From Streptomyces aquilus (GTDB lineage Bacteria; Actinomycetota; Actinomycetes; Streptomycetales; Streptomycetaceae): 64,000 bases of DNA. The stretch is taken from the NCBI RefSeq assembly GCF_003955715.1, contig NZ_CP034463.1, positions 5,704,001 to 5,768,000 of the forward strand, in the 5' to 3' direction. The position numbers and the translations under genes were made by a program. Shown here piece after piece: positions 1 to 64,000 of this stretch (positions are counted from its first letter, which is position 1; every line of letters starts with the position of its first letter). Below the pieces are notes generated by a model. It ran no database searches. It saw only the letters and a list, made by a program, of their open reading frames with translations, and was not told where the DNA came from.

Positions 1-1685
1 AGCACAACCTCTGCTTCCGGGAGACCCTCGGCGCGGAGACCCTGCTGATCTTCCCCGGTCTCATCAAGCAGAAGAGGCCCCTGTACGACGCCGTCGAGAC
101 CGTGGACGACATGACCTACGTCGTCCGCGGCCGGGTGGAGAACGTCTATGCGGCGCTCGTGGTGCTGCTCGGCCACACCCGCCGGTTCACCCGCGTCAAC
201 TACTGGCAGAACCAGGCGCAGTTCGAGATGGGCAGCGGTGAGATCTGCGGTCTGCGCCTCCTCCAGGAGCGGGAGGGCGAGATCGAGCTCGTGCTCCACT
301 ACAGCGACGCGGTGCCGCCGTACGGCCGGAACGCCTTCCAGGGGCTCCTCGAAGGCTTCCTCTACGAGCGCCGCGACGTCACCGTGACCCCCTTCCCGCC
401 GGTGGCCTGTGGGAACGGCCACCGGCAGGACCGTACGGTGGTGATCGGCGCCCTGCGGGACGGGCTGCGGACGATGTTCTGCTCCCGGTGCGGGGAGCGC
501 GTCGCGCTGCCGGATCTCGACGGGCCGGTGGCGCTGGGCGAGGAGGACAGGCGGCTCGTCGGGACGGACCGGGCGGCGGCGCGGCTGCGCGGCGCGTACG
601 AGACCCGCCTGGTACGGGTGAAGAGCTTCCGCGCCGACCGTGCCGTGCCCCGGTGCTACGTCAGCCATCTGCCCGAGGACGCGGAGTGGGCCGCTCAACT
701 CGCCCGCGATCTGCGTGATGCCGGGGTGCTGGTCGTCGAGGAGGCGGGCGACGTCCAGGAGGACGACTTCGTGCTGGCGGTCGTGACACGTGCGTACGCA
801 CGGGCGTTCGCGCGGCTCGGTGCCGACGCCGCGCTGATCCGGGCGCGGCGTCGGACGCGCCCGGGCCGGTCGCCGCGTGTCGCCCCGCTGTTGCGCACCG
901 GTGCCGCCGAGGGGAGCCTTCCCGACGAGTTGCGTGGCCTGGTGCCCGGCGAGTTCCAGGACGACGTCTGGTACGACAGGTATGTCGTCGCGCTGTTCGA
1001 CCTGGTACTGACGTTGTACGCCATCCCCTTCGACCATCCGGCGTTCGGAGGGCTGCGGGCGGACATGCAGCTGGAGGCGCTGAGATCCCGGGTCGCGGTA
1101 CTTCAGTCCCCGTCGCGGGAGCAGCCCGCGGACGTCTATCTGTCGTACTCCTGGAGCGAGGAGAGCGACGCCCTCGCCGACGAACTGGACGCCGCCTTCC
1201 AGGAGCGCGGCCTCGTCATGGTGCGCGACCGGCGGGACGCCGGGTACAAGGCGTCCATCGGGCGGTTCATGGAGCGCATCGGTCAGGGCAAGTGCGTGAT
1301 CCTCGTGATCAGTGACGCCTACCTCAAGTCGCAGAGCTGTCTGTTCGAGCTGTTGCAGGTCGCCAGGCACGGGGACTTCCGGGAGCGGGTGTTCCCGGTG
1401 GTGCTCCCCGACGCGCGGATCCACCGGCCGCAGGACCGGGTCGCGTACGTGCGCTACTGGGAGGAGCAGATCGCCGAGCTGGACGAGGCGCTCAAGTCCG
1501 TGTCGGCGGCCAACCTCCAGGGGTTCCGGGAGGACATGGACCTCTACACGGAGATCCGCGCCCAGCTCCCGGGGCTGGCCGACATCCTGCGTGACATGAA
1601 CGCCCTGACCGTGGACCTGCACCGCGACGCGGCCTTCTCGGAGGTCCACGCCGCGGTGATGAGCCGTATCAACCTGCGGTGGTGA
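1..1685 (+). CDS. TIR-domain protein, N-terminus cut off by window edge
   Basis: The frame is open from the first full codon at base 3 with no stop before 1683-1685, so this is the C-terminal part (about 560 residues) of a longer protein. The GTG at 102 is probably internal. A conserved block comes first (LLIFPGLIKQKRP, later VRGRVENVYAALVVLLG), then a Cys/His knuckle (CGNGH, later CSRCGE) at about nt 408-500. Next is a TIR-like alpha/beta segment starting CYVSHLPED (nt 655-800). A better TIR domain follows at nt 1125-1600: YLSYSW strand, BB-loop-like DRRDAGYKASI, and a Glu in CLFELLQ where NADase TIR domains carry the catalytic Glu. From memory, similar blocks occur in bacterial STAND/LRR-TIR proteins. 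An antiphage or signalling role is inference. Confidence 0.8.
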   Translation, partial: HNLCFRETLGAETLLIFPGLIKQKRPLYDAVETVDDMTYVVRGRVENVYAALVVLLGHTRRFTRVNYWQNQAQFEMGSGEICGLRLLQEREGEIELVLHYSDAVPPYGRNAFQGLLEGFLYERRDVTVTPFPPVACGNGHRQDRTVVIGALRDGLRTMFCSRCGERVALPDLDGPVALGEEDRRLVGTDRAAARLRGAYETRLVRVKSFRADRAVPRCYVSHLPEDAEWAAQLARDLRDAGVLVVEEAGDVQEDDFVLAVVTRAYARAFARLGADAALIRARRRTRPGRSPRVAPLLRTGAAEGSLPDELRGLVPGEFQDDVWYDRYVVALFDLVLTLYAIPFDHPAFGGLRADMQLEALRSRVAVLQSPSREQPADVYLSYSWSEESDALADELDAAFQERGLVMVRDRRDAGYKASIGRFMERIGQGKCVILVISDAYLKSQSCLFELLQVARHGDFRERVFPVVLPDARIHRPQDRVAYVRYWEEQIAELDEALKSVSAANLQGFREDMDLYTEIRAQLPGLADILRDMNALTVDLHRDAAFSEVHAAVMSRINLRW

Positions 1686-1698
1686 GCCGTGGCAACCT

Positions 1699-2592
1699 CT
1701 AGAACGTCCCCAGCTTCACGATCGACAGCAGCGCGATCAGCTGGATCGCCGACGCGCCCAGCGCCTTCGGCCACGGCAGGTCGTGGGACCTGGAGACCAT
1801 CAGGGTCAGGAGGGCGCCCGCGGCCACCCAGGTCGCCCAGCCGAGGGCCTGGACGAAGGTCGCGTCGCCGCCGAAGAACATGGCGAAGACCAGACGGGGT
1901 GCGTCGGTCAGGGACATGATCAGCATGGAGAGGCCGACCGTGGGCTGCCAGGCGCCGTCGCCGCCGAGCTGGCGGGCCAGGGTGTGGGTGACCACGCCGA
2001 GGATGAAGGAGGACAGGACCATGGCGACGGCCGTCGTCAGGACGATGGGTACGGCGTTGGAGAGGGTCGCGTTGATCGCTTCCTCCCTCGCGCCGTCGAA
2101 GCCGAAGACGGCGAGCAGGCCGTAGAGGAAGGTCACGATGAGGGCCGGGACCCACATCGTGTAGTCGCGCATCTGGAGGAAGGTCTGGTTGGGGGCCGTG
2201 ACGATGCCCCTCAGCAGGTCCTTCCAGTGCAGACGGGGGCCGACCGGGCCCGCGGGGGGTGTGGAGCCGGCGCGGTAGGTGCCGCCCTGGTTGTACGGGT
2301 CCTCGCCGACCGAGAACGCCTGGGTGTGGCCCGGCTGGTTCGCCGCGTACGGGTCCGGGCCGGCGGGCGGTTGGCCGTAGCCGCCGTCGCCGAAGTACTC
2401 CGGCTCGTCGTAGCCGCCGCCCTGGTGACCGCCGCCGTACCCCTGCTGCTGCCCGGGGTACGGCTGCTGCGGCGGCGCGGGGTAGCCGCCGTACGACGGT
2501 CCCTGCGGGGCCTGCTGCCCGTACGGAGGTTGTTGCGGTCGCGTGTGAGGAGCGCCGTTGTCCCGGCCGCGTCCGATCCTGAATCCAGCCAC
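1699..2592 (-). CDS. Yip1-family membrane protein with Pro/Gln/Gly/Tyr-rich N-terminus
   Basis: 297 residues from the GTG at 2592 (VAGFRIGRGRDNG), preceded by GAAGG. The frame stays open upstream to 2673, but that part looks non-conserved. The first 100 or so residues are low complexity (PQQPPYGQQ, YPGQQQGYGGG) and likely a disordered cytoplasmic tail. Then comes LHWKDLLRGIVTAPNQTF, typical of the entry to a Yip1 domain, and about five hydrophobic helices (for example ALIVTFLYGLLAVFGF and IVLTTAVAMVLSSFIL). The molecular role of bacterial Yip1-like proteins is not established. It ends 13 bp past the TIR gene and is convergent with it. Confidence 0.8.
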   Translation of the reverse strand: MAGFRIGRGRDNGAPHTRPQQPPYGQQAPQGPSYGGYPAPPQQPYPGQQQGYGGGHQGGGYDEPEYFGDGGYGQPPAGPDPYAANQPGHTQAFSVGEDPYNQGGTYRAGSTPPAGPVGPRLHWKDLLRGIVTAPNQTFLQMRDYTMWVPALIVTFLYGLLAVFGFDGAREEAINATLSNAVPIVLTTAVAMVLSSFILGVVTHTLARQLGGDGAWQPTVGLSMLIMSLTDAPRLVFAMFFGGDATFVQALGWATWVAAGALLTLMVSRSHDLPWPKALGASAIQLIALLSIVKLGTF

Positions 2593-2740
2593 GCCTTCGA
2601 ACGTACCTGGTCCCGGAGAGCGGCGTGCCGGGCCCGGGCGTTCGGGCCCGGCTTTGCTGCCGAGCTGTGACATCCCTTACGGGGAATCCCTGAAGGTCAC
2701 GAGGGTTCCCGGTTCGTCAGCCGGTCCGGCTCCGCGCTGC

Positions 2741-4192
2741 TCAGCCTTCCAGTACGTCGCCGAAGTACGCGTCGCCCGACGGGCCGCCCAGCGTCGTTCC
2801 GGTGAAGGACTTCGAGCCGGTGGCCGTGAGGCCGGACGTCGTGGACTTCAGGAACCAGACCGCGCCGTCGCTCGTGTTCTCGCCGGAGGCGGAGGCGACC
2901 AGTTCGGTGCGGCCGTTGTCGTCGACGTCCGTGAGCTGGACCGCGTAGCCGAACTGGTCGTAGGACTCGGCCGTGCCGGGGACGTTCGCGGTGTTCTGGG
3001 AGTAGGACTTCGCACCCGTGCCGGTCAGGCCCGTGGCCGAGCCGCGCAGGATCGTGACCGTGCCCGCGTTCTTCGCCGAGCCGATGGTCTCCTGGGCGGC
3101 GCCGACCGCGATGTCGGGGAAACCGTCGCCGTTGACGTCACCGGCCGACAGGCTCCAGCCGAAGAAGTCGTTCTTCTCGGCCGTGCCCGGGACGCCCGCC
3201 GAGTCCTGGGTGAACTTCACCGGGGTGCGGGTGGACAGGCCGGTGGCCGCGCCGTACGTCACCGTCACCGCGCCGCCCGGGCCGCCGTTCGGCTCGGTCG
3301 TCGACTTCTCCATGAAGTTGCCGGTGACGATGTCGCCGTAGCCGTCCTTGTCGACGTCGGCGATGACGCCCGCGTAGCCGCCCGCGAGCTTCTTGCCGGC
3401 CTTGACGGTGGTGGTGGCGTTGCCGGTGTAGAGGACGCTGCGGGTGCGGTACTCCCCGCCGCTGGTCTCCTCCTGGCCCATGACCAGCAGGTCCGTCTTC
3501 CCGTCGCCGTTGACCTCGCCCGCGATCAGGCCGTCGGGGTAGATCGTGGTCTGGTCGACGGTGTCGACGCCGACCAGCGAACTCGCCTTGCCCGTGCGGG
3601 AGATGGGGCCCTTGAAGATGTTCAGGGCGGGCGTGGAGTTGTTGCCGGCGGCGAGGTCGGTGTGGCCGTCGCCGTCGAAGTCGCCGGCCGCGATGACCCA
3701 GCCCAGCTCGTTGCGGTACTCCGGCAGCGGGGAGGAGATGTCGGTGCCGGACTTGATGCCGGTCGCGCCGCCCCACAGCACGGTCAGCGCGCCGAAGGAG
3801 TCGGTGGAGCCGATCCGCTCGCCGTGCACGCCGACGACGAGGTCGGTGTAGCCGTCGCCGTCGAAGTCGCCCGAGGTGAGGCGGTCACCGAAGTAGTCGG
3901 ACGCCTCCGGGCTGCCCGGGATGCCGTCCGTGGCCTGGCTGATGATCTGGCGCTTGCTCGTGTCGAGGCCGCTCTTGGTGCCGTAGACGACGGCGACGTA
4001 GCCCGCGCCGGTCTTGCCGCTCACCTTGGCGATGGGGGCGGCGATGGCCACGTCCCGGTAGCCGTCGCCGTTGAAGTCACCGGCGAGGCCGGAGGGGGCC
4101 GCGGCGGCGGTCGTGGCGGACGCGAGGGTGAGCAGACCGCCGGTCAGGGCGGCGGCGGTGGCGGCCGCGAGGGCGGTTCTGAGGGGGCGCAT
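2741..4192 (-). CDS. secreted FG-GAP/VCBS-repeat protein (integrin alpha-like beta-propeller)
   Basis: 483 residues from ATG 4192. Residues 1-35 form a Sec signal peptide (MRPLRT, a long Ala/Leu core, then TTAAAA). The mature part holds about six to seven repeats with the Ca-binding loop DxDGDGYxD (DFNGDGYRD, DFDGDGYTD, DVNGDGFPD, DVDDNGRTE), separated by FG/GAP-like motifs such as FGxxLxxGD. These are expected to form a seven-bladed propeller. No enzymatic domain is visible, so it is probably an extracellular binding or adhesion protein. It is the last of three same-strand FG-GAP genes, with only 33 bp to the next. The two secreted paralogues look like a tandem duplication that has diverged. 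Confidence 0.9.
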   Translation of the reverse strand: MRPLRTALAAATAAALTGGLLTLASATTAAAAPSGLAGDFNGDGYRDVAIAAPIAKVSGKTGAGYVAVVYGTKSGLDTSKRQIISQATDGIPGSPEASDYFGDRLTSGDFDGDGYTDLVVGVHGERIGSTDSFGALTVLWGGATGIKSGTDISSPLPEYRNELGWVIAAGDFDGDGHTDLAAGNNSTPALNIFKGPISRTGKASSLVGVDTVDQTTIYPDGLIAGEVNGDGKTDLLVMGQEETSGGEYRTRSVLYTGNATTTVKAGKKLAGGYAGVIADVDKDGYGDIVTGNFMEKSTTEPNGGPGGAVTVTYGAATGLSTRTPVKFTQDSAGVPGTAEKNDFFGWSLSAGDVNGDGFPDIAVGAAQETIGSAKNAGTVTILRGSATGLTGTGAKSYSQNTANVPGTAESYDQFGYAVQLTDVDDNGRTELVASASGENTSDGAVWFLKSTTSGLTATGSKSFTGTTLGGPSGDAYFGDVLEG

Positions 4193-4225
4193 AGAGGTGC
4201 TCCAGTGAAGGAAGGTGAAGAAGGG

Positions 4226-5590
4226 TCAGTCGAGGAAGCCGCCGCCGTACTCCGGCAGGTGGGCGGAGCCCGTCGCGGTCGGGGTGGTGCCGGTGCCGCG
4301 CATCAGCAGGCCGTCGCCGTTCGCGCCCACCGTCAGGTCCGCCTTGCCGTCGCGGTCGAGGTCGCGCAGGCGGACCGCGGAGCCGAAGGAGGCGTAGGAG
4401 TCGGCCGGGCCGAGGACCGACTGCGGGATCCAGGTGGAGCGGGTGCCGGTCAGGCCGCCGGAGCCGCCGCGGAAGACGGTGACGCCGCCCTGGTCCTCCT
4501 TGCCGTCGACGTCCTCCTGCGGGACGCCGACCGCGAGGTCCGCGTAGCCGTCGCCGTTGGTGTCGCCGGCCGAGACCGAGTAGCCGAAGTTGTCGTCCGC
4601 CTCGGGGCTGCCGGAGACGCCGGAGGAGGCCTGGTTGTACGTCATCGAGCCGCTCGGCCCCGACGACGTGCCGCGCCAGACGCTGACGATGCCCTTGCCG
4701 TCGTTGTTCCAGGGCAGGCCCACCGCGATGTCGCCGTAGCCGTTCTTGTCGAAGTCGCCGATCGTGGCGGCGAACGGCTCGCTCGCGTACGTCTTCGAGG
4801 CGCCCGAGGTCAGGCCGGACGAGGCGCCCTTGAGGTACCAGACGCGGTTGGCGTCGGTCTGGCCGGTGAACTGGGTGCCGAGGATCACGAGGTCGGTCTT
4901 GCCGTCGCCGTTGACCTTGCCGGCGGCCAGGCCGTACGAGTACCAGCCCGCGCCCTCCTTGTCGATCTTGGTGACGCTGCCCGTCGTACCGGACTTGGTG
5001 AACGGGCCCCGGTACAGCCACGCCTCGCCGCCGCCGATCACCGTGAGGTCGGGTGAGCCGTCGCCGTTGAAGTCGCCGGTGGCGAGCTCGCTGCCGAAGT
5101 GGGACTGGGAGCCGTTCGCGCCGGACCTCGGGGCGAGGCTGGTGCCGCCGGACAGGCCGGTGCGGGAGCCCCAGACGATGGTGACCGTGCCGCGGTACTT
5201 CGCGCTGCCCACGTGCTCGGTGCCGTTGCCGACGATCAGGTCCGCGTAGCCGTCCTTGTTCAGGTCGGCGCTGCTGAGCGACTCGCCGAAGTAGTCGTCC
5301 TCCTCGCCGGTGCCGGGGATGCCGGGGCTGTCCTGGTGGACGACCTGGGTGTGCCCGGTGTCGAGGCCGCTCGCCTTGCCGTAGACGACGGTGACGGCAC
5401 CGCCCAGCCAGCCGCCGGGGCCGGAGATGCCGCTGGAGTAGTTGCTGTAGGCCAGGTCGCGGTAGCCGTCGCCGTTGAAGTCGTCGTAGTGCTTGGCGAC
5501 GGCGGCGGAGGCCGGGGCGGCGAGGAACAGCGGGGTGAGGCCGGTCGCCAGAAGGGTGGTGGTGAGGGCGGCGGCGGTGCTTCTGCGCAT
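4226..5590 (-). CDS. secreted FG-GAP repeat protein, paralogue of its neighbour
   Basis: 454 residues from ATG 5590, preceded on the minus strand by GGGAGGACCCC. It has a signal peptide (MRRSTAAALTTTLLATG, cleavage near PASAA). FG-GAP repeats start at residue 38 or so with DDFNGDGYRDLAYSN and continue with DLNKDGYADL, DFNGDGSPDL, KVNGDGKTDL, DFDKNGYGDI, DTNGDGYADL and DLDRDGKADL, which is seven Asp-rich loops as in a full propeller. The protein ends soon after the last blade. It is probably co-transcribed with the FG-GAP gene 33 bp downstream. The ligand is unknown. Confidence 0.9.
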   Translation of the reverse strand: MRRSTAAALTTTLLATGLTPLFLAAPASAAVAKHYDDFNGDGYRDLAYSNYSSGISGPGGWLGGAVTVVYGKASGLDTGHTQVVHQDSPGIPGTGEEDDYFGESLSSADLNKDGYADLIVGNGTEHVGSAKYRGTVTIVWGSRTGLSGGTSLAPRSGANGSQSHFGSELATGDFNGDGSPDLTVIGGGEAWLYRGPFTKSGTTGSVTKIDKEGAGWYSYGLAAGKVNGDGKTDLVILGTQFTGQTDANRVWYLKGASSGLTSGASKTYASEPFAATIGDFDKNGYGDIAVGLPWNNDGKGIVSVWRGTSSGPSGSMTYNQASSGVSGSPEADDNFGYSVSAGDTNGDGYADLAVGVPQEDVDGKEDQGGVTVFRGGSGGLTGTRSTWIPQSVLGPADSYASFGSAVRLRDLDRDGKADLTVGANGDGLLMRGTGTTPTATGSAHLPEYGGGFLD

Positions 5591-5768
5591 GGAGGGGTCC
5601 TCCCGTGGCTGGGGTGGGGGGACCGCACGCGTTCTCCGGGAGCGGTTCTCGGCTCACCTCGGGCACACAGCGCGGTCGGCGATCAGGAGACCGCCGGCGC
5701 GAGGCAAGGGTTGTACGTGAGTTCGGTAAATATTTGTGCGAGCTGAGGCGCGTGGGGCGTGCGGGCCG

Positions 5769-7064
5769 TCACGAGCCGAGGAACACCGCCGTCGAGAAGG
5801 TGACCGTCGGCTCCGCCGTCACCAGGCCCTGCTTCGTCCCGGAGAACACCGCGACGCTGTCCTTCGTCTCGCCCCGGTAGGTGCGGACCGCGAGGTCCGC
5901 CCGGCCGTCCCCGTCGAAGTCGCCGACCCCGACGACCCGTGTCGTCCCGACGGCTTTCGGTACGACGGTGACCATGGCCGACGCGGACAGTCCCTTCGTA
6001 CGGCCCCGGAAGACCTTCACCCGCGAGCCGCTGGAGACGAGTTCGCTCAGCCCGTCCCCGTCGAAGTCCGCGGCGTCGAGCACCGAGCCGGGGGAGGCGA
6101 GGGTGCCGCGGACGGCGGTGGGCAGGTCGTAGCGCAGGGCGGTGCCGCCCATCGCGCCGACCGCCGCGTCCCAGGCCTTGCCCGCGCCGAAGCGGCCGAG
6201 GGCGACGTCGATGCCGGCCGGGAGGGTGGCGCCGGTACGGGTCGGACCGGCGGGCCCGCCGAGGACGACGGCGGAGGCGGCGGTGCCTTCGGCGGTACGG
6301 ACGACGAGGTCGTCGTAGCCGTCGAGGTTCACGTCCACGGCCGGGCCGACCGGCACCTGTCCCGGCGACCGGATCGGCGCACCGGCCTTGCGCGGGGCGC
6401 CCTTCCGGCTGAACGGGCCCTGGAGGAAGCTCAGTTGGCCGCCCGAGGCGTGCAGGACCAGATCCGCGTCGCCGTCGCCGTCGAAGTCGCCGCACACCGG
6501 CTGGTCCGCCCAGTCGTTGCCCGCGCGGGACTTGGCGGGGACGGCGAGCTTGACGGCCTTGCCGGTCAGTCCGGTGGGGGAGCCGAACAGGACTTGGAGC
6601 GGGACGGGCGGCTGCCCCTGCCCGTCGAAGGGCGGGTCGGTGGAGACGACGAGGTCGGTGAACCCGTCCTTGTCGAGATCACAGCTCGCCTCCGCGTCGA
6701 AGACGGCGGGGAGTTGGCCCTTGGTGGCCACCGCCTGCCTCTTCGCGCTCACCAACTGCCGTGCCCCCGGCCGCAGTCCACGCGCGCTGCCGTAGACGAT
6801 GCCGATGCCGGGGTCGTCGGTGTGGCTCTCCGCCTTGACGAGGTCGTTGAGGACGAGGTCGCGGTGGCCGTCGCCGTTGAAGTCGTCGGCGACCTTGCTG
6901 CCGTCGCCGCGCGGCACGGGCAGGACGCCGGGCGCGCTGTTGGCCCGTACGGGGCCGCCGGTGGTGTCTGCGGAGCTCTCGGCGTGCTGGGTGGGGCCGC
7001 AGGAGGCGACCAGCAGCACAGCGCAGAGAACCGCCGTCCCCGTCCCGGCTCTTCGCACGCGCAC
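5769..7064 (-). CDS. FG-GAP repeat lipoprotein
   Basis: 431 residues from GTG 7064, with GAGGTGAGC just upstream on the minus strand. The N-terminus is a lipoprotein signal: RR then AVLCAVLLVASC, lipobox VASC, with Cys about residue 22. This third FG-GAP paralogue is therefore membrane anchored, unlike the two soluble ones. Repeats carry DFNGDGHRDL, DLDKDGFTDL, DFDGDGDADL, DVNLDGYDDL, DFDGDGLSEL and DFDGDGRADL. A 178-bp gap separates it from the next FG-GAP gene. That gap holds an AT-rich patch near 5725-5740, likely the promoter of the downstream pair. Confidence 0.88.
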   Translation of the reverse strand: MRVRRAGTGTAVLCAVLLVASCGPTQHAESSADTTGGPVRANSAPGVLPVPRGDGSKVADDFNGDGHRDLVLNDLVKAESHTDDPGIGIVYGSARGLRPGARQLVSAKRQAVATKGQLPAVFDAEASCDLDKDGFTDLVVSTDPPFDGQGQPPVPLQVLFGSPTGLTGKAVKLAVPAKSRAGNDWADQPVCGDFDGDGDADLVLHASGGQLSFLQGPFSRKGAPRKAGAPIRSPGQVPVGPAVDVNLDGYDDLVVRTAEGTAASAVVLGGPAGPTRTGATLPAGIDVALGRFGAGKAWDAAVGAMGGTALRYDLPTAVRGTLASPGSVLDAADFDGDGLSELVSSGSRVKVFRGRTKGLSASAMVTVVPKAVGTTRVVGVGDFDGDGRADLAVRTYRGETKDSVAVFSGTKQGLVTAEPTVTFSTAVFLGS

Positions 7065-7144
7065 CGCTCACCTCGTCAGCATCATCGACAACGACCTCGC
7101 AATGATGCACGTGTTCGACGGCGGGGTTAAGGGGTGGGACGGGT

Positions 7145-7208
7145 CGGCTCAGTCACTCGGCGGCTCAGTCACTCGTCGGTTCAGTCACTCGTCGGTTCAG
7201 TCACTCCC
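7145..7208. repeat. four tandem 16-bp repeats
   Basis: Four consecutive units begin at 7145, 7161, 7177 and 7193: CGGCTCAGTCACTCGG, CGGCTCAGTCACTCGT, CGGTTCAGTCACTCGT and CGGTTCAGTCACTCCC. They differ at one to three positions and overlap the stop codon of the small minus-strand gene. The length is not a codon multiple and each minus-strand unit holds TGA, so the array is non-coding. Confidence 0.9.
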
Positions 7209-7403
7209 GTCGTCGCTGGAGCCGGAGTTGGAGCGGTTGCTCCCTTTGCCGCTCTTCGCCAGCATCTGTACGACCTCGCCCAGCCCGGTCGTCACCGCGG
7301 CCACGCCCCGCACCCACCGCGGCCCGCCGCGCGCGGCCCACACCACGCACACGCACCCGAAGATCACGAACGCGAGCACGCCCAGCAGCACCACGAACCC
7401 CAT
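7197..7403 (-). CDS. small single-pass membrane protein, unknown function
   Basis: 68 residues from ATG 7403, which has AGGTGGGGAAGC directly upstream. An ATG at 7418 would add five residues. Residues 1-23 form one transmembrane helix (MGFVVLLGVLAFVIFGCVCVVWA). A short basic loop follows, then an amphipathic stretch and a Ser/Asp/Asn-rich tail (NRSNSGSSDDGSD). It stands alone between the FG-GAP lipoprotein and the phosphotransferase gene. The family is not recognised. Its stop lies inside the 16-bp tandem repeat array. Confidence 0.5.
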   Translation of the reverse strand: MGFVVLLGVLAFVIFGCVCVVWAARGGPRWVRGVAAVTTGLGEVVQMLAKSGKGSNRSNSGSSDDGSD

Positions 7404-7508
7404 GCTTCCCCACCTCATCCACGCCTACGGTCCGATGATCCTCCCAGTGGCCCGTCGGGACACGAAAACCGCTGGTGAGGCGGGGGCCCGTGATGTTCGG
7501 ATGGGCCG

Positions 7509-8510
7509 ATGCAGCACGAGGCGTCGATGAGCGTGGACCGAGGGAACTACCAGGACACCGTGACCCCCTGGGAGCGGCCGGAGTGGCGGGAGGCCGCGCT
7601 CGGCTGGGCGGAGGACCGGCTCGCCGCGCGCGGGCTGTGGCCGGCGGGGCACTGGCGGGTGCGGCTGCGGCCGTGGTCGGTGCTGGTGCGCATCGGCGTG
7701 CGGGACGGGGCCGACGTCTGGTTCAAGGCCAACCCGCCCGCGAGCGCCTTCGAGGGCGCGCTCACCGCCGCGCTGGCCGGCTGGGTGCCGGAACATGTGC
7801 TGGAGCCGCTCGCCGTCGACGCCGGACGCGGCTGGGCGCTGCTGCCCTCCGGCGGTGAGGTCTTCCGGGACGCGCTGGAGCGCGGCGCCGCCGACGTGCG
7901 GGCGTGGGAGGGGGCCACGGGGCAGTACGCGCGGATGCAGCGCGCTCTGGTCCCGTACGTCGACGAGATGAGCCGTCTCGGGGTGCCGGACGCCCGCGCC
8001 GCGGCCCTTCCCTCGATCTTCGACAGCGCGCTGGCGGCGAACACCGCACTGGAGCCGGCCGACCGGGCCCGCCTGACCGCCCTCCGCCCCCGCCTCCTCG
8101 ACTGGTGCGCGGAACTCGCCGGGACCGGCGTCCCCGACTCCCTCGACCACTGCGACCTGCACGACGGTCAGCTCTTCCACCCCGGGCCCGGCCGCTTCAC
8201 CTTCTTCGACTGGGGCGACGCCAACATCTCCCACCCCTTCTGCAGCTTCACCGTCCCCGCCCGCCGGGTCCGCGAACGGTACGGCCCCGAGGCGCTGCCC
8301 CGGCTCCGCGACGCGTACCTCGAACCCTGGACCGGGGACGGCCGTACGCTGCCGGAACTGCGCCGCGCCCTGACCCTGGCGACCCGCCTGGGCGCCCTCG
8401 CCCCCACCCGGGCCTGGACCCGCCTCTTCCCCGGCACGAGCCTCCCGGCGGCGGACGCGGCATGCGCGGAGTGGCTGAGGGGGCTGTGCACCGAGGAGCA
8501 CCCGCGGTGA
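7509..8510 (+). CDS. aminoglycoside phosphotransferase-family (APH/CHK-like) kinase
   Basis: 333 residues from ATG 7509; ATG 7527 is an alternative start. The protein-kinase-like fold is supported by the catalytic loop LDHCDLHDGQLF (HxDxxxxQ form) at about 210 and the metal-binding FFDWGDAN at about 235. The N-lobe VWFKANPP supplies the expected ATP-binding Lys. Families with this fold phosphorylate small molecules or proteins, and the substrate cannot be read from the sequence. It ends 4 bp before the GNAT gene, so the two are probably co-transcribed. There is no sign that it is a true antibiotic-resistance enzyme. Confidence 0.82.
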   Translation: MQHEASMSVDRGNYQDTVTPWERPEWREAALGWAEDRLAARGLWPAGHWRVRLRPWSVLVRIGVRDGADVWFKANPPASAFEGALTAALAGWVPEHVLEPLAVDAGRGWALLPSGGEVFRDALERGAADVRAWEGATGQYARMQRALVPYVDEMSRLGVPDARAAALPSIFDSALAANTALEPADRARLTALRPRLLDWCAELAGTGVPDSLDHCDLHDGQLFHPGPGRFTFFDWGDANISHPFCSFTVPARRVRERYGPEALPRLRDAYLEPWTGDGRTLPELRRALTLATRLGALAPTRAWTRLFPGTSLPAADAACAEWLRGLCTEEHPR

Positions 8511-8514
8511 CACG

Positions 8515-9039
8515 ATGATCGTCATGACGTACTCGGTCAACCGACTCCCGCACTACACGAAAGCCGACCTCGACGAGATCACCGGCGGCCTCGACGACCC
8601 GTTCGAGGTGGCCGCGTTCGGGGTGCGGTCCCGGGACAAGGACGTGCACTTCGGCGTCCGGCACCAGGGGCGGCTGGTGGCGCACGCCGGCCTGGTGGAC
8701 GCCACGGTGTCGGTCGGCGCGAGGCGGTTCCCGGTGGCGGGACTCGGCGGGGTGGTCGTCGCGCCGGACCTGCGGGGCCAGGGGCTGGCGCGGCTGGTGG
8801 TGGAGGCCGCCGTCGCCCACGCGCGGGGCACCGGCGCGGAGTTCGGGCTGCTGTTCTGCCTGCCGGACCGGATGCCGCTGTACCGGCGGCTGGGCTGGCG
8901 GGAGTCGCCGGACGGCATGCGGGTGGAGCAGCCGGGGGAGGCCGTCGTCGACCACCCGCTGCACACCATGTGGTTGCCGCTGGCCGAGGGCGCCGTATGG
9001 CCGGCGGGGCGGGCGCGCCTGCATTCGCTGCCCATGTAG
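8515..9039 (+). CDS. GNAT-family N-acetyltransferase
   Basis: 174 residues from ATG 8515; ATG 8524 is also possible. The acetyl-CoA-binding core is clear: strand beta-4 VAGLGGVVVAPDLRGQGLARLVVEAAV, where RGQGLA matches the Q/RxxGxG/A motif, followed by FGLLFCLPDRMPLYRRLGW. It follows the phosphotransferase gene by 4 bp. The substrate is unknown. Family members modify small amines, antibiotics or protein N-termini. Confidence 0.85.
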   Translation: MIVMTYSVNRLPHYTKADLDEITGGLDDPFEVAAFGVRSRDKDVHFGVRHQGRLVAHAGLVDATVSVGARRFPVAGLGGVVVAPDLRGQGLARLVVEAAVAHARGTGAEFGLLFCLPDRMPLYRRLGWRESPDGMRVEQPGEAVVDHPLHTMWLPLAEGAVWPAGRARLHSLPM

Positions 9040-9088
9040 GACGGACGCCGCGGGAACCGTCCCCGGCCCGCGGGCGATCTACAGCACC

Positions 9089-9901
9089 ATGCATGCCCTC
9101 CGCCAACTCGCCCGCTTCACCTGGCTCCAGGCCCGCTGCTGCGCCTTCGCCGTCGCCCTGTTCGCCGGCATGGCGGCGTCGACCCTGCTGCCGCCGCTGC
9201 CGGTCGCACGCTACGACCTGCTGCTGGCGTACGGCGTCCTGCTGACCGGCGTGGGGTTCCTGCTGGGCTGGGAGACGCGGCGCGAGGTGGCGGTCGTGGC
9301 GTTCTGCCATCTGCTCGGCCTCGCCTTCGAGATGGTGAAGGTGCGCGTCGGCTCCTGGAGTTATCCCGAGCCGGGGGTCGCGAAGCTGGGCGGGGTGCCG
9401 CTGTACGGCGGGTTCATGTACGCGGCGGTCGGCAGTTACGTGTGCCGGGCCTGGCGGCTGCTGCGGCTGTCGCTGAGCGGCTACCGGCCCCGTGCCACCG
9501 CCGCGGTCGCCGTGCTGCTGTACGCCAACTTCCTCACCCACCACTGGATACCCGACCTGCGCCGGCCCCTCGCCGCGCTGCTGCTGGCGGCGACCTGGGG
9601 CACCTGGGTGCACTACACGATCGGCGCCCGCCGGTACCGGATGCCGCTGGCGCTGTCCTTCGCGCTGATCGGGTTCTTCCTGTGGCTGGCGGAGAACGTG
9701 GCGACGTATCTCGGCGCCTGGACCTATCCGGACCAGCTCGACGGCTGGCAGCCGGTCGCGATCGGCAAGTGGGTCTCCTGGGCGCTGCTCATCAGCGTCA
9801 CCTTCGTCATCTGCGGCGCGCGCCGGCCTACGACGACGCCCCCCGCCGATTCCTCGGACGGGGGGCGTCGTACGGCCGTATCGGCCACCAGCGTCACTTG
9901 A
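9089..9901 (+). CDS. DUF817-family integral membrane protein
   Basis: 270 residues from ATG 9089, with about seven or eight hydrophobic helices. The conserved features match the DUF817/YoaT family as I remember it: HLLGLAFEMVKVRVGSWSYPEP, YGGFMYAAVGSYVCRAWRL, FLTHHWIPDLR and LWLAENVATYLGAWTYPDQ. No biochemical function is established for this family. The last 30 or so residues (TTTPPADSSDGGRRT) are not conserved-looking and are encoded across a terminator hairpin. The stop overlaps the end of the convergent Fe-S gene by 8 bp. Confidence 0.85.
   Translation: MHALRQLARFTWLQARCCAFAVALFAGMAASTLLPPLPVARYDLLLAYGVLLTGVGFLLGWETRREVAVVAFCHLLGLAFEMVKVRVGSWSYPEPGVAKLGGVPLYGGFMYAAVGSYVCRAWRLLRLSLSGYRPRATAAVAVLLYANFLTHHWIPDLRRPLAALLLAATWGTWVHYTIGARRYRMPLALSFALIGFFLWLAENVATYLGAWTYPDQLDGWQPVAIGKWVSWALLISVTFVICGARRPTTTPPADSSDGGRRTAVSATSVT
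9833..9871. terminator. bidirectional terminator hairpin inside a coding tail
   Basis: Perfect 13-bp arms ACGACGCCCCCCG (9833-9845) and CGGGGGGCGTCGT (9859-9871) flank a 13-nt loop. The hairpin lies just before the meeting point of two convergent genes, as expected for a shared terminator, but within the 3' end of the DUF817 reading frame. Confidence 0.75.
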
Positions 9902-12161
9902 CCGGCTCGGGCTCCGGCTCGCTCTCGGTCTCCGCGGCGTCCTCGGGGTCCACCGGCGTCTTGACCGACTCCAGCAGCAGCTGGGCGACGTCGACGACGG
10001 TGATGGACTCCTTGGCCTTGCCCTCGTTCTTCTTGCCGTTCACCGAGTCGGTGAGCATGACCAGGCAGAACGGGCAGGCGGTGGAGACGATGTCGGGGTT
10101 GAGGGAGAGGGCCTCGTCGACGCGCTCGTTGTTGATGCGCTTGCCGATCCGCTCCTCCATCCACATCCGCGCGCCACCGGCGCCACAGCAGAAGCCTCGC
10201 TCCTTGTGGCGGTGCATCTCCTGCTGACGCAGGCCCGGGACGGCCGTCATGATCTCGCGCGGGGGCGTGTAGATCTTGTTGTGGCGGCCCAGGTAGCAGG
10301 GGTCGTGGTAGGTGATGATGCCCTCGACCGGGGTGACCGGGGTCAGCTTGCCCTCGTCCACCAGGTGCTGGAGCAGCTGGGTGTGGTGGATGACCTCGTA
10401 GTCGCCGCCGAGCTGCGGGTACTCGTTGCCGAGCGTGTTGAGGCAGTGCGGGCAGGTGGCGACGATCTTCTTCGAGGACTTCGGCTTCTTGGTGCTCTCG
10501 TCCTCGTCGTCCTCGCCGAACGCCATGTTCAGCGCGGCCACGTTCTCCATGCCGAGCTCCTGGAACAGGGGCTCGTTGCCGAGGCGGCGGGCGGAGTCAC
10601 CGGTGCACTTCTCGTCGCCGCCCATGATCGCGAACTTGACGCCCGCCATGTGCAGCAGCTCCGCGAAGGCCTTCGTGGTCTTCTTGGCGCGGTCCTCCAG
10701 GGCGCCGGCGCAGCCGACCCAGTACAGGTACTCGACCTCGGAGAGGTCCTCGATGTCCTTGCCGACGACCGGCACCTCGAAGTCGACTTCCTTCGTCCAC
10801 TCCAGGCGCTGCTTCTTGGCCAGGCCCCAGGGGTTGCCCTTCTTCTCCAGGTTCTTGAGCATCGTGCCCGCCTCGGACGGGAACGCGGACTCGATCATCA
10901 CCTGGTAGCGGCGCATGTCGACGATGTGGTCGACGTGCTCGATGTCGACCGGGCACTGCTCGACACAGGCGCCGCAGGTGGTGCAGGACCACAGGACGTC
11001 CGGGTCGATGACGCCGTTCTCCTCCAGGGTGCCGATCAGCGGGCGCTCGGCCTCCGCGAGTGCGGCGGCGGGGACGTCCTTCAGCTGCTCCTCGGACGCC
11101 TTCTCCTCGCCCTCCATGGTCTTGCCGCCACCCGCGAGCAGGTAGGGCGCCTTGGCGTGGGCGTGGTCCCGCAGGGACATGATCAGGAGCTTGGGGGAGA
11201 GCGGCTTGCCGGTGTTCCAGGCGGGGCACTGCGACTGGCAGCGGCCGCACTCGGTGCAGGTGGAGAAGTCGAGCAGGCCCTTCCAGGAGAACTGCTCGAC
11301 CTGGCTGACGCCGAAGACGTCGTCGTCACCGGGGTCGGTGAAGTCGATCGGCTTGCCGCCGGAGGTCATCGGGAGCAGCGCGCCCAGCGAGGTGGCGCCG
11401 TCGGCGTTGCGCTTGAACCAGATGTTCGGGAAGCCGAGGAAGCGGTGCCAGGCCACACCCATGTCGGTCTTCAGCGAGACCGTGATCATCCAGACGAAGG
11501 AGGTCACGATCTTCACGGCGGCGAAGAAGTAGGTGAGGTTCTGGAGGGTGGAGAGGTCCAGCTTCTCCAGCGCGTCGACCACCGGGTACGAGATCAGGAA
11601 CGAGGCCTCGTAGCCGTCGACGTGGTGCATCGCGCCCTCGAGCGCGTGCAGCATGAAGATGCAGACGCCGACGATCAGGATGACCGTCTCGACGAAGTAC
11701 GCCTGGCCCGTGTTGGAGCCGGCGAACCGGGACTTGCGGCCCGCGCCGCCCGGCCGGTTCAGCTGCCGGATGACGATCAGCGTCACGATGCCGAGGACCG
11801 TCATGGTGCCGATGACCTCGACGAAGAGGTTGTACGGCGCCCAGTCGCCGATGATCGGCAGCAGCCAGTCGGCCTGGAACAGCTGGCCGGTGGCGTTCAC
11901 GATGGTCAGCAGCAGCGTGTAGAAGCCGATCGCCACGAACCAGTGGGCGAAGCCGACGATGCCCCAGCGGTTCATCCGGGTGTGGCCGAGGAACTCCTTG
12001 ACCACGGTGATGGTGCGCGTGACCGGGTCGTTGGTCCGGGTACCGGCCGGGAGCGGCTGGCCGAGCATCATGAAGCGGACGATCTGCAGGGTGGCTCGCC
12101 CGAACAGGGCGATGCCGACTGCCATGGTGACCATCGACACGATGATCGCGGCGAGTTGCAT
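9894..12161 (-). CDS. membrane-bound (Fe-S) reductase, HdrD/CCG-domain family
   Basis: 755 residues from ATG 12161. The N-terminal 260 or so residues carry about five helices resembling a nitrate-reductase-gamma/HdrE-type haem membrane module. Then come two 4Fe-4S motifs, CTECGRCQSQCP and CTTCGACVEQCP. Two CCG-type blocks follow: YWVGCAG with CPHCLNTLGNEYP, and DPCYLGRHN with GFCCGAGG and ACPFC. This is the layout of fused heterodisulfide-reductase-like electron-transfer proteins of actinobacteria. It probably passes electrons between the quinone pool and a cytoplasmic partner, but donor and acceptor are unknown. The C-terminal tail is acidic (DPEDAAETESEPEPEP). Confidence 0.88.
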   Translation of the reverse strand: MQLAAIIVSMVTMAVGIALFGRATLQIVRFMMLGQPLPAGTRTNDPVTRTITVVKEFLGHTRMNRWGIVGFAHWFVAIGFYTLLLTIVNATGQLFQADWLLPIIGDWAPYNLFVEVIGTMTVLGIVTLIVIRQLNRPGGAGRKSRFAGSNTGQAYFVETVILIVGVCIFMLHALEGAMHHVDGYEASFLISYPVVDALEKLDLSTLQNLTYFFAAVKIVTSFVWMITVSLKTDMGVAWHRFLGFPNIWFKRNADGATSLGALLPMTSGGKPIDFTDPGDDDVFGVSQVEQFSWKGLLDFSTCTECGRCQSQCPAWNTGKPLSPKLLIMSLRDHAHAKAPYLLAGGGKTMEGEEKASEEQLKDVPAAALAEAERPLIGTLEENGVIDPDVLWSCTTCGACVEQCPVDIEHVDHIVDMRRYQVMIESAFPSEAGTMLKNLEKKGNPWGLAKKQRLEWTKEVDFEVPVVGKDIEDLSEVEYLYWVGCAGALEDRAKKTTKAFAELLHMAGVKFAIMGGDEKCTGDSARRLGNEPLFQELGMENVAALNMAFGEDDEDESTKKPKSSKKIVATCPHCLNTLGNEYPQLGGDYEVIHHTQLLQHLVDEGKLTPVTPVEGIITYHDPCYLGRHNKIYTPPREIMTAVPGLRQQEMHRHKERGFCCGAGGARMWMEERIGKRINNERVDEALSLNPDIVSTACPFCLVMLTDSVNGKKNEGKAKESITVVDVAQLLLESVKTPVDPEDAAETESEPEPEPVK

Positions 12162-12320
12162 TTGGGGGCTCCTCGGGCCTGCGAGGGAGATTACTAAGCG
12201 GTAACTTATGCAGTCCGTCTGAGACTACCCGTATCTTCCATCGCACTGTAGCCAGCGGCGGAGTGATCTGGATCGCTGAGGGTTCCCTTAAAGGCGTGTG
12301 GCAATCCGAACGTGTTATTC

Positions 12321-12335
12321 GTACCAAATTGGTAC
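12321..12335. promoter_or_regulatory. palindromic operator-like site GTACCAA-A-TTGGTAC
   Basis: A perfect 7-bp inverted repeat with a 1-nt centre lies in the divergent region between the Fe-S reductase and the MraY-like gene. A TACTTT hexamer (12345-12350) could be a -10 box. The palindrome would then sit over the -35/spacer, a usual repressor position. The regulator is unknown. Confidence 0.55.
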
Positions 12336-12339
12336 ATTC

Positions 12340-13362
12340 GTGACTACTTTAAGACGCGTGCTCTATGGGATCGCCGCCGCCACGACCGCCCTGCTGCTGA
12401 CCGCCGTCCTGGCGGCCGTACTCCGCGCCCCCGCCCTGCGCCTCGGTCTCGTCGACCGCCGCAGGCAGCAGCGCAAGGTGCCGCTCTCCGGAGGTGTGGC
12501 CGTCGTCCTCGCGACCTGCGCCGTCGTCGCCACGGGAGAGTGGACGCACGTCGCGCCCCTGGGCGGCGGGGAACTCCTCGTCGCCGCCGGCGCCGTCGCC
12601 GCCCTCGGACTCGCCGCCGACCTCTGGCGCGTCCGCGCGCGCGTGCTCTGCGTCGGTACGGCCGTGGCGGCGGCCTGTGTGGTGCCGTACGAGGAGACCG
12701 GCGTCGCCGGCGGGGCGCTCGCCGTGGGCTGGATCGTGTTCGTGGCCCTCGGGTTCCGGGCACTCGACCATGCCGACGGGCTCGCCGGGACCGTCGGGGT
12801 CGTCGCCGCCTTCGGGGTGGGCGCCTGCGCGGCGGCCGAGGTGATGGACGGGCTCGCGGTGCTGCTGAGCGTGCTGGCCGCCGCGCTGACCGGGTTCCTC
12901 ATGCACAACTGGCCGCCCGCGCGCGTGGGGCTCGGTTCCGGTGGGGCGCTGTTCGCCGGGTTCGTGCTCGCGGCGGCGGGCGTGGTGGCGCGGACCGGGC
13001 ACGAGGCGGTCTCCAGCGCGGGTGTGCTGTTCGCGCTCAACGCCGTCGCCGTCGCCGACGTCCTTCTGGTCGTCGTCTCCCGGCGGCTGGCCGGGCGGCG
13101 CGGGCCCGACCATCTCGGGCACCGGCTGCGCAGGCTCGGGCTGACCCCGCAGGGGACGGTGGTGCTGCTCGGGCTCGGGGCCTTCGCCGGGGTGCTCGTC
13201 GGGGTGCTGGAGCACCTCGGGTGGGTGGGCGGAACGGGGGCGCTGTGGGTGGCCTCGGGCGCCCTGGTCGTCGTACTCGCCCTGCTGCGAGTGAAGTCCT
13301 CCGGGGCTCCTCGACCGGCATCGTCGCAGGTCAGGGCGCAGTTGCGTGTAAGGAACGGATAA
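12340..13362 (+). CDS. divergent MraY/WecA-like membrane protein
   Basis: 340 residues from GTG 12340 (VTTLRRVLYG). GTG 12298 and a possibly leaderless GTG 12358 are alternatives, and none has a strong ribosome site. It has about ten hydrophobic helices. Family landmarks are recognisable but degenerate. LGLAADLW sits where the LGxxDD Mg-binding motif is expected. FRALDHADGLAG resembles NxxDGLAG, and RGPDHLGHRL resembles the C-terminal His-rich loop. This is a relative of polyprenyl-phosphate HexNAc-1-phosphate transferases that may have altered or lost catalysis. With the 12298 or 12340 start it contains a TTA codon (12349-12351), a bldA tRNA target. Confidence 0.75.
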   Translation: MTTLRRVLYGIAAATTALLLTAVLAAVLRAPALRLGLVDRRRQQRKVPLSGGVAVVLATCAVVATGEWTHVAPLGGGELLVAAGAVAALGLAADLWRVRARVLCVGTAVAAACVVPYEETGVAGGALAVGWIVFVALGFRALDHADGLAGTVGVVAAFGVGACAAAEVMDGLAVLLSVLAAALTGFLMHNWPPARVGLGSGGALFAGFVLAAAGVVARTGHEAVSSAGVLFALNAVAVADVLLVVVSRRLAGRRGPDHLGHRLRRLGLTPQGTVVLLGLGAFAGVLVGVLEHLGWVGGTGALWVASGALVVVLALLRVKSSGAPRPASSQVRAQLRVRNG

Positions 13363-13364
13363 GA

Positions 13365-13385
13365 GTTGAGCCTCACAGGCTCAGG
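13365..13385. promoter_or_regulatory. HAIR-like HspR site, distal and degenerate
   Basis: GTTGAGC-N7-GCTCAGG matches the HAIR consensus CTTGAGT-N7-ACTCAAG at 10 of 14 positions with the right spacing. It starts 3 bp after the upstream gene's stop and lies 52 bp (centre to centre) from the perfect dnaK HAIR. Confidence 0.7.
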
Positions 13386-13389
13386 TCTG

Positions 13390-15942
<2,553 letters not shown>

Positions 15943-15978
15943 CGTCAACGGGACTGACCGAGAGGAGGGGCGTCGGGG

Positions 15979-17157
15979 ATGAGCACCAAGGACTTCATCG
16001 AGAAGGACTACTACAAGGTCCTCGGCGTCCCCAAGGACGCCACCGAGGCCGAGATCAAGAAGGCGTACCGGAAGCTCGCCCGCGAGTTCCACCCGGACGC
16101 CAACAAGGGCAACACCAAGGCGGAGGAGCGCTTCAAGGAGATCTCCGAGGCGAACGACATCCTCGGCGACCCCAAGAAGCGCAAGGAGTACGACGAAGCC
16201 CGCGCACTGTTCGGCAACGGCGGCTTCCGCCCGGGGCCGGGCGCGGGCGGCTCCTTCAACTTCGATCTCGGTGACCTCTTCGGAGGCGGTGGCGCCCAGG
16301 GCGGCCAGGGTTCCGGCGGCTTCGGCGGCGGCATCGGCGACGTGTTCGGCGGCCTGTTCAACCGCGGCGGCACCGGGGGCACCCGGGTCCAGCCGCGGCG
16401 CGGTCAGGACATCGACACCGAGGTCACGCTGAGCTTCACGGAGGCCATCGAAGGGGCCACGGTCCCGCTGCGGATGTCCTCGCAGTCCCCCTGCAAGGCG
16501 TGTTCGGGCACCGGCGACAAGAACGGCACCCCCCGCGTGTGCCCGACCTGCGTCGGCACCGGCCAGGTGGCCCGGGGTTCGGGCGGCGGCTTCTCGCTGA
16601 CCGACCCCTGCCCCGACTGCAAGGGCCGCGGCCTCATCGCCGAGCACCCCTGCATGGAGTGCAAGGGCAGCGGCCGCGCCAAGTCCTCGCGCACGATGCA
16701 GGTCCGCATCCCCGCCGGGGTGACGGACAACCAGCGCATCCGCCTGCGCGGCAAGGGCGCGCCGGGTGAACGGGGCGGCCCCGCGGGCGACTTGTACGTC
16801 ACCGTCCATGTGGACGCCCACCCGGTCTTCGGCCGCAAGGACGACAACCTCACGGTGACCGTCCCGGTGACGTTCGCGGAGGCGGCCCTCGGCGGCGAGG
16901 TCCGGGTCCCCACCCTGGGCGGCCCGCCCGTCACCCTCAAGCTGCCGCCCGGCACCCCCAACGGCCGCACCATGCGCGCCCGCGGCAAGGGGGCGGTCCG
17001 CAAGGACGGCACCCGCGGCGACCTCCTGGTCACCGTCGAGGTGAGTGTCCCCAAGGACGTGACGGGGAAGGCTCGTGAAGCGCTTGAGGCGTATCGCGAG
17101 GCGACCGCGGACGAGGATCCGCGGGCGGAGCTGTTCCAGGCCGCGAAGGGAGCATGA
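15979..17157 (+). CDS. dnaJ: co-chaperone DnaJ, type I
   Basis: 392 residues from ATG 15979, with GAGGAGGGG upstream. The J domain (4-70) includes the HPD tripeptide in REFHPDANKG. A Gly/Phe-rich region (75-125) follows. Four CxxCxGxG-type zinc repeats appear at about 173-230: CKACSGTG, CPTCVGTG, CPDCKGRG and CMECKGSG. The C-terminal substrate-binding domains complete a full type I protein. It stimulates DnaK ATP hydrolysis and delivers substrates. Its stop overlaps an ATGA where hspR begins. Confidence 0.98.
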   Translation: MSTKDFIEKDYYKVLGVPKDATEAEIKKAYRKLAREFHPDANKGNTKAEERFKEISEANDILGDPKKRKEYDEARALFGNGGFRPGPGAGGSFNFDLGDLFGGGGAQGGQGSGGFGGGIGDVFGGLFNRGGTGGTRVQPRRGQDIDTEVTLSFTEAIEGATVPLRMSSQSPCKACSGTGDKNGTPRVCPTCVGTGQVARGSGGGFSLTDPCPDCKGRGLIAEHPCMECKGSGRAKSSRTMQVRIPAGVTDNQRIRLRGKGAPGERGGPAGDLYVTVHVDAHPVFGRKDDNLTVTVPVTFAEAALGGEVRVPTLGGPPVTLKLPPGTPNGRTMRARGKGAVRKDGTRGDLLVTVEVSVPKDVTGKAREALEAYREATADEDPRAELFQAAKGA

Positions 17158-17162
17158 GAGTG

Positions 17163-17609
17163 ATGGACGGCCGTCGACGCAACCCGTACGAACTGACCGA
17201 GGAGACCCCGGTCTACGTCATCTCGGTGGCGGCCCAGCTCTCCGGCCTGCACCCGCAGACCCTTCGCCAGTACGACCGCCTCGGCCTGGTCTCCCCGGAC
17301 CGCACCGCCGGCCGGGGCCGCCGCTACTCGGCCCGCGACATCGAACTGCTGCGCACCGTGCAGCAGTTGTCGCAGGACGAGGGCATCAACCTGGCCGGCA
17401 TCAAGCGCATCATCGAGCTGGAGAACCAGGTCGCGGCGCTACAGTCCCGCGTCGCGGAGATGGAGGCGGCACTGGAAGGTGCCGCCGCCGCGATGCGGCA
17501 GCGGGAGGCGGCGGTGCACGCGTCGTACCGGCGTGACCTGGTGCCGTACCAGGAGGTGCAGCAGACCAGCGCGCTGGTGGTCTGGCGGCCGAAGAAGGCC
17601 AAGGACTAG
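17163..17609 (+). CDS. hspR: HspR, MerR-family heat-shock repressor
   Basis: 148 residues from ATG 17163 (MDGRRRNPYELTEE). An ATG at 17154, overlapping the dnaJ stop, would add three residues. The MerR-type helix-turn-helix is VISVAAQLSGLHPQTLRQYDRLGLVSPDRT followed by the RRYSARDIELL wing. A coiled-coil dimerisation helix lies at about 75-115. It binds HAIR sites and represses this operon and clpB, with DnaK as corepressor (known for Streptomyces). The two HAIR-bearing promoters in this window fit that regulon. Confidence 0.97.
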   Translation: MDGRRRNPYELTEETPVYVISVAAQLSGLHPQTLRQYDRLGLVSPDRTAGRGRRYSARDIELLRTVQQLSQDEGINLAGIKRIIELENQVAALQSRVAEMEAALEGAAAAMRQREAAVHASYRRDLVPYQEVQQTSALVVWRPKKAKD

Positions 17610-17621
17610 GCAGACGCACGA

Positions 17622-17658
17622 GAGCGGGGCCCGGAGGTTCGTCCTCCGGGCCCCGCTC
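17622..17658 (+). terminator. strong terminator of the dnaK operon
   Basis: Perfect 16-bp arms (GAGCGGGGCCCGGAGG and its complement) enclose a TTCGT loop, 13 bp after the hspR stop. The hairpin also faces the end of the convergent PA14/FN3 gene and may serve both. There is no clear U-tract, as is common in Streptomyces. Confidence 0.92.
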
Positions 17659-17665
17659 GCGTATG

Positions 17666-19327
17666 TCACCGCCCGCTGAAGAACTCCAGCGAGGCGGACT
17701 GGGACCCGACCCGGCCGTAGTGGTCGACGGCGTACACGGTCACCATGCAGGGCCCGTTGTAGGGCGCGACCCAGGAGATCGACCCCGTGGTCGACAACTG
17801 CGTGCCGCTGTCACCGCACGCCCCGGAGATCTCCCAGGAGTACCCCTTCAGCAGCCGAGCCTCGTCCCCCGCGCCCGGCGCGGCGGTCACCTGGATCGCG
17901 GAACGGCCGGGTATGCCGTTGGTGACCAGCGTCAGCTGCGGCGCCTTCGGGCCGACGGCCGTGGCCTTGGTGACGCGCTCGGCCGAGACCTGCTCGGAGG
18001 GCAGCGACTCCAGGCCGTCCGCGGCCACGGTGGCGACGTAGTAGTACGCCTTGCCCGCGGGAGCGGTCCGGTCCTCCCATCCGGTGCCGTTGGTGGCGCC
18101 GATGGCCGTCCAGGCACCGGTGGGGCTGGTCCGGCGGTAGACGTGGTAGCCGCCGACCTCGTCGGGCGACGCCGTCCACGTGACCATCGTGAGGTCGTCG
18201 GCGGGCGGCTGCGTCGCGAGGCCGGTCGGCGCGGCGGCCGTGGAGGCCACGTCCCGGCTCGCGGACACTCCGTCCGAGTCGGGCGAGACGTTGGCCGCGG
18301 TGTCGACAGCCACCACGGAGAAGGCGTAGGGCACGCCCGCGTCGTCGGCCGGCACCGGGGCGTTGAACGAGGTCCCCACCACGAAGTCCGGCCCGTCCGG
18401 GTCCGGTTCGCCCTTGCGGTAGGTCCACACCTCGTAGTGGTCGATGTCCGTCGACACGGAGGCCTGCCAGGTCAGGGAGACCCCGGCCGTGGTGCCGTCC
18501 GCCGTGAGACCGGTGATCCCCTTGGGCGGGGTGCGGTCGACGGTGGTGACGCCCTGGTCGGTCGTACCGGTGGAGGTGTTGCCCGCCTTGTCGTAGGCGC
18601 GGACCTCGTAGTAGTACGTCTCGCCGGTCGCCGCGGGAACGTCGGTGTACGACGTCGAGGTCGTCGTCGCGAGCGGGGTGCTCCCGAAGGAGGCGCCCTT
18701 CAGGCGGCGGTAGACGCGGTACCCGGCGAGGTCCATCTCCTTGTTCTTCGCCCAGGTGAGCTTGGCCTTGCCGGTGGCCTGGTCGTACGACACCGAAGCC
18801 CCGGTGGGGACAAGAGGCTTGACCTTGTCGACCGTCGCCGAGGTGCGGGGCGTGTAGGCGAACTTGACCTTGGCGCTGCCGGTCCAGTTGACGTAGTCCA
18901 CGCGGAGGGTGTGCTTGCCGGAGGGGATGGTGACGTTCACGGTCTTCGACACGGTGGTGGAGGTGTTCTTCCACAGGTCGACCTTGCGGGTGCCGTCGAC
19001 GTAGACGCGGATGCCGTCCAGGCCGCTGGCCGCCAACGCGAACGGGCCACCGGAGCCGAAGTCCCGTGTCACCGACCACCGCACGCCGAAGTTGTTCGAC
19101 GGCAGGCCGGAGACGGGGGAACCGCTCCAGCTCTGGTCGATGGCGTTGTCGCAGTCGGTCTTCTTCGGGGTGCCGGAGAAGGTGGTGTTGGCGAAGAACT
19201 GCCGCTTGAAGACGGGTGAGGTGCAGGTGGTGGCGGCGGAGGCGGGCGTGACGGTGAGCAGGGTGCCCGCCGTGGCCAGGACGACCGCGCTCGCGGCGGC
19301 GGCCGTCGTGAAGCGAGGGTGGTTCAT
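17666..19327 (-). CDS. secreted PA14-like plus fibronectin type III protein
   Basis: 553 residues from ATG 19327. It has a Sec signal peptide (MNHPRFTTAAAASAVVLATAG, cleavage near PASAA). Residues 35-165 look like a PA14-type domain (FKRQFFANTTFSGTPKKTDCD, FGVRWSVTRDF, GIRVYVDGTRKVDLW, HTLRVDYVNWTGSAKVKF). Three or four FN3 modules follow, each with a YxVYRR/YYYxVxAxD pattern. Such proteins usually bind extracellular glycans, and no catalytic domain is visible. The first 260 or so residues are almost identical to those of the next gene, but the C-terminal halves differ. Confidence 0.88.
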   Translation of the reverse strand: MNHPRFTTAAAASAVVLATAGTLLTVTPASAATTCTSPVFKRQFFANTTFSGTPKKTDCDNAIDQSWSGSPVSGLPSNNFGVRWSVTRDFGSGGPFALAASGLDGIRVYVDGTRKVDLWKNTSTTVSKTVNVTIPSGKHTLRVDYVNWTGSAKVKFAYTPRTSATVDKVKPLVPTGASVSYDQATGKAKLTWAKNKEMDLAGYRVYRRLKGASFGSTPLATTTSTSYTDVPAATGETYYYEVRAYDKAGNTSTGTTDQGVTTVDRTPPKGITGLTADGTTAGVSLTWQASVSTDIDHYEVWTYRKGEPDPDGPDFVVGTSFNAPVPADDAGVPYAFSVVAVDTAANVSPDSDGVSASRDVASTAAAPTGLATQPPADDLTMVTWTASPDEVGGYHVYRRTSPTGAWTAIGATNGTGWEDRTAPAGKAYYYVATVAADGLESLPSEQVSAERVTKATAVGPKAPQLTLVTNGIPGRSAIQVTAAPGAGDEARLLKGYSWEISGACGDSGTQLSTTGSISWVAPYNGPCMVTVYAVDHYGRVGSQSASLEFFSGR

Positions 19328-19364
19328 CGAGTCGTGTTCCTCGGGTTCTTCGGGGGCTTCGGGG

Positions 19365-21404
19365 TCAGACGAGGTCCGGACGGATCTGCCAGGGGTGTGC
19401 GGCGGCGGTCTCGGTGCCGTCGGACAGGACGCCGACGACCCGGTAGTACGAGATCGAGCCGAGCGGCATCGTGGCGTCGGTGTAGGACTGGTAGAAGACG
19501 CCGTCCTTCGGGGCCACGGTGGCCAGCAGGTCGTAGGTCTGCGTCTCGGCGTTCCAGCGGCTGACGCGGTACTCGGTGACGTCCGCGCAGACGTCGCCCG
19601 AGCAGTGCCACAGGACGTTCTTGCCCTGCTCGGGCATGGTCCAGCCCCCGCTGCCCCACAGCGCGCCGGAGTCGGCGCCGATGGGCTCGCCCGGGGTGAT
19701 GGTCAGCTCGGTGGCGTCGACGACGGTCCAGGGCGAGACGTTGCCCCACTTGCCGACGGCGTAGACCGCGTAGGCGGCGCTCTCGCCGTCCGGGACGCCG
19801 ATGCACAGGGCGGTCAGCGGCTCGGTGGTGCTCCGCGTGCAGGGGTCCGTCGCCTTGAACGAGCCGTCGGCCTGGCGTACGCCTCGCGCGGCCCAGTAGT
19901 GGTCGATGTCCTCGTCCGTGGACGCGTTCCAGCGCAGCAGCATGCCGTCGGCGCGGGGCGTCGCGGTCAGGCCGGTGACGGGCGCGGGCGGGACACGGTC
20001 GGCGGTCGTCACCGTGACGGGCGCGGAGGGGGTGGACTCGTTGCCCTGCCAGTCGGTGAAGGTGACGGCGTAGGTGTAGGTCGTGGCGTACGCCCAGGTG
20101 GGGTCGTCGCAGTCGAACACGTAGACGCCGCCCGCGCTGTCGAGCGTGGTGAGGTAGTCGCAGTCGAGGCGCTCGGCGTCGGCGCCGAGGGTGGTGCCCA
20201 CGGAGCGGTACACGGTGAAGCGGCCGTCGTTGTCCAGCTCGTCGCGGGTGTGCGCCTCGGGCGTCTTCCAACTCACGTGCACGTCACCGCGGTTGGGGAC
20301 CACGTCCAGTCCGATCGGCGCGGGCGGTGCGGTCCGGTCGATGCCGTCGGAGGTGACCGGCGCCGAGTACGGGCCGGGGTTCCCCAGCGCGTCGAGGGAG
20401 CGCACGACATAGGTGTGCAGCGTCTCGTCGTGGCCCACGTAGTGCAGGTAGGAGGTGCCGGCGAGCGACTTGAGCAGGGTGTACGAGCCGGTCGCCGCGT
20501 CCTTCTCGAACACCTCGTACCCGACCGCCCCCGGCACGGCGTCCCAGCCCAGCACCATCCCGTGGAGATCCCCGTGCGCACTGAGCCCGGTGGGCGCGGC
20601 GGGCCCCGTACGGTCCGGCGTCGTCACCCCCTGGTCGGCGGTGCCACCGGAGACGTTGCCGGCGGTGTCGTAGGCGCGGACCTCGTAGTAGTAGGTCTCG
20701 CCGGTGGCGGGCGGGGTGTCGGTGTACGAGGTGGAGGTGGTCGTGGTGAGCGGGGTGCTGCCGAAGGAGGCGCCCTTGAGGCGGCGGTAGACCCGGTACC
20801 CGGCGAGGTCCATCTCCTTGTTCTTCGCCCAGGTGAGCTTGGCCTTGCCGGTCGCCGCGTCGTACGACACCGACGTGCCCGTCGGCGTCAGGGGCTTGAC
20901 CTGGTCGACGGTGGCGGAGGTACGGGGCGTGTAGGCGAACTTGACCTTGGCGCTGCCGGTCCAGTTGACGTAGTCGACGCGGAGGGTGTGGCTGCCGGAG
21001 GGGATCGTCACGTTGACCGTCTTGGAGACGGTCGTCGACGTGTTCTTCCACAGGTCGATCTTGCGCACGCCGTCGACGTACACCCGTATCCCGTCGAGGC
21101 CGGAGGCGTTCAACGCGAACGGGCCCCCGGAGCCGAAGTCCCGCGTCACCGACCACCGCACGCCGAAGTCGTTCGACGGCAGACCGGAGACGGGGGAACC
21201 GCTCCAGCTCTGGTCGACGGCGCTGTCGCAGTCCGTCTTCTTCGGGGTGCCGGAGAAGGTGGTGTTCGCGAAGAACTGCCGCTTGAAGACCGGCGAGGCG
21301 CAGGTCGTCGCGGCGGAGGCGGGGGCGGCGGTCGTGGTGAGCAGACCGCCGGTCACGGCGAGCACGGCGGCGGACGTGATCGTCGTGCGTCTGGCTGGGT
21401 TCAT
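19365..21404 (-). CDS. secreted PA14-like plus FN3 protein, longer paralogue
   Basis: 679 residues from ATG 21404, preceded by AGAGGA. The frame is open further upstream but without conserved sequence. It has a signal peptide (MNPARRTTITSAAVLAVTGG). A PA14-like domain nearly identical to the neighbouring paralogue follows, then about five FN3 modules (GYRVYRR, YYYEVRAYD, GYEVFEKD, RFTVYRS, EYRVSRWN). The C-terminal FN3 modules are unrelated in detail to those of the paralogue, so recombination has kept the N-termini alike while the tails diversified. It is probably a cell-surface or extracellular carbohydrate-binding protein. Confidence 0.87.
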   Translation of the reverse strand: MNPARRTTITSAAVLAVTGGLLTTTAAPASAATTCASPVFKRQFFANTTFSGTPKKTDCDSAVDQSWSGSPVSGLPSNDFGVRWSVTRDFGSGGPFALNASGLDGIRVYVDGVRKIDLWKNTSTTVSKTVNVTIPSGSHTLRVDYVNWTGSAKVKFAYTPRTSATVDQVKPLTPTGTSVSYDAATGKAKLTWAKNKEMDLAGYRVYRRLKGASFGSTPLTTTTSTSYTDTPPATGETYYYEVRAYDTAGNVSGGTADQGVTTPDRTGPAAPTGLSAHGDLHGMVLGWDAVPGAVGYEVFEKDAATGSYTLLKSLAGTSYLHYVGHDETLHTYVVRSLDALGNPGPYSAPVTSDGIDRTAPPAPIGLDVVPNRGDVHVSWKTPEAHTRDELDNDGRFTVYRSVGTTLGADAERLDCDYLTTLDSAGGVYVFDCDDPTWAYATTYTYAVTFTDWQGNESTPSAPVTVTTADRVPPAPVTGLTATPRADGMLLRWNASTDEDIDHYWAARGVRQADGSFKATDPCTRSTTEPLTALCIGVPDGESAAYAVYAVGKWGNVSPWTVVDATELTITPGEPIGADSGALWGSGGWTMPEQGKNVLWHCSGDVCADVTEYRVSRWNAETQTYDLLATVAPKDGVFYQSYTDATMPLGSISYYRVVGVLSDGTETAAAHPWQIRPDLV

Positions 21405-21688
21405 TCGATCCTCTGAGCGGATGGGGAACGGTCGGCGGAAGCCGTCGTGATCACGACTCGTGAGGAATGGAGTTGGTTGTACGGATCTTTGCCTCCGCTG
21501 TGCCTCCGTTTGAATGGAGGGTCCGTAAAGGGCGTTTGGAGGGGGTTCCGTCATCTCTTCACATAACAAGCGGAGCGTGGCGTTGCGCACTCGTTAAGTG
21601 GTTCCGCTTGACGCTGGGGGGCGTCGCCGCGTTGGCTTTTCAGTCATCTGGGTCGCAAAGCTGCGCCCGCGTCCGGAAGGCACCAGAA

Positions 21689-22807
21689 GTGAGCTCCCCA
21701 ATGCGTCGTACCGCCATATGCATGGCCGTGTCCTCGATGGCCCTGTCGCTGACCGCCTGCGGGGCCCTGGGTGTGACGGGGGACAGTGCCGACGCGAGCC
21801 CGACCAAGGGCAACGACGTCACCGTCGGCGTGCTGATGCCGGAGACGACGAACACGCGCTACGAGAACTTCGACTACCCGATCATCCAGAAGAAGGTCGC
21901 GGAGCTCACCAAGAAGGAAGGCCGGACCGTCTACGCCAACGGCGAGGCGGACGCCAAGAAGCAGGCGGGCCAGATGCAGAAGATGATCGACGACAAGGTC
22001 GACGTCATCCTGCTGGACGCCGTGGACTCGCACGCCATCGCCCCCATGGTGAAGAAGGCCAAGTCCGCCGGCATCCCGGTCATCGCCTACGACCGGCTCG
22101 CCGAGGGCCCCATCGACGCGTACGTCTCCTTCGACAACGAACTCGTCGGCGAGGTGCAGGGCCGCACCCTCATCGAGTCGCTGGGCTCGGACATCGACAC
22201 CTCCGACAAGATCGTCATGCTCAACGGCTCGCCCTCCGACCCGAACGCCGGACAGTTCAAGGCGGGCGCGCTCTCCGAGATCACCGGCAAGGTGTCGATC
22301 GCCAAGACGTACGACGTCGACGGCTGGAAGCCGGCCATCGCGAAGAAGGACATGGCCGAAGCGATCTCGGCGCTCGGCAAGGACAACATCGCCGCCGTCT
22401 ACTCCGCCAACGACGCCATGGCCGGTGCCGCCATCGAGGCGATGGAGGAGGCGGGCATGACCGACCTGCCGCCCATCACCGGCCAGGACGCCGAACTCGA
22501 CGCCGTGCAGCGGATCGTCACCGGCGAGCAGTACATGAGCGTCTACAAGTCCTACCCGCTGGAGGCCGAGGCCGCCGCCGAGATGGCCGTGGCGAAGATC
22601 CAGGGCAAGGACATCCTGTTCGACTCGCTCACCCAGGACCGTGTCGACAGCCCCACCGACAAGGAGATCCCGGCCCAGCTGGTGTCGGTGTCCGCGCTGA
22701 CGAAGGCCAACATCAAGAGCACGGTCGTCGCCGACGGCATCTACAGCGTGAAGCAGATCTGCACCGCGAAGATCGCTTCCGCCTGCGCCCAGATCAAGTT
22801 GAACTAG
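21689..22807 (+). CDS. sugar ABC transporter substrate-binding lipoprotein (XylF-like)
   Basis: 372 residues from GTG 21689, chosen because GGAAGG ends 8 bp upstream; the ATG at 21701 is too far from it. The lipobox is LTAC in MALSLTACGALG. The periplasmic-binding-protein type I fold is clear: VTVGVLMPETTNTRYENFDYP, VDVILLDAVDSHAIAPMV, GIPVIAYDRLA and NIAAVYSANDAMAGAAIEAM, close to xylose-binding XylF. Family members deliver pentoses to an ABC permease. No permease or ATPase gene is nearby, so it is an orphan here. The 284-bp upstream gap holds no gene; TTGACG near 21608 could be a -35 box. Its end overlaps the convergent lipoprotein gene by 14 bp. Confidence 0.9.
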   Translation: MSSPMRRTAICMAVSSMALSLTACGALGVTGDSADASPTKGNDVTVGVLMPETTNTRYENFDYPIIQKKVAELTKKEGRTVYANGEADAKKQAGQMQKMIDDKVDVILLDAVDSHAIAPMVKKAKSAGIPVIAYDRLAEGPIDAYVSFDNELVGEVQGRTLIESLGSDIDTSDKIVMLNGSPSDPNAGQFKAGALSEITGKVSIAKTYDVDGWKPAIAKKDMAEAISALGKDNIAAVYSANDAMAGAAIEAMEEAGMTDLPPITGQDAELDAVQRIVTGEQYMSVYKSYPLEAEAAAEMAVAKIQGKDILFDSLTQDRVDSPTDKEIPAQLVSVSALTKANIKSTVVADGIYSVKQICTAKIASACAQIKLN

Positions 22808-23339
22808 CGGTCGGCGGGGTGGGCGTCAGCGGGATGAACAGCCCGTTCGGCGCCCGTCCGATGGGCTTGGTGCTGGTGAAGCTGGTCGGGTCGTTGTCGC
22901 CGGACACCCGCAGGCCGGTGACCTTCGCGCCCTTCGGGACGTCGTACCAGAGCTCGACCTCCATGAGGGTGTGGCCGCCGAGCCGCACCTTCTCCGACTG
23001 GCGGCGCACCGCCATCGCGAAGGCGTCGGGCCGGGAGCGGTCGCCGGTGACGCCCGCGATGCGCTGCCGGGCCGACTCGTAGGTGTGGTAGTTCGGGTCG
23101 TTGTTCTCCACCCGCAGCCGTGCGGAGCAGAACTGTCCCTCCGGCGGGGCGTCCGCGTGGGAGCCGGTCACGCCCGTGATCCCGCAGTGCAGGGTCAGCA
23201 GGGTGAAGGTGAGGTGCCCGTCCTTGTGCGGCTTCGCAGCCGTGCTGCCGGGGTCGTCGCCGTCGTCGCCGCAGCCGGCGACGAGCAGCAGGGCGGTCAG
23301 GGACAGTGCCAGGAGCCTGATCGGGCGCGCTGTCGGCAT
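22794..23339 (-). CDS. lipoprotein of DUF4352-like fold, unknown function
   Basis: 181 residues from ATG 23339. The lipobox is VAGC in LLALSLTALLLVAGCGDDGDD. The mature domain (HLTFTLLTLHCGITGVTG, CSARLRVENNDPNYHTYES, VRLGGHTLMEVELWYDVPKGAKVTGLRV) has the Ig-like pattern of DUF4352 (telomeric repeat-binding factor 2-like) lipoproteins, which often carry accessory or inhibitor roles. That assignment is by pattern only. Two Cys (in LHCG and FCSAR) may form a disulfide. The C-terminal 15 residues overlap the XylF-like gene. Confidence 0.75.
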   Translation of the reverse strand: MPTARPIRLLALSLTALLLVAGCGDDGDDPGSTAAKPHKDGHLTFTLLTLHCGITGVTGSHADAPPEGQFCSARLRVENNDPNYHTYESARQRIAGVTGDRSRPDAFAMAVRRQSEKVRLGGHTLMEVELWYDVPKGAKVTGLRVSGDNDPTSFTSTKPIGRAPNGLFIPLTPTPPTASST

Positions 23340-23410
23340 GACGGCGATTGTGCGCCCTCCGCCCCGGAAAGGGGAGAAGGGCGACACGGGTCGCTGTCGC
23401 TTCCGGGGGC

Positions 23411-24253
23411 TCACGCCACCCGCGTGAACTCCACCGTCACCTCCGGCGGCCCGCCGGGCACGCCCCGGTAGATGCCCTTGTGCGGGGTCACGTCGTCGTA
23501 GTCCCGGCCGCGGCCGACGACGACGTGCGACTCGTCGGCGCGGGTCCGGTTCGTCGGGTCGTAGCCGCACCAGTCGCCCGCCCAGTACTCGATCCAGGCG
23601 TGGCTCTGTCCCGCGACCGGGCGGTGCAGCTCCGCGTCCCGCTCGGGGTGGAGGTAGCCGGAGACGTACCGGGTCGGCAGGCCGAGGCCCCGCAGCAGGG
23701 CGATGGTGACGTGGGCGATGTCCTGGCAGACGCCGGCGCCCTGTTCCCAGGCCTCGGCCGCGGAGGTGGTCACGCCCGTGGCGCCGGGGAGGTAGGTGAC
23801 CCGGTCGGCGACCAGGGCGGAGACCGCGACGGCCGTCTCGTGCGGGTCGAGGCCGGCGGAGGCCTTCCGGGCCTTCTTGAGGAGCTTCGCGGGGACGGTC
23901 GTACGGGCGGTGGGGCCCGTGAACTCCAACAGGCGGGAACTCGCCGTACTTTCCGACAGGTCCGCCCAAGTCGGCGGCTCGGGAAGGGCGTCCGGCGGGG
24001 CCGTCTCCACCAGGCTGGAGGCCGTGATGGTGAGGTCGCCGTGCGGGTCGAGGAGGTCGAAGCCGGTGACCTGGGTGCCCCAGTAGTCCCAGTACGACCA
24101 GGTCGAGGTGGCCGGGCTGACGGTGACCCGGGAGTCCAGGGTGGTCTGGCCCGGCAGGGTCAGCGGGGTCATGCGGACCTCGTTGTGGGAGGAGGCCGCG
24201 GGCTGGGCGTACGACACCCGTGTGACGTGCTTGATCCTCAGGCGGCGCGCCAT
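23411..24253 (-). CDS. transglutaminase-like cysteine-peptidase-fold protein
   Basis: 280 residues from ATG 24253 (MARRLRIKHVTRVSY). The N-terminal beta domain (1-95) is the bacterial transglutaminase-like N-terminal type. The core has the triad in order: Cys in GAGVCQDIAH, His in QSHAWIEYW, Asp in GYDPTN, followed by HVVVGRGRDYDDVTPHKGIYRG. It is the last gene of a three-gene minus-strand operon with the ATP-grasp and alpha-E genes, 4 bp downstream of the latter. Comparative work (Iyer and colleagues on amidoligases) predicted that this trio makes or processes a peptide conjugate. The substrate is unknown. Confidence 0.92.
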   Translation of the reverse strand: MARRLRIKHVTRVSYAQPAASSHNEVRMTPLTLPGQTTLDSRVTVSPATSTWSYWDYWGTQVTGFDLLDPHGDLTITASSLVETAPPDALPEPPTWADLSESTASSRLLEFTGPTARTTVPAKLLKKARKASAGLDPHETAVAVSALVADRVTYLPGATGVTTSAAEAWEQGAGVCQDIAHVTIALLRGLGLPTRYVSGYLHPERDAELHRPVAGQSHAWIEYWAGDWCGYDPTNRTRADESHVVVGRGRDYDDVTPHKGIYRGVPGGPPEVTVEFTRVA

Positions 24254-24257
24254 CTGC

Positions 24258-25190
24258 TCACGCCCCTTCCTGGGCCCAGATCACGGGCCCCTGGTACGGG
24301 AAGAACCGCTCCGCGACCGCCTCCGCCGAGGCCATGCAGGCCTGTTGCAGGTCGCCGAGGAGGGCGGGGAGCTGGTCCTGGAGGGCGGTCAGGTCGAGGT
24401 ATTCGAGGCGGGTGCGCAGGCGTCCGATCGGGCGGCGGGCCGGGTCCTGGCGGGGGCGGCCGAGGGCGCTGAGGCACTCCTCGGCGGTGGTCAGGGCGTG
24501 CAGCGCGGAGCGCGGGAAGTCCCGGTCCAGGAGCAGGAATTCGGCCACCCGCGCGTTGTCGCCGAAACCGCTGTGCACGCGCGCGTACGCCTCGTCGGCG
24601 CCGGACGCGCTCAGCAGCGTCGTCCAGTCCGGCGCGTGGGCGGCGTCCAGCACGCGCACCGACAGCAGCCGTACGGTCATGTCCACCCGCTCCAGGCTCC
24701 GCCCGAGGACCACGAACCGCCAGCTGTCGTCCCGGCTCATGGTGGAGTCGGCGAGCCCGAAGAACAGCGCGGCACGGGCCCGTACGAGTTCCAGATAGGC
24801 GTAGGGGCCGGTACGGCGGGCCGCGCGGCGCTGGTCGGCGAGGGCGTGCCAGGTGGAGTTGAGGCACTCCCACATCTCCGAGGAGACGGCCTCCCGGGCG
24901 CTGCGGGCGTTGAGCCGGGCGGCGCCGAGCGCGCCCTCGATGGAGCAGGTGGAGCGGGAGTCGAAGGCCAGCTGGTCGAGGACCTGCTGCATGTCGACGC
25001 GCTCGGCGCCCGCGTCGACGCCGAGGATCGCGTACAGCGAGCGGCAGGCCGCGTCCTCGTCGCGCCAGGGGTCCTCCAGCATGCGGTGGAGATAGGCGTC
25101 GAGGATGCGCCCGGTGGCGTCCGCCCGTTCGACATAGCGGCCGGTCCAGGTCAGCGCCTCGGCTATCCGGGAGAGGATCACGTCGCTCAC
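24258..25190 (-). CDS. alpha-E domain protein (DUF403)
   Basis: 310 residues from GTG 25190, overlapping the ATP-grasp stop by 4 bp. It is almost entirely alpha-helical with the family landmarks ILSRIAEALTWTGRYVERADATGRILD, SSEMWECLNSTWHAL, FFGLADSTMSRDDSWRFVVLGRSLERVDMTVRLL and NARVAEFLLLDRDFPRS. The alpha-E domain has no assigned chemistry but nearly always accompanies circularly permuted ATP-grasp and transglutaminase-like proteins, suggesting a scaffold or substrate-carrier role in one pathway. Confidence 0.93.
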   Translation of the reverse strand: MSDVILSRIAEALTWTGRYVERADATGRILDAYLHRMLEDPWRDEDAACRSLYAILGVDAGAERVDMQQVLDQLAFDSRSTCSIEGALGAARLNARSAREAVSSEMWECLNSTWHALADQRRAARRTGPYAYLELVRARAALFFGLADSTMSRDDSWRFVVLGRSLERVDMTVRLLSVRVLDAAHAPDWTTLLSASGADEAYARVHSGFGDNARVAEFLLLDRDFPRSALHALTTAEECLSALGRPRQDPARRPIGRLRTRLEYLDLTALQDQLPALLGDLQQACMASAEAVAERFFPYQGPVIWAQEGA

Positions 25191-26734
25191 TGCTGCTGCG
25201 CCCCTTCCTCCACGAAGGTGGGGTTGCCGTCGGGACCGAGCTGGCGGGGTGCGACCTCGGGGAGCCCCTCGGTGCTCGGCACCTCGTCGAGTGGCTCGGC
25301 GGGGCCCTCGGCGAGTACCCAGGTGTCCTTGGAGCCGCCGCCCTGGCTGGAGTTGACGATCAGGTTGCCCTCCTGGAGGGCGACACGGGTGAGGCCGCCG
25401 GGCAGCACCCAGACATCGTTGCCGTCGTTGACGGCGAACGGCCTGAGGTCGATGTGGCGCGGTGCCATCCGTTCTCCGGCGAGAGTGGGGGAGGTGGACA
25501 GCGCGACGGGCCGCTGGGCGATGAAGCCGCGCGGGTCGGCGAGGACGGCTTCCCGGGTCCTGCGCAGGGTCTCGGCGTCGGCCTTGGGTCCGATGACGAT
25601 GCCCTGGCCGCCGGCTCCGTCCACCGGCTTGATGACGAGCTGGTCGATCTGGTCGAGGACGGCGTCGAGCTGGCCCGGTTCGTCGGGGCGGAAGGACTCG
25701 ACGTTGGGGAGAATCGGTTCTTCGCCGAGGTAGTAGCGGATCAGGTCGGGGACGTAGGTGTAGAGCAGTTTGTCGTCGGCGATGCCGTTGCCGACGGCGT
25801 TGGCGAGGGTGACGTTCCCGGCCATCGCGGCGCTCATGATGCCGGGGCAGCCGATGACGGAGTCGGGCCGGAAGTGCAGCGGGTCGAGGAAGTCGTCGTC
25901 GAGACGCCGGTATACGACATGCACCGGCACCTCGCCGCGCGTGGTCCGCATCCAGACGCGGTTGCCCCGGCAGACCAGGTCGTGGCCCTCGACCAGCTGC
26001 ACGCCCATCAGCCGGGCCAGCAGGGCGTGTTCGAAGTAGGCCGCGTTGCTGGGGCCGGGGGTGAGGACGACGACGCGCGGGTCGTCGGCCCCGTCCGGAG
26101 CGGCCTTGCGCAGCGCGGCGAGCAGCTTCTGCGCGTACCCGTCGACCGGCACGACGTGCTGCTCGGCGAAGAGGGAGGGGAAGATCCGGGTCATGGCCCG
26201 CCGGTTCTCGATGACGTACGAGACACCGCTGGGCACCCGGACGTTGTCCTCCAGCACCCGGAAGTCACCGGCCTCGTCCCGCACGAGGTCGATGCCGGCG
26301 ACGTGGATGCGCACCCCGCCGGGTGGTTCGACCCCGTGCGCCACCCGGTGGAAGTGCGGGGAGTTGAGGAGCAGCCGCCAGGGCACGACACCGTCCTCGA
26401 AGGCCCGGCAGTGCCCGTAGGCGTCGCCGAGATAGGCCTCCAGGGCCCGCACGCGCTGCGCGACCCCCCGTTGTATGAGATCCCACTCCAGGGCGTCGAG
26501 GATCCTCGGCACGAGGTCCAGCGGCCAGGGCCGCTCCTCGCCCGCGAAGGCGTAGGTCACGCCCCGGTCGGTGAACGCCCGGGCCATCTGGTCGGCCCGG
26601 AAGCGCAGTTCACTCGGCTCGATCGGCTGAAGTGCCGCCAGCACCGGCTCATAGGCGGTCCTGACCTCACCCGGCCGCACAAACATCTCGTCCCACGCGT
26701 CGGCCAACGCGTACGCGTCAAATATGTCCGCCAT
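25187..26734 (-). CDS. circularly permuted type 2 ATP-grasp protein
   Basis: 515 residues from ATG 26734. Motifs of the family are intact: GGVRIHVAGIDLVRDEAGDFRVLEDNVRVPSG is represented by DLVRDEAGDF and VLEDNVR, then VVLTPGPSNAAYFEHALLA, VYRRLDDDFLDP, LANAVGNGIADDKLLYTYVP and the nucleotide-binding LVIKPVDGAGGQGI. It probably forms an amide or peptide bond using ATP. As the first gene of the ATP-grasp/alpha-E/transglutaminase operon it likely supplies the ligase step. The product is unknown; cell-wall modification, peptide tagging or a small peptide are all possible. Confidence 0.94.
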   Translation of the reverse strand: MADIFDAYALADAWDEMFVRPGEVRTAYEPVLAALQPIEPSELRFRADQMARAFTDRGVTYAFAGEERPWPLDLVPRILDALEWDLIQRGVAQRVRALEAYLGDAYGHCRAFEDGVVPWRLLLNSPHFHRVAHGVEPPGGVRIHVAGIDLVRDEAGDFRVLEDNVRVPSGVSYVIENRRAMTRIFPSLFAEQHVVPVDGYAQKLLAALRKAAPDGADDPRVVVLTPGPSNAAYFEHALLARLMGVQLVEGHDLVCRGNRVWMRTTRGEVPVHVVYRRLDDDFLDPLHFRPDSVIGCPGIMSAAMAGNVTLANAVGNGIADDKLLYTYVPDLIRYYLGEEPILPNVESFRPDEPGQLDAVLDQIDQLVIKPVDGAGGQGIVIGPKADAETLRRTREAVLADPRGFIAQRPVALSTSPTLAGERMAPRHIDLRPFAVNDGNDVWVLPGGLTRVALQEGNLIVNSSQGGGSKDTWVLAEGPAEPLDEVPSTEGLPEVAPRQLGPDGNPTFVEEGAQQQ

Positions 26735-27039
26735 GAGGGGACGTTAGATGCGGTGCGTAACGCGGCGATCACCGGCGGATTTCCGGCAGCTCACGCGGAG
26801 AAACGGGTTCCGCGGGGCGTGCGGCGGGCGCGGACGGGGACCATCAGCTTGTTGCAGAGCGGCGGCCGGAGGCCGGACGATTGTGGGGTAAATCAGTGGT
26901 TTCCCTCGGTCACACCGGGACGAGCCGTGTTGCGGAGCTGGTCTGGTCCGCGCATAGTTGCGGAGCCGTAGGGGTGTGTCCGTGCCACGAGCGCGCGCAC
27001 GCCGGGCACATGAGGCGGGAACCGGGGGTGGGCTGGGCG
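26735..27039. other. 305-bp divergent intergenic region
   Basis: This separates the ATP-grasp operon (minus) from the first LuxR-type gene (plus), so promoters of both should lie here. The stretch around 26875-26900 (ATTGTGGGGTAAATCAGTGG) is the least GC-rich. No confident promoter pair, inverted repeat or small gene was seen. Confidence 0.4.
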
Positions 27040-28110
27040 ATGGCCGGGCACGCGGCGGACGAGCATCCACACGGTGCTGACCGGCTGTGCGAGGCCGGGG
27101 ATCGCGTGTATTCCCGGGCCGTACGGCGGGGCCGGGTGCCGCGCGAGGACGCGGAGCCGGTGCCGTGCCTGCTGGAGCTGGCCCTGCTGCACCCCGACCC
27201 GGACGACATGGACTGGCTGGTCCCCACCTCCCCGCAGGAGGTCATGACCCGCCTGCTGCGCGGGGTCTACGACGAGGTCAGCGCGAGTCAGCGGCGGATG
27301 GGCTCGGCGGTGGCGGCGTTCGAGTGGTACGCGGGCCTTGACTCGCAGCTGGCGTCGTCGGCGATGGCGGACCGCTCCGCGATCCGGGTCCTCGACGGGC
27401 TGTCCCGCATCCAGGCGGCCATGGACGAGGCGACGCAGGCGTGCACGACGGAGGTGCTGACGGTCCAGCCCGGCGGCATCCGTCCCGAGCACGAACTGAC
27501 CGAGGGCCTGCACCGGGCGCTGGCGCTGCGGGGGCGGGGCGTGCGCATGCGCGACCTCTACACGCACGTGGCGCGGCACGGCCAGGGCCTGCTCAACTAC
27601 CTGGAACTGATGGGCGACGCGGTCCAGGCCCGCACCCTCGACGAGGTCATCGACCGGCTGATCCTCTTCGACCGCACGGTGGCGTTCATCCCGGCGAACG
27701 CGGACCGCACGCTGGCGCTGGAGCTGCGGCACCCGGCGCTGGTGGGCTTCCTGGCGACGGTCTTCGAACGGCTGTGGCGGCTGGCGATCCCGCTGACCGC
27801 CCCGCTGCCCGACACCGGCATCGAGGGCATCTCCAACCGGGAGCAGTCCATCGCGGCGCTGCTCGCGGAGGGGCACCAGGACGCGGTGATCGCGGAACGG
27901 CTCGGCATAAGCGTGCGTACCTGCCGGGCCCACATCGCCCGCCTGTCGGAGACGCTGGGCGCGGCGAGCCGCACGCAACTCGGGGTGCGTATCGCGCAGG
28001 TGGGGCTGGACGGTCCGCCGCGGCCCACGGGTGGCGGGGGTGCCGGGGGAGTGGGCAGTGTCGGGGGCGCCCTCACGCTCCCTGATCAAGAATCCCGGAG
28101 CGTCCGATGA
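27040..28110 (+). CDS. LuxR-type transcriptional regulator, copy 1 of 3
   Basis: 356 residues from ATG 27040 (MAGHAADEHPHGADRLCEAG), with a G-rich stretch upstream; ATG 27010 is possible. The N-terminal part carries a block shared with the two neighbours (VYSRAVRRGRVPREDAEPVPCLLELALLHPDPDDMDWL). The central part (RMRDLYTH, DRTVAFIPAN, LALELRHPAL) resembles the phospholipase-D-like ligand domain of TrmB-type regulators. The C-terminal helix-turn-helix is AERLGISVRTCRAHIARL. There is no receiver domain, so it probably senses a ligand or partner. Its end overlaps the convergent copy 2 by 38 bp. A Gly/Pro-rich tail follows the DNA-binding domain. Confidence 0.85.
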   Translation: MAGHAADEHPHGADRLCEAGDRVYSRAVRRGRVPREDAEPVPCLLELALLHPDPDDMDWLVPTSPQEVMTRLLRGVYDEVSASQRRMGSAVAAFEWYAGLDSQLASSAMADRSAIRVLDGLSRIQAAMDEATQACTTEVLTVQPGGIRPEHELTEGLHRALALRGRGVRMRDLYTHVARHGQGLLNYLELMGDAVQARTLDEVIDRLILFDRTVAFIPANADRTLALELRHPALVGFLATVFERLWRLAIPLTAPLPDTGIEGISNREQSIAALLAEGHQDAVIAERLGISVRTCRAHIARLSETLGAASRTQLGVRIAQVGLDGPPRPTGGGGAGGVGSVGGALTLPDQESRSVR

Positions 28111-29050
28111 GGTAGCCGAGTTGGGCGCGGCTTTCGCTGCCCAGCGTCGCGGCGAGTTTGGCGATGTGCTCGCGGGCGGTGCGCACGTTCATGCCGAGCC
28201 GGTCGGCGATGACGGCGTCGGTGTGGCCCTCGACGAGGAGGGCGGCGATGGTGCGCTGGCGGGCGGTGACGCCGTCGCGGGAGGGCGGCTGGACGGCCCG
28301 GTGCATGGGCGTGGCCAGGTGCCACAGGCGGTCGAAGGTGACGGCGAAGTGGCCGATCAGGACCGGGTGGCGGATCTCCAGGGCGAGGGTGCGGCTCTCG
28401 TTGGCCGGGATGAAGGCGACGGTGTCGTCGATCACGACGAGGCGTTCGGTGACCTGGTCGAGGGTGCGTGCCTCGGCGTTCCCGCGCAGCTGTTCGTAGC
28501 GGGCCGTCACGGCGGGGGAGTGCCGCTGGGTGTGCTGGTAGAGGGTGCGGATGCGGCCGCCGCGGTCGAGCAGGGCCTGGTCGCGGTCCAGGCTCCTGGC
28601 CAGTCGGCCGGCGGGGTTGTGGCCGTCGTAGGGCTGGACGGCGAGCAGTTCGCGGGAGGCTTCGGCCATCGCGGCGGCGATCGCCTCGTTGATCCGGTCG
28701 ATGCCGCTGATGACGCTGAGCGCCGGGGTGTCCGCCGATGCCGTGCGCGGTCCCTCGATGCGCAGGAGCGGTTCGAACGTCTCGGCCAGCCGTTGCTCGC
28801 GCAGCCGTTCACCGGCGACGCGGTCCGCCGAGGCACGCAGCAGCCGCTGGAGCGCGACGGCCGGCGCGACGGGCTCCAGCCGGCCGGGATTCCCCACGGC
28901 CGGGTGCAGCAGCCCGAACTCGACGAGACACGGGGCGGCCTCGGCGGCGGCGCCGTCCACCTGGCCCTCCCGCAGGGCGCGTGCGTAGAGCTCCGTTCCC
29001 GCCGCGCACAGCTCCTCCACACCGTGCTCCGGGTGCGGCGCCCGCGTCAC
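28073..29050 (-). CDS. LuxR-type transcriptional regulator, copy 2 of 3
   Basis: 325 residues from GTG 29050, in a GTGA overlap with the stop of copy 3, so translation is coupled. It has the same architecture as its neighbours: LYARALREGQVDGAAAEAAPCLVEFGLLHP, the central IRTLYQHTQ, DDTVAFIPANESRTLALEIRHPVL, and the C-terminal helix-turn-helix ADRLGMNVRTAREHIAKLAATLG. It is most similar to copy 3. The tail ends SGILDQGA. Confidence 0.87.
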   Translation of the reverse strand: MTRAPHPEHGVEELCAAGTELYARALREGQVDGAAAEAAPCLVEFGLLHPAVGNPGRLEPVAPAVALQRLLRASADRVAGERLREQRLAETFEPLLRIEGPRTASADTPALSVISGIDRINEAIAAAMAEASRELLAVQPYDGHNPAGRLARSLDRDQALLDRGGRIRTLYQHTQRHSPAVTARYEQLRGNAEARTLDQVTERLVVIDDTVAFIPANESRTLALEIRHPVLIGHFAVTFDRLWHLATPMHRAVQPPSRDGVTARQRTIAALLVEGHTDAVIADRLGMNVRTAREHIAKLAATLGSESRAQLGYLIGRSGILDQGA

Positions 29051-30066
29051 TCGCCCACTCCCTCCTGCTTCAGGATGCCCGACTCCGCGATGAGGTAGCC
29101 GAGTTGGGCCCGGCTGCCGCTGCCCAGCGCCGAGGCGAGCTTGGCGATGTGGGCCCGGCAGGTGCGGACGTTCATCCCGAGGCGCCGCGCGATCGCCTCG
29201 TCGACGTGGCCCTCGACGAGGAGCTTGGCGATGGAGTGCTGGATGTCGGTGATGCCGTCGGGGGCGGTCTCGTAGGGGGCGCCGGCGCTCAGCGGCACCG
29301 CGCGGCCCCACATGAACTCGAAGACCTTGATCAGATAGCGGACGAGCCCCGGGTGACGGAGTTCGAGGGCGACCTCCCCGTCGTCCCGCGTCGGGATGAA
29401 GGCCACGGTCTCGTCGCAGATGATCAGCCGCTCCACGAGTTCGTCGATGGTGCGGTACTCGACCTTGCCGTCGGTGAACTGGGCGACGTACGCCAGGGTT
29501 TCCGGGCTGTAGCGGGCCGGGTGCTGGTAGAGGGTGCGGATGCGGCAGCCCCGCTCGACGAGCGGCCGGTCGCGTTCCAGCCCCTGGGAGAGGGTGTGTT
29601 CCAGTCGGCGGCGCATCGGCTGGACGGTCAGCATCTCGTTCTGGCACTGGGCGGTGGCCAGATCGAGTGCCGCGTTGATGCGGTCGAGGCCCTCGAGCAC
29701 CGTGATCGAGTGAGTGGTTCCCGTCGACTGGGCGCTGAGCGTCATGAACGGCTCGAAAGCTTCGGCGAGCTCGATCGACTGCCGGCGCCGCTGGGTGATC
29801 TCGTCCTCGATCGGATTGAGCCGCTGCGCCAGCGCGATCGACGGGGGCACCGGGCGCAGCCAGTTCGCGTCGTCAGGGTCGGGATGGAGGAGGGCGAACT
29901 CCATCAGGCACGGGGCAGGCTCGACGTCCGCACGGGCGATACGACCAGTGCGAAGAGCGTTCCCATAGAGACGGCGACCCTCCTCGCACAGTTCGGTCAC
30001 CGCGTGAGGATGTGTCTGCTTAGTCTCATTTATTGCCAAATCTCCACCCCCCAGGGTCCTGAACAT
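29047..30066 (-). CDS. LuxR-type transcriptional regulator, copy 3 of 3, divergent from DSTW peptide
   Basis: 339 residues from ATG 30066. A TTG at about 30039, behind GGTGGAG, is an alternative (LAINETKQTHPH). Shared blocks are LYGNALRTGRIARADVEPAPCLMEFALLHPDPDD, IRTLYQHPARYSPET, CDETVAFIPTRDD and the helix-turn-helix ARRLGMNVRTCRAHIAKLASALG. Only 85 bp separate it from the divergent DSTW-repeat peptide gene, making it the leading candidate to control that operon. The first codons (GCA ATA AAT) are unusually AT-rich for this chromosome. Confidence 0.88.
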   Translation of the reverse strand: MFRTLGGGDLAINETKQTHPHAVTELCEEGRRLYGNALRTGRIARADVEPAPCLMEFALLHPDPDDANWLRPVPPSIALAQRLNPIEDEITQRRRQSIELAEAFEPFMTLSAQSTGTTHSITVLEGLDRINAALDLATAQCQNEMLTVQPMRRRLEHTLSQGLERDRPLVERGCRIRTLYQHPARYSPETLAYVAQFTDGKVEYRTIDELVERLIICDETVAFIPTRDDGEVALELRHPGLVRYLIKVFEFMWGRAVPLSAGAPYETAPDGITDIQHSIAKLLVEGHVDEAIARRLGMNVRTCRAHIAKLASALGSGSRAQLGYLIAESGILKQEGVGE

Positions 30067-30151
30067 GCAGGAACATGATGCACCGATTGTGTGGCCATGA
30101 CGTGCCGGAATGGGCCATCGTCGTATTCAGCGGGGGAGAGGTGACCTTCAA

Positions 30152-30394
30152 ATGAGGACGAAGCCGACTATGCATAAGAGAATGCTTCGCTCGGTGCTTG
30201 CCGCCGCCTTCTCCACCGTTGTGGCCATCGGGGCGCTGAGCGGCCTTGCGGGGACGAAGGGCGATGTTCAGGCGGACAGCACCTGGCGTCAGAAGATCGT
30301 GGCCGCGGACAGTACATGGGTCGTCGTGGCGGCTGAGAAGCCGCTCGACAGCACATGGCAGACGGATGACAGCACCTGGGCCGTGGAGTCATGA
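30152..30394 (+). CDS. small secreted peptide with four DSTW repeats
   Basis: 80 residues from ATG 30152, with GGGGGAGAGG upstream; ATG 30170 (MHKRML) is an alternative. A basic start and a hydrophobic core (MLRSVLAAAFSTVVAIGALSGLAG) form a signal peptide with likely cleavage after VQA. The predicted mature part of 39 residues contains DSTW four times: ADSTWRQ, ADSTWVVV, LDSTWQT and DDSTWAVES. There is no Cys. It resembles no chaplin, rodlin, lanthipeptide or known hormone I recognise. Its TGA overlaps the ATG of the Rieske-like gene (ATGA), so the two are translationally coupled. The role is unknown; surface peptide, signal or modified peptide are all conjecture. Confidence 0.8.
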   Translation: MRTKPTMHKRMLRSVLAAAFSTVVAIGALSGLAGTKGDVQADSTWRQKIVAADSTWVVVAAEKPLDSTWQTDDSTWAVES

Positions 30395-30726
30395 CCACTC
30401 CCCCCGACGACCGCTCCTTCCGTCGTGAAATGGCCACCGCCTATCGCTCCGGCTGGCACTTCATCGACCTGGTCACCGCGATCCCCCACTCCGGTGACTC
30501 GTTGATGGTGACCGTCTTCGGCGAGCCGGTCGTCGTCACCCGCGACGACGACGAGGACGTCCGGGCGTACCGGTGTCTGCGGCGGCCTCGGGGGGCGCCG
30601 CAGCCTGTGCGGTGTGCCATTCGGTACGGAATGATCTTTGTGAACCTCGACCAACGAGACCATCGGCTGGTGGAACCGGAATCCCCCACCCCACGGACCA
30701 TCTCAGCCACCCCCCGCAGTGCCTGA
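30391..30726 (+). CDS. miniature Rieske-oxygenase-like protein lacking cluster ligands
   Basis: 111 residues from ATG 30391. RSGWHFIDLVTAIPHSGDSLMV and FGEPVVVTRDDDEDVRAYRC resemble the start of a ring-hydroxylating oxygenase alpha subunit (the WYxVG...GDxxxxxxxGEPVVVxRDxDGxVRAxxN pattern). RYGMIFVNLDQ resembles its GLIFVNLD strand. The C-X-H...C-X2-H region that should hold the 2Fe-2S cluster is replaced by CLRRPRGAPQPVRC, with no His, and the catalytic half is absent. It looks like a cut-down Rieske fold reused for binding. Being coupled to the DSTW peptide, it may bind, chaperone or modify it with a partner (inference). Confidence 0.78.
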   Translation: MTTPPDDRSFRREMATAYRSGWHFIDLVTAIPHSGDSLMVTVFGEPVVVTRDDDEDVRAYRCLRRPRGAPQPVRCAIRYGMIFVNLDQRDHRLVEPESPTPRTISATPRSA

Positions 30727-30770
30727 CGCGATTCCCCCGTCGTAACAGATCGCTCAGGCGCTTCCCCCCG

Positions 30771-30816
30771 CAGCGGCGTCACCGTGACCTGAACACGGTG
30801 ACGCCGCTGCAGTTTT
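30771..30816 (+). terminator. terminator after the DSTW-peptide operon
   Basis: Perfect 17-bp arms (GCAGCGGCGTCACCGTG and complement) surround a 7-nt loop, and AGTTTT follows. This delimits the two-gene peptide operon and faces the convergent PPOX gene. Confidence 0.92.
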
Positions 30817-30899
30817 GAGGGACATTTCCGGGTATCGGCCCTTTCTGGCCGTTGGCTGAAAATCGCCAGCGACGCCTGCGGTGCTCGCGGGGCCGCCGC

Positions 30900-31316
30900 T
30901 CAGCCGCGCCCCAGCGCCCGCGTCAGTTCGATCTCGATCACCACCCGGGACGGGTTCGGCGACGGCGTGCGCTCATAGCGCTCCGCGTACCGCCGCTCGG
31001 CCTCCGCCACCCGCTCCGGATCGGTCCGGACGTACGCCCGCCCCTCCAGCGTCGCCCACCGTCTCCCGGCCACCTGGCACACCGCGACCAGCGCCCCGGA
31101 AGGGCCCGCCGCCCGCACGTGCCCCACCTTCGCGCTCGACTTGTTCGTGATCACCCGAGCGAGCCGCGCCTCCGGGTCGTATGTCACTCCGACCGGCACC
31201 ACGTGCGGACTGCCGTCCGGGCGCAGGGTCGTCAGGGTGCACAGGTGCCGTTCCCGCCAGAAGCTGAGGTAGAGCGGGTCCGGTGCGCCGGGGTCCTGGG
31301 TGTACGTCGTCGCCAT
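30900..31316 (-). CDS. PPOX-class flavin/F420-binding family protein
   Basis: 138 residues from ATG 31316 (MATTYTQDPGAPDPLYLSFW). The split beta-barrel pattern of pyridoxamine-phosphate-oxidase-like proteins is visible: ERHLCTLTTLRPDGSPHVVPVGVTYD, VITNKSSAKVGHVR and RWATLEGRAYVRTDPERVAEAERRYAERY. Members of this size usually bind FMN or F420 and reduce small molecules. Which cofactor is used here cannot be told. It is divergent from clpB. Confidence 0.82.
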   Translation of the reverse strand: MATTYTQDPGAPDPLYLSFWRERHLCTLTTLRPDGSPHVVPVGVTYDPEARLARVITNKSSAKVGHVRAAGPSGALVAVCQVAGRRWATLEGRAYVRTDPERVAEAERRYAERYERTPSPNPSRVVIEIELTRALGRG

Positions 31317-31376
31317 GCCCCGGAACTTAACCCCGGCAGAAGGGGAACCCGGTCCCCGACCCCTCCCGGGCCGCAC

Positions 31377-31397
31377 CTTGAGTGGAATAGACTCAAC
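31377..31397. promoter_or_regulatory. HAIR element, HspR operator for clpB
   Basis: CTTGAGT-GGAATAG-ACTCAAC matches the HAIR consensus at 13 of 14 positions with the correct 7-bp spacing, 64 bp before the clpB start. It places clpB in the HspR regulon together with dnaK. Confidence 0.94.
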
Positions 31398-31406
31398 TTT
31401 GTGTAC

Positions 31407-31427
31407 GTTGACTGAGTCAGACTCAGG
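31407..31427. promoter_or_regulatory. second HAIR-like site at clpB
   Basis: GTTGACT-GAGTCAG-ACTCAGG keeps 11 of 14 consensus positions and the N7 spacing. It lies 30 bp (centre to centre) downstream of the near-perfect site, almost three helical turns, which would suit cooperative HspR binding. It also contains the tighter palindrome CTGAGT-CAG-ACTCAG. Confidence 0.65.
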
Positions 31428-31460
31428 AGAGCCGCCGACATCGAGGAGGAGTACGGACAC

Positions 31461-34058
31461 GTGGACGCCGAGCTGACCAACCGGAGCCGGGACGCGATCA
31501 ACGCGGCCGAGAAGCGCGCCGCCGCCGAGGGGCACCCCGACCTGACCCCCGCTCACCTGCTCCTGGCTCTGCTCCAGGGGCAGGACAACGAGAACATCGT
31601 GGATCTGCTGGCCGCCGTCGAGGCCGACCTCGCCGCCGTCCGCGCCGGAGCCGAGAAGATCCTCGCCGGTCTGCCCAGCGTGACCGGCTCCACCGTCGCG
31701 CCCCCGCAGCCCAGCCGCGAACTGCTCGCCGTCGTCAACGACGCCGCGACCCGTGCCAAGGACCTCGGTGACGAGTACCTCTCCACCGAGCACCTCCTCA
31801 TCGGCATCGCCGCCAAGGGCGGCCAGGCCGGGGACGTACTCTCCTCGCAGGGGGCCGACGCCAGGAAGTTGCAGGACGCCTTCCAGAAGGCGAGGGGAGG
31901 AAGAAGGGTGACCACCGCCGATCCCGAGGGCTCCTACAAGGCCCTGGAGAAGTTCGGTACCGACTTCACCGCCGCCGCGCGCGAGGGGAAGCTCGACCCC
32001 GTCATCGGACGGGACCAGGAGATCCGGCGCGTGGTGCAGGTGCTCAGCCGCCGTACCAAGAACAATCCCGTCCTCATCGGCGAGCCCGGCGTCGGCAAGA
32101 CCGCCGTCGTCGAGGGCCTCGCCCAGCGGATCGTCAAGGGGGACGTGCCGGAGTCGCTGAAGAACAAGCGGCTCGTCGCCCTGGATCTGGGGGCCATGGT
32201 CGCCGGGGCCAAGTACCGCGGTGAGTTCGAGGAGCGGCTGAAGACGGTCCTCGCCGAGATCAAGGACTCCGACGGGCAGATCATCACCTTCATCGACGAG
32301 CTGCACACCGTCGTCGGGGCCGGCGCCGGCGGCGACTCCGCCATGGACGCGGGCAACATGCTCAAGCCCATGCTCGCGCGCGGTGAGCTGCGCATGGTCG
32401 GCGCCACGACCCTCGACGAGTACCGCGAGCGGATCGAGAAGGACCCGGCCCTGGAGCGCCGCTTCCAGCAGGTCCTGGTCGCCGAGCCGACCGTCGAGGA
32501 CACCATCGCCATCCTGCGCGGACTGAAGGGGCGCTACGAGGCCCACCACAAGGTCCAGATCGCCGACAGCGCGCTGGTGGCCGCCGCCACCCTCTCCGAC
32601 CGGTACATCACCTCCCGCTTCCTGCCCGACAAGGCCATCGACCTCGTCGACGAGTCCGCCTCCCGGCTCCGCATGGAGATCGACTCGTCCCCCGTCGAGA
32701 TCGATGAACTCCAGCGCTCCGTCGACCGGTTGAAGATGGAGGAACTGGCCCTGGAGAAGGAGACCGACCCGGCCTCCCGCGAACGCCTGGAGAAGCTGCG
32801 CCGCGACCTCGCCGACAAGGAGGAGGAGCTGCGGGGCCTCACCGCCCGCTGGGAGAAGGAGAAGCAGTCCCTCAACCGGGTGGGTGAGCTGAAGGAGAAG
32901 CTCGACGAACTGCGCGGGCAGGCCGAACGCGCCCAGCGCGACGGCGACTTCGACACCGCCAGCAAGCTGCTGTACGGCGAGATCCCCACCCTGGAACGGG
33001 ACTTGGAGGAAGCCTCGCAGGCGGAGGAAGAGGCCGCCAAGGGCACCATGGTCAAGGAGGAGGTCGGCCCCGACGACATCGCCGACGTCGTCGCCGCGTG
33101 GACCGGCATCCCGGCCGGGCGCCTCCTGGAGGGCGAGACCCAGAAACTCCTGCGCATGGAGGAGGAGTTGGGCCGCAGGCTGATCGGCCAGACGGAGGCG
33201 GTGCAGGCCGTCTCGGACGCCGTACGCCGCACCCGCGCCGGCATCGCCGACCCCGACCGCCCGACCGGCTCCTTCCTCTTCCTCGGTCCGACGGGCGTGG
33301 GCAAGACGGAGCTGGCGAAGGCGCTAGCCGACTTCCTCTTCGACGACGAGCGGGCGATGGTCCGCATCGACATGTCGGAGTACGGCGAGAAGCACAGCGT
33401 CGCCCGCCTGGTCGGCGCGCCTCCCGGCTACGTCGGCTACGAGGAGGGCGGCCAGCTGACGGAGGCGGTGCGCAGGCGCCCGTACAGCGTGGTGCTGCTG
33501 GACGAGGTGGAGAAGGCCCACCCGGAGGTCTTCGACGTCCTGCTCCAGGTGCTGGACGACGGTCGGCTCACCGACGGCCAGGGCCGTACGGTCGACTTCC
33601 GCAACACGATCCTGGTGCTGACCTCGAACCTGGGCAGCCAGTTCCTGGTCGACCCGCTCACCACCGAGCAGGAGAAGCGGGAGCAGGTCCTGGAGGTGGT
33701 CCGCACCGCCTTCAAGCCGGAGTTCCTGAACCGTCTGGACGACCTGGTCGTCTTCTCGGCCCTGACCAAGGACGAGCTGAGCCGTATCGCCCGCCTCCAG
33801 ATCGACCGCCTGGCCAAGCGCCTCGCGGAACGCCGCCTCACCCTGGAGATCACGGACGAGGCCCTGGCCTGGCTCGCGACCGAGGGCATGGACCCGGCCT
33901 ACGGCGCCCGCCCGCTGCGCCGCCTGGTCCAGACCGCCATCGGCGACCGCCTAGCCAAGGAGATCCTGTCCGGCGAGATCAAGGACGGCGACACGGTCCG
34001 GGTGGACACTTTCGGCGACGGCCTGCTCGTGGGCCCGGCGACGGGCAAGACGCTCTGA
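31461..34058 (+). CDS. clpB: ATP-dependent disaggregase ClpB (Hsp100)
   Basis: 865 residues from GTG 31461, with GAGGAG upstream. The N-terminal Clp-N domain has two repeats (HLLLALLQG and [11 protein letters not shown]). AAA module 1 carries Walker A GEPGVGKT and Walker B ITFIDELH. The ClpB-specific coiled-coil middle domain lies at about 400-530. AAA module 2 carries [10 protein letters not shown] and [14 protein letters not shown]. The C-terminal D2-small domain ends GPATGKTL. There is no ClpP-binding loop, as expected for ClpB. It rescues aggregated proteins with DnaK/DnaJ/GrpE. Full family length with no defects. Confidence 0.99.
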
Positions 34059-34184
34059 CCCCGGGTACCCGGACCCCCGGCGACCGGTTCAAGTCAGCCC
34101 TCGGCTGACAGACCCCGCCGGGGGTTGCCACCCCCCTCCCCGCATGGGGGAGGATGGCGGAATCCGTACGAAGGGAAATTCACG

Positions 34185-34727
34185 GTGACCATCGACCCGT
34201 CCTCGATTCCGAACTTCGGGGGCCAGCCCGAGCCGCAGCCCCAAGGACCGGCGGGCCCCGTCGTCCCGGATCAGGACCTCGTGAAGCAGCTCCTGGAGCA
34301 GATGGAGCTGAAGTACGTCGTTGACGAAGAGGGTGACCTCGCGGCGCCGTGGGAGCAGTTCCGTACGTATTTCATGTTCCGGGGTGAGGGTGACCAGCAG
34401 GTCTTCTCGGTCCGGACGTTCTACGACCGGCCCCACAAGATCGACGAGAAGCCCCTGCTGCTGGAGTCCATCGACGACTGGAACCGCCGCACCCTGTGGC
34501 CCAAGCTCTACACGCACACCCACGACGACGGCACCGTCCGCCTCATCGGCGAGGCGCAGATGCTGATCGGCACCGGGGTGAGCCTGGAGCACTTCGTGTC
34601 GTCGACGGTCAGCTGGGTGCGGGCCGCGATCGAGTTCGACAAGTGGCTCGTGGAGCAGCTCGGCCTGGAGCAGGAGATCAACGACGCCGACCAGCCGGAC
34701 AGCGACGGCGACGGCGACGACGCGTAA
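34185..34727 (+). CDS. YbjN-domain protein
   Basis: 180 residues from GTG 34185, with AAGGGA upstream. A Pro/Gln/Gly-rich N-terminus (1-28) leads into a YbjN-type alpha/beta domain (LVKQLLEQMELKYVVDEEGDLAA, FRTYFMFRGEGDQQVFSVRTFYDR, LLLESIDDWNRRTLWPKLYT, GEAQMLIGTGVSLEHFVSSTVSW). The tail is acidic (DADQPDSDGDGDDA). The fold is related to class I secretion chaperones, and in actinobacteria the function is unknown. It is followed 13 bp later by the end of the convergent glycosyltransferase gene. Confidence 0.85.
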   Translation: MTIDPSSIPNFGGQPEPQPQGPAGPVVPDQDLVKQLLEQMELKYVVDEEGDLAAPWEQFRTYFMFRGEGDQQVFSVRTFYDRPHKIDEKPLLLESIDDWNRRTLWPKLYTHTHDDGTVRLIGEAQMLIGTGVSLEHFVSSTVSWVRAAIEFDKWLVEQLGLEQEINDADQPDSDGDGDDA

Positions 34728-34740
34728 GACGTAGCCGTCT

Positions 34741-35946
34741 CTACAGCGGCGTGTCCGCCAGTACGACCAGATACGCCCCGTAGGCGAAAGAGAGCCCGGC
34801 CAGGGCACCGGTCACCACGACCGCGTGCCAGGGCCGGGCTCTCGCCGTGCGGACCAGGGCCCGGGCCGGCGGGAGCAGCAGTGGGAACGCGGGGAGCAGG
34901 AAGCGCGGCTTGGACTCGAAGAAGCCCGAGCCGCCGAGGGTGATGAGCAGGAGTACGGCGGTGTAGACGGCCAGCGGGAGCGGTGGGCGGTCCAGCAGGA
35001 GCAGGGCGTACAGGAGGACCGCGACGGCGACGATCAGCAGCGTCATCGGGAAGACCAGGCGGTCGCCCTGGAGGACGAGGTGGCGGGCGAAGCGCAGGGA
35101 GCCCCGGCCGAAGTCGAAGCTGGAGCCCCAGCCGCGCTGCACCGCGAAGTAGCCGCCGAGCAGATCGCCCTCGCGGTGGCCGACCCAGAGGACGTACGCC
35201 GACCAGCCGAGCGGGGCGAGCGCCGCGCCCGTCCACAGGCTGTGGGTAACTTTTCCGCCCCGCCGCAGGGTCCGGAAGATCTCGTACGCCGCCGTCGCCA
35301 GCACCGCCGCCGCCACCGCGAACCCGTTCGGCCGGGCCAGCCCCGCCAGCGCGGCCAGCGTGCCCGCCCACAGCCAGCGGCCGGTGAGCACGGCGTACAG
35401 CGACCAGGCGGCGAACGCGGTCAGGACGGGTTCCGTGTACGCCATCGACAGCACGACCGAGTGCGGCAGCAGGGCCCACAGGAGGACGAGGGTGGTGCCC
35501 ACGGCCCGGCCGTGCAGGCGGACGCCGATCGCGTAGATGCCGCACGCCGCCACCGCGGCCGCCGTCCAGGAGACCAGCAGGCCCGCCGCGCCGCCGCCCA
35601 GCGGGCTGACCGCGGTCACCGCGCGCACCAGTGCCGGGTAGAGCGGGAAGAAGGCGAGGTCGCTGAAGACGACGCCGGGGCGGATGTGGAGGGTGCGGCC
35701 GTAGCCGTGCGCGGCGATGCCCAGGTACCAGCGGGAGTCCCAGGACCGGCCCAGCAGGGTGAGCGGGTGGTGGCCGGTGGCCCAGGCGGTCGCGGCGAGC
35801 ACGGCCAGCCCGGTGAGCCGGGCGGCGGCGAACAGGCCGAGCGCCACCGCCACGGGGTGGCGTGGTCGGATGCGTTCGGTGGTGCCGGGCTGTGCGACGG
35901 CGGGCGGCGCGAGCGTGCTGACAGGGGTCACATCAGCACATTGCAT
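34741..35946 (-). CDS. PIG-V/GT-C-type membrane mannosyltransferase-like protein
   Basis: 401 residues from ATG 35946. It is multi-pass, with about ten helices. The first large extracytoplasmic loop carries WDSRWYLGIAAHGYG, the WDxxWY motif with the acidic catalytic residue typical of GT-C enzymes of the PIG-V group. FFPLYPALVR, AYTEPVLTAFAAWSLY and GLARPNG are further family marks, and ESKPRFLLPAFPLLLP is near the end. It probably transfers a sugar from a polyprenyl-phosphate donor to a lipid or protein outside the membrane. The acceptor is unknown. Confidence 0.85.
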   Translation of the reverse strand: MQCADVTPVSTLAPPAVAQPGTTERIRPRHPVAVALGLFAAARLTGLAVLAATAWATGHHPLTLLGRSWDSRWYLGIAAHGYGRTLHIRPGVVFSDLAFFPLYPALVRAVTAVSPLGGGAAGLLVSWTAAAVAACGIYAIGVRLHGRAVGTTLVLLWALLPHSVVLSMAYTEPVLTAFAAWSLYAVLTGRWLWAGTLAALAGLARPNGFAVAAAVLATAAYEIFRTLRRGGKVTHSLWTGAALAPLGWSAYVLWVGHREGDLLGGYFAVQRGWGSSFDFGRGSLRFARHLVLQGDRLVFPMTLLIVAVAVLLYALLLLDRPPLPLAVYTAVLLLITLGGSGFFESKPRFLLPAFPLLLPPARALVRTARARPWHAVVVTGALAGLSFAYGAYLVVLADTPL

Positions 35947-36001
35947 AAGAACTCAGGCATAAGCGAGCATCATGCCCCAGTGTCCGACCGCCCGGGTCGC
36001 G

Positions 36002-37183
36002 TCAGCCCGCCAGCGCCTTCAGGCGCTTGACCGCCGCCTCCAGCACCCCCGTCTGCTTGCAGAACGCGAACCGTACGAAGGGCGCGCCCGCCTCCCGGTG
36101 GTCGTAGAAGACCGCGTTGGGGATGGCGACGACCCCGGCCCGCTCCGGCAGCGCGCGGCAGAAGGCGAAGCCGTCGCTCTCGCCCAGAGGGCGGATGTCG
36201 GTGGTGATGAAGTAGGTGCCGGCGGTCCGGAACACCCCGAAGCCCGCCTCCGCCAGACCGCTCGCGAGCAGGTCGCGCTTGGCGCGCAGGTCCGCGCGGA
36301 AGGCCTCGAAGTAGCTGTCCGGCAGCGCGAGGGCCTCGGCGACCGCGTACTGGAAGGGCCCCGAGGCGACGTACGTCAGGAACTGCTTCGCCGAGCGGAC
36401 AGCGGTGGTCAGCGCGGGCGTGGCCGTGACCCAGCCGACCTTCCAGCCGGTGAAGGAGAAGGTCTTGCCGGCCGAGCCGATCGTGACCGTGCGGTCCCGC
36501 ATGCCGGGGAAGGTCGCGAGCGGGATGTGCTCGGCGTCGTCGAAGACCAGGTGCTCGTACACCTCGTCGGTGACGACCAGCAGATCCCGCTCGACCGCCA
36601 GCTCGGCGATCGCGGTGAGCTCCTCGCGGGTGAGGACCGTGCCGGTGGGGTTGTGGGGGGTGTTGATCAGCAGCAGCCGGGTCCTGTCCGTCACCGCGGC
36701 GCGCAGCTCGTCGAGGTCGAGACGGAAGCTGTCCCCGTCCGGGCGCAGGGTGACCGGGACCCGGGTGCCGCCCGCCATCGCGATGCACGCCGCGTAGGAG
36801 TCGTAGTACGGCTCGAAGGCGATGACCTCGTCGCTGGGCTCCAGGAGGGCGAGCAGGGCGGCGGCGATGGCCTCGGTCGCGCCCGCCGTCACCAGGACCT
36901 CGGTGTCGGGGTCGTACGTCAGTGCGTACCGCCGCTGCTGGTGCGCGGCGATCGCGGTGCGCAGCTCGGGGACGCCCGGGCCCGGCGGGTACTGGTTGCC
37001 GCGTCCGTCGCGCAGCGCCCGCACCGCCGCCTCCCGGATCTCCTCGGGGCCGTCCGTGTCGGGAAAGCCCTGGCCGAGGTTGATCGAGCCGGTCTGCACG
37101 GCGAGGGCGGACATCTCGGCGAAGATCGTCGTCCCGAACTCGGCGAGCCGGCGGTTGAGGTGCGGGCGTGCGGTGGAGGTCAT
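36002..37183 (-). CDS. class I/II pyridoxal-phosphate aminotransferase
   Basis: 393 residues from ATG 37183 (MTSTARPHLNRRLAEF), with AGGA 8 bp upstream; ATG 37192 is possible. The fold-type I pattern is complete: INLGQGFPDTDGPEEI, NQYPPGPGVPELR, TAGATEAI, NTPHNPTG, DEVYEHLVFD, and the PLP lysine in GSAGKTFSFTGWKVGW. The C-terminal Arg lies in PFVRFAFCK. It is closest in pattern to the N-succinyldiaminopimelate (DapC) / methionine / kynurenine (KAT) aminotransferase group. The true substrate cannot be fixed. It is monocistronic. Confidence 0.92.
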   Translation of the reverse strand: MTSTARPHLNRRLAEFGTTIFAEMSALAVQTGSINLGQGFPDTDGPEEIREAAVRALRDGRGNQYPPGPGVPELRTAIAAHQQRRYALTYDPDTEVLVTAGATEAIAAALLALLEPSDEVIAFEPYYDSYAACIAMAGGTRVPVTLRPDGDSFRLDLDELRAAVTDRTRLLLINTPHNPTGTVLTREELTAIAELAVERDLLVVTDEVYEHLVFDDAEHIPLATFPGMRDRTVTIGSAGKTFSFTGWKVGWVTATPALTTAVRSAKQFLTYVASGPFQYAVAEALALPDSYFEAFRADLRAKRDLLASGLAEAGFGVFRTAGTYFITTDIRPLGESDGFAFCRALPERAGVVAIPNAVFYDHREAGAPFVRFAFCKQTGVLEAAVKRLKALAG

Positions 37184-37321
37184 GCCGGTCATCCTGCGCC
37201 CAAGCTCTGGATTCGCTCAACTCTGCTTTGGCTGATGAGACGCCGGGGCATCTCCCTCGCACGCAGGACCCGAGGCGCCCACGGGGGGTCGTCTCGGGTG
37301 ACACGGAAGGAGGGTGACGCC

Positions 37322-37603
37322 ATGGTCTTCGGCATCATCCTGGCATTCGCTTTCATCGGGTTCGTGGTCACGGTCATCGCGAAGGCGAGCAGGGGGAGCT
37401 CGCACCGGGCGCGGGCGGGTCGGCGCGGCGGCAGCCGCAGCGGCAACAGCTGGTGGGCCGACGGGGGGTCCAGCAGCAGCGGGTCGTCGTGCGGCTCGTC
37501 CTCGTCTTCGTCCTGTGGTTCCTCCTCGTCCTGCGGGGGTGGCTCGTCGTGCGGCGGCGGGTCGTCCTGCGGCGGCGGGGGCGGTTGCGGCGGCGGCAGC
37601 TGA
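37322..37603 (+). CDS. small single-pass protein with Cys/Ser/Gly-rich tail, copy 1
   Basis: 93 residues from ATG 37322, with GGAAGGAGGGTGA upstream. Residues 1-22 form one membrane helix (MVFGIILAFAFIGFVVTVIA). A basic segment follows (SSHRARAGRRGGSR), then SGNSWWADGG. The tail is low complexity with seven regularly spaced Cys (SSCGSSSS, SCGGGSSCGGGSSCGGG). The same membrane helix, SGNSW-ADGG and CGGG layout recurs in the next gene. The tail could bind metal or form disulfides outside the cell, but no function is known. Confidence 0.72.
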   Translation: MVFGIILAFAFIGFVVTVIAKASRGSSHRARAGRRGGSRSGNSWWADGGSSSSGSSCGSSSSSSCGSSSSCGGGSSCGGGSSCGGGGGCGGGS

Positions 37604-37636
37604 CCCGCGGCCGGGGGGCGGAAGGGGGGTGACGCC

Positions 37637-37882
37637 GTGATCACGGCTCTCGTCATCGTCCTGGTGGCCCTGTACTGGGGCCTGATCGCGTGGCTGATCA
37701 GATGGTCCGTCCGGCGGAAGCCGGCTCGGCGGCGCGGGTACCTCTTCGGGGGTTCCGGGGGCGGCGTCGACACCAGCGGCAACAGCTGGGCGGACGGGGG
37801 CGGGGACAGCGGCGGCTCGTCGTGTGGCGGCGGGTCGTCCTGTGGAGGAGGCGGTGGGGGCGGCTGCGGAGGAGGCGGCTGA
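37637..37882 (+). CDS. small single-pass protein with Cys/Gly-rich tail, copy 2
   Basis: 81 residues from GTG 37637, preceded by GGAAGGGGGGTGACGCC, which copies the leader of the first gene. The N-terminal helix is MITALVIVLVALYWGLIAWLI. A basic RWSVRRKPARRRGY, then the shared SGNSWADGG and a tail with three CGGG-type units follow. It lies 33 bp after copy 1, so the two are probably one operon made by tandem duplication. Confidence 0.72.
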   Translation: MITALVIVLVALYWGLIAWLIRWSVRRKPARRRGYLFGGSGGGVDTSGNSWADGGGDSGGSSCGGGSSCGGGGGGGCGGGG

Positions 37883-37908
37883 CACGAGGTGGCGGCGATG
37901 TCGCCGTG

Positions 37909-37942
37909 AGCCGGGCCCGCACGGGGGTGGGGCCCGGCTTTT
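37909..37942 (+). terminator. terminator after the Cys/Gly-rich pair
   Basis: Perfect arms AGCCGGGCCC and GGGCCCGGCT with an 11-nt loop are followed by TTT, 27 bp after the stop of copy 2. Confidence 0.85.
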
Positions 37943-38062
37943 CGCGCCCGGCGTGCGGATGCCCCGGCGTACGCCCTGGCGGGCCCGGCGTGCGCCGTGG
38001 TTGAACAGTTGAACTGTGGGGCCCTCTGAGGGATGGAAACGCCACGAAGTTGGGTAAAAACG

Positions 38063-38079
38063 CTGTGGCGGCGCCACAG
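38063..38079. promoter_or_regulatory. palindrome CTGTGGC-GGC-GCCACAG
   Basis: Perfect 7-bp arms around a 3-nt centre lie 168 bp before the DUF2617 gene, in a non-coding region. A half-site (ACTGTGG) occurs just upstream near 38013. It is operator-like; the bound protein is unknown. Confidence 0.5.
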
Positions 38080-38246
38080 TTCATGATTCCCTCTAAATCA
38101 CCAAAGCGGGCCCTCGGCCGTCCTCCGGACACTCCAGCTGTGACATCCCGACCGGGCCGACCGGGCCGAATCCCCGCCGGTGTCGACCCGGGCGCGCCGG
38201 CGCCCCCCCACACCGCCCTTTCTTTGCGTGCTAGCGGAGCCGATCC

Positions 38247-38765
38247 ATGCTCACGACCCTGAACACCTCCTACACCGACACGCGCGCGGCCGACCTCGCC
38301 TGGGCGCTGGGACGCGAGCCGCTTCCGGCGCTGGCCACGCTCGACCTCGAACTGGCCGGGTCGACCCTCCAGCTGAGACTCCTCGGCGCGTCCCACCAGG
38401 TCCTCCTGGAGGAGGAGCGCGGCACCTGTTCGGAGACGGTGGCCTGCATCCCCGGCAGCAGCACCCCGCTGCCGCTCGGCGTCGCCAAACGGGTCGGCGA
38501 CTGGGAGTACGAGTTCGCGGCGCGCGTGGAGGTCCTCTCCCCGGGCCAGTTCGCGGGCCGCGCCCAGGAGTTGCTGGCCCTCGTCTCCGACCACCCGCAC
38601 GGCCTCGCGGGCGTCTTCCCCGGCAGCCCGCACGCCTTCACGGCCCTGCTCGCCCAGCGCCACGAGGGCCAGGTGCTGTGGCGGACCTGGCACGCGTACC
38701 CGCAGGACGGCCAGTTGGTGGCGACGCGGACGAAGGTCGGCGTCAAGGTTCCTGCCGCGCTCTAG
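38247..38765 (+). CDS. DUF2617-family protein
   Basis: 172 residues from ATG 38247 (MLTTLNTSYTDTRAADLAWALG), with GCGGAG upstream. Conserved stretches match DUF2617 as I remember it: LDLELAGSTLQLRLLGASHQV, RVEVLSPGQFAGRAQELLALVSDHPHGLAGVFPGSPHAFTALL and WRTWHAYPQDGQLVATRT. It is soluble with no known motif. It sits about 110 bp upstream of the polyamine synthase gene on the same strand, an association I recall in other Streptomyces, so a shared pathway is possible but unproven. Confidence 0.85.
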   Translation: MLTTLNTSYTDTRAADLAWALGREPLPALATLDLELAGSTLQLRLLGASHQVLLEEERGTCSETVACIPGSSTPLPLGVAKRVGDWEYEFAARVEVLSPGQFAGRAQELLALVSDHPHGLAGVFPGSPHAFTALLAQRHEGQVLWRTWHAYPQDGQLVATRTKVGVKVPAAL

Positions 38766-38872
38766 AGGCCGAGCCACCGCATCGGTCGCGCAAACCCCGG
38801 CCCGCCCCTCGGCGGTGAGTTCCACACGTGTGGGTGACGAAGCGTGCCGTTGCAGTGACGTACCGTCGCAAC

Positions 38873-40516
38873 GTGATCGAACCGCACGCGCCCGCCCCGC
38901 CCGGCACAGCGCCGCCCTGGCCGGGTCCTGTGCGGCTTCCGGTGCGGCCCGGGGTCGGGCGGTTCCTGGTCCTCGCGGGGGTGTTCGTCTGCGCCGCGTG
39001 CGGACTGGTGTACGAACTCGAACTCGTCGCCCTCGCCTCGTACTTGATCGGCGACTCGGTCACCCAGGCCTCCGTCGTGCTGTCCGTGATGGTCTTCGCG
39101 ATGGGCGTCGGCTCGCTGCTCGCCAAACGGCTGCGCCGGCACGCGGCGGCCGGGTTCGGCGCGATCGAGGCCGCGCTCGCCCTCGTCGGCGGATGCAGCG
39201 CGATGGCGCTGTACGCCGTCTTCGCCTGGACCGGCGACTGGGGCGGCCTGTGGGCCAACGGACCGCGCTGCCTGCTGGTCGCGTTCTCCCTCGCGATCGG
39301 GCTGCTCATCGGCGCCGAAGTCCCCCTGCTGATGGAGCTGATCCAGCGCATCCGCCGCCAGGACGCGGGCGGCGCGGTCGCCGACCTCTTCGCCGCGGAC
39401 TACGTCGGCGGTCTGGTGGGCGGCCTCGCCTTCCCCTTCCTCCTGCTGCCGATGCTGGGCCAGCTGACCGGCGCCCTGATCACCGGCACCGTCAACGCGA
39501 TCGTGGGCGGCGCCCTCGTCCTCGGCCTGTTCCGCCGCGACCTGAGCCGCCGGGCGCGCTGGCTGCTGGTGATCGCCAACCTCGCCGTGCTCGGCGTCCT
39601 CGCCGCGGCGGCCGTACTCGTCGACGACTTCGAACGCGCGGCGCGACAGGCGGTGTACGGCGACGACGTGCGCGTGGCCCTCCAGACCGACGTCCAGGAG
39701 GTCGTCCTCACCGGCGGCACCCGCGGCCGCCCCCTCGACCTCTTCCTCGACGGCCGCCTCCGGGTCAGCGGCCGCGACGAACGCCGGTACCACGAGGCGC
39801 TGGTCCATCCCGCGATGAACGGCCCGCACACGCGCGTGCTGATCCTCGGCGGCGGCGACGGACTGGCGGCGCGCGAGGTCCTGCGCCATCCGGACGTCCG
39901 CCGCGTCGACGTCGTCGAACTCGACGCCGGGGTGGTGCGGCTGGCCCGCACGGACCCCGCCCTCGCCGCCCTCAACGGCCACGCGTACGCCGACCCGCGC
40001 GTCCATGTCGCCACGGCCGACGCCTTCGGCTGGCTGCGGCAGGCCCGGCCCGCCGCCTACGACGTGGTGATCGCCGACCTGCCCGACCCGGGCATCACCG
40101 CCAGCACCAAGCTGTACTCCCAGGAGTTCTACGGCCTCGCCCACCGCGCCCTGGCCCCGGGCGGCCGCCTCGTGGTGCACGCCGGGCCGGTCTCCTCCCG
40201 CCCCCGCGTCTTCTGGACGGTCGACACCACGATGCGCGCGGCGGGACTGCGTACCGTGCCCTACCGCGTCGGCGGGCGCGACGAAGGGTTCGCGGCCGGC
40301 CCCGACCGGGTGACCGGCGCCTCCCTCGCGCCCCGGGACTGGGGCTTCGTGCTGGCCGCCGCCGATACGACGCCCTCCCTCGGCCTCGACCCGCACGCCC
40401 CGCCGCCCCGCACCCTGACCGGCGCGTCCCTCGCGGCGGACGCCCGCACGGTCGCCCCCACCCGGATCACCGGCATGCCGCCGTCGACGCTGGTGCACCC
40501 CGAGTACGCGAACTGA
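38873..40516 (+). CDS. membrane-anchored polyamine (spermidine) synthase family protein
   Basis: 547 residues from GTG 38873 ([11 protein letters not shown]). The N-terminal half has about seven helices ([35 protein letters not shown] and onward). The C-terminal half (290-500) is a Rossmann aminopropyltransferase domain: HEALVHPAM, the decarboxy-SAM-binding [31 protein letters not shown], then [22 protein letters not shown] with the gatekeeper Asp. The family adds an aminopropyl group to a diamine. Fused TM forms are common in actinobacteria and their true acceptor is often untested. Confidence 0.9.
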
Positions 40517-40532
40517 CGAGCACACGCGCGTG

Positions 40533-40574
40533 AACGGCGGCCCGCCCCCTCCCCGGGAGGGACGGACCGCCGTT
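40533..40574. terminator. terminator between convergent genes
   Basis: Arms AACGGCGG and CCGCCGTT enclose further pairing (CCCTCC/GGAGGG), between the polyamine synthase stop and the end of the secreted protein gene. It probably acts in both directions. Confidence 0.8.
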
Positions 40575-40606
40575 GCTTCCCCCGTTGCCCCCGCCGCGGC
40601 TCGGAC

Positions 40607-41149
40607 TCAGACGACGTTCAGCGTGTTGTACGAGGCGAGCTTCCAGCCGCGGGTGTTGTTGACCTTCACGTAGTACTTGCCGCCGGACCGCTTGAACGTG
40701 ACGTCGTGCTTCCAGCCCCAGAACGTGACCGTGCCGTCGCCGTTGTCCGCGAGCGAGACGTCCGCGGCGCCCAGGGTCTTCGGGCCGGCCTTGCCGTCGA
40801 CCACCAGACCGGCGCCCTCCCGGCTGTTGTACAGCTTCTGCCAGGACTTGACCGCGGCCGTGGTGTTGGACCCGTACCGGCCGTCGATGTCGGCGTAGTC
40901 GAACGTCGTGCCGTTCTTCTCCTTGGCGCCGTCCGCCCACAGCAGCAGCTGCACCAGCGCGGTCGCGTTGCTGTTCGCGTGGCTGCCGGACGACAGGGTG
41001 CCCTCGTCGCCCCAGTCGTTCGTCGGGTCGCCCGCCCCGGAGACGTACCCCTGGGAGATGCTCGCCGAGGCCGGCGTCGCGGTGAGCGCGAGTCCGCCGC
41101 CGACGGCCGTGACGACGGCGAGCGCGAGTGCCTTCTTACGCAGAGACAT
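40607..41149 (-). CDS. secreted peptidoglycan-binding-like protein
   Basis: 180 residues from ATG 41149, preceded by GAAGGAGAACC. It has a signal peptide (MSLRKKALALAVVTAVGGG, cleavage after ASA). Mature residues 55-115 fit a PG_binding_1 domain: NATALVQLLLWADG, DIDGRYGSNTTAAVKSWQK, VDGKAGPKTLGAAD. The C-terminal 50 residues (GTVTFWGWKHDVTFKRSGGKYYVKVNN) form a separate small beta domain I do not recognise. It is probably a cell-wall-associated protein without its own enzyme domain. Confidence 0.82.
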   Translation of the reverse strand: MSLRKKALALAVVTAVGGGLALTATPASASISQGYVSGAGDPTNDWGDEGTLSSGSHANSNATALVQLLLWADGAKEKNGTTFDYADIDGRYGSNTTAAVKSWQKLYNSREGAGLVVDGKAGPKTLGAADVSLADNGDGTVTFWGWKHDVTFKRSGGKYYVKVNNTRGWKLASYNTLNVV

Positions 41150-41364
41150 GCGTGGTTCTCCTTCGGTTGCCGCGGGCCGGGGGTCCCCCGTCGAGCCCCC
41201 GTTCCGGCCCGCACCGAAAAGCTAGGGCGCGGCCCGCCCGCCCCGAATCCCGCGCTGGTTGGACCTTCGGCGCAACCTCGGCGGTAACCGCGCGGTTCCT
41301 GCAACTTCCGCGGTACCGCCGGAGGTTGACGCCCCCGTCCGGGCACGGCGGTTACGCTGCGGCG

Positions 41365-42534
41365 ATGCGGATCCACCCCCTCGTCGTCGACGGCCTGATC
41401 ACCGCGGCGCAGACGACCGTGGCCGTCCTGCTCGGCCGGGAGTCCACCGCCCAGGGGTGGCCCGCACCCGACGCCCTCGGCTGGACCCTCGTCGCCCTCG
41501 CCAACCTGCCGACCGTCCTGCGCAACCGGGCGCCCGTCCCGGTCTGCGTCGGCGTCCTCGCGGTCTCCGCCGCCTACGTCACCCTCGGCTACTGGCCGGT
41601 GGTCAACTCCCTCGGCCCGATGCTCGCGTTCTACACCGTCGCCGCCCTGCGCCCGACCCGCACCACCGCGGTCTGCGCCGCCCTGCTCGCCGGGGTCTGG
41701 ATCTACGCCGGCCTGGTCACCGAGGGATCTTCCATGGCCTCGGTGATCGCGCAGTCCCTCGCCTACGCCCTCGTCCTGTGGTGGTTCGGCCACTCCGCCC
41801 ACCGCACCGCCGAACTCACCCGGCAGCTCAAGGCCGAACAGGCCGAACGGGCCCGCCGCGAGGTCGCCGAGGAACGCGTCCGCATCGCCCGCGAACTGCA
41901 CGACGTGGTCGCCCACCACATGGCCGTCATCAACGTCCAGGCCGGCCTCGCCCGCTTCGTCTTCACCTCCGACGCCCGCACCGCGCGCGAGGCGCTCGAC
42001 ACCATCGCCGGTTCCAGCGGCGAGGCGCTCGCCGAACTCCGGCGCATGCTGGGCCTGTTGCGCGCCGACGGCGTCCAGGGCGCGGCCGACGGGGCGCCCG
42101 CGCCCGGCCTCGACCAGCTAGCCGACATGGTCGACCGGGTCCGCGCGGGCGGCGTCCCCGTCGACCTCCGCATCACCGGCGAACCCCGCCCGCTGCCGCC
42201 CGGCGTCCAGCTCTGCCTCTACCGCGTGGTCCAAGAGGCCCTGACCAACGTCCTCAAACATGCTCCCGGAGCCCAGGCGCAGGTCGAACTCGCCTACAGG
42301 GCAGGCGAGATGACGGTGTCCGTCACGGACGACGGAACGGACCGCGGAACGGGGGTGGATCCGGCCAGAAAGCAGGACCGGGGCGGACACGGCTTGATCG
42401 GGATGCGGGAGCGGGCCAAGCTCTACGGCGGGTCGATCGTCGTCGGCCCGCGCAGCGAGGGGGGTTTCGGCGTGCACCTCACCCTGCCGACGTCGGCACA
42501 GAGCGCACGCCGGGGGGACGCCGTCGCGGAATGA
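41365..42534 (+). CDS. DesK/NarX-type sensor histidine kinase
   Basis: 389 residues from ATG 41365. About five or six membrane helices occupy residues 1-140. The HisKA_3 dimerisation/phosphoacceptor helix has RIARELHDVVAHHMAV, with the phosphorylated His in LHDVV. The ATPase domain has QEALTNVLKHAPGA (N box) and GGHGLIGMRERAKLYGG (G boxes). Its stop overlaps the response-regulator start by 4 bp (ATGA), so the two are one unit. The 215-bp upstream gap contains GCGGTAACCGCGCGG-type dyads. The stimulus is unknown. Confidence 0.93.
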   Translation: MRIHPLVVDGLITAAQTTVAVLLGRESTAQGWPAPDALGWTLVALANLPTVLRNRAPVPVCVGVLAVSAAYVTLGYWPVVNSLGPMLAFYTVAALRPTRTTAVCAALLAGVWIYAGLVTEGSSMASVIAQSLAYALVLWWFGHSAHRTAELTRQLKAEQAERARREVAEERVRIARELHDVVAHHMAVINVQAGLARFVFTSDARTAREALDTIAGSSGEALAELRRMLGLLRADGVQGAADGAPAPGLDQLADMVDRVRAGGVPVDLRITGEPRPLPPGVQLCLYRVVQEALTNVLKHAPGAQAQVELAYRAGEMTVSVTDDGTDRGTGVDPARKQDRGGHGLIGMRERAKLYGGSIVVGPRSEGGFGVHLTLPTSAQSARRGDAVAE

Positions 42535-43238
42535 CCGACACCGGCAACGATCAACGGGCGATCAGGGTGCTGGTCGTCGACGACCAGTTCCTCGTCCGCG
42601 GCGGACTGGTCGCGCTGCTGCGGGCCGCGCCCGGCATGGAGGTGGCCGGCGAGGCCGCGGACGGGGCGGAGGCCGTCGCGCTGGCCGCCAAGACCCACCC
42701 CGACGTCGTCCTCATGGACATCCGCATGCCCGGCATCACGGGCATCGAGGCGACGGAACGCATCCTCGCGGCGGCGGCCGACCCACCGCCCCGCATCCTG
42801 GTCCTGACCACCTTCGACCTCGACGAGTACGTGTACGGCGCCCTGCGCGCGGGCGCGTCCGGCTTCCTCCTCAAGGACGCCGGCCCCGAACGCCTGCTCG
42901 CCGCGGTGACCGCCGTCCACCGCGGCGACGCCCTGTTCGCACCGGCGGTCACCCGGCGCCTGGTGGAGGCCTACACCCGTACGGCCGACGGCACGGCGTC
43001 CGGCGCCGAGCCCCCGGCCGACCTGGCCGCGCTCACCAGCCGCGAGGTGGAGGTCGTCCGGCTGGTGGCCCGCGGTCTGACCAACGCGGAGGCCGCGGAC
43101 CGGCTGTTCATCAGCGAGGCGACCGTGAAGACGCATCTCAACCGCACGATGACGAAGCTGGGGCTGGCGAGCCGGGCGCAGGTGGTGGTCGTCGCGTACG
43201 AGACGGGACTGGTGACGCCGGGAGGCTCGGCGGACTGA
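42531..43238 (+). CDS. NarL/FixJ-type response regulator
   Basis: 235 residues from ATG 42531. The receiver domain has the acidic pair VVDDQ, the phosphorylated Asp in PDVVLMDIRMPG, Thr/Lys in LTTFD and FLLKDAG. The C-terminal LuxR-type helix-turn-helix reads LTSREVEVVRLVARGLTNAEAADRLFISEATVKTHLNR. It is the cognate partner of the overlapping kinase gene. Its regulon is unknown. Confidence 0.95.
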   Translation: MTDTGNDQRAIRVLVVDDQFLVRGGLVALLRAAPGMEVAGEAADGAEAVALAAKTHPDVVLMDIRMPGITGIEATERILAAAADPPPRILVLTTFDLDEYVYGALRAGASGFLLKDAGPERLLAAVTAVHRGDALFAPAVTRRLVEAYTRTADGTASGAEPPADLAALTSREVEVVRLVARGLTNAEAADRLFISEATVKTHLNRTMTKLGLASRAQVVVVAYETGLVTPGGSAD

Positions 43239-43331
43239 GGGCACCGGCGCCGGGGCCTGCCGACACGAGGGCGCGGTCACTTTCGACCAACGGGGGTGCA
43301 GTCGTCGGTCCTCTGGGTAGGCTCGCGGACC

Positions 43332-44198
43332 ATGGAGCATGAGGTGTTCGTTCCGGTTCCGGCCGAGCGACTCAGGGAGGCGCTGGCCGATCCCCTTCGG
43401 GTCGCCCGGGCCGTTCCCGGGCTCCAGCAGGACGCCGGCGCCGAGCCCGTCACCGGGCGGCTCAAGGTGCGCGTCGGCAGTCACTCCGTCACCTACCGCG
43501 GCACGGCCCGCCTCTCCGCCCGGGACGACGGCACCTACGCCGTCGAGGGCGAGGCGGCGGAGGCCCGGGGCAGCGGCACGGTGAAGCTGACGCTGACCCT
43601 GCGGCTCACGGCGGCCGAGGGCGGAACGACCCTCACCTTCGGAGGGACGGCCGCGGCGGACGGGCGCATCACGGAGCTGCCGGGGGAGTCGGTGACGTCG
43701 GCGGTGACGCGGCTGCTGAACCGTTTCGCGGAGAACTTGGGGAGCCAGGAGACGGGCGGGACGGCCGGGACCGTTGGGACGGGCGAGGCCGCTGGAACCA
43801 CCGGGACCACCGGGACCACGGAACCCGAGGCCACCGAGGTCCCGGAAGCCGCAGACGTACCGGAGGCCGGTGAGGTCCCGGAAGCCGCAGAGGAACCCGA
43901 GCCCGAGGCCCCCTCCGCCGACCCGGACCTGGCCGAGGACGAGGATCAAGCCGAGGCCGAGGCCGAGGACCACACCACCCCCCGCGACCTCCCCGCCGAA
44001 GCCGCGCACGCCCGCCGTACGATGATCGGCCGCAGCGCCGAGGAGGTCGACCACGCGCCCCCGCGCGGCCGCTACGCCCCCGTCCCCGCACCGCAGACCA
44101 TCGCCCCGAACCCGGCACTGCGGTGGGCGGCTCCCGCGGCGGCGGTGGCCCTGGCGTCGGCGATCGTGGTGACCCGGGCGCTGCGCAAGCGCCGCTGA
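43332..44198 (+). CDS. CoxG-like SRPBCC protein with acidic linker and C-terminal helix
   Basis: 288 residues from ATG 43332 (MEHEVFVPVPAERLREALADP). Residues 1-145 match CoxG/SRPBCC carbon-monoxide-dehydrogenase-subunit-G-like domains (VARAVPGLQQDAG, GRLKVRVGSHSVTYRGTARL, ITELPGESVTSAVTRLLNRFAENL). Residues 150-225 are a Thr/Glu/Pro-rich linker of near-repeats (TGTTGTTEPEATEVPEAADVPEAGEVPEA). A single hydrophobic helix (AAPAAAVALASAIVVTRAL) ends in KRR, so it may be tail-anchored. There are no CO dehydrogenase genes nearby, so a lipid or quinone-like ligand-binding role is more likely than CO metabolism. Confidence 0.8.
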   Translation: MEHEVFVPVPAERLREALADPLRVARAVPGLQQDAGAEPVTGRLKVRVGSHSVTYRGTARLSARDDGTYAVEGEAAEARGSGTVKLTLTLRLTAAEGGTTLTFGGTAAADGRITELPGESVTSAVTRLLNRFAENLGSQETGGTAGTVGTGEAAGTTGTTGTTEPEATEVPEAADVPEAGEVPEAAEEPEPEAPSADPDLAEDEDQAEAEAEDHTTPRDLPAEAAHARRTMIGRSAEEVDHAPPRGRYAPVPAPQTIAPNPALRWAAPAAAVALASAIVVTRALRKRR

Positions 44199-44270
44199 CC
44201 CACGCCCCGGCGGCCTCCCGAACCCCGGCCGCACCCGATGCCCTCTTGATCGCCCCAGTAGGGTCGTCCC

Positions 44271-45068
44271 GTGAGTAACGAACCCATCACGCTGACCGCG
44301 GGTGACGCGGAGGTGACCGTGCTGCCGGGGAACGGCGGGCGGATCGGCGGGCTGCGCGTCGGTGGCGTCGAGCTGCTGCGGCAGGGCGAGCGTTTCGGCT
44401 GCTTCCCCATGGTGCCCTGGTGCGGGCGGATCAGGGACGGGCGGTTCCGGGACGGGGGCAGCGTGCAGCAGATGCCGCTCAACTCCCCGCCGCACGCCAT
44501 CCACGGCACCGCCCGGGACGGCGCCTGGCGCATCGCCCGCGCCACGGCCGACGAGGCCGTCATCACGTACGACCTGGTCGACCCGTGGCCCTACCCCGGC
44601 CGCGTCACCCAGGCCGTCGCCCTCACCCCGGACGCCCTGACGTTGACCATGTCCGTCGAGACGTACGACTCCTCCTTCCCGGCCCAGATCGGCTGGCACC
44701 CGTGGTTCCGCCGCAACCTCGGCGGCGCGGGCGCCGAGGACGTGCGGGTCGCCTTCGAGGCGGCCTGGCAGGAGGAGCGCGGGGACGATCATCTGCCCAC
44801 CGGGCGGCGGATCGACCCGAAGCCCGGGCCCTGGGACGACTGCTTCGGGATGCCCGGCGGCGTCGACGTGACGCTGACCTGGCCGGGGCAGCTGGAGCTG
44901 AAGGTCGGCTCCCGCGAGGAGTGGGTCGTGGTCTACGACGAGCAGGCCGAGGCGGTCTGCGTGGAGCCGCAGACCGGGCCGCCCAACGGGCTCAACACAC
45001 TGCCGCGCCTGGTCACGCTGCTGGAGCCGCTGGAGGCCTCGACGACCTGGTCCTGGCGTCGGCTTTAA
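44271..45068 (+). CDS. aldose 1-epimerase family protein
   Basis: 265 residues from GTG 44271. The galactose-mutarotase-like fold is shown by GNGGRIGGLRVGGVELLR, PMVPWCGRIRDGRF, HAIHGTARDGAWR (the conserved catalytic HG-type His), QIGWHPWFRR (second His) and VCVEPQTGPPNGLNT (the catalytic Glu). It should interconvert alpha and beta hexose or hexose-6-phosphate anomers. It lies 10 bp before pyrE on the same strand, so it is likely co-transcribed although the functions differ. Confidence 0.9.
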   Translation: MSNEPITLTAGDAEVTVLPGNGGRIGGLRVGGVELLRQGERFGCFPMVPWCGRIRDGRFRDGGSVQQMPLNSPPHAIHGTARDGAWRIARATADEAVITYDLVDPWPYPGRVTQAVALTPDALTLTMSVETYDSSFPAQIGWHPWFRRNLGGAGAEDVRVAFEAAWQEERGDDHLPTGRRIDPKPGPWDDCFGMPGGVDVTLTWPGQLELKVGSREEWVVVYDEQAEAVCVEPQTGPPNGLNTLPRLVTLLEPLEASTTWSWRRL

Positions 45069-45078
45069 GCTGACTGGC

Positions 45079-45627
45079 ATGACGGACGTACGCGGCGCGC
45101 TGCTGCAGCAGATCAAGGACAAGGCCGTGGTGCACGGCAAGGTGACCCTGTCGTCGGGTCTGGAGGCGGACTACTACGTCGACCTGCGGCGCATCACCCT
45201 GGACGGGGAAGCCGCCCCGCTGGTCGGCCAGGTGCTGCTCGACCTGACCGCCGACCTGGAGTTCGACGCGGTCGGCGGGCTGACCATGGGCGCCGACCCG
45301 GTCGCCGCCGCCCTGCTGCACGCGGCCGCCGCGCGGGGGCGGAAGCTCGACGCCTTCGTCGTGCGCAAGGCCGCCAAGGCGCACGGGCTCCAGCGCCGCG
45401 TCGAGGGTCCGGACATCGCGGGCCGGCGCGTGCTCGTCGTCGAGGACACCTCCACCACCGGCGGTTCTCCGCTGACCGCCGTGGAGGCCGTGCGGGAGGC
45501 GGGGGCCGAGGTCGTCGCCGTCGCCACCATCGTCGACCGGGCCACCGGCGCCGCGGAGAAGATCGAAGAGGGCGCCGGTGTGCCGTACCGCTTCGCCTTC
45601 TCCAAGGACGAGTTGGGCCTGGACTGA
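45079..45627 (+). CDS. pyrE: orotate phosphoribosyltransferase
   Basis: 182 residues from ATG 45079. Family motifs are intact: SGLEADYYVDLRRITLD, GGLTMGADPVAAALLHAA, FVVRKAAKAHGLQRRVEGPD, and the PRPP loop RVLVVEDTSTTGGSPLTAV. It joins orotate to PRPP to give OMP in pyrimidine synthesis. It is full length for the short OPRT type and is separated here from other pyr genes, as I recall is usual in Streptomyces. Confidence 0.96.
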   Translation: MTDVRGALLQQIKDKAVVHGKVTLSSGLEADYYVDLRRITLDGEAAPLVGQVLLDLTADLEFDAVGGLTMGADPVAAALLHAAAARGRKLDAFVVRKAAKAHGLQRRVEGPDIAGRRVLVVEDTSTTGGSPLTAVEAVREAGAEVVAVATIVDRATGAAEKIEEGAGVPYRFAFSKDELGLD

Positions 45628-45645
45628 CCCAGGACCGACCAGGAC

Positions 45646-45661
45646 GCCGGAAACCTCCGGC
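45646..45661 (+). terminator. short hairpin after pyrE, possible weak terminator
   Basis: GCCGGA-AACC-TCCGGC forms a 6-bp stem 18 bp after the pyrE stop, without a T-run. The rest of the 177-bp gap to fba contains the fba leader and no gene. Confidence 0.4.
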
Positions 45662-45804
45662 AACCGGGGCTTATGGCCTCTCGGAGCATCCCGGTACGTC
45701 TGGAAAGATGGGGCCCGACGACGACGTCGCACCCCCACACCAAGGTCTAGGTCAGGGCCGTCAGCACGTAGTACGCCAACCCGCACACTCCAAGGAGCGG
45801 ACAG

Positions 45805-46827
<1,023 letters not shown>

Positions 46828-46850
46828 CCCGTTCTTGTTCGGTCCTGTTC

Positions 46851-46887
46851 AGTGTGCCCGGTGCCCCCCAAAGGCGCCGGGCTCACT
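46851..46887 (+). terminator. terminator after fba
   Basis: Fifteen-base arms (46851-46865 and 46873-46887) pair with one mismatch and one G-U. The core is GCCCGGTGCC/GGCGCCGGGC and a short GTTTACT follows. It sits 24 bp past the fba stop and 14 bp before the MFS start. Confidence 0.85.
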
Positions 46888-46900
46888 GTTTACTGGGGGC

Positions 46901-48358
46901 ATGGCTGACGTCCGGCTGGCCTCACCGCAGGGCAAATGGATCCTGCTCACCACTGTCCTCGGCTCCAGCATGGCGATGCTGGACTCGACCGTCGTCAACG
47001 TGGCGCTCCCGCGTATCGGGCGCGATCTCGACGCCGATCTCGGCGCGCTCCAGTGGACCGTCAACGCGTACATGCTGACGCTGGCCGGGCTGATCCTGCT
47101 CGGCGGCTCGCTCGGGGACCGGTACGGGCGGCGCAAGGTCTTCGTCGTGGGTGTGGTGTGGTTCGCCGCCGCCTCCCTGCTGTGCGGGCTCGCGCCGAAC
47201 GCCGGGGTGCTGATCGGGGCGCGGGCGTTGCAGGGCGTGGGCGGCGCGCTCCTCACCCCCGGCTCGCTGGCGCTCATCCAGGCCTCCTTCCATCCCGACG
47301 ACCGGGGGAAGGCGGTCGGGCTGTGGTCCGGCTTCGGGGGGATCGGCGCGGCCGTCGGGCCGTTCCTGGGCGGCTGGCTGGTGGACGGGCCCGGCTGGCG
47401 CTGGGTGTTCCTGCTGAACGTCCCGCTGGCCCTGGTGTGCGCCCCCATCGCCGTACGGCACGTCCCCGAGTCGGGGGACGGTGGCAAGCACACGAGCTTC
47501 GACGTCCTGGGCGCGCTGCTGGGGGCGCTCGCGCTGGCGCTGGTGACGTACGCGCTGATCGAGGCGGACTGGATCACGGCGGTGCTCGGCGTGGGCGTCG
47601 GCGTCGCCTTCGTGTACGTCGAGAAGCGGCGGCCCGACCCGATGATGCCGCTCGGGATCTTCGCGTCCCGGCAGTTCACGGCCGTCAACCTGGTCACGCT
47701 CTGCGTCTACGCGGCCTTCGGCGGCTTCTTCTTCCTCGCCGCGCTCCAGCTCCAGGTCGTCGCCGGTTACTCGGCCCTCGGCGCCGGGACGGCCCTGCTG
47801 CCGACGACCGTGATGATGCTGCTGTTCTCGGCTCGGTCGGGTGAGCTGGCGGACCGGATCGGCCCGCGGATCCCGCTCACGGTCGGGCCCCTGCTGTGCG
47901 CGGCCGGGATGCTGCTGATGCTGCGGGTCGGCCCGGACGCGAACTACTTCGCCGACGTCCTGCCGGCGCTGCTGGTGCTGGGCCTCGGCCTGGTCACCCT
48001 GGTCGCCCCGCTGACCGCGACCGTGCTGGCCTCGGTGGACGTGGCCCGGGCGGGCCTGGCCAGCGGCATCAACAACGCGGCGGCCCGCGCGGCCGGCCTC
48101 ATCGCGGTCGCCGCGCTCCCGATGATCGCCGGGATGGGCGAGGAGGCGTACCGCACGCCGAGCGCCTTCGACGACGCGTTCGGGCGGGCGATGGTGATGT
48201 GCGCGGGGGCGTTGGTGGTGGGGGCGGCGGTGGCGTTCACGACGGTACGGGCGCTGCCGCCGGACTGCACCCGGCCGGAGTGCATCACACACGGGTCGAT
48301 CACCGCGCCCCCGTTGGAGGGCAAGCGTTCGAGCGGACGGCTGGGCGAAGGCTCCTGA
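46901..48358 (+). CDS. MFS exporter, DHA2 (EmrB/QacA-like) 14-helix family
   Basis: 485 residues from ATG 46901 (MADVRLASPQGKWILLTTV). Family motifs: LDSTVVNVALPRIGRDL in helix 1, GDRYGRRKVFVVGVVWF (motif A), RALQGVGGALLTPGSLALIQASF and GLASGINNAAARAAG near the end. About 14 helices are predicted. Members export drugs or metabolites by proton antiport. The substrate is unknown and there is no adjacent regulator. A Cys-containing hydrophilic tail (DCTRPECITHGS) follows the last helix. Confidence 0.9.
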   Translation: MADVRLASPQGKWILLTTVLGSSMAMLDSTVVNVALPRIGRDLDADLGALQWTVNAYMLTLAGLILLGGSLGDRYGRRKVFVVGVVWFAAASLLCGLAPNAGVLIGARALQGVGGALLTPGSLALIQASFHPDDRGKAVGLWSGFGGIGAAVGPFLGGWLVDGPGWRWVFLLNVPLALVCAPIAVRHVPESGDGGKHTSFDVLGALLGALALALVTYALIEADWITAVLGVGVGVAFVYVEKRRPDPMMPLGIFASRQFTAVNLVTLCVYAAFGGFFFLAALQLQVVAGYSALGAGTALLPTTVMMLLFSARSGELADRIGPRIPLTVGPLLCAAGMLLMLRVGPDANYFADVLPALLVLGLGLVTLVAPLTATVLASVDVARAGLASGINNAAARAAGLIAVAALPMIAGMGEEAYRTPSAFDDAFGRAMVMCAGALVVGAAVAFTTVRALPPDCTRPECITHGSITAPPLEGKRSSGRLGEGS

Positions 48359-48450
48359 GGGGCGCGGGGCTGTGTCGCTATGCGGCTCCGCCGCCGGGGC
48401 GCGACCAGCCGCGACGGACCCGCACCCGACAACCGAGAGACACTGTCCTC

Positions 48451-48864
48451 ATGTCGATTCACGAGAACCTCCTCGGGGGCCCGCCCCCGACCCACCTCCC
48501 CGACGACCCGGAGCCCCGCGAGCTCCTGGCGAACGGCACGGCCCCCGCGGACGTGGCCGCGAAGTACCCCACCTCCTCCCTGGCCTGGGCCCAGCTGGCC
48601 GACGAGGCGTTCGAGCGGGGCAGCGTCGTGGAGTCGTACGCCTATGCCCGTACGGGCTACCACCGCGGCCTGGACGCGCTGCGCCGCAACGGCTGGAAGG
48701 GGCACGGCCCGGTCCCCTGGGAGCACGAGCCGAACCGCGGCTTCCTGCGCGCCCTGCACGCCCTCGCCCGCGCCGCCGGGTCGATCGGCGAGCAGGAGGA
48801 GTACGAGCGGTGCAGCCAGTTCCTGAAGGACTCCTCGCCGACGGCGGCCCAGACGCTGGGCTAG
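48451..48864 (+). CDS. DUF3151-family protein
   Basis: 137 residues from ATG 48451 (MSIHENLLGGPPPTHLPDDPEP). It matches the actinobacterial DUF3151 pattern: LANGTAPADVAAKYPTSSLAWAQLAD, SVVESYAYARTGYHRGLDALRRNGWKG, PWEHEPNRGFLRALHALARAA. It looks like a TPR-like helical protein. The family is nearly always encoded near fba in actinobacteria, as here, but no function is known. Confidence 0.9.
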   Translation: MSIHENLLGGPPPTHLPDDPEPRELLANGTAPADVAAKYPTSSLAWAQLADEAFERGSVVESYAYARTGYHRGLDALRRNGWKGHGPVPWEHEPNRGFLRALHALARAAGSIGEQEEYERCSQFLKDSSPTAAQTLG

Positions 48865-49022
48865 GACCTGGACCTGGTGAGACGTGTGCGGGCCCGGCTG
48901 TGACGCAGTCGGGCCTTGCGCATGCCGGGGGTGACGACTGAGGATTCGGGTGGGGACCGGGGCCCCCGTGTCGGTAACGGCAGGGGCGGACCGCTACCCG
49001 GAGTACACAACAGGAGACAGCG

Positions 49023-49862
49023 ATGTCCCACGAGGCTCACGAGAATCCGGAGCCCGAGACCCCGCATCTCGACTTCGAGGGCACGACGCCGTACGAGGAC
49101 TACGTCAAGGCGGACGTGCTCACCCACCTCCAGCACACCCTCTCCGACGATCCCGGAGAGATGGTCTTCCTGGTCACGACCCAGGTGATGGAGCTGTGGT
49201 TCACGGTCATCGTCCATGAGTGGGAGACCGCGGCCCGCGCGCTGCGCTCCGACGACGTGCCGGTCGCGGTCGACGCGCTGAAGCGTTCCGTACGGGAGCT
49301 GGAGGCGCTGAACGCCTCCTGGCGGCCGCTCGGCCAGCTGACCCCGGCGCAGTTCAACTCCTACCGGGCCGCTCTGGGCGAGGGCTCCGGCTTCCAGTCG
49401 GCGATGTACCGGCGGATGGAGTTCCTGCTCGGCGAGAAGTCGGCGTCCATGCTCGTCCCGCACCGGGGCGCCCCGCGGGTGCACGCAGAGCTGGAGAAGG
49501 CACTGCACGAGCCGAGCCTGTACGACGAGGTGCTGCGGCTGCTGGCCCGGCGTGGGCACGCGATCCCGGACGTGGTGCTGGCGCGTGACGTGTCGCGGCG
49601 GTACGAGCCGTCGCCCGAGGTGGAGGCGGTGTGGACGGCCGTCTACTCCGGTCCGGAGTCCGATGAACTGGCCCGGCTCGGCGAGGCGTTGACCGATGTC
49701 GCCGAGCTGGTGTGGCGCTGGCGCAACGACCATCTGGTGGCCACGCGCCGCGCGATGGGCGCCAAGGCGGGCACGGGCGGCTCCGCCGGGGTGGCCTGGC
49801 TGGAGAAGCGGGCGCAGAAGAACGTGTTCCCCGAGCTGTGGACGGCGCGGTCGCATGTCTGA
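49023..49862 (+). CDS. kynA: tryptophan 2,3-dioxygenase
   Basis: 279 residues from ATG 49023, with CAGGAGACAGC upstream. Haem-dioxygenase landmarks are present: DYVKADVLTHLQHTL, EMVFLVTTQVMELWFTVIVHEW (substrate-pocket Phe and His), FNSYRAALGEGSGFQSAMYRRMEFLLG, VWRWRNDHLVATRRAMGAKAGTGGSAG with the haem-ligand His. It opens the indole ring of tryptophan to give N-formylkynurenine. The 3' end overlaps kynU by 8 bp. Confidence 0.97.
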   Translation: MSHEAHENPEPETPHLDFEGTTPYEDYVKADVLTHLQHTLSDDPGEMVFLVTTQVMELWFTVIVHEWETAARALRSDDVPVAVDALKRSVRELEALNASWRPLGQLTPAQFNSYRAALGEGSGFQSAMYRRMEFLLGEKSASMLVPHRGAPRVHAELEKALHEPSLYDEVLRLLARRGHAIPDVVLARDVSRRYEPSPEVEAVWTAVYSGPESDELARLGEALTDVAELVWRWRNDHLVATRRAMGAKAGTGGSAGVAWLEKRAQKNVFPELWTARSHV

Positions 49863-51084
49863 GCTGGCGGCAAGGGCCGAGAAGCTGGACGCCGGTGACG
49901 AACTGGCGGGCGTACGCGGGAAGTTCGTACTCGACACCGTGTCTGATCATGCGGCTGACGCCGCGGGCGTCTACCTCGACGGCAACTCGCTGGGCGCGCT
50001 GCCCGCCGCCGTCCCCGGGCGCGTCGAGGACGTGGTCCGGCGGCAGTGGGGCGAGCTGCGCATCCGGTCCTGGGACGAGAGCGGCTGGTGGACGGCGCCC
50101 GAGCGGATCGGCGACCGGATCGCTCCGCTGGTGGGCGCGGCGGCCGGGCAGATCGTGGTCGGCGACTCGACAAGTGTCAATGTCTTCAAGGCACTTGTGG
50201 GGGCGGTAAGGCTCAGTGGCCCTGGCCGGGACGAGATCGTCGTCGACGCGACGACGTTTCCGACGGACGGGTACATCGCCGAGTCGGCGGCAAGGCTGAC
50301 CGGGTGCACGCTGCGTCCGGTGACGCCGGCCGAGGTGCCGGGCGTGCTGGGCGGGCGTACGGCGGCCGTGCTGCTGAACCACGTCGACTACCGCACCGGC
50401 CGGCTGCACGACCTGCCGTCGCTCACGGCCGCCGTGCACGCGGCGGGGGCCGTGGCGGTCTGGGACCTGTGCCACAGCGCGGGCGCGCTGCCGGTCGGGC
50501 TCGACGAGCACGGGGTCGACCTGGCGGTGGGCTGCACGTACAAGTACCTGAACGGCGGCCCGGGTGCACCGGCGTACCTGTATGTGCGCCGGGAGGTGCA
50601 GGACCGCTTCGACTCCCCGCTGCCCGGCTGGAACTCGCACGCGGAGCCCTTCGGTATGCGGGCCGCGTACGAACCGGCGGCGGGCGCGCTGCGCGGGCGC
50701 GTCGGTACGCCGGACATCCTCTCGATGCTGGCCCTGGAGGCGGCACTTGACGTCTGGGACGGGGTGTCGATCGAGGCGGTACGGGCCAAGTCCCTTGCCC
50801 TGACGGACTTCTTCCTCGAGTGCGTGGCCGCGTACGCGCCCGCGGGCCGGGTGGAGTCGGTGACGCCGGAGGCGCATGCGGAGCGCGGCAGCCAGGTGGC
50901 GTTGCGGTGCGACGACGCCGGGGACGTGATGAAGGAGCTGATCGCGCGGGGCGTGGTCGGCGACTTCCGGCACCCGGACGTGCTGCGGTTCGGGTTCACG
51001 CCGTTGTATGTCGGGTTCGGGGATGTGGAGCGGGCGGCGCGGGTGCTCGGGGAGACGCTGCGGGTCAGGGCAGGAAACGGCTGA
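49855..51084 (+). CDS. kynU: kynureninase
   Basis: 409 residues from ATG 49855, inside the kynA end. Fold-type I PLP enzyme with VYLDGNSLGALPAAV, WGELRIRSWDESGWW, VVDATTFPTDGYIAESAA, VLLNHVDYRTGRLHDL, AVWDLCHSAGALP, the PLP lysine in CTYKYLNGGPGAPAYLYV, and RVGTPDILSMLALEAAL. It splits kynurenine into anthranilate and alanine. The 20-bp overlap at its end with the opposite-strand small gene is tail to tail. Confidence 0.97.
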   Translation: MSELAARAEKLDAGDELAGVRGKFVLDTVSDHAADAAGVYLDGNSLGALPAAVPGRVEDVVRRQWGELRIRSWDESGWWTAPERIGDRIAPLVGAAAGQIVVGDSTSVNVFKALVGAVRLSGPGRDEIVVDATTFPTDGYIAESAARLTGCTLRPVTPAEVPGVLGGRTAAVLLNHVDYRTGRLHDLPSLTAAVHAAGAVAVWDLCHSAGALPVGLDEHGVDLAVGCTYKYLNGGPGAPAYLYVRREVQDRFDSPLPGWNSHAEPFGMRAAYEPAAGALRGRVGTPDILSMLALEAALDVWDGVSIEAVRAKSLALTDFFLECVAAYAPAGRVESVTPEAHAERGSQVALRCDDAGDVMKELIARGVVGDFRHPDVLRFGFTPLYVGFGDVERAARVLGETLRVRAGNG

Positions 51085-51430
51085 CGAGCTGGACGACCGT
51101 GCTGACGGCGGAGGCGACGGCGCTGACGCCGCCCGCTCCCGCCGTCAGCGAGTCGAGCAGTCCCCGCACGACGGTCCGATTGGGTCGTTCCCGTTGCAGC
51201 TGGGCGTCCAACTGATCGGTGTCGTCGCGTAGTTGGTCGGGGTCGGGGAGGGCGGCGGCGTACTGCACGAGCAGCCCTCGCAGGTCGTCGAGACGCTGCC
51301 GGAGTTCGGCGGCTTCGCTCGACACGGGGGCCGCGGTGTAGTTCGCCGTGCCACCGGGGGCATAGGCGCCGGAGTTGGTGAAGTACTTCGCCTTCACGCG
51401 GTTGTCGTTTCCCTGGGATTCCTGGGGCAT
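51065..51430 (-). CDS. small protein sharing the C-terminal motif of the FHA protein
   Basis: 121 residues from ATG 51430, with CAGGAGACAGGG upstream. The N-terminus NDNRVKAKYFTNSGAYAPGG is nearly the same as the last residues of the FHA protein encoded just upstream (NDNRVKAKYFHNSGNYAPGG). The rest is helical: a Leu-rich coiled coil at about 38-85 (ELRQRLDDLRGLLVQYAAAL, DQLDAQLQRERPNRTVVRGLLDSL), then an Ala/Val-rich hydrophobic segment (GGVSAVASAVSTVVQLV). That layout recalls effector-associated or adaptor domains of conflict systems, but no family is recognised. The last 20 bp overlap kynU. Confidence 0.72.
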   Translation of the reverse strand: MPQESQGNDNRVKAKYFTNSGAYAPGGTANYTAAPVSSEAAELRQRLDDLRGLLVQYAAALPDPDQLRDDTDQLDAQLQRERPNRTVVRGLLDSLTAGAGGVSAVASAVSTVVQLVSRFLP

Positions 51431-51444
51431 TCCCTGTCTCCTGT

Positions 51445-51480
51445 GGTGGGTCGGTGGGTCGGTGGGTCGGTGGGTCGGTC
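51445..51480. repeat. 8-bp tandem repeat GGTGGGTC, 4.5 copies
   Basis: Four perfect GGTGGGTC units run from 51445 and a partial fifth (GGTC) ends at 51480, filling most of the 54-bp gap between the small protein and the FHA gene. Length variation by slippage could change the spacing between these two genes. Confidence 0.9.
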
Positions 51481-51484
51481 CGTG

Positions 51485-53386
51485 TCAGCGCGGCGCGGCC
51501 TGACGGGCCCCGCCGCCTCCGCCCGAACCGGCTCTGCCGCCGGGGGCGTAGTTGCCGGAGTTGTGGAAGTACTTGGCCTTCACGCGGTTGTCGTTCCTTA
51601 CGCTGTAGTCGTTGTTCGTGGTGAAGTTCTGGACGACGTTCTGCTGGAGCCGCTGGAAGCTCTCCGAGTCGATGCCGTGGGACTCCAGGAAATCGCCGAC
51701 CGTGTTCAGCAGGTGCTGCTGTGTCGTGGCGAGAGCGCGGCTGAGGTCCCTGCCGAGGAAGTACGTGCCCTCGTCCAGACCGCAGGCGAACTCCCGGATG
51801 CTGTGCTGGGCGCCGTAGTCGAACTGGTAGCCGCCCCGGATGAGCCGCCGCTGCCGGCGCCGGTGGGCGGCCGCCGCGCGGGCGGAGGAGGCGCGCCGTG
51901 CCAGCGCCCTGGGTGCGCCCAGCAGCGCGGGCAGCAGCCGTGACAGTGCCTGCGCCCCGGCGCGTACGGCGGATCCCGCGGCCGTGCGGTGGGGGAGGCG
52001 GTCGACCGCGTAGTACTCCGGGAGCATCGGCAGCAGGGCGTACGCCGACCACTCCAGGTACAGCGTGCCGTGCACCTGCACCGCCCGCAGGTACATCGTG
52101 ACCACCAACTGCCCGCTCCAGGCGGGGATCTCGATGCTCACATAGGAGCGCCGGGTCGCGCCCAGGCCGTCCGGCATGGCGCGCATGACGCGCGGGTCGA
52201 CCCGGGTGAGCGGCGGCTGGTCGCGGATCGGCAGCAGCCTGCGGTCCAGGGCGACGTTCAGTCCGTCGACGAAGAGGCGCTCCTCCACGCGCAGGTTGTT
52301 CAGGCCGATGCCACGGGCCGCGGCGACGAGGACGTCGTACAACTCGCCGGTGGTGAACGGCTGGGGCGCGCGGCGGCCGCCTTCCGGGCGGACGGTGCCC
52401 TTGCGGATGTCGATCGGCATGTCCCACTCGTCGACCTGGAAGCCGCTGCCCGCGAAGGGGTAGTAGTGGGAGCAGACGATCAGATTGCCGGCGGGCCGCT
52501 GGGCCACGGCGGTGAGGCGTTCGCGGGCGCGGGAGCTCAACGGGTCGGGCGCCTGGGCGGGTTGGTAGCGGTGAGCGGTCAGTCTTCGGCGCAGCACCAG
52601 GTGGTCGGTCACCCAGATGTCGACGGCGACGGCGAGCCAGCCGAGGAGCAGGGCGGGCGCGGTGCCGAGGGCGTACGGCTGCCAGTCGATCCGTGGCTGG
52701 TCGGATGCGAATTCCCCCACGTGGGTGCGGACGCCGACCCCGATCAGCGCGATCACGCAGAGCAGCAGGGCGAGGAGGACGAGGTCGCGGGCGAGTCGGC
52801 GCCTGCGTGCCGCCAGCGCCCACCGCGTGACGATCCCCAGGTCCGCGCCGAACACGGGCGCGAGCGCGCGGTAGGGCTCGTTCACGACCTGCTGTACGAC
52901 CACGTCGGCGAACCACGGGTCGAGTTGGGTGGCGGCGGCCAGACAACGGGTGGACGACGAGCGGGCGTCGTCGTCGACCGGCGGAGGATCCGCGTGATGC
53001 AGCGGGCCGGTCGGCAGATCGGGGTCGGGGGCGCGGCGGCGCTGGTGGTCGCGCAGGTCGGTGACGCCGTAGCCGTTGCGGTGGAACACGAGCTGCACGG
53101 ACCCGAATTGGAGAAGGTCCCCCTCGGTCAGCCGCACCGGGCGGTCCGGCGCGAGCCGTACCCCGTTGTGCAGGACGCCGTTGCTGGAGTGCAGGTCGTT
53201 CAGCCAGACCCCGTCGCTGCCGAGGCGCAGTTCGGCGTGGCGTTTGCTGACGTCGGGGGAGGAGAGGCGGATGTCGCCGTACCGGCCGAGGACATGGGCA
53301 TCCTGGATCAACTCCCAGCGGGTTCCCGCGAGATGACCCGGCGCCTTGACGACGAGATAGGGCTTCCGTCCCCCGTTCCCGGCCAT
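51485..53386 (-). CDS. FHA-domain membrane protein of unknown function
   Basis: 633 residues from ATG 53386, with GGGGGA 8 bp upstream. Residues 10-100 are an FHA phosphothreonine-binding domain: HVLGRYGDIRLSSPDVSKRHAELRLGSDG, WLNDLHSSNGVLHNG (GR, SxRH and NG residues all present). Two membrane helices lie at about 215-275 (LARDLVLLALLLCVIALIGVGV; YALGTAPALLLGWLAVAVDIWV). A long cytoplasmic domain follows (NLIVCSHYYPFAGSGFQVDEWDMPIDI, SYVSIEIPAWSGQLVVTMYLRAVQV) that I do not recognise. The tail NDNRVKAKYFHNSGNYAPGG is shared with the next gene, and GSGGGGGARQ ends the protein. It likely reads Ser/Thr kinase signals at the membrane. Confidence 0.82.
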   Translation of the reverse strand: MAGNGGRKPYLVVKAPGHLAGTRWELIQDAHVLGRYGDIRLSSPDVSKRHAELRLGSDGVWLNDLHSSNGVLHNGVRLAPDRPVRLTEGDLLQFGSVQLVFHRNGYGVTDLRDHQRRRAPDPDLPTGPLHHADPPPVDDDARSSSTRCLAAATQLDPWFADVVVQQVVNEPYRALAPVFGADLGIVTRWALAARRRRLARDLVLLALLLCVIALIGVGVRTHVGEFASDQPRIDWQPYALGTAPALLLGWLAVAVDIWVTDHLVLRRRLTAHRYQPAQAPDPLSSRARERLTAVAQRPAGNLIVCSHYYPFAGSGFQVDEWDMPIDIRKGTVRPEGGRRAPQPFTTGELYDVLVAAARGIGLNNLRVEERLFVDGLNVALDRRLLPIRDQPPLTRVDPRVMRAMPDGLGATRRSYVSIEIPAWSGQLVVTMYLRAVQVHGTLYLEWSAYALLPMLPEYYAVDRLPHRTAAGSAVRAGAQALSRLLPALLGAPRALARRASSARAAAAHRRRQRRLIRGGYQFDYGAQHSIREFACGLDEGTYFLGRDLSRALATTQQHLLNTVGDFLESHGIDSESFQRLQQNVVQNFTTNNDYSVRNDNRVKAKYFHNSGNYAPGGRAGSGGGGGARQAAPR

Positions 53387-53544
53387 GCTGCACATCCCCC
53401 GTCCCGCAGCCCCCGCTCCGGCACGACGTGCGCATGCGCCACATACGCCCGGATGCATCTGCGATGCGCGCCATGTTCCTCGTGCGCCGATGTGCCCCGC
53501 AATCCACAAAATTGGGGGTTGCGCGGGGTGGCTGTTCGGGGGCC

Positions 53545-54150
53545 CTAGGGGGTGGCGTAGACGCCGGCCACGGCAGCTGCGAACGCGGCGCGTGCCGCGC
53601 GGTCCGCGGCGGCCGGGGCCGGGGGCGTGCCGGTGGTGAGGAGGGCATAGTAGAGCGGGGCGGACACGGCCCGTACGACTTCCCCGGCGTCCGTCCCAGG
53701 GGGCAACTCCCCGCGTGCGACGCCCTGTTCGACGCAGGGGGCCCACTCGGCGACCCGGATCTCGTAGAACCGCCGGAGGGCGTGGGCGGTTCGTTCGTCG
53801 CAGGTGGCCGCGGCGATGACCGCGCGGAACAGGGCACCTTGGCGCGGGTCGGCGAGGGTGCGCTGGACGAGGCGGGCGTTGGCGCGCAGGTCGCCCAGTA
53901 CCGTGCCGGTCTCCTCGCGGGGCAGCGACTGTTCGGCCATGTCGGCGAGCAGGTCGGCGACCAGGCCGGTCACCGAGCCCCAGCGCCGGTACACGGTCGT
54001 CTTGCCGACCTCGGCACGGCGGGCCACGTCGGCGAGGTCGAGATGCGCGAACCCGTGCTCGGCGAGGACGTCGCCGGCCGCCCGCAGCACGGCCGCGCGG
54101 ACACGGGCGGTACGCCCTCCGGGACGTACGGTGCCGGGTTCGGCGGACAT
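53545..54150 (-). CDS. TetR-family transcriptional regulator
   Basis: 201 residues from ATG 54150, with AAGGAGA upstream. The N-terminal helix-turn-helix is VLRAAGDVLAEHGFAHLDLADVARRAEVGKTTVYRRWGSVTGLVADLL. The C-terminal ligand domain resembles the TetR_C_11/AcrR type (LVQRTLADPRQGALFRAVIAAATCDERTAHALRRFYEIR). It is divergent from the alpha/beta hydrolase gene with a 176-bp gap and may control it. The ligand is unknown. Confidence 0.9.
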   Translation of the reverse strand: MSAEPGTVRPGGRTARVRAAVLRAAGDVLAEHGFAHLDLADVARRAEVGKTTVYRRWGSVTGLVADLLADMAEQSLPREETGTVLGDLRANARLVQRTLADPRQGALFRAVIAAATCDERTAHALRRFYEIRVAEWAPCVEQGVARGELPPGTDAGEVVRAVSAPLYYALLTTGTPPAPAAADRAARAAFAAAVAGVYATP

Positions 54151-54326
54151 ATGGGTCTCCTTGGTGCGCGAGCTGCGTTCTGTGCGTCAGCGTAACGAAA
54201 CAGCAGAACCGTTTAACCCTCACCTAGCGTGACATCCGTGTGTCCGCGCACGTCACGGGCCTGATACCGTCCCCGCCAACAGTCGAATTCTCGTCCAATT
54301 GCGTTTCATCGCTGAGAGGTTGGAGC

Positions 54327-55214
54327 ATGCCCGACGACTCCGCAGCAGCCCGGGCCGCCGCCGAGGAGGAGTCGGCGTTCTCCCACCCGCCGGTCGACCC
54401 CGACGTCAGCTCCGCGTACGGCGACCACCCCGACCAGGTGATCGACTTCTACGCCCCGAGGAGCGAGCTCCCGGCCGGTGTCCTGGCCCCCCTGGTCGTC
54501 GTGCTGCACGGGGGCGCGTGGCGGGCGCCGTACGACCGGCGGCACGTCACCCCGTTCGCGGACTATCTGGCGCGGCGGGGGTTCGCCGTGGCGAACGTCG
54601 AGTACCGGCGGGGGGCGTTGCTGCCGGGGCAGGACACTGCCGGCGGTCCGGTGGCCGGGCGATGGCCGGACACGTTCGACGACGTGGCCGCGGCGCTGGA
54701 CGCCCTTCCCGCGCTCGTACGGGCCGCCCTCCCGCAGGCCGACTCGCGCCGCACGGTGATCACCGGGCACTCGGCAGGCGGCCACCTCGCGCTGTGGGCA
54801 GCGGCCCGGCACGTCCTGCCGCCCGACTCCGGGTGGCGCGTGGACCGGCCCCCGCCGCTGCGCGGTGTGGTCGCCCTGGCCCCGATCGCGGACTTCACGG
54901 TGGCGGAGAAGCTGGGCGTGTGCGGTGGGGCCTCACTGCAACTCCTGGGCGGCGAGGACCATTTCGCGTCCCGTCGGCCGTACGCCGACCCGGCGCTGCT
55001 GCTGCCGACGGGCATCGCGACGACGCTGGTCCAGGGCCGCACGGACGACGTGGTGCCGCAGGCGGTGGCCGAGGCGTACGCGGACGCGGCGGCGAAGGCG
55101 GGGGAGGTGGTGGGGGTGACGCTGCTGGAGGACGTGGGTCACTTCCCGCTGATCGATCCGGCGGCGGACGCGTGTGCGGTGGTGGCGGAGGAGATCGCGC
55201 AGTTGGCGTGGTGA
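54327..55214 (+). CDS. alpha/beta hydrolase, probable kynurenine formamidase
   Basis: 295 residues from ATG 54327, with GAGAGG and TGGAG upstream. The oxyanion-hole motif HGGAW (VVVLHGGAWRAPYDRRH) and nucleophile elbow GHSAGGHLALW, plus the C-terminal Asp (GRTDDVVP) and His (DVGHFPLI), complete the triad. HGGAW with GHSAGG is the pattern of alpha/beta-hydrolase kynurenine formamidases. Lying 3.2 kb from kynA-kynU, it would supply the missing step from N-formylkynurenine to kynurenine. A general carboxylesterase is the alternative. Confidence 0.85.
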   Translation: MPDDSAAARAAAEEESAFSHPPVDPDVSSAYGDHPDQVIDFYAPRSELPAGVLAPLVVVLHGGAWRAPYDRRHVTPFADYLARRGFAVANVEYRRGALLPGQDTAGGPVAGRWPDTFDDVAAALDALPALVRAALPQADSRRTVITGHSAGGHLALWAAARHVLPPDSGWRVDRPPPLRGVVALAPIADFTVAEKLGVCGGASLQLLGGEDHFASRRPYADPALLLPTGIATTLVQGRTDDVVPQAVAEAYADAAAKAGEVVGVTLLEDVGHFPLIDPAADACAVVAEEIAQLAW

Positions 55215-55276
55215 CGGGGCGGTGAGGGTGCCTTTGGGGAGAGTCGGGGAGGGCTCCTTTCATGGGCCCCTTTCAT

Positions 55277-55293
55277 ACCCGTAGTACCTGAGA
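55277..55293 (+). promoter_or_regulatory. 17-bp motif ACCCGTAGTACCTGAGA, copy 1
   Basis: It lies 109 bp before the start of the DUF1023-acyltransferase-kinase-regulator operon. The same 17 bases occur once more, upstream of the next kinase/regulator operon. It is probably a response-regulator or sigma-factor binding site. Confidence 0.7.
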
Positions 55294-55401
55294 GCTACGC
55301 CGGAGGTGAGCTCCGCGGCGGGACGCGGACGAGGCGTCCGGATCCGTAATTTCCCAGTCAGAGAGGCCCGACGGACGGGCGGACTGGGAGGGGGAACGGA
55401 C

Positions 55402-56499
55402 GTGGGGTTCATTGCTCGTAAGTCCACGCCGTCTGCGGGCAGTCGTGCCGCTGGGCCGGCACGGGTGGGCGCTGGGGGTCCCCCCTCCGGGGGAGGCGCC
55501 CCGCCAGCGCGGGCGAGCGCAACGCCCCTACCCGCACCCCCACCCCGCCGCAGGCACACATGGCGCCGAGCCATCCTCGCGACCCTCATCACCGCCGCCG
55601 TAGTACTGCCTCTCTCCGCCGCGGCCCGCCCGGCGATCCCCGCCCCACCGCCGGCAACTCTGCCCCACCTGAGCGCAGCCACCCTGGACAAGGCCTACGC
55701 GGCCAACAGAGCCAACGCCGCCGAAGCCGCCCGCATGGCCGCCGCCCACGGCGACAAGCACCGCGCCGCAGCCGACCGATCCTTGGCCACCCCCACCCAC
55801 CACCTTCTCCGCTTCGACGGCCGAGGCGAAGGCCAAGTAACCGAGGTCTTCGGCGACTTGGCCCACGCAGACCACATCGCCGTCCTGGTCCCCGGCTCCG
55901 ACACCTCCCTCGACACCTACGCCCGCTTCCGCGCCGAAGCGACCGCCCTCCACCACGAGCTGACCCGCACCGACCCCCGTACAGCCGTCATCGCCTGGCT
56001 CGGCTACCAGACCCCGGACACCATCAGCACGACGGTCACGACCACCGGAAGAGCAGACCAAGCCGCTCCGCAACTCCGGGAGTTCATACGCCGGCTCAAA
56101 GGCATCGCCGACCAGGACGAGGCCACCGTCTCCCTCCTCTGCCACTCCTACGGCTCGGTCGTCTGCGCCCGCGCCGCCACCGACCTGGACGCCACCGACC
56201 TCGTCCTCCTCGGCAGCCCCGGCACCGGCGCCGACACCGCCGCCGCCCTGCACACCCGCGCCCGCGTCTGGGCAGCGCGCGGCACCGACGACTGGGTGGC
56301 GGACGTACCGCACATCAAGACGGACCTCTTCGGCACGACCATCGGCTTCGGCACCGACCCCATGTCCCCGTCCTTCGGCGCGAACCGCTTCGCGGCCGGG
56401 GACGGCGGCCACAGCGACTACTTCGACCCCGGCTCGGTCTCTCTGACCAACCTGGCCCGGATCGTCCTGGGCGACACCTCGGAGGTGACCCGTGCGTGA
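55402..56499 (+). CDS. DUF1023-type alpha/beta hydrolase, membrane-anchored
   Basis: 365 residues from GTG 55402 (VGFIARKSTPS), with GGGAGGGGGAACG upstream. Residues 1-50 are Pro/Gly/Ala-rich and disordered. One membrane helix follows (RRAILATLITAAVVLPLSAAA), so the enzyme faces outside. The hydrolase core has the DUF1023 pattern: ADHIAVLVPGSDTSLDTYARF, AVIAWLGYQTPDT, the nucleophile Ser in VSLLCHSYGSVVCA, LVLLGSPGTGAD and the His in GGHSDYFDPGS. It may be a lipase- or esterase-like enzyme acting on envelope lipids. Its end overlaps the acyltransferase start by 8 bp. Confidence 0.85.
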   Translation: MGFIARKSTPSAGSRAAGPARVGAGGPPSGGGAPPARASATPLPAPPPRRRHTWRRAILATLITAAVVLPLSAAARPAIPAPPPATLPHLSAATLDKAYAANRANAAEAARMAAAHGDKHRAAADRSLATPTHHLLRFDGRGEGQVTEVFGDLAHADHIAVLVPGSDTSLDTYARFRAEATALHHELTRTDPRTAVIAWLGYQTPDTISTTVTTTGRADQAAPQLREFIRRLKGIADQDEATVSLLCHSYGSVVCARAATDLDATDLVLLGSPGTGADTAAALHTRARVWAARGTDDWVADVPHIKTDLFGTTIGFGTDPMSPSFGANRFAAGDGGHSDYFDPGSVSLTNLARIVLGDTSEVTRA

Positions 56500-57712
56500 C
56501 CTGCCTCAGAGCCCGGCCCGGAAGGGCATACGCGAGGGCCTGCATGCCGGTGCCGTCCGCGTGGACGCGGCGACGCCCGCCGACCGGGACAGGGCCGTGG
56601 ACACCCTGCGGGCCTTCGCGATCCTCGGCGTGGTCCTCGGCCACTGGTTGGTGACCGCCCTGGTGGCGGACGGCCGGAGCCTGCGCACGGCGAGCCCGTT
56701 GCAGCACATGCCATGGCTGGCCCCGATCTCCTGGGCGTTCCAGACGCTGGCGGTGTTCTTCCTGGTCGGCGGCCATGTGGCGACCAGGAGTTACGCCACC
56801 GCCAGAGCGCGCGGGACGACGTACGGCGCCTGGCTGACCGCGCGGCTGTCCCGGCTGTTCAGACCGGTCGCGGCCGTCCTCACCCTGTGGACGGTGACGG
56901 CGGCCGGACTGCTCCTGACCGGTGCGGAGTTCGGCACGGTCCACACGCTCGTCAAACTGGCGCTGTCGCCCCTGTGGTTCCTCGTGGTGTTCGCCGCGCT
57001 GACGGCGGCGACCCCGTTGCTCACCCGGCTGAGCCCGCTGTGGCCGCTCGCCGTCGTCCTCCACGTCGACCTGATCCGCTTCGGCCTCGGCGGTCCGTCC
57101 TGGCTCGGCTGGGTCAACGAGGCCGCGGGCTGGCTGGTGCCGTTCACGCTGGGCGCGGCCTGGACGCGCGGTGAGCTGGAGCGCCGCCGGGCGGGCTGGA
57201 TCCTGCTGACGGGCGGCGCGGCGGCGACGACGGCACTCGTGGCGTGGGGCGGCTATCCGGCGTCGATGGTCGGCGTCCCCGGTGCCGCGGTGTCCAACCT
57301 GAACCCGCCGACGCTGGTCGCCGTCACCTTCGGCCTGGCCCAGTGCGGGCTGGCCCTGCTGCTGCGCGACCGGTTGCACGGGGCGATGCGTCGGCCGCTC
57401 GCCTGGGCGGCGGTCGCCCTCGTGAACCTCTCCGCGATGACGATCTTCCTGTGGCATCAGACGGCGCTGATGGCCACCACGGCCACCGGGCTCCTCGTCG
57501 GGCGCCTGCCAGGACTGCACACCGTCCCGGACGGCCTCGGCTGGGTCGCGGCGCGGGTGGCCTGGCTGCCGGTGTTCGCCGCCGTCCTCGCCGTCTGCTG
57601 GACGGCGTTCCGAGGCTACGAGCAGGGGCGTCGGCGGGGTGGGAGAACTCGGGTGGTGCGGAGCAGCCGCCCGTCCGAACGGGGTACGGCGAGGGAGAAG
57701 CGGCATGTCTAG
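56492..57712 (+). CDS. acyltransferase-3 family membrane protein
   Basis: 406 residues from GTG 56492, overlapping the hydrolase gene by 8 bp. It has ten or so helices. Family landmarks include VDTLRAFAILGVVLGHWLV (the conserved catalytic His with R upstream), FFLVGGHVATRSY, RLSRLFRPVAAVL, PLWFLVVFAALTAATPLL and FLWHQTALM. Members move acyl groups (often acetyl or succinyl) across the membrane onto sugars, lipids or peptidoglycan. The tail is basic (RRRGGRTRVVRSSRPS). The coupled hydrolase suggests a put-on/take-off pair of one envelope modification (inference). Confidence 0.87.
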   Translation: MRDLPQSPARKGIREGLHAGAVRVDAATPADRDRAVDTLRAFAILGVVLGHWLVTALVADGRSLRTASPLQHMPWLAPISWAFQTLAVFFLVGGHVATRSYATARARGTTYGAWLTARLSRLFRPVAAVLTLWTVTAAGLLLTGAEFGTVHTLVKLALSPLWFLVVFAALTAATPLLTRLSPLWPLAVVLHVDLIRFGLGGPSWLGWVNEAAGWLVPFTLGAAWTRGELERRRAGWILLTGGAAATTALVAWGGYPASMVGVPGAAVSNLNPPTLVAVTFGLAQCGLALLLRDRLHGAMRRPLAWAAVALVNLSAMTIFLWHQTALMATTATGLLVGRLPGLHTVPDGLGWVAARVAWLPVFAAVLAVCWTAFRGYEQGRRRGGRTRVVRSSRPSERGTAREKRHV

Positions 57713-59108
57713 GCTGAGCCGTGTGACGGAAACGGGGATCCAGCACGTGGTGGTGGGGCGCGTAGGGCGCTGGTTGCGTGTGCTGCGCGACGACCTGCGG
57801 ACCACCGGCGCGGATCCGCTGCCCCCATCGGTCTGGGTGCGCTGGCTGCCGCACGGGCTGCTGTGGCTGGCCGCGTTCGGCATCACGCTCGGCGCCGTCG
57901 CCCAGCTCGGGGACCAGGGCTCGTTGCAGTCCACCGGGGCGTTCGTCATCGGGCTCGCCCAGGGCGGCGCCGTCGCCCTCGCGATGTGGCGCCCGATACC
58001 GGCGTGGTGGTTGTCTCTGGCGGCCACCGTGGTGGGTGCCGTGGCCGTGCACGGCAAGCTCGGCGGCCCGGCGGGGGGCTTCACCTGGCCTTGGACGCCG
58101 GCCGGGATCATCGCCCATCTGCTGGTGCTCCTGCTGCTGACCCTGCGCGTCCGCACCCGGGTCGCCATGGAGGCGCTGGCGCTGACCGTGCTCGCCACCT
58201 ATGTCCTGCAAGGCCTGTGGGGTGGTCCGGACTACACGCCCACCGGTGTGATCGCGGTCATCCTCTCCGGGATCGTCGTACTTCTCGGCGCCGCCCTGCG
58301 CGGTCGCCGCGAGGCCCGCGCGCAGCTCGTCGAGCAGACGTCGCTCACCGCCGAGGAGCGCGCCCGGCGCACGGTGCTGGAGGAGCGCAGCCGGATCGCC
58401 CGCGAGCTGCACGACGTGGTGGCCCATCACATGTCGGTGATCTCCATCCAGGCCCAGGTCGCCCCGCACCTGGTCGAGAACCCGTCCGACGAGCTCAAGG
58501 AGAACCTGGAGGGCATCCGGGAGAACGCGCTGGAGGCGCTGACCGAACTCCGGCGGGTGCTGGGCGTGCTGCGCTCCGAGCACCCCGACACCCCGGATCC
58601 GGTCGGCGCGCCCGGCACCGACACCGGCACCGCCCCGCACACCCCGCAGCCCACCCTCGACCGGCTCGACGCCCTGGTGGAGAACACCCGGGCGGCCGGG
58701 CTGACCGTCCGGGTCGAGGTCCGGGGCACCCGCGGGCAGCTGCCGCAGGGCGTGGAGCTGTCGGCGTACCGGATCGTGCAGGAGGCGCTGAGCAACGTCC
58801 TGCGCCACGCCCCCGGTGCCACGGCCACCGTGCGGCTCGTCCACCACAGGCACGGCGTGGACGTGCGGGTCACCAACTCGCCGCCCACCGGCCGGGTCCC
58901 GCCCTCCCGCGGCGCCGGCCACGGCCTGCTCGGCATGCGGGAGCGGTCCGCGATGCTCGGCGGCACGCTGCGCGCGGGCCCGGCACCCGACGGCGGCTTC
59001 GAGGTCGCCGCGTACCTGCCGACGTCACCCCCGTGGGCCGAGGCCCCGGCCGTCGGTTCCGCCTCCGCCCCCGATCCCTCCGCCGACCCCGAGGAAGGCA
59101 CCGCATGA
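57705..59108 (+). CDS. DesK-type sensor histidine kinase, pair 2
   Basis: 467 residues from ATG 57705, overlapping the acyltransferase end by 8 bp, with GAGGGAGAAG upstream; GTG 57720 is possible. About five or six membrane helices (50-215), then a coiled linker. The HisKA_3 box RIARELHDVVAHHMSVISIQAQVAPHLVENP carries the phospho-His. The ATPase domain has QEALSNVLRHAPGA and GAGHGLLGMRERSAMLGG. It is paralogous to the kinase at 59888 (same LHDVVAHHMSV and VENP...ELRRVLGV blocks). It ends in an ATGA overlap with its regulator. Confidence 0.95.
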   Translation: MSRLSRVTETGIQHVVVGRVGRWLRVLRDDLRTTGADPLPPSVWVRWLPHGLLWLAAFGITLGAVAQLGDQGSLQSTGAFVIGLAQGGAVALAMWRPIPAWWLSLAATVVGAVAVHGKLGGPAGGFTWPWTPAGIIAHLLVLLLLTLRVRTRVAMEALALTVLATYVLQGLWGGPDYTPTGVIAVILSGIVVLLGAALRGRREARAQLVEQTSLTAEERARRTVLEERSRIARELHDVVAHHMSVISIQAQVAPHLVENPSDELKENLEGIRENALEALTELRRVLGVLRSEHPDTPDPVGAPGTDTGTAPHTPQPTLDRLDALVENTRAAGLTVRVEVRGTRGQLPQGVELSAYRIVQEALSNVLRHAPGATATVRLVHHRHGVDVRVTNSPPTGRVPPSRGAGHGLLGMRERSAMLGGTLRAGPAPDGGFEVAAYLPTSPPWAEAPAVGSASAPDPSADPEEGTA

Positions 59109-59782
59109 CGAGCAGCAGCCCCATCCGCGTCCTCATCGCCGACGACCAGCAGATGGTCCGGCAGGGCTTCACCGTGCTGCTCAACACCCAGCCCGACATC
59201 GACGTGGTCGGACAGGCGGTCGACGGTCTGGACGCGGTGAAGCAGGTCGCGGAGCTGGACCCGGACGTCGTGCTGATGGACATCCGCATGCCGGAGCTCG
59301 GCGGGATCGAGGCCACCCGCCGGATCACCGAGGCGACCCCGCAGATCAGAGTGCTGGTGCTGACGACCTTCGACCTCGACGAGTACGTGTACGAGGCGCT
59401 GCGCGCGGGTGCCTCGGGCTTCCTGCTGAAGGACGCCTCCGCCGACCAGCTCGCGGAGGCGGTGCGGGTGGTGGCGGCCGGTGACGCGCTGCTCGCGCCC
59501 GGCATCACCCGGCGGCTGATCACCGAGTTCTCCCGCCTCGACAACCGCCCGAAGCCCCCGCTGAAGGAACGCGTGGGCGATCTGACCGAGCGCGAGACGG
59601 AGGTGCTGACGCTGATCGCGCAGGGCTTGTCGAACGCGGAGATCGCCCAGCGGCTGGTGGTGGCCGAGCAGACGGTGAAGACGCACGTGGGCCGGATCCT
59701 GGTGAAGCTGGGGCTCAGGGACCGGACGCCGGCGGCGGTGTTCGCGTACGAGTCGGGGCTGGTGCGACCGTCGGGGTACTGA
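59105..59782 (+). CDS. NarL-type response regulator, pair 2
   Basis: 225 residues from ATG 59105. The receiver carries LIADDQQMVRQGF, phospho-Asp in PDVVLMDIRMPE, LTTFDLDEYVYEALRAGASGFLLKDAS. The DNA-binding domain has LTERETEVLTLIAQGLSNAEIAQRLVVAEQTVKTHVGR. It is last in a four-gene overlapped unit and very similar to the regulator at 61222, with a near-identical recognition helix. That suggests overlapping target sites, such as the shared 17-bp motif. Confidence 0.96.
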   Translation: MTSSSPIRVLIADDQQMVRQGFTVLLNTQPDIDVVGQAVDGLDAVKQVAELDPDVVLMDIRMPELGGIEATRRITEATPQIRVLVLTTFDLDEYVYEALRAGASGFLLKDASADQLAEAVRVVAAGDALLAPGITRRLITEFSRLDNRPKPPLKERVGDLTERETEVLTLIAQGLSNAEIAQRLVVAEQTVKTHVGRILVKLGLRDRTPAAVFAYESGLVRPSGY

Positions 59783-59805
59783 CCGGCAGATGCCCGGTCC
59801 GTGCC

Positions 59806-59822
59806 ACCCGTAGTACCTGAGA
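59806..59822 (+). promoter_or_regulatory. 17-bp motif ACCCGTAGTACCTGAGA, copy 2
   Basis: It matches the copy at 55277 at all 17 bases and lies 66 bp before the GTG of the third kinase gene, between two kinase/regulator units. The flanks of the two copies differ, so this is not a long duplication. Confidence 0.7.
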
Positions 59823-59887
59823 CGGACCCCGAAGGACCCCTCTCACTGGTGACGACCGATCCCCGGCCGACGCCTACCGTTCTGTAC

Positions 59888-61225
59888 GTGACCGAGACGA
59901 CCCACATGCAGACACCGCCGCCGGGGGACGGGGCAGGCCCGCGCAGCCCGGAGTACCGGCTGGCAGCGGAAGCCCTGCGCGGGCTGCGGCAGGACCTGTT
60001 CCACGACGCCTTCGCCTATCGCCCGCTGTCCCGGATGCGGCTCGACGGCCCGCTGGCCCGCCGGCTGCCGGGCCCCCTGCGCCCGTACGCGGCCTGGACT
60101 CCGCACGCCGTGATCTCCGCGGCGGCCGTGATCGCGATGCTCATGGCCGCGGTCGACACCAGCGTGGCCGGGCTGCTCGTGCCGCTCACCGTGCTCCCGA
60201 TCCTGCTGACCATGCTCCGGCCGGTCGGAGCGTTCTGGCTGTCCATGGCGGCCACGCCGGTCAGCCAGGTCTTCGGCAGCTACATGGACGGCTATCCCTG
60301 GCTGCCCGCGACCTTCGCCTCTCATCTCACCGTGCTGACCGTCGTGGCGATACGCACCAAGGCGCGCACGGCCGCGTACATGTGGGCGGTCACCGCGGCT
60401 TACGGCTTCGTGGCGGACGTGATCCTCGGCCCGGACTACTACTACGGCGACGACACCGCGCCCATGCTGTTCCTCTCCGCGCTGGTCTTGCTCGTCGTCG
60501 CCGTCTGGCACACCCGCCGCGAGGCCCGCCAGGAGGTGACCGCCCAGCAGACGGTCACGGCGCACGAGAGGTCCAGGCGCACCCTGCTGGAGGAGCGCTC
60601 CACGATCGCCCGCGAGCTGCACGACGTGGTCGCGCACCACATGTCGGTGGTCGCCATCCAGGCGGAGGCGGCGCCCTACCGGGTGGAGAACCCGCCGCCG
60701 GAGCTGGAGCGGGCGTTCGCGACGATCCGGGAGAACGCGGTGGCGGCGCTCACGGAACTCCGCCGTGTGCTGGGCGTGGTCCGTGCCGAGGACTACGAGG
60801 CCCCGGACGCCCCGCAGCCCACGCTCGCCGACCTCGACGGGCTGCTGGCCAACGTGCGGGACACGGGGCTGAGCGTGCAGAAGACGGTGACGGGCGCGGT
60901 GCGTGAGCTGCCGCAGGGGGTGGAGCTGTCGGCGTACCGCATAGTCCAGGAGGCGCTGAGCAACACGCTGCGGCACGCTCCGGGCGCGACCGCGCAGGTG
61001 GAGATCGGTTACGTCCTGGGCGGGCTGGGCCTGCGGATCGTCAACGGTCCGCCACCGGCCGGGGCGCTGCTGAAGCCGTCTCCCGGCGCCGGCCACGGCA
61101 TCACGGGGATGCGGGAGCGCGTCTCGATGCTGAACGGCGAGATGACGGCGGGCGCGACGGACGAGGGGGGTTACGAGGTGGCGGTGTACCTGCCGGTGCC
61201 GAGTGTGAGCGAGGGTGACGCATGA
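59888..61225 (+). CDS. DesK-type sensor histidine kinase, pair 3
   Basis: 445 residues from GTG 59888 (VTETTHMQTPP). GTG 59849 is possible but closer to the 17-bp motif. The membrane helices at about 75-215 are followed by the HisKA_3 box TIARELHDVVAHHMSVVAIQAEAAPYRVENPPPELE. The ATPase domain has QEALSNTLRHAPGA and GAGHGITGMRERVSMLNG. It is clearly a paralogue of the kinase at 57705. The stop overlaps the start of its regulator by 4 bp. Confidence 0.94.
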   Translation: MTETTHMQTPPPGDGAGPRSPEYRLAAEALRGLRQDLFHDAFAYRPLSRMRLDGPLARRLPGPLRPYAAWTPHAVISAAAVIAMLMAAVDTSVAGLLVPLTVLPILLTMLRPVGAFWLSMAATPVSQVFGSYMDGYPWLPATFASHLTVLTVVAIRTKARTAAYMWAVTAAYGFVADVILGPDYYYGDDTAPMLFLSALVLLVVAVWHTRREARQEVTAQQTVTAHERSRRTLLEERSTIARELHDVVAHHMSVVAIQAEAAPYRVENPPPELERAFATIRENAVAALTELRRVLGVVRAEDYEAPDAPQPTLADLDGLLANVRDTGLSVQKTVTGAVRELPQGVELSAYRIVQEALSNTLRHAPGATAQVEIGYVLGGLGLRIVNGPPPAGALLKPSPGAGHGITGMRERVSMLNGEMTAGATDEGGYEVAVYLPVPSVSEGDA

Positions 61226-61887
61226 CGATCCGCGTGCTGATCGCGGACGACCAGATGATGGTGCGCGAGGGCTTCTCGGTGCTCCTCAACGCGATGCCGG
61301 ACATCGAGGTCGTCGGTGAGGCGGTCAACGGCCGTGAGGCGGTGGCGAAGGTCCGTGAGCTGAGCCCGGACGTGGTCCTGATGGACATCCGGATGCCGGA
61401 GCTGAACGGCATCGAGGCGACGCGCGAGATCGTGGCGGCGGACGGCGCGGCGAAGGTGCTGGTGCTGACGACGTTCGACCTCGACGAGTACGTCTACCAG
61501 GCGCTGAAGGCGGGCGCCTCGGGCTTCCTGCTGAAGGACGCCTCGGCCCGTCAGCTCGCGGACGGTGTACGGGTGGTGGCGTCCGGGGAGGCCCTGTTGG
61601 CCCCCTCCGTGACCCGGCGCCTGATCACCGAGTTCTCGCGGCTCTCCGACGGCCCCCGGCTGATGGTCTCCGCCCATGAGGCCTACGGCGACCTCACCGA
61701 ACGGGAGACGGAGGTGCTGGTCCTGATCGCGCAGGGTTTGTCGAACGCGGAGATCGCCGAACGGCTGGTGGTGGCGGAGTCGACGATCAAGACCCACGTC
61801 AGCCGGGTGCTGGTGAAGCTGGGGCTCAGGGACCGGACGCAGGCGGCGGTGTTCGCGTACGAGGCGCGGCTCGTGACGCCGGGATAG
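61222..61887 (+). CDS. NarL-type response regulator, pair 3
   Basis: 221 residues from ATG 61222, coupled to its kinase. The receiver has LIADDQMMVREGF, PDVVLMDIRMPE and GFLLKDAS. The helix-turn-helix is LTERETEVLVLIAQGLSNAEIAERLVVAESTIKTHVSR. Its recognition helix differs from that of the 59105 regulator at only a few positions (AEQTVKTHVGR versus AESTIKTHVSR). Confidence 0.96.
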   Translation: MTIRVLIADDQMMVREGFSVLLNAMPDIEVVGEAVNGREAVAKVRELSPDVVLMDIRMPELNGIEATREIVAADGAAKVLVLTTFDLDEYVYQALKAGASGFLLKDASARQLADGVRVVASGEALLAPSVTRRLITEFSRLSDGPRLMVSAHEAYGDLTERETEVLVLIAQGLSNAEIAERLVVAESTIKTHVSRVLVKLGLRDRTQAAVFAYEARLVTPG

Positions 61888-62014
61888 GGGCCGTAGGAGG
61901 GTTTGAAAAATAGGGTGGGCGTCAGCCGATGAGTTTCTCCATGATCAGCGGTCGTAGATCACAGCTGGACACGAGACAGCACCGGGCAGACAGAGAAACA
62001 ACGGAGGAACCGAC

Positions 62015-62587
62015 ATGCGCACCCTCATCAGCACCGCTTTCATCTCGCTCGACGGCGTCGTGGAGGCGCCGGGCGGCGAGGCCGGTTACCGGAACGCCGG
62101 GTGGACGTTCCAGGACATCGAGTTCCTCCCCGAGGCGTTCGAGATCAAGGGACGCGAGCAGCAGGAAGCGAGTGCCATGCTGCTGGGCCGGACCAGCTAC
62201 GAGGCGTTCAGCCCGGTGTGGCCCGGCATGGAGGAGTTCGCCGAGTACAAGGTGATGCCGAAGTACGTGGTGTCGACGACCCTCAAGGACGAGGACCTCG
62301 TCTCGAACTGGGGCGACACGACGATCCTGCGCTCCCTCGACGAGGTCGCCGAGCTGAAGAAGACCGAGGGCGGGCCGATCATCATCCACGGCAGCGCTTC
62401 CCTGACCCGTTCCCTCGCCGACGCCGACCTGATCGACCGCTACCACCTGCTGGTCTTCCCGGTCCTCCTCGGCGCCGGCAAGCGCCTCTTCTCGACGACG
62501 GACAAGGACAAGCAGCGCCTGAAGCTGGTCGAGCACGAGGCGTACGCGAACGGCCTGCAGAAGAACGTCTTCGACGTGCTCCGCTGA
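62015..62587 (+). CDS. RibD C-terminal/dihydrofolate-reductase-fold protein
   Basis: 190 residues from ATG 62015, with GGAGGAACCG upstream. It has the pattern of the YyaP/YwjB-type RibD_C family: TLISTAFISLDGVVEAPGG, AMLLGRTSYEAFSPVWP, KYVVSTTLKD, GPIIIHGSASLTRSLADADLIDRYHLLVFPVLLGAGKRLF. NADPH-binding is expected and the substrate is unknown. The 127-bp gap before it holds no recognisable gene. It is convergent with the SRPBCC gene. Confidence 0.9.
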   Translation: MRTLISTAFISLDGVVEAPGGEAGYRNAGWTFQDIEFLPEAFEIKGREQQEASAMLLGRTSYEAFSPVWPGMEEFAEYKVMPKYVVSTTLKDEDLVSNWGDTTILRSLDEVAELKKTEGGPIIIHGSASLTRSLADADLIDRYHLLVFPVLLGAGKRLFSTTDKDKQRLKLVEHEAYANGLQKNVFDVLR

Positions 62588-62607
62588 CGGCGCTTTCGGC
62601 GGGACGT

Positions 62608-63048
62608 TCAGTGCCAGTCGCTGATCTGGACGTCGTCCGGCGCGGGTTCGCCCTTGCCGGTCTCGATCAGCCTCTTGAGGCTCATCAGATAGGTCGCCCA
62701 CTTGGTGGAGCAGTGGTACATGAACTCCACCGGCTCCTGCCAGCCTTCGTGCCGGAACAGCACGATGGTGAAGTCGCCCTCCTGCTTCAGCTCGAAGCGG
62801 ACGTGGGTGCCGATCCATTCCTCGGGCCCGTCGACGACCTCCCAGACCAGGCGTTCGGCGGGCTGGGCCTCCAGGACCTTCATGTCGAACCCGCCGGGTA
62901 CGAAGCGGAACTTGATGACGCCTCCGACCCGGGGGTCGCCCTCCGTGTCCCGCGTCCACCAGTTCGCGAGTCCGTCGACGGTGGTCAGGGCCGTGTAGAC
63001 GGCGTCGGGGGATGAGGTGATTCCGATCCGGTGCAGGATGTCAGGCAT
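62608..63048 (-). CDS. SRPBCC/AHSA1-domain protein, copy 1
   Basis: 146 residues from ATG 63048, overlapping the ArsR gene by 8 bp. AHSA1-like fold: ILHRIGITSSPDAVYTALTTVDGLANWWTRDTEGDPRVGG, IKFRFVPGGFDMKVLE, LVWEVVDGPEEWIGTHVRFEL and VEFMYHCSTKWATYLMSLKRLIE. It is last of three genes behind the GCAACC-type operators. Such proteins bind hydrophobic ligands and commonly accompany an ArsR regulator. The ligand is unknown. Confidence 0.9.
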   Translation of the reverse strand: MPDILHRIGITSSPDAVYTALTTVDGLANWWTRDTEGDPRVGGVIKFRFVPGGFDMKVLEAQPAERLVWEVVDGPEEWIGTHVRFELKQEGDFTIVLFRHEGWQEPVEFMYHCSTKWATYLMSLKRLIETGKGEPAPDDVQISDWH

Positions 63049-63433
63049 TTTCGGTACCTCTCTCTGATGTCATGTTCTCCGGTTGGACCTGGGGCGGGTT
63101 CTCCCGGTCTTGCTGGATCGCCTCGGCGATGCGCTTGATGCGGTGCAGTCGGGCGTCCCAGCTCGCCCCGACCGACGCCAACTGGGCTATGGCACGGGCG
63201 AGTTGCTCCTCGTCCACCTCGTATCGGCGCTCGCGGCCGGACGGGGTCGCGTGGACCAGCCCGACCCGGTGGAGCACGCCGAGGTGTTTGGCGACCGCCT
63301 GGCGCGTGACCGGCAGTCGGTCGCTGAGCGAGGTCGCCGTGCCGAAGCCGTCGGCCAGCATCAGGTCGAGCATCCGGCGCCGGGTCGGGTCTCCTACGGC
63401 GGACCACAGCTCGTCGTCGACGGTGACGCTCAC
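63041..63433 (-). CDS. ArsR-family transcriptional regulator
   Basis: 130 residues from GTG 63433, in a GTGA overlap with the upstream SRPBCC gene. The winged helix is WSAVGDPTRRRMLDLMLADG, TSLSDRLPVTRQAVAKHLGVLHRVGLVHATPSGRERRYEVDEE. No metal-binding Cys cluster is visible, so it is of the non-metal, AHSA1-associated type. It probably binds the two GCAACC-N3-GGTTGC palindromes upstream of the operon and represses it. Confidence 0.93.
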   Translation of the reverse strand: MSVTVDDELWSAVGDPTRRRMLDLMLADGFGTATSLSDRLPVTRQAVAKHLGVLHRVGLVHATPSGRERRYEVDEEQLARAIAQLASVGASWDARLHRIKRIAEAIQQDRENPPQVQPENMTSERGTENA

Positions 63434-63894
63434 GGCGTGGACTCCAGCCGGTTCACGTAGGCGACCAGGCGCGGCAGGAAGTGGTCCCAGCCGGTGGAGT
63501 GCTCGCGGTAGGCGTTCTCCAGTACGGCGGCCTCCCAGCCGCGTTCCCGGAATCCCGCCTCGCTGAAGCGCAGCAGCGTGCCCGAGCCGGAGGGGGTCAG
63601 ATCAAAGGTCACGAGGAGGGAGTTGACCGGTGTGGGGGTCTCGCCCTCGTCGTACACCCACCGGAACGAGAACCGCCGGGGCGGATCGGCGTCCACGACG
63701 GTCAGCGCTTCGACCTTCGCGTCCGGCGTGCTCCTGTCTCCGAACGAGATGACGCCGGTGCCGCCGGGCACGGGCTTGAGCTCGGCCTCGTCGGGCCACC
63801 ACTCCCGCAGATGCTCGGGTCTGCTGACGACCTCGTAGACCACCTCGGGTGTGGCGTCGATGTGGATCTCCCGCTCGATGCTGCCGTACTCCAT
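63430..63894 (-). CDS. SRPBCC/AHSA1-domain protein, copy 2
   Basis: 154 residues from ATG 63894 (MEYGSIEREIHIDATPEVVYEVVSRPEHLREWWPDEAEL). A longer start at 63936 would place the operator inside the gene and is rejected. The AHSA1-like fold continues with LTVVDADPPRRFSFRWVYDEGE, LLVTFDLTPSGSGTLLRFSEAGF and HSTGWDHFLPRLVAYVNRL. It is first in the SRPBCC-ArsR-SRPBCC operon with 4- and 8-bp overlaps. Confidence 0.9.
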   Translation of the reverse strand: MEYGSIEREIHIDATPEVVYEVVSRPEHLREWWPDEAELKPVPGGTGVISFGDRSTPDAKVEALTVVDADPPRRFSFRWVYDEGETPTPVNSLLVTFDLTPSGSGTLLRFSEAGFRERGWEAAVLENAYREHSTGWDHFLPRLVAYVNRLESTP

Positions 63895-63913
63895 GGCTCT
63901 CACCCGGCCCTTT

Positions 63914-63930
63914 CGCAACCTTTGGTTGCG
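63914..63930. promoter_or_regulatory. operator 1, CGCAACC-TTT-GGTTGCG
   Basis: A perfect 7-bp inverted repeat with a 3-bp centre lies 20 bp before the start of the SRPBCC-ArsR operon. It is a probable ArsR-family binding site. Confidence 0.8.
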
Positions 63931-63960
63931 TATCACTGTAAGCCCGGGAGGCGGTGACGT

Positions 63961-63975
63961 GCAACCATCGGTTGC
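63961..63975. promoter_or_regulatory. operator 2, GCAACC-ATC-GGTTGC
   Basis: A second copy of the same dyad, 46 bp centre to centre from operator 1, with a different centre. The promoter of the SRPBCC-ArsR operon, and perhaps of a divergent gene beyond the window, should lie around it. Nothing else is recognisable up to base 64000. Confidence 0.78.
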
Positions 63976-64000
63976 GCGTCGCGGTTACGCCGTCGTCGCC

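Follow-up and report, generated by a model that had tools for sequence, protein, structure and literature searches.

A conserved exported D-x-x-W peptide and a divergently encoded TrmB/LuxR-type regulator as a candidate pheromone-receptor pair in Streptomyces

Background

The known signals of Streptomyces are mostly small diffusible molecules, for example gamma-butyrolactones. Peptide pheromones that act on cytosolic receptors are typical of the Firmicutes, whose RRNPP systems comprise Rap-Phr, PlcR-PapR, NprR-NprX and PrgX. TrmB is known as a sensor of sugars and carries its helix-turn-helix (HTH) domain at the N-terminus. The locus described here lies in a window of 64,000 nucleotides from Streptomyces aquilus (the whole stretch of DNA that was analysed) and combines a small exported repeat peptide, a short Rieske-like protein (RLP) and a regulator with a TrmB-like sensor domain (Table 1).

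Results

Organization of the locus

Table 1. Features of the locus; positions are counted from the first nucleotide of the window.
Feature	Position	Strand	Basis
Paralogous TrmB/LuxR regulator, no peptide detected; equivalents of residues 145/166 Val/Ala	27037..28008	+	
Paralogous TrmB/LuxR regulator, no peptide detected; equivalents of residues 145/166 Leu/Asp	28073..29047	-	
Proposed receptor, 339 aa, TrmB/PLD-like sensor and LuxR/GerE HTH	29047..30066	-	Profiles, model, covariation
Codon for Asp166 of the receptor, retained where motif position 2 is Ser/Thr	29569..29571	-	Covariation
Codon for Met145 of the receptor, which covaries with motif position 2	29632..29634	-	Covariation, replicated in another family
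AGGAACATGATGC, near-invariant candidate operator next to the receptor start codon, in the divergent promoter region	30069..30081	+	
Exported precursor, 80 aa, four DSTW copies	30152..30394	+	ORF reading; orthologues in other loci
RLP, 111 aa, Rieske fold without cluster ligands; frame overlaps the precursor stop (ATGA)	30391..30726	+	
Intrinsic terminator, 17-bp stem, 7-nt loop, T-run	30770..30817	+	Fold and sequence

A sequence-only reading of this stretch had described a secreted 80-residue protein with four DSTW copies, an ATGA overlap and a strong terminator, and all of this was confirmed by the inspection of the reading frames and of the fold. The precursor has a basic N-terminus followed by a hydrophobic stretch, as judged by composition, and export at all other loci was likewise judged from composition alone. 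Its DSTW codons (30275-30286, 30308-30319, 30347-30358 and 30368-30379) show only synonymous differences among the four copies. The overlap joins the precursor and RLP frames on the forward strand, and the stem of the terminator (30770-30786/30794-30810) is perfectly paired over 17 bp and followed by a T-run, with a fold of -58.1 kcal/mol (z -7.1) for positions 30720-30830. An Rfam search gave no match at the locus. A PNPOx-type gene and an 865-aa ORF, which we take to be clpB, lie on the far side of the precursor/RLP pair.

The regulator stands divergent to this pair. The model of its sensor domain (about residues 116-261) matches TrmB and PLD folds, as is characteristic of a TrmB-type effector domain, and the C-terminal HTH (about residues 268-335) is of the LuxR-type GerE class, with profile matches to DevR and NarL and fold matches to VqmA and CviR. 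The Pfam GerE profile stays under its cut-off on this regulator (E 0.006) and exceeds it on a paralogue at 26881-28110 (E 5e-10). The fold model has a pTM of 0.54, and residues 1-17 are unreliable. That regulators flank the unit had been seen in the sequence-only reading, which missed the role of the divergent one: by its covariation with the peptide motif, the divergent regulator is the central partner.

The paralogous regulators carry Val/Ala at the equivalents of residues 145/166 in 71 of 135 cases (73 loci); these 71 are all encoded on the plus strand and occur irrespective of the motif at the locus. Such peptide-less paralogues may be tuned to other pherotypes. At L054 (8677-10050), about 5 kb from the main locus, another paralogue of the regulator stands divergent to an exported ORF that ends in DDSAWS. 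A second, distant member of the regulator family is encoded in the genome of the window itself (L381:1-4501, G000:C1:5540500-5545000), next to an exported ORF that ends in VTDPGWS, and the two probably form a second peptide system.

In the divergent promoter region, 12 of the 13 positions of AGGAACATGATGC are conserved to at least 97% and one to at least 90% in 204 aligned distinct sequences, and the exact element occurs in one copy per genome in each of eight genomes. A wide regulon defined by this element is not supported: the number of one-mismatch sites was near that of a reversed-pattern control in seven of the eight genomes (for example, 14 versus 12 in G000). Unlike the other seven, G153 had 18 one-mismatch copies versus 2 in the control.

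The Rieske-like protein

The sequence-only reading had also described the 111-residue protein as similar to the start of a Rieske oxygenase alpha subunit, lacking the cluster ligands and the catalytic half, and as to the ligands a comparison by eye shows it to be right in substance. The Pfam Rieske profile (E 0.023, residues 22-61) stays under its cut-off and the NCBIfam glycine betaine monooxygenase profile (E 2e-7, residues 6-69) far under it, and a Foldseek comparison (E 3e-4, TMq about 0.5) finds the model (pLDDT 70) similar to alpha subunits of Rieske oxygenases. Compared by eye with a real oxygenase (L149), the region of the CxxH loop is deleted and CxH is not kept. RLP has no His ligands and hence no CxH...CxxH pattern of a [2Fe-2S] cluster, and it ends after the Rieske-like part at 111 aa without the catalytic non-haem iron domain. 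A retained cluster held by two cysteines was rejected, since the remaining cysteines vary (L145-L148 lack C62, and L132 and L141 lack C75). A role of RLP as receptor or modifying enzyme was rejected as well, given that it does not track the motif and misses the cluster ligands.

RLP matches were found in 257 of 295 genomes of the genus. In 14 of these 257 the best E-value lies above 1e-20; they represent four diverged RLPs (L145-L148) and ten matches in longer frames of 414-866 aa, and the three of these ten that were inspected (L149-L151) carry oxygenase-type ligands. Among 61 relatives, 33 had a match, all from the same genus except for a weak one in G053 (E 6e-4). Outside the genus no match was detected in 23 of 24 genomes, the remaining one having a weak match; the 23 include G039, G040, G044, G050 and G051, where DxxW peptides adjoin regulators. 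The scan of named genomes returned at least 538 related stretches, of which the best 80 were kept. Far from being a frameshift relic, as the sequence-only reading had thought conceivable, the 111-aa gene is intact and strongly conserved, with an overlap with the peptide stop in part of the loci only. The C-terminal TPRSA is nearly invariant and the residues just before it are variable. The second RLP copy of G023 (L159) is 65% identical (tblastn), lies about 93 kb from a contig end and has no adjacent peptide.

Variation of the precursor in the genus

RLP, repeat peptide and divergent regulator occur together in 243 of 244 RLP loci examined in the genus, with L159 as the lone exception where no peptide was seen. 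The resulting set consists of L001-L126, L132-L148 and L160-L259, leaving out L127-L131 and L149-L159, and the locus sets from the two genome sources overlap in species. All 243 loci show an exported ORF with an xxxW motif that ends near the RLP start, together with the regulator; the peptide caller used here favoured W-containing ORFs, and with a caller free of this criterion the motif was still present in 126 of 126 loci. A restriction of the DSTW frame to close strains, which the sequence-only reading had left open, is not what was found: on the sequence level, conservation of the peptide across the genus is evident.

The motif itself varies widely. Over the 243 loci 39 motif strings were observed, one of them an artefact, which leaves about 38 tetrapeptide types including DSTW, DVGW, NSSW and EPTW. 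In two cases the coding was adjusted: AGVW of L162 is a signal-peptide artefact and was recoded as NTSW, and a tie in L250 was coded as DLGW. A precursor carries between 1 and 18 tetrapeptides, the commonest motif being single in 76 loci, double in 90 and at its maximum in L144, the 18 DTGW copies of which look like a recent tandem expansion. A second W string is present in 14 of the 243 precursors, some of these being artefacts. The diverged loci L145-L148 have precursors ending in QDPAWD or QDPTWG. The signal part, V/MRTKPTM..RMLRSVLVAAFS in most precursors, is conserved and the spacers are not, and the first motif copy usually follows A-x-A or V-x-A.

Among the copies within 155 distinct precursors with at least two W motifs, the motif codons differ by 752 synonymous versus 54 nonsynonymous changes, and the spacer codons of the same precursors by 469 versus 1689, where long arrays weigh more because all pairs of copies were counted. 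Nonsynonymous motif differences of any kind are confined to 12 of the 155. Strong purifying selection on the copies is evident from these counts, and the sequence-only reading, which had made its case depend on such selection, is borne out in this respect.

Exchange of regulator and peptide as a cassette

Sliding identity between the window and L080 (DSAW) is 77-89% over regulator and peptide, and between the window and L039 (DVGW) 68-79%; in both comparisons RLP is 94-98% and clpB 92-100% identical. The RLP protein of L039 is even 100% identical to that of the window, and identity to this locus also dips to 82-88% just past RLP. Loci with related motifs (L021, L059 and L061; DSTW/DSSW) have regulators 86-98% identical to that of the window. 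The block of the two paralogous regulators is variable between relatives, too (62-90%). A divergent regulator/peptide block next to a conserved RLP is as expected from an exchange of pherotypes.

The same pattern holds for the 77 loci with clpB, in which 54 pairs share at least 95% nucleotide identity in this gene and 36 of the 54 differ in the motif. The nucleotide identity of the regulator in these pairs is 94-97% when the motif is the same and about 80% when it differs, whereas that of RLP is 96-99% in either case. Since RLP overlaps the peptide gene, it serves as a linkage control. Among 216 distinct loci (out of 237 with a full-length regulator), the motif is shared by the nearest regulator neighbour in 73% and by the nearest RLP neighbour in 34%. 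By these identities, close relatives exchange regulator and peptide as a cassette that does not include RLP.

Covariation of motif position 2 with residue 145

Mutual information for motif position 2 ranks regulator residue 145 first (nMI 0.82, background 0.15) and residue 166 next (0.73, background 0.23), and for position 3 the top regulator columns are 154 and 152. Ser at position 2 is combined with Met145 in 124 of 124 cases, Thr with Val in 51 and Leu in 2 of 53, Pro with Leu (16/16), Val with Val (10/10), Leu with Val in 6 and Ile in 1 of 7, Ile with Val (5/5) and Phe with Ala (1/1). Asp166 accompanies Ser or Thr at position 2 in 177 of 177 cases and other residues in 0 of 39.

In a branch test on a regulator tree that was built without the pocket columns, 20 of 27 position-2 switches share a branch with a switch at residue 145, and seven of each occur alone (hypergeometric 6e-23); the values are 2e-4 for the next regulator column and 3e-3 for the RLP column that scores best, and for position 3 the best columns are 162 (3e-8) and 152 (2e-5), all of these p-values being descriptive only because parsimony branches are not independent trials. 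According to the predicted secondary structure, from which the pocket geometry was read, residue 145 lies on a strand (144-149), followed by a loop (151-155) and a helix (156-171) on which residues 162 and 166 are one turn apart. The pairings would make steric and polar sense, with the small Ser opposite Met, larger side chains opposite smaller ones and the hydroxyl opposite Asp.

Replication in distant relatives

Homologues of the regulator are present in 110 of 118 genomes of genus g43 in another family (f28), where the regulators are only about 33% identical. A secreted DxxW peptide was detected at 70 of 77 loci of this genus, in all cases downstream and convergent, when all four sides were scanned, a layout chosen after peptides had been seen downstream there; a scan of the upstream side alone gave three matches at the 77 loci, all of them spurious-looking. 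Many of these precursors carry the motif directly or one residue after a signal-peptidase-like A-x-A, an indication that the mature N-terminus lies at the Asp or beside it.

The residue code recurs in this second family. Ser at position 2 goes with Met145 in 17 of 19 cases and non-Ser with non-Met in 50 of 51 (Fisher 4e-13 for the Ser/Met association), Thr goes with non-Met in 41 of 42, and Asp166 is found with Ser/Thr in 59 of 61, other residues at position 2 being combined with Glu or Ala (9/9). The exceptions at residue 145 are L436 and L453, with DSGW and Leu, and L478, with DTSW and Met. In a two-state test, eight of nine switches between Ser and non-Ser coincide with switches between Met and non-Met, the top rank among 926 residue splits; when the full set of residue states was used, residue 145 was not among the best columns of the branch test and surfaced only after this recoding. 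The partner residues of position 3 were not replicated in this genus.

In other genera, regulators about 27-40% identical to that of the window are in part accompanied by small exported ORFs of the same signature, for example DSAWG (L291), DQGWN (L297), DLSWG (L306), NISWD (L307), DSLWD (L309) and DTGWD (L302). A convincing DxxW peptide was seen at only about 28 of 104 distant regulator loci, partly picked by eye, and one of these 28 (L350) was not recovered in the later four-sided scan of g43. As a control for chance, secreted ORFs ending in DxxW were counted: a single one occurred in 1.13 Mb of strand sequence, beside the L054 regulator paralogue, and the same ending rule retrieved 7 of 30 distant loci (L291, L293, L297, L306, L307, L309 and L310).

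The deep comparison comprised 22 rows from the 104 loci after spurious-looking ones had been dropped (e.g. L300, L308, L376, L378, L386, L389 and L393), with L309 and L402 representing the same regulator/peptide pair. Outside g43, Met145 is found in three of five rows with Ser at position 2 and in none of 14 rows without it, a near relative (L290) being uncounted. L309 and L387 are exceptions to the code, and the DPGWS pair from the genome of the window has Ile/Thr and not Leu/Val. At this deep distance the residue code is weaker.

Discussion

A pheromone model and its alternatives

Taken from sequence comparisons, the explanation which fits best, and which we regard as quite probable, is a short DxxW pheromone that is read by the adjacent regulator and exists in different pherotypes. 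For processing, import, direct binding, the direction of regulation and the physiological output we infer the following course. The signal peptide would export the precursor, signal peptidase would free the first copy, and other proteases would release further peptides with a D-x-x-W core, probably of 4-6 residues. An oligopeptide importer may bring the peptide back into the cell, where it would bind to the TrmB/PLD-like pocket of the divergently encoded regulator. In this pocket, residues 145 and 166 would form the packing surface for position 2, and the loop and helix at 152-162 probably that for position 3. This regulator is proposed to control the shared divergent promoter, and the system would therefore be autoregulated. 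Peptide and receptor would diversify together and be exchanged as a cassette, giving rise to species- or strain-specific pherotypes. For RLP, our guess is a co-transcribed, cytosolic accessory outside the specificity cassette.

Strong diversification between species and cassette exchange are also expected at toxin/immunity loci, so that the xxxW peptides might act like bacteriocins against competitors, with the regulator sensing them or conferring immunity and an arms race behind the polymorphism. We hold such self-recognition or antagonism to be improbable, as what covaries with the peptide is a DNA-binding regulator with a fold for ligand sensing instead of a membrane or enzyme immunity protein, the conserved core comprises only four residues and is often present in more than one copy, and the near-invariant promoter element suggests signalling. 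The multi-core layout and the descent of RLP from an oxygenase fold would suit a RiPP precursor in which the DxxW units are cores of a modified product, with RLP as the partner that binds the substrate and production under the control of the regulator. RiPP precursors do not usually have a Sec-type signal, inspection of the window revealed no modifying enzyme adjacent to the unit, and RLP, which does not follow the motif and has neither cluster ligands nor a catalytic half, had no match in five genomes of other genera with DxxW peptides beside the regulator; we give this reading little credence, and the signal itself may still be modified. The options raised in the sequence-only reading fare differently: a secreted signal is supported by the evidence, and a modified peptide recognised by a Rieske-like domain is not, RLP neither tracking the motif nor giving a match in those five genomes.

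The precursor is exported and adjacent genes tend to be inherited together, and a secreted structural or surface peptide of development with a merely neighbouring, linked regulator would have both features. However, most of the covariation falls on a single strand and the residues next to it in the pocket, residue 145 comes first in two families and the overlapping RLP shows no such covariation, which makes this reading very improbable. Going beyond the single locus, we lean towards an as yet undescribed, class-wide actinobacterial family of D-x-x-W pheromones and receptors with a 145/166 code, dozens of cassette-exchanged pherotypes in Streptomyces and peptide-less receptors at the locus that eavesdrop on other pherotypes.

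If true, Streptomyces and other actinobacteria would share a widespread chemical language, with a peptide code in most sampled Streptomyces genomes and in another actinobacterial family. Development and antibiotic production could then become controllable by synthetic peptides. Position 2 and residue 145 would offer a direct and cheap handle on ligand recognition, for which the natural pherotypes are a ready panel.

Comparison with known systems

The proposed system resembles the RRNPP systems in that a small exported precursor adjoins the receptor gene (here in 243 of 243 loci), the core is short and sometimes repeated, the receptor is expected in the cytosol and the specificity is pherotype-like. 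It differs in the receptor, which combines a TrmB/PLD-like sensor with a LuxR HTH and does not have the TPR fold, in the D-x-x-W core, in the actinobacterial hosts and in RLP as an extra partner. With ComQXPA and agr it shares a signal and a receptor that diverge together as an exchangeable cassette in conserved flanks; those systems use membrane histidine kinases and modified or cyclised signals, whereas here a one-component regulator is present and no modifying enzyme was seen. RLP corresponds to the N-terminal part of the Rieske domain fold of oxygenase alpha subunits such as GbcA and naphthalene dioxygenase, but without the ligands, the second cluster loop and the catalytic domain. The sensor is of the same type of fold, by structure, as in TrmB and TrmBL2 (PDB 2f5t, 3qph, 5box); in contrast to these, the HTH is a C-terminal GerE domain and the ligand would be a peptide.
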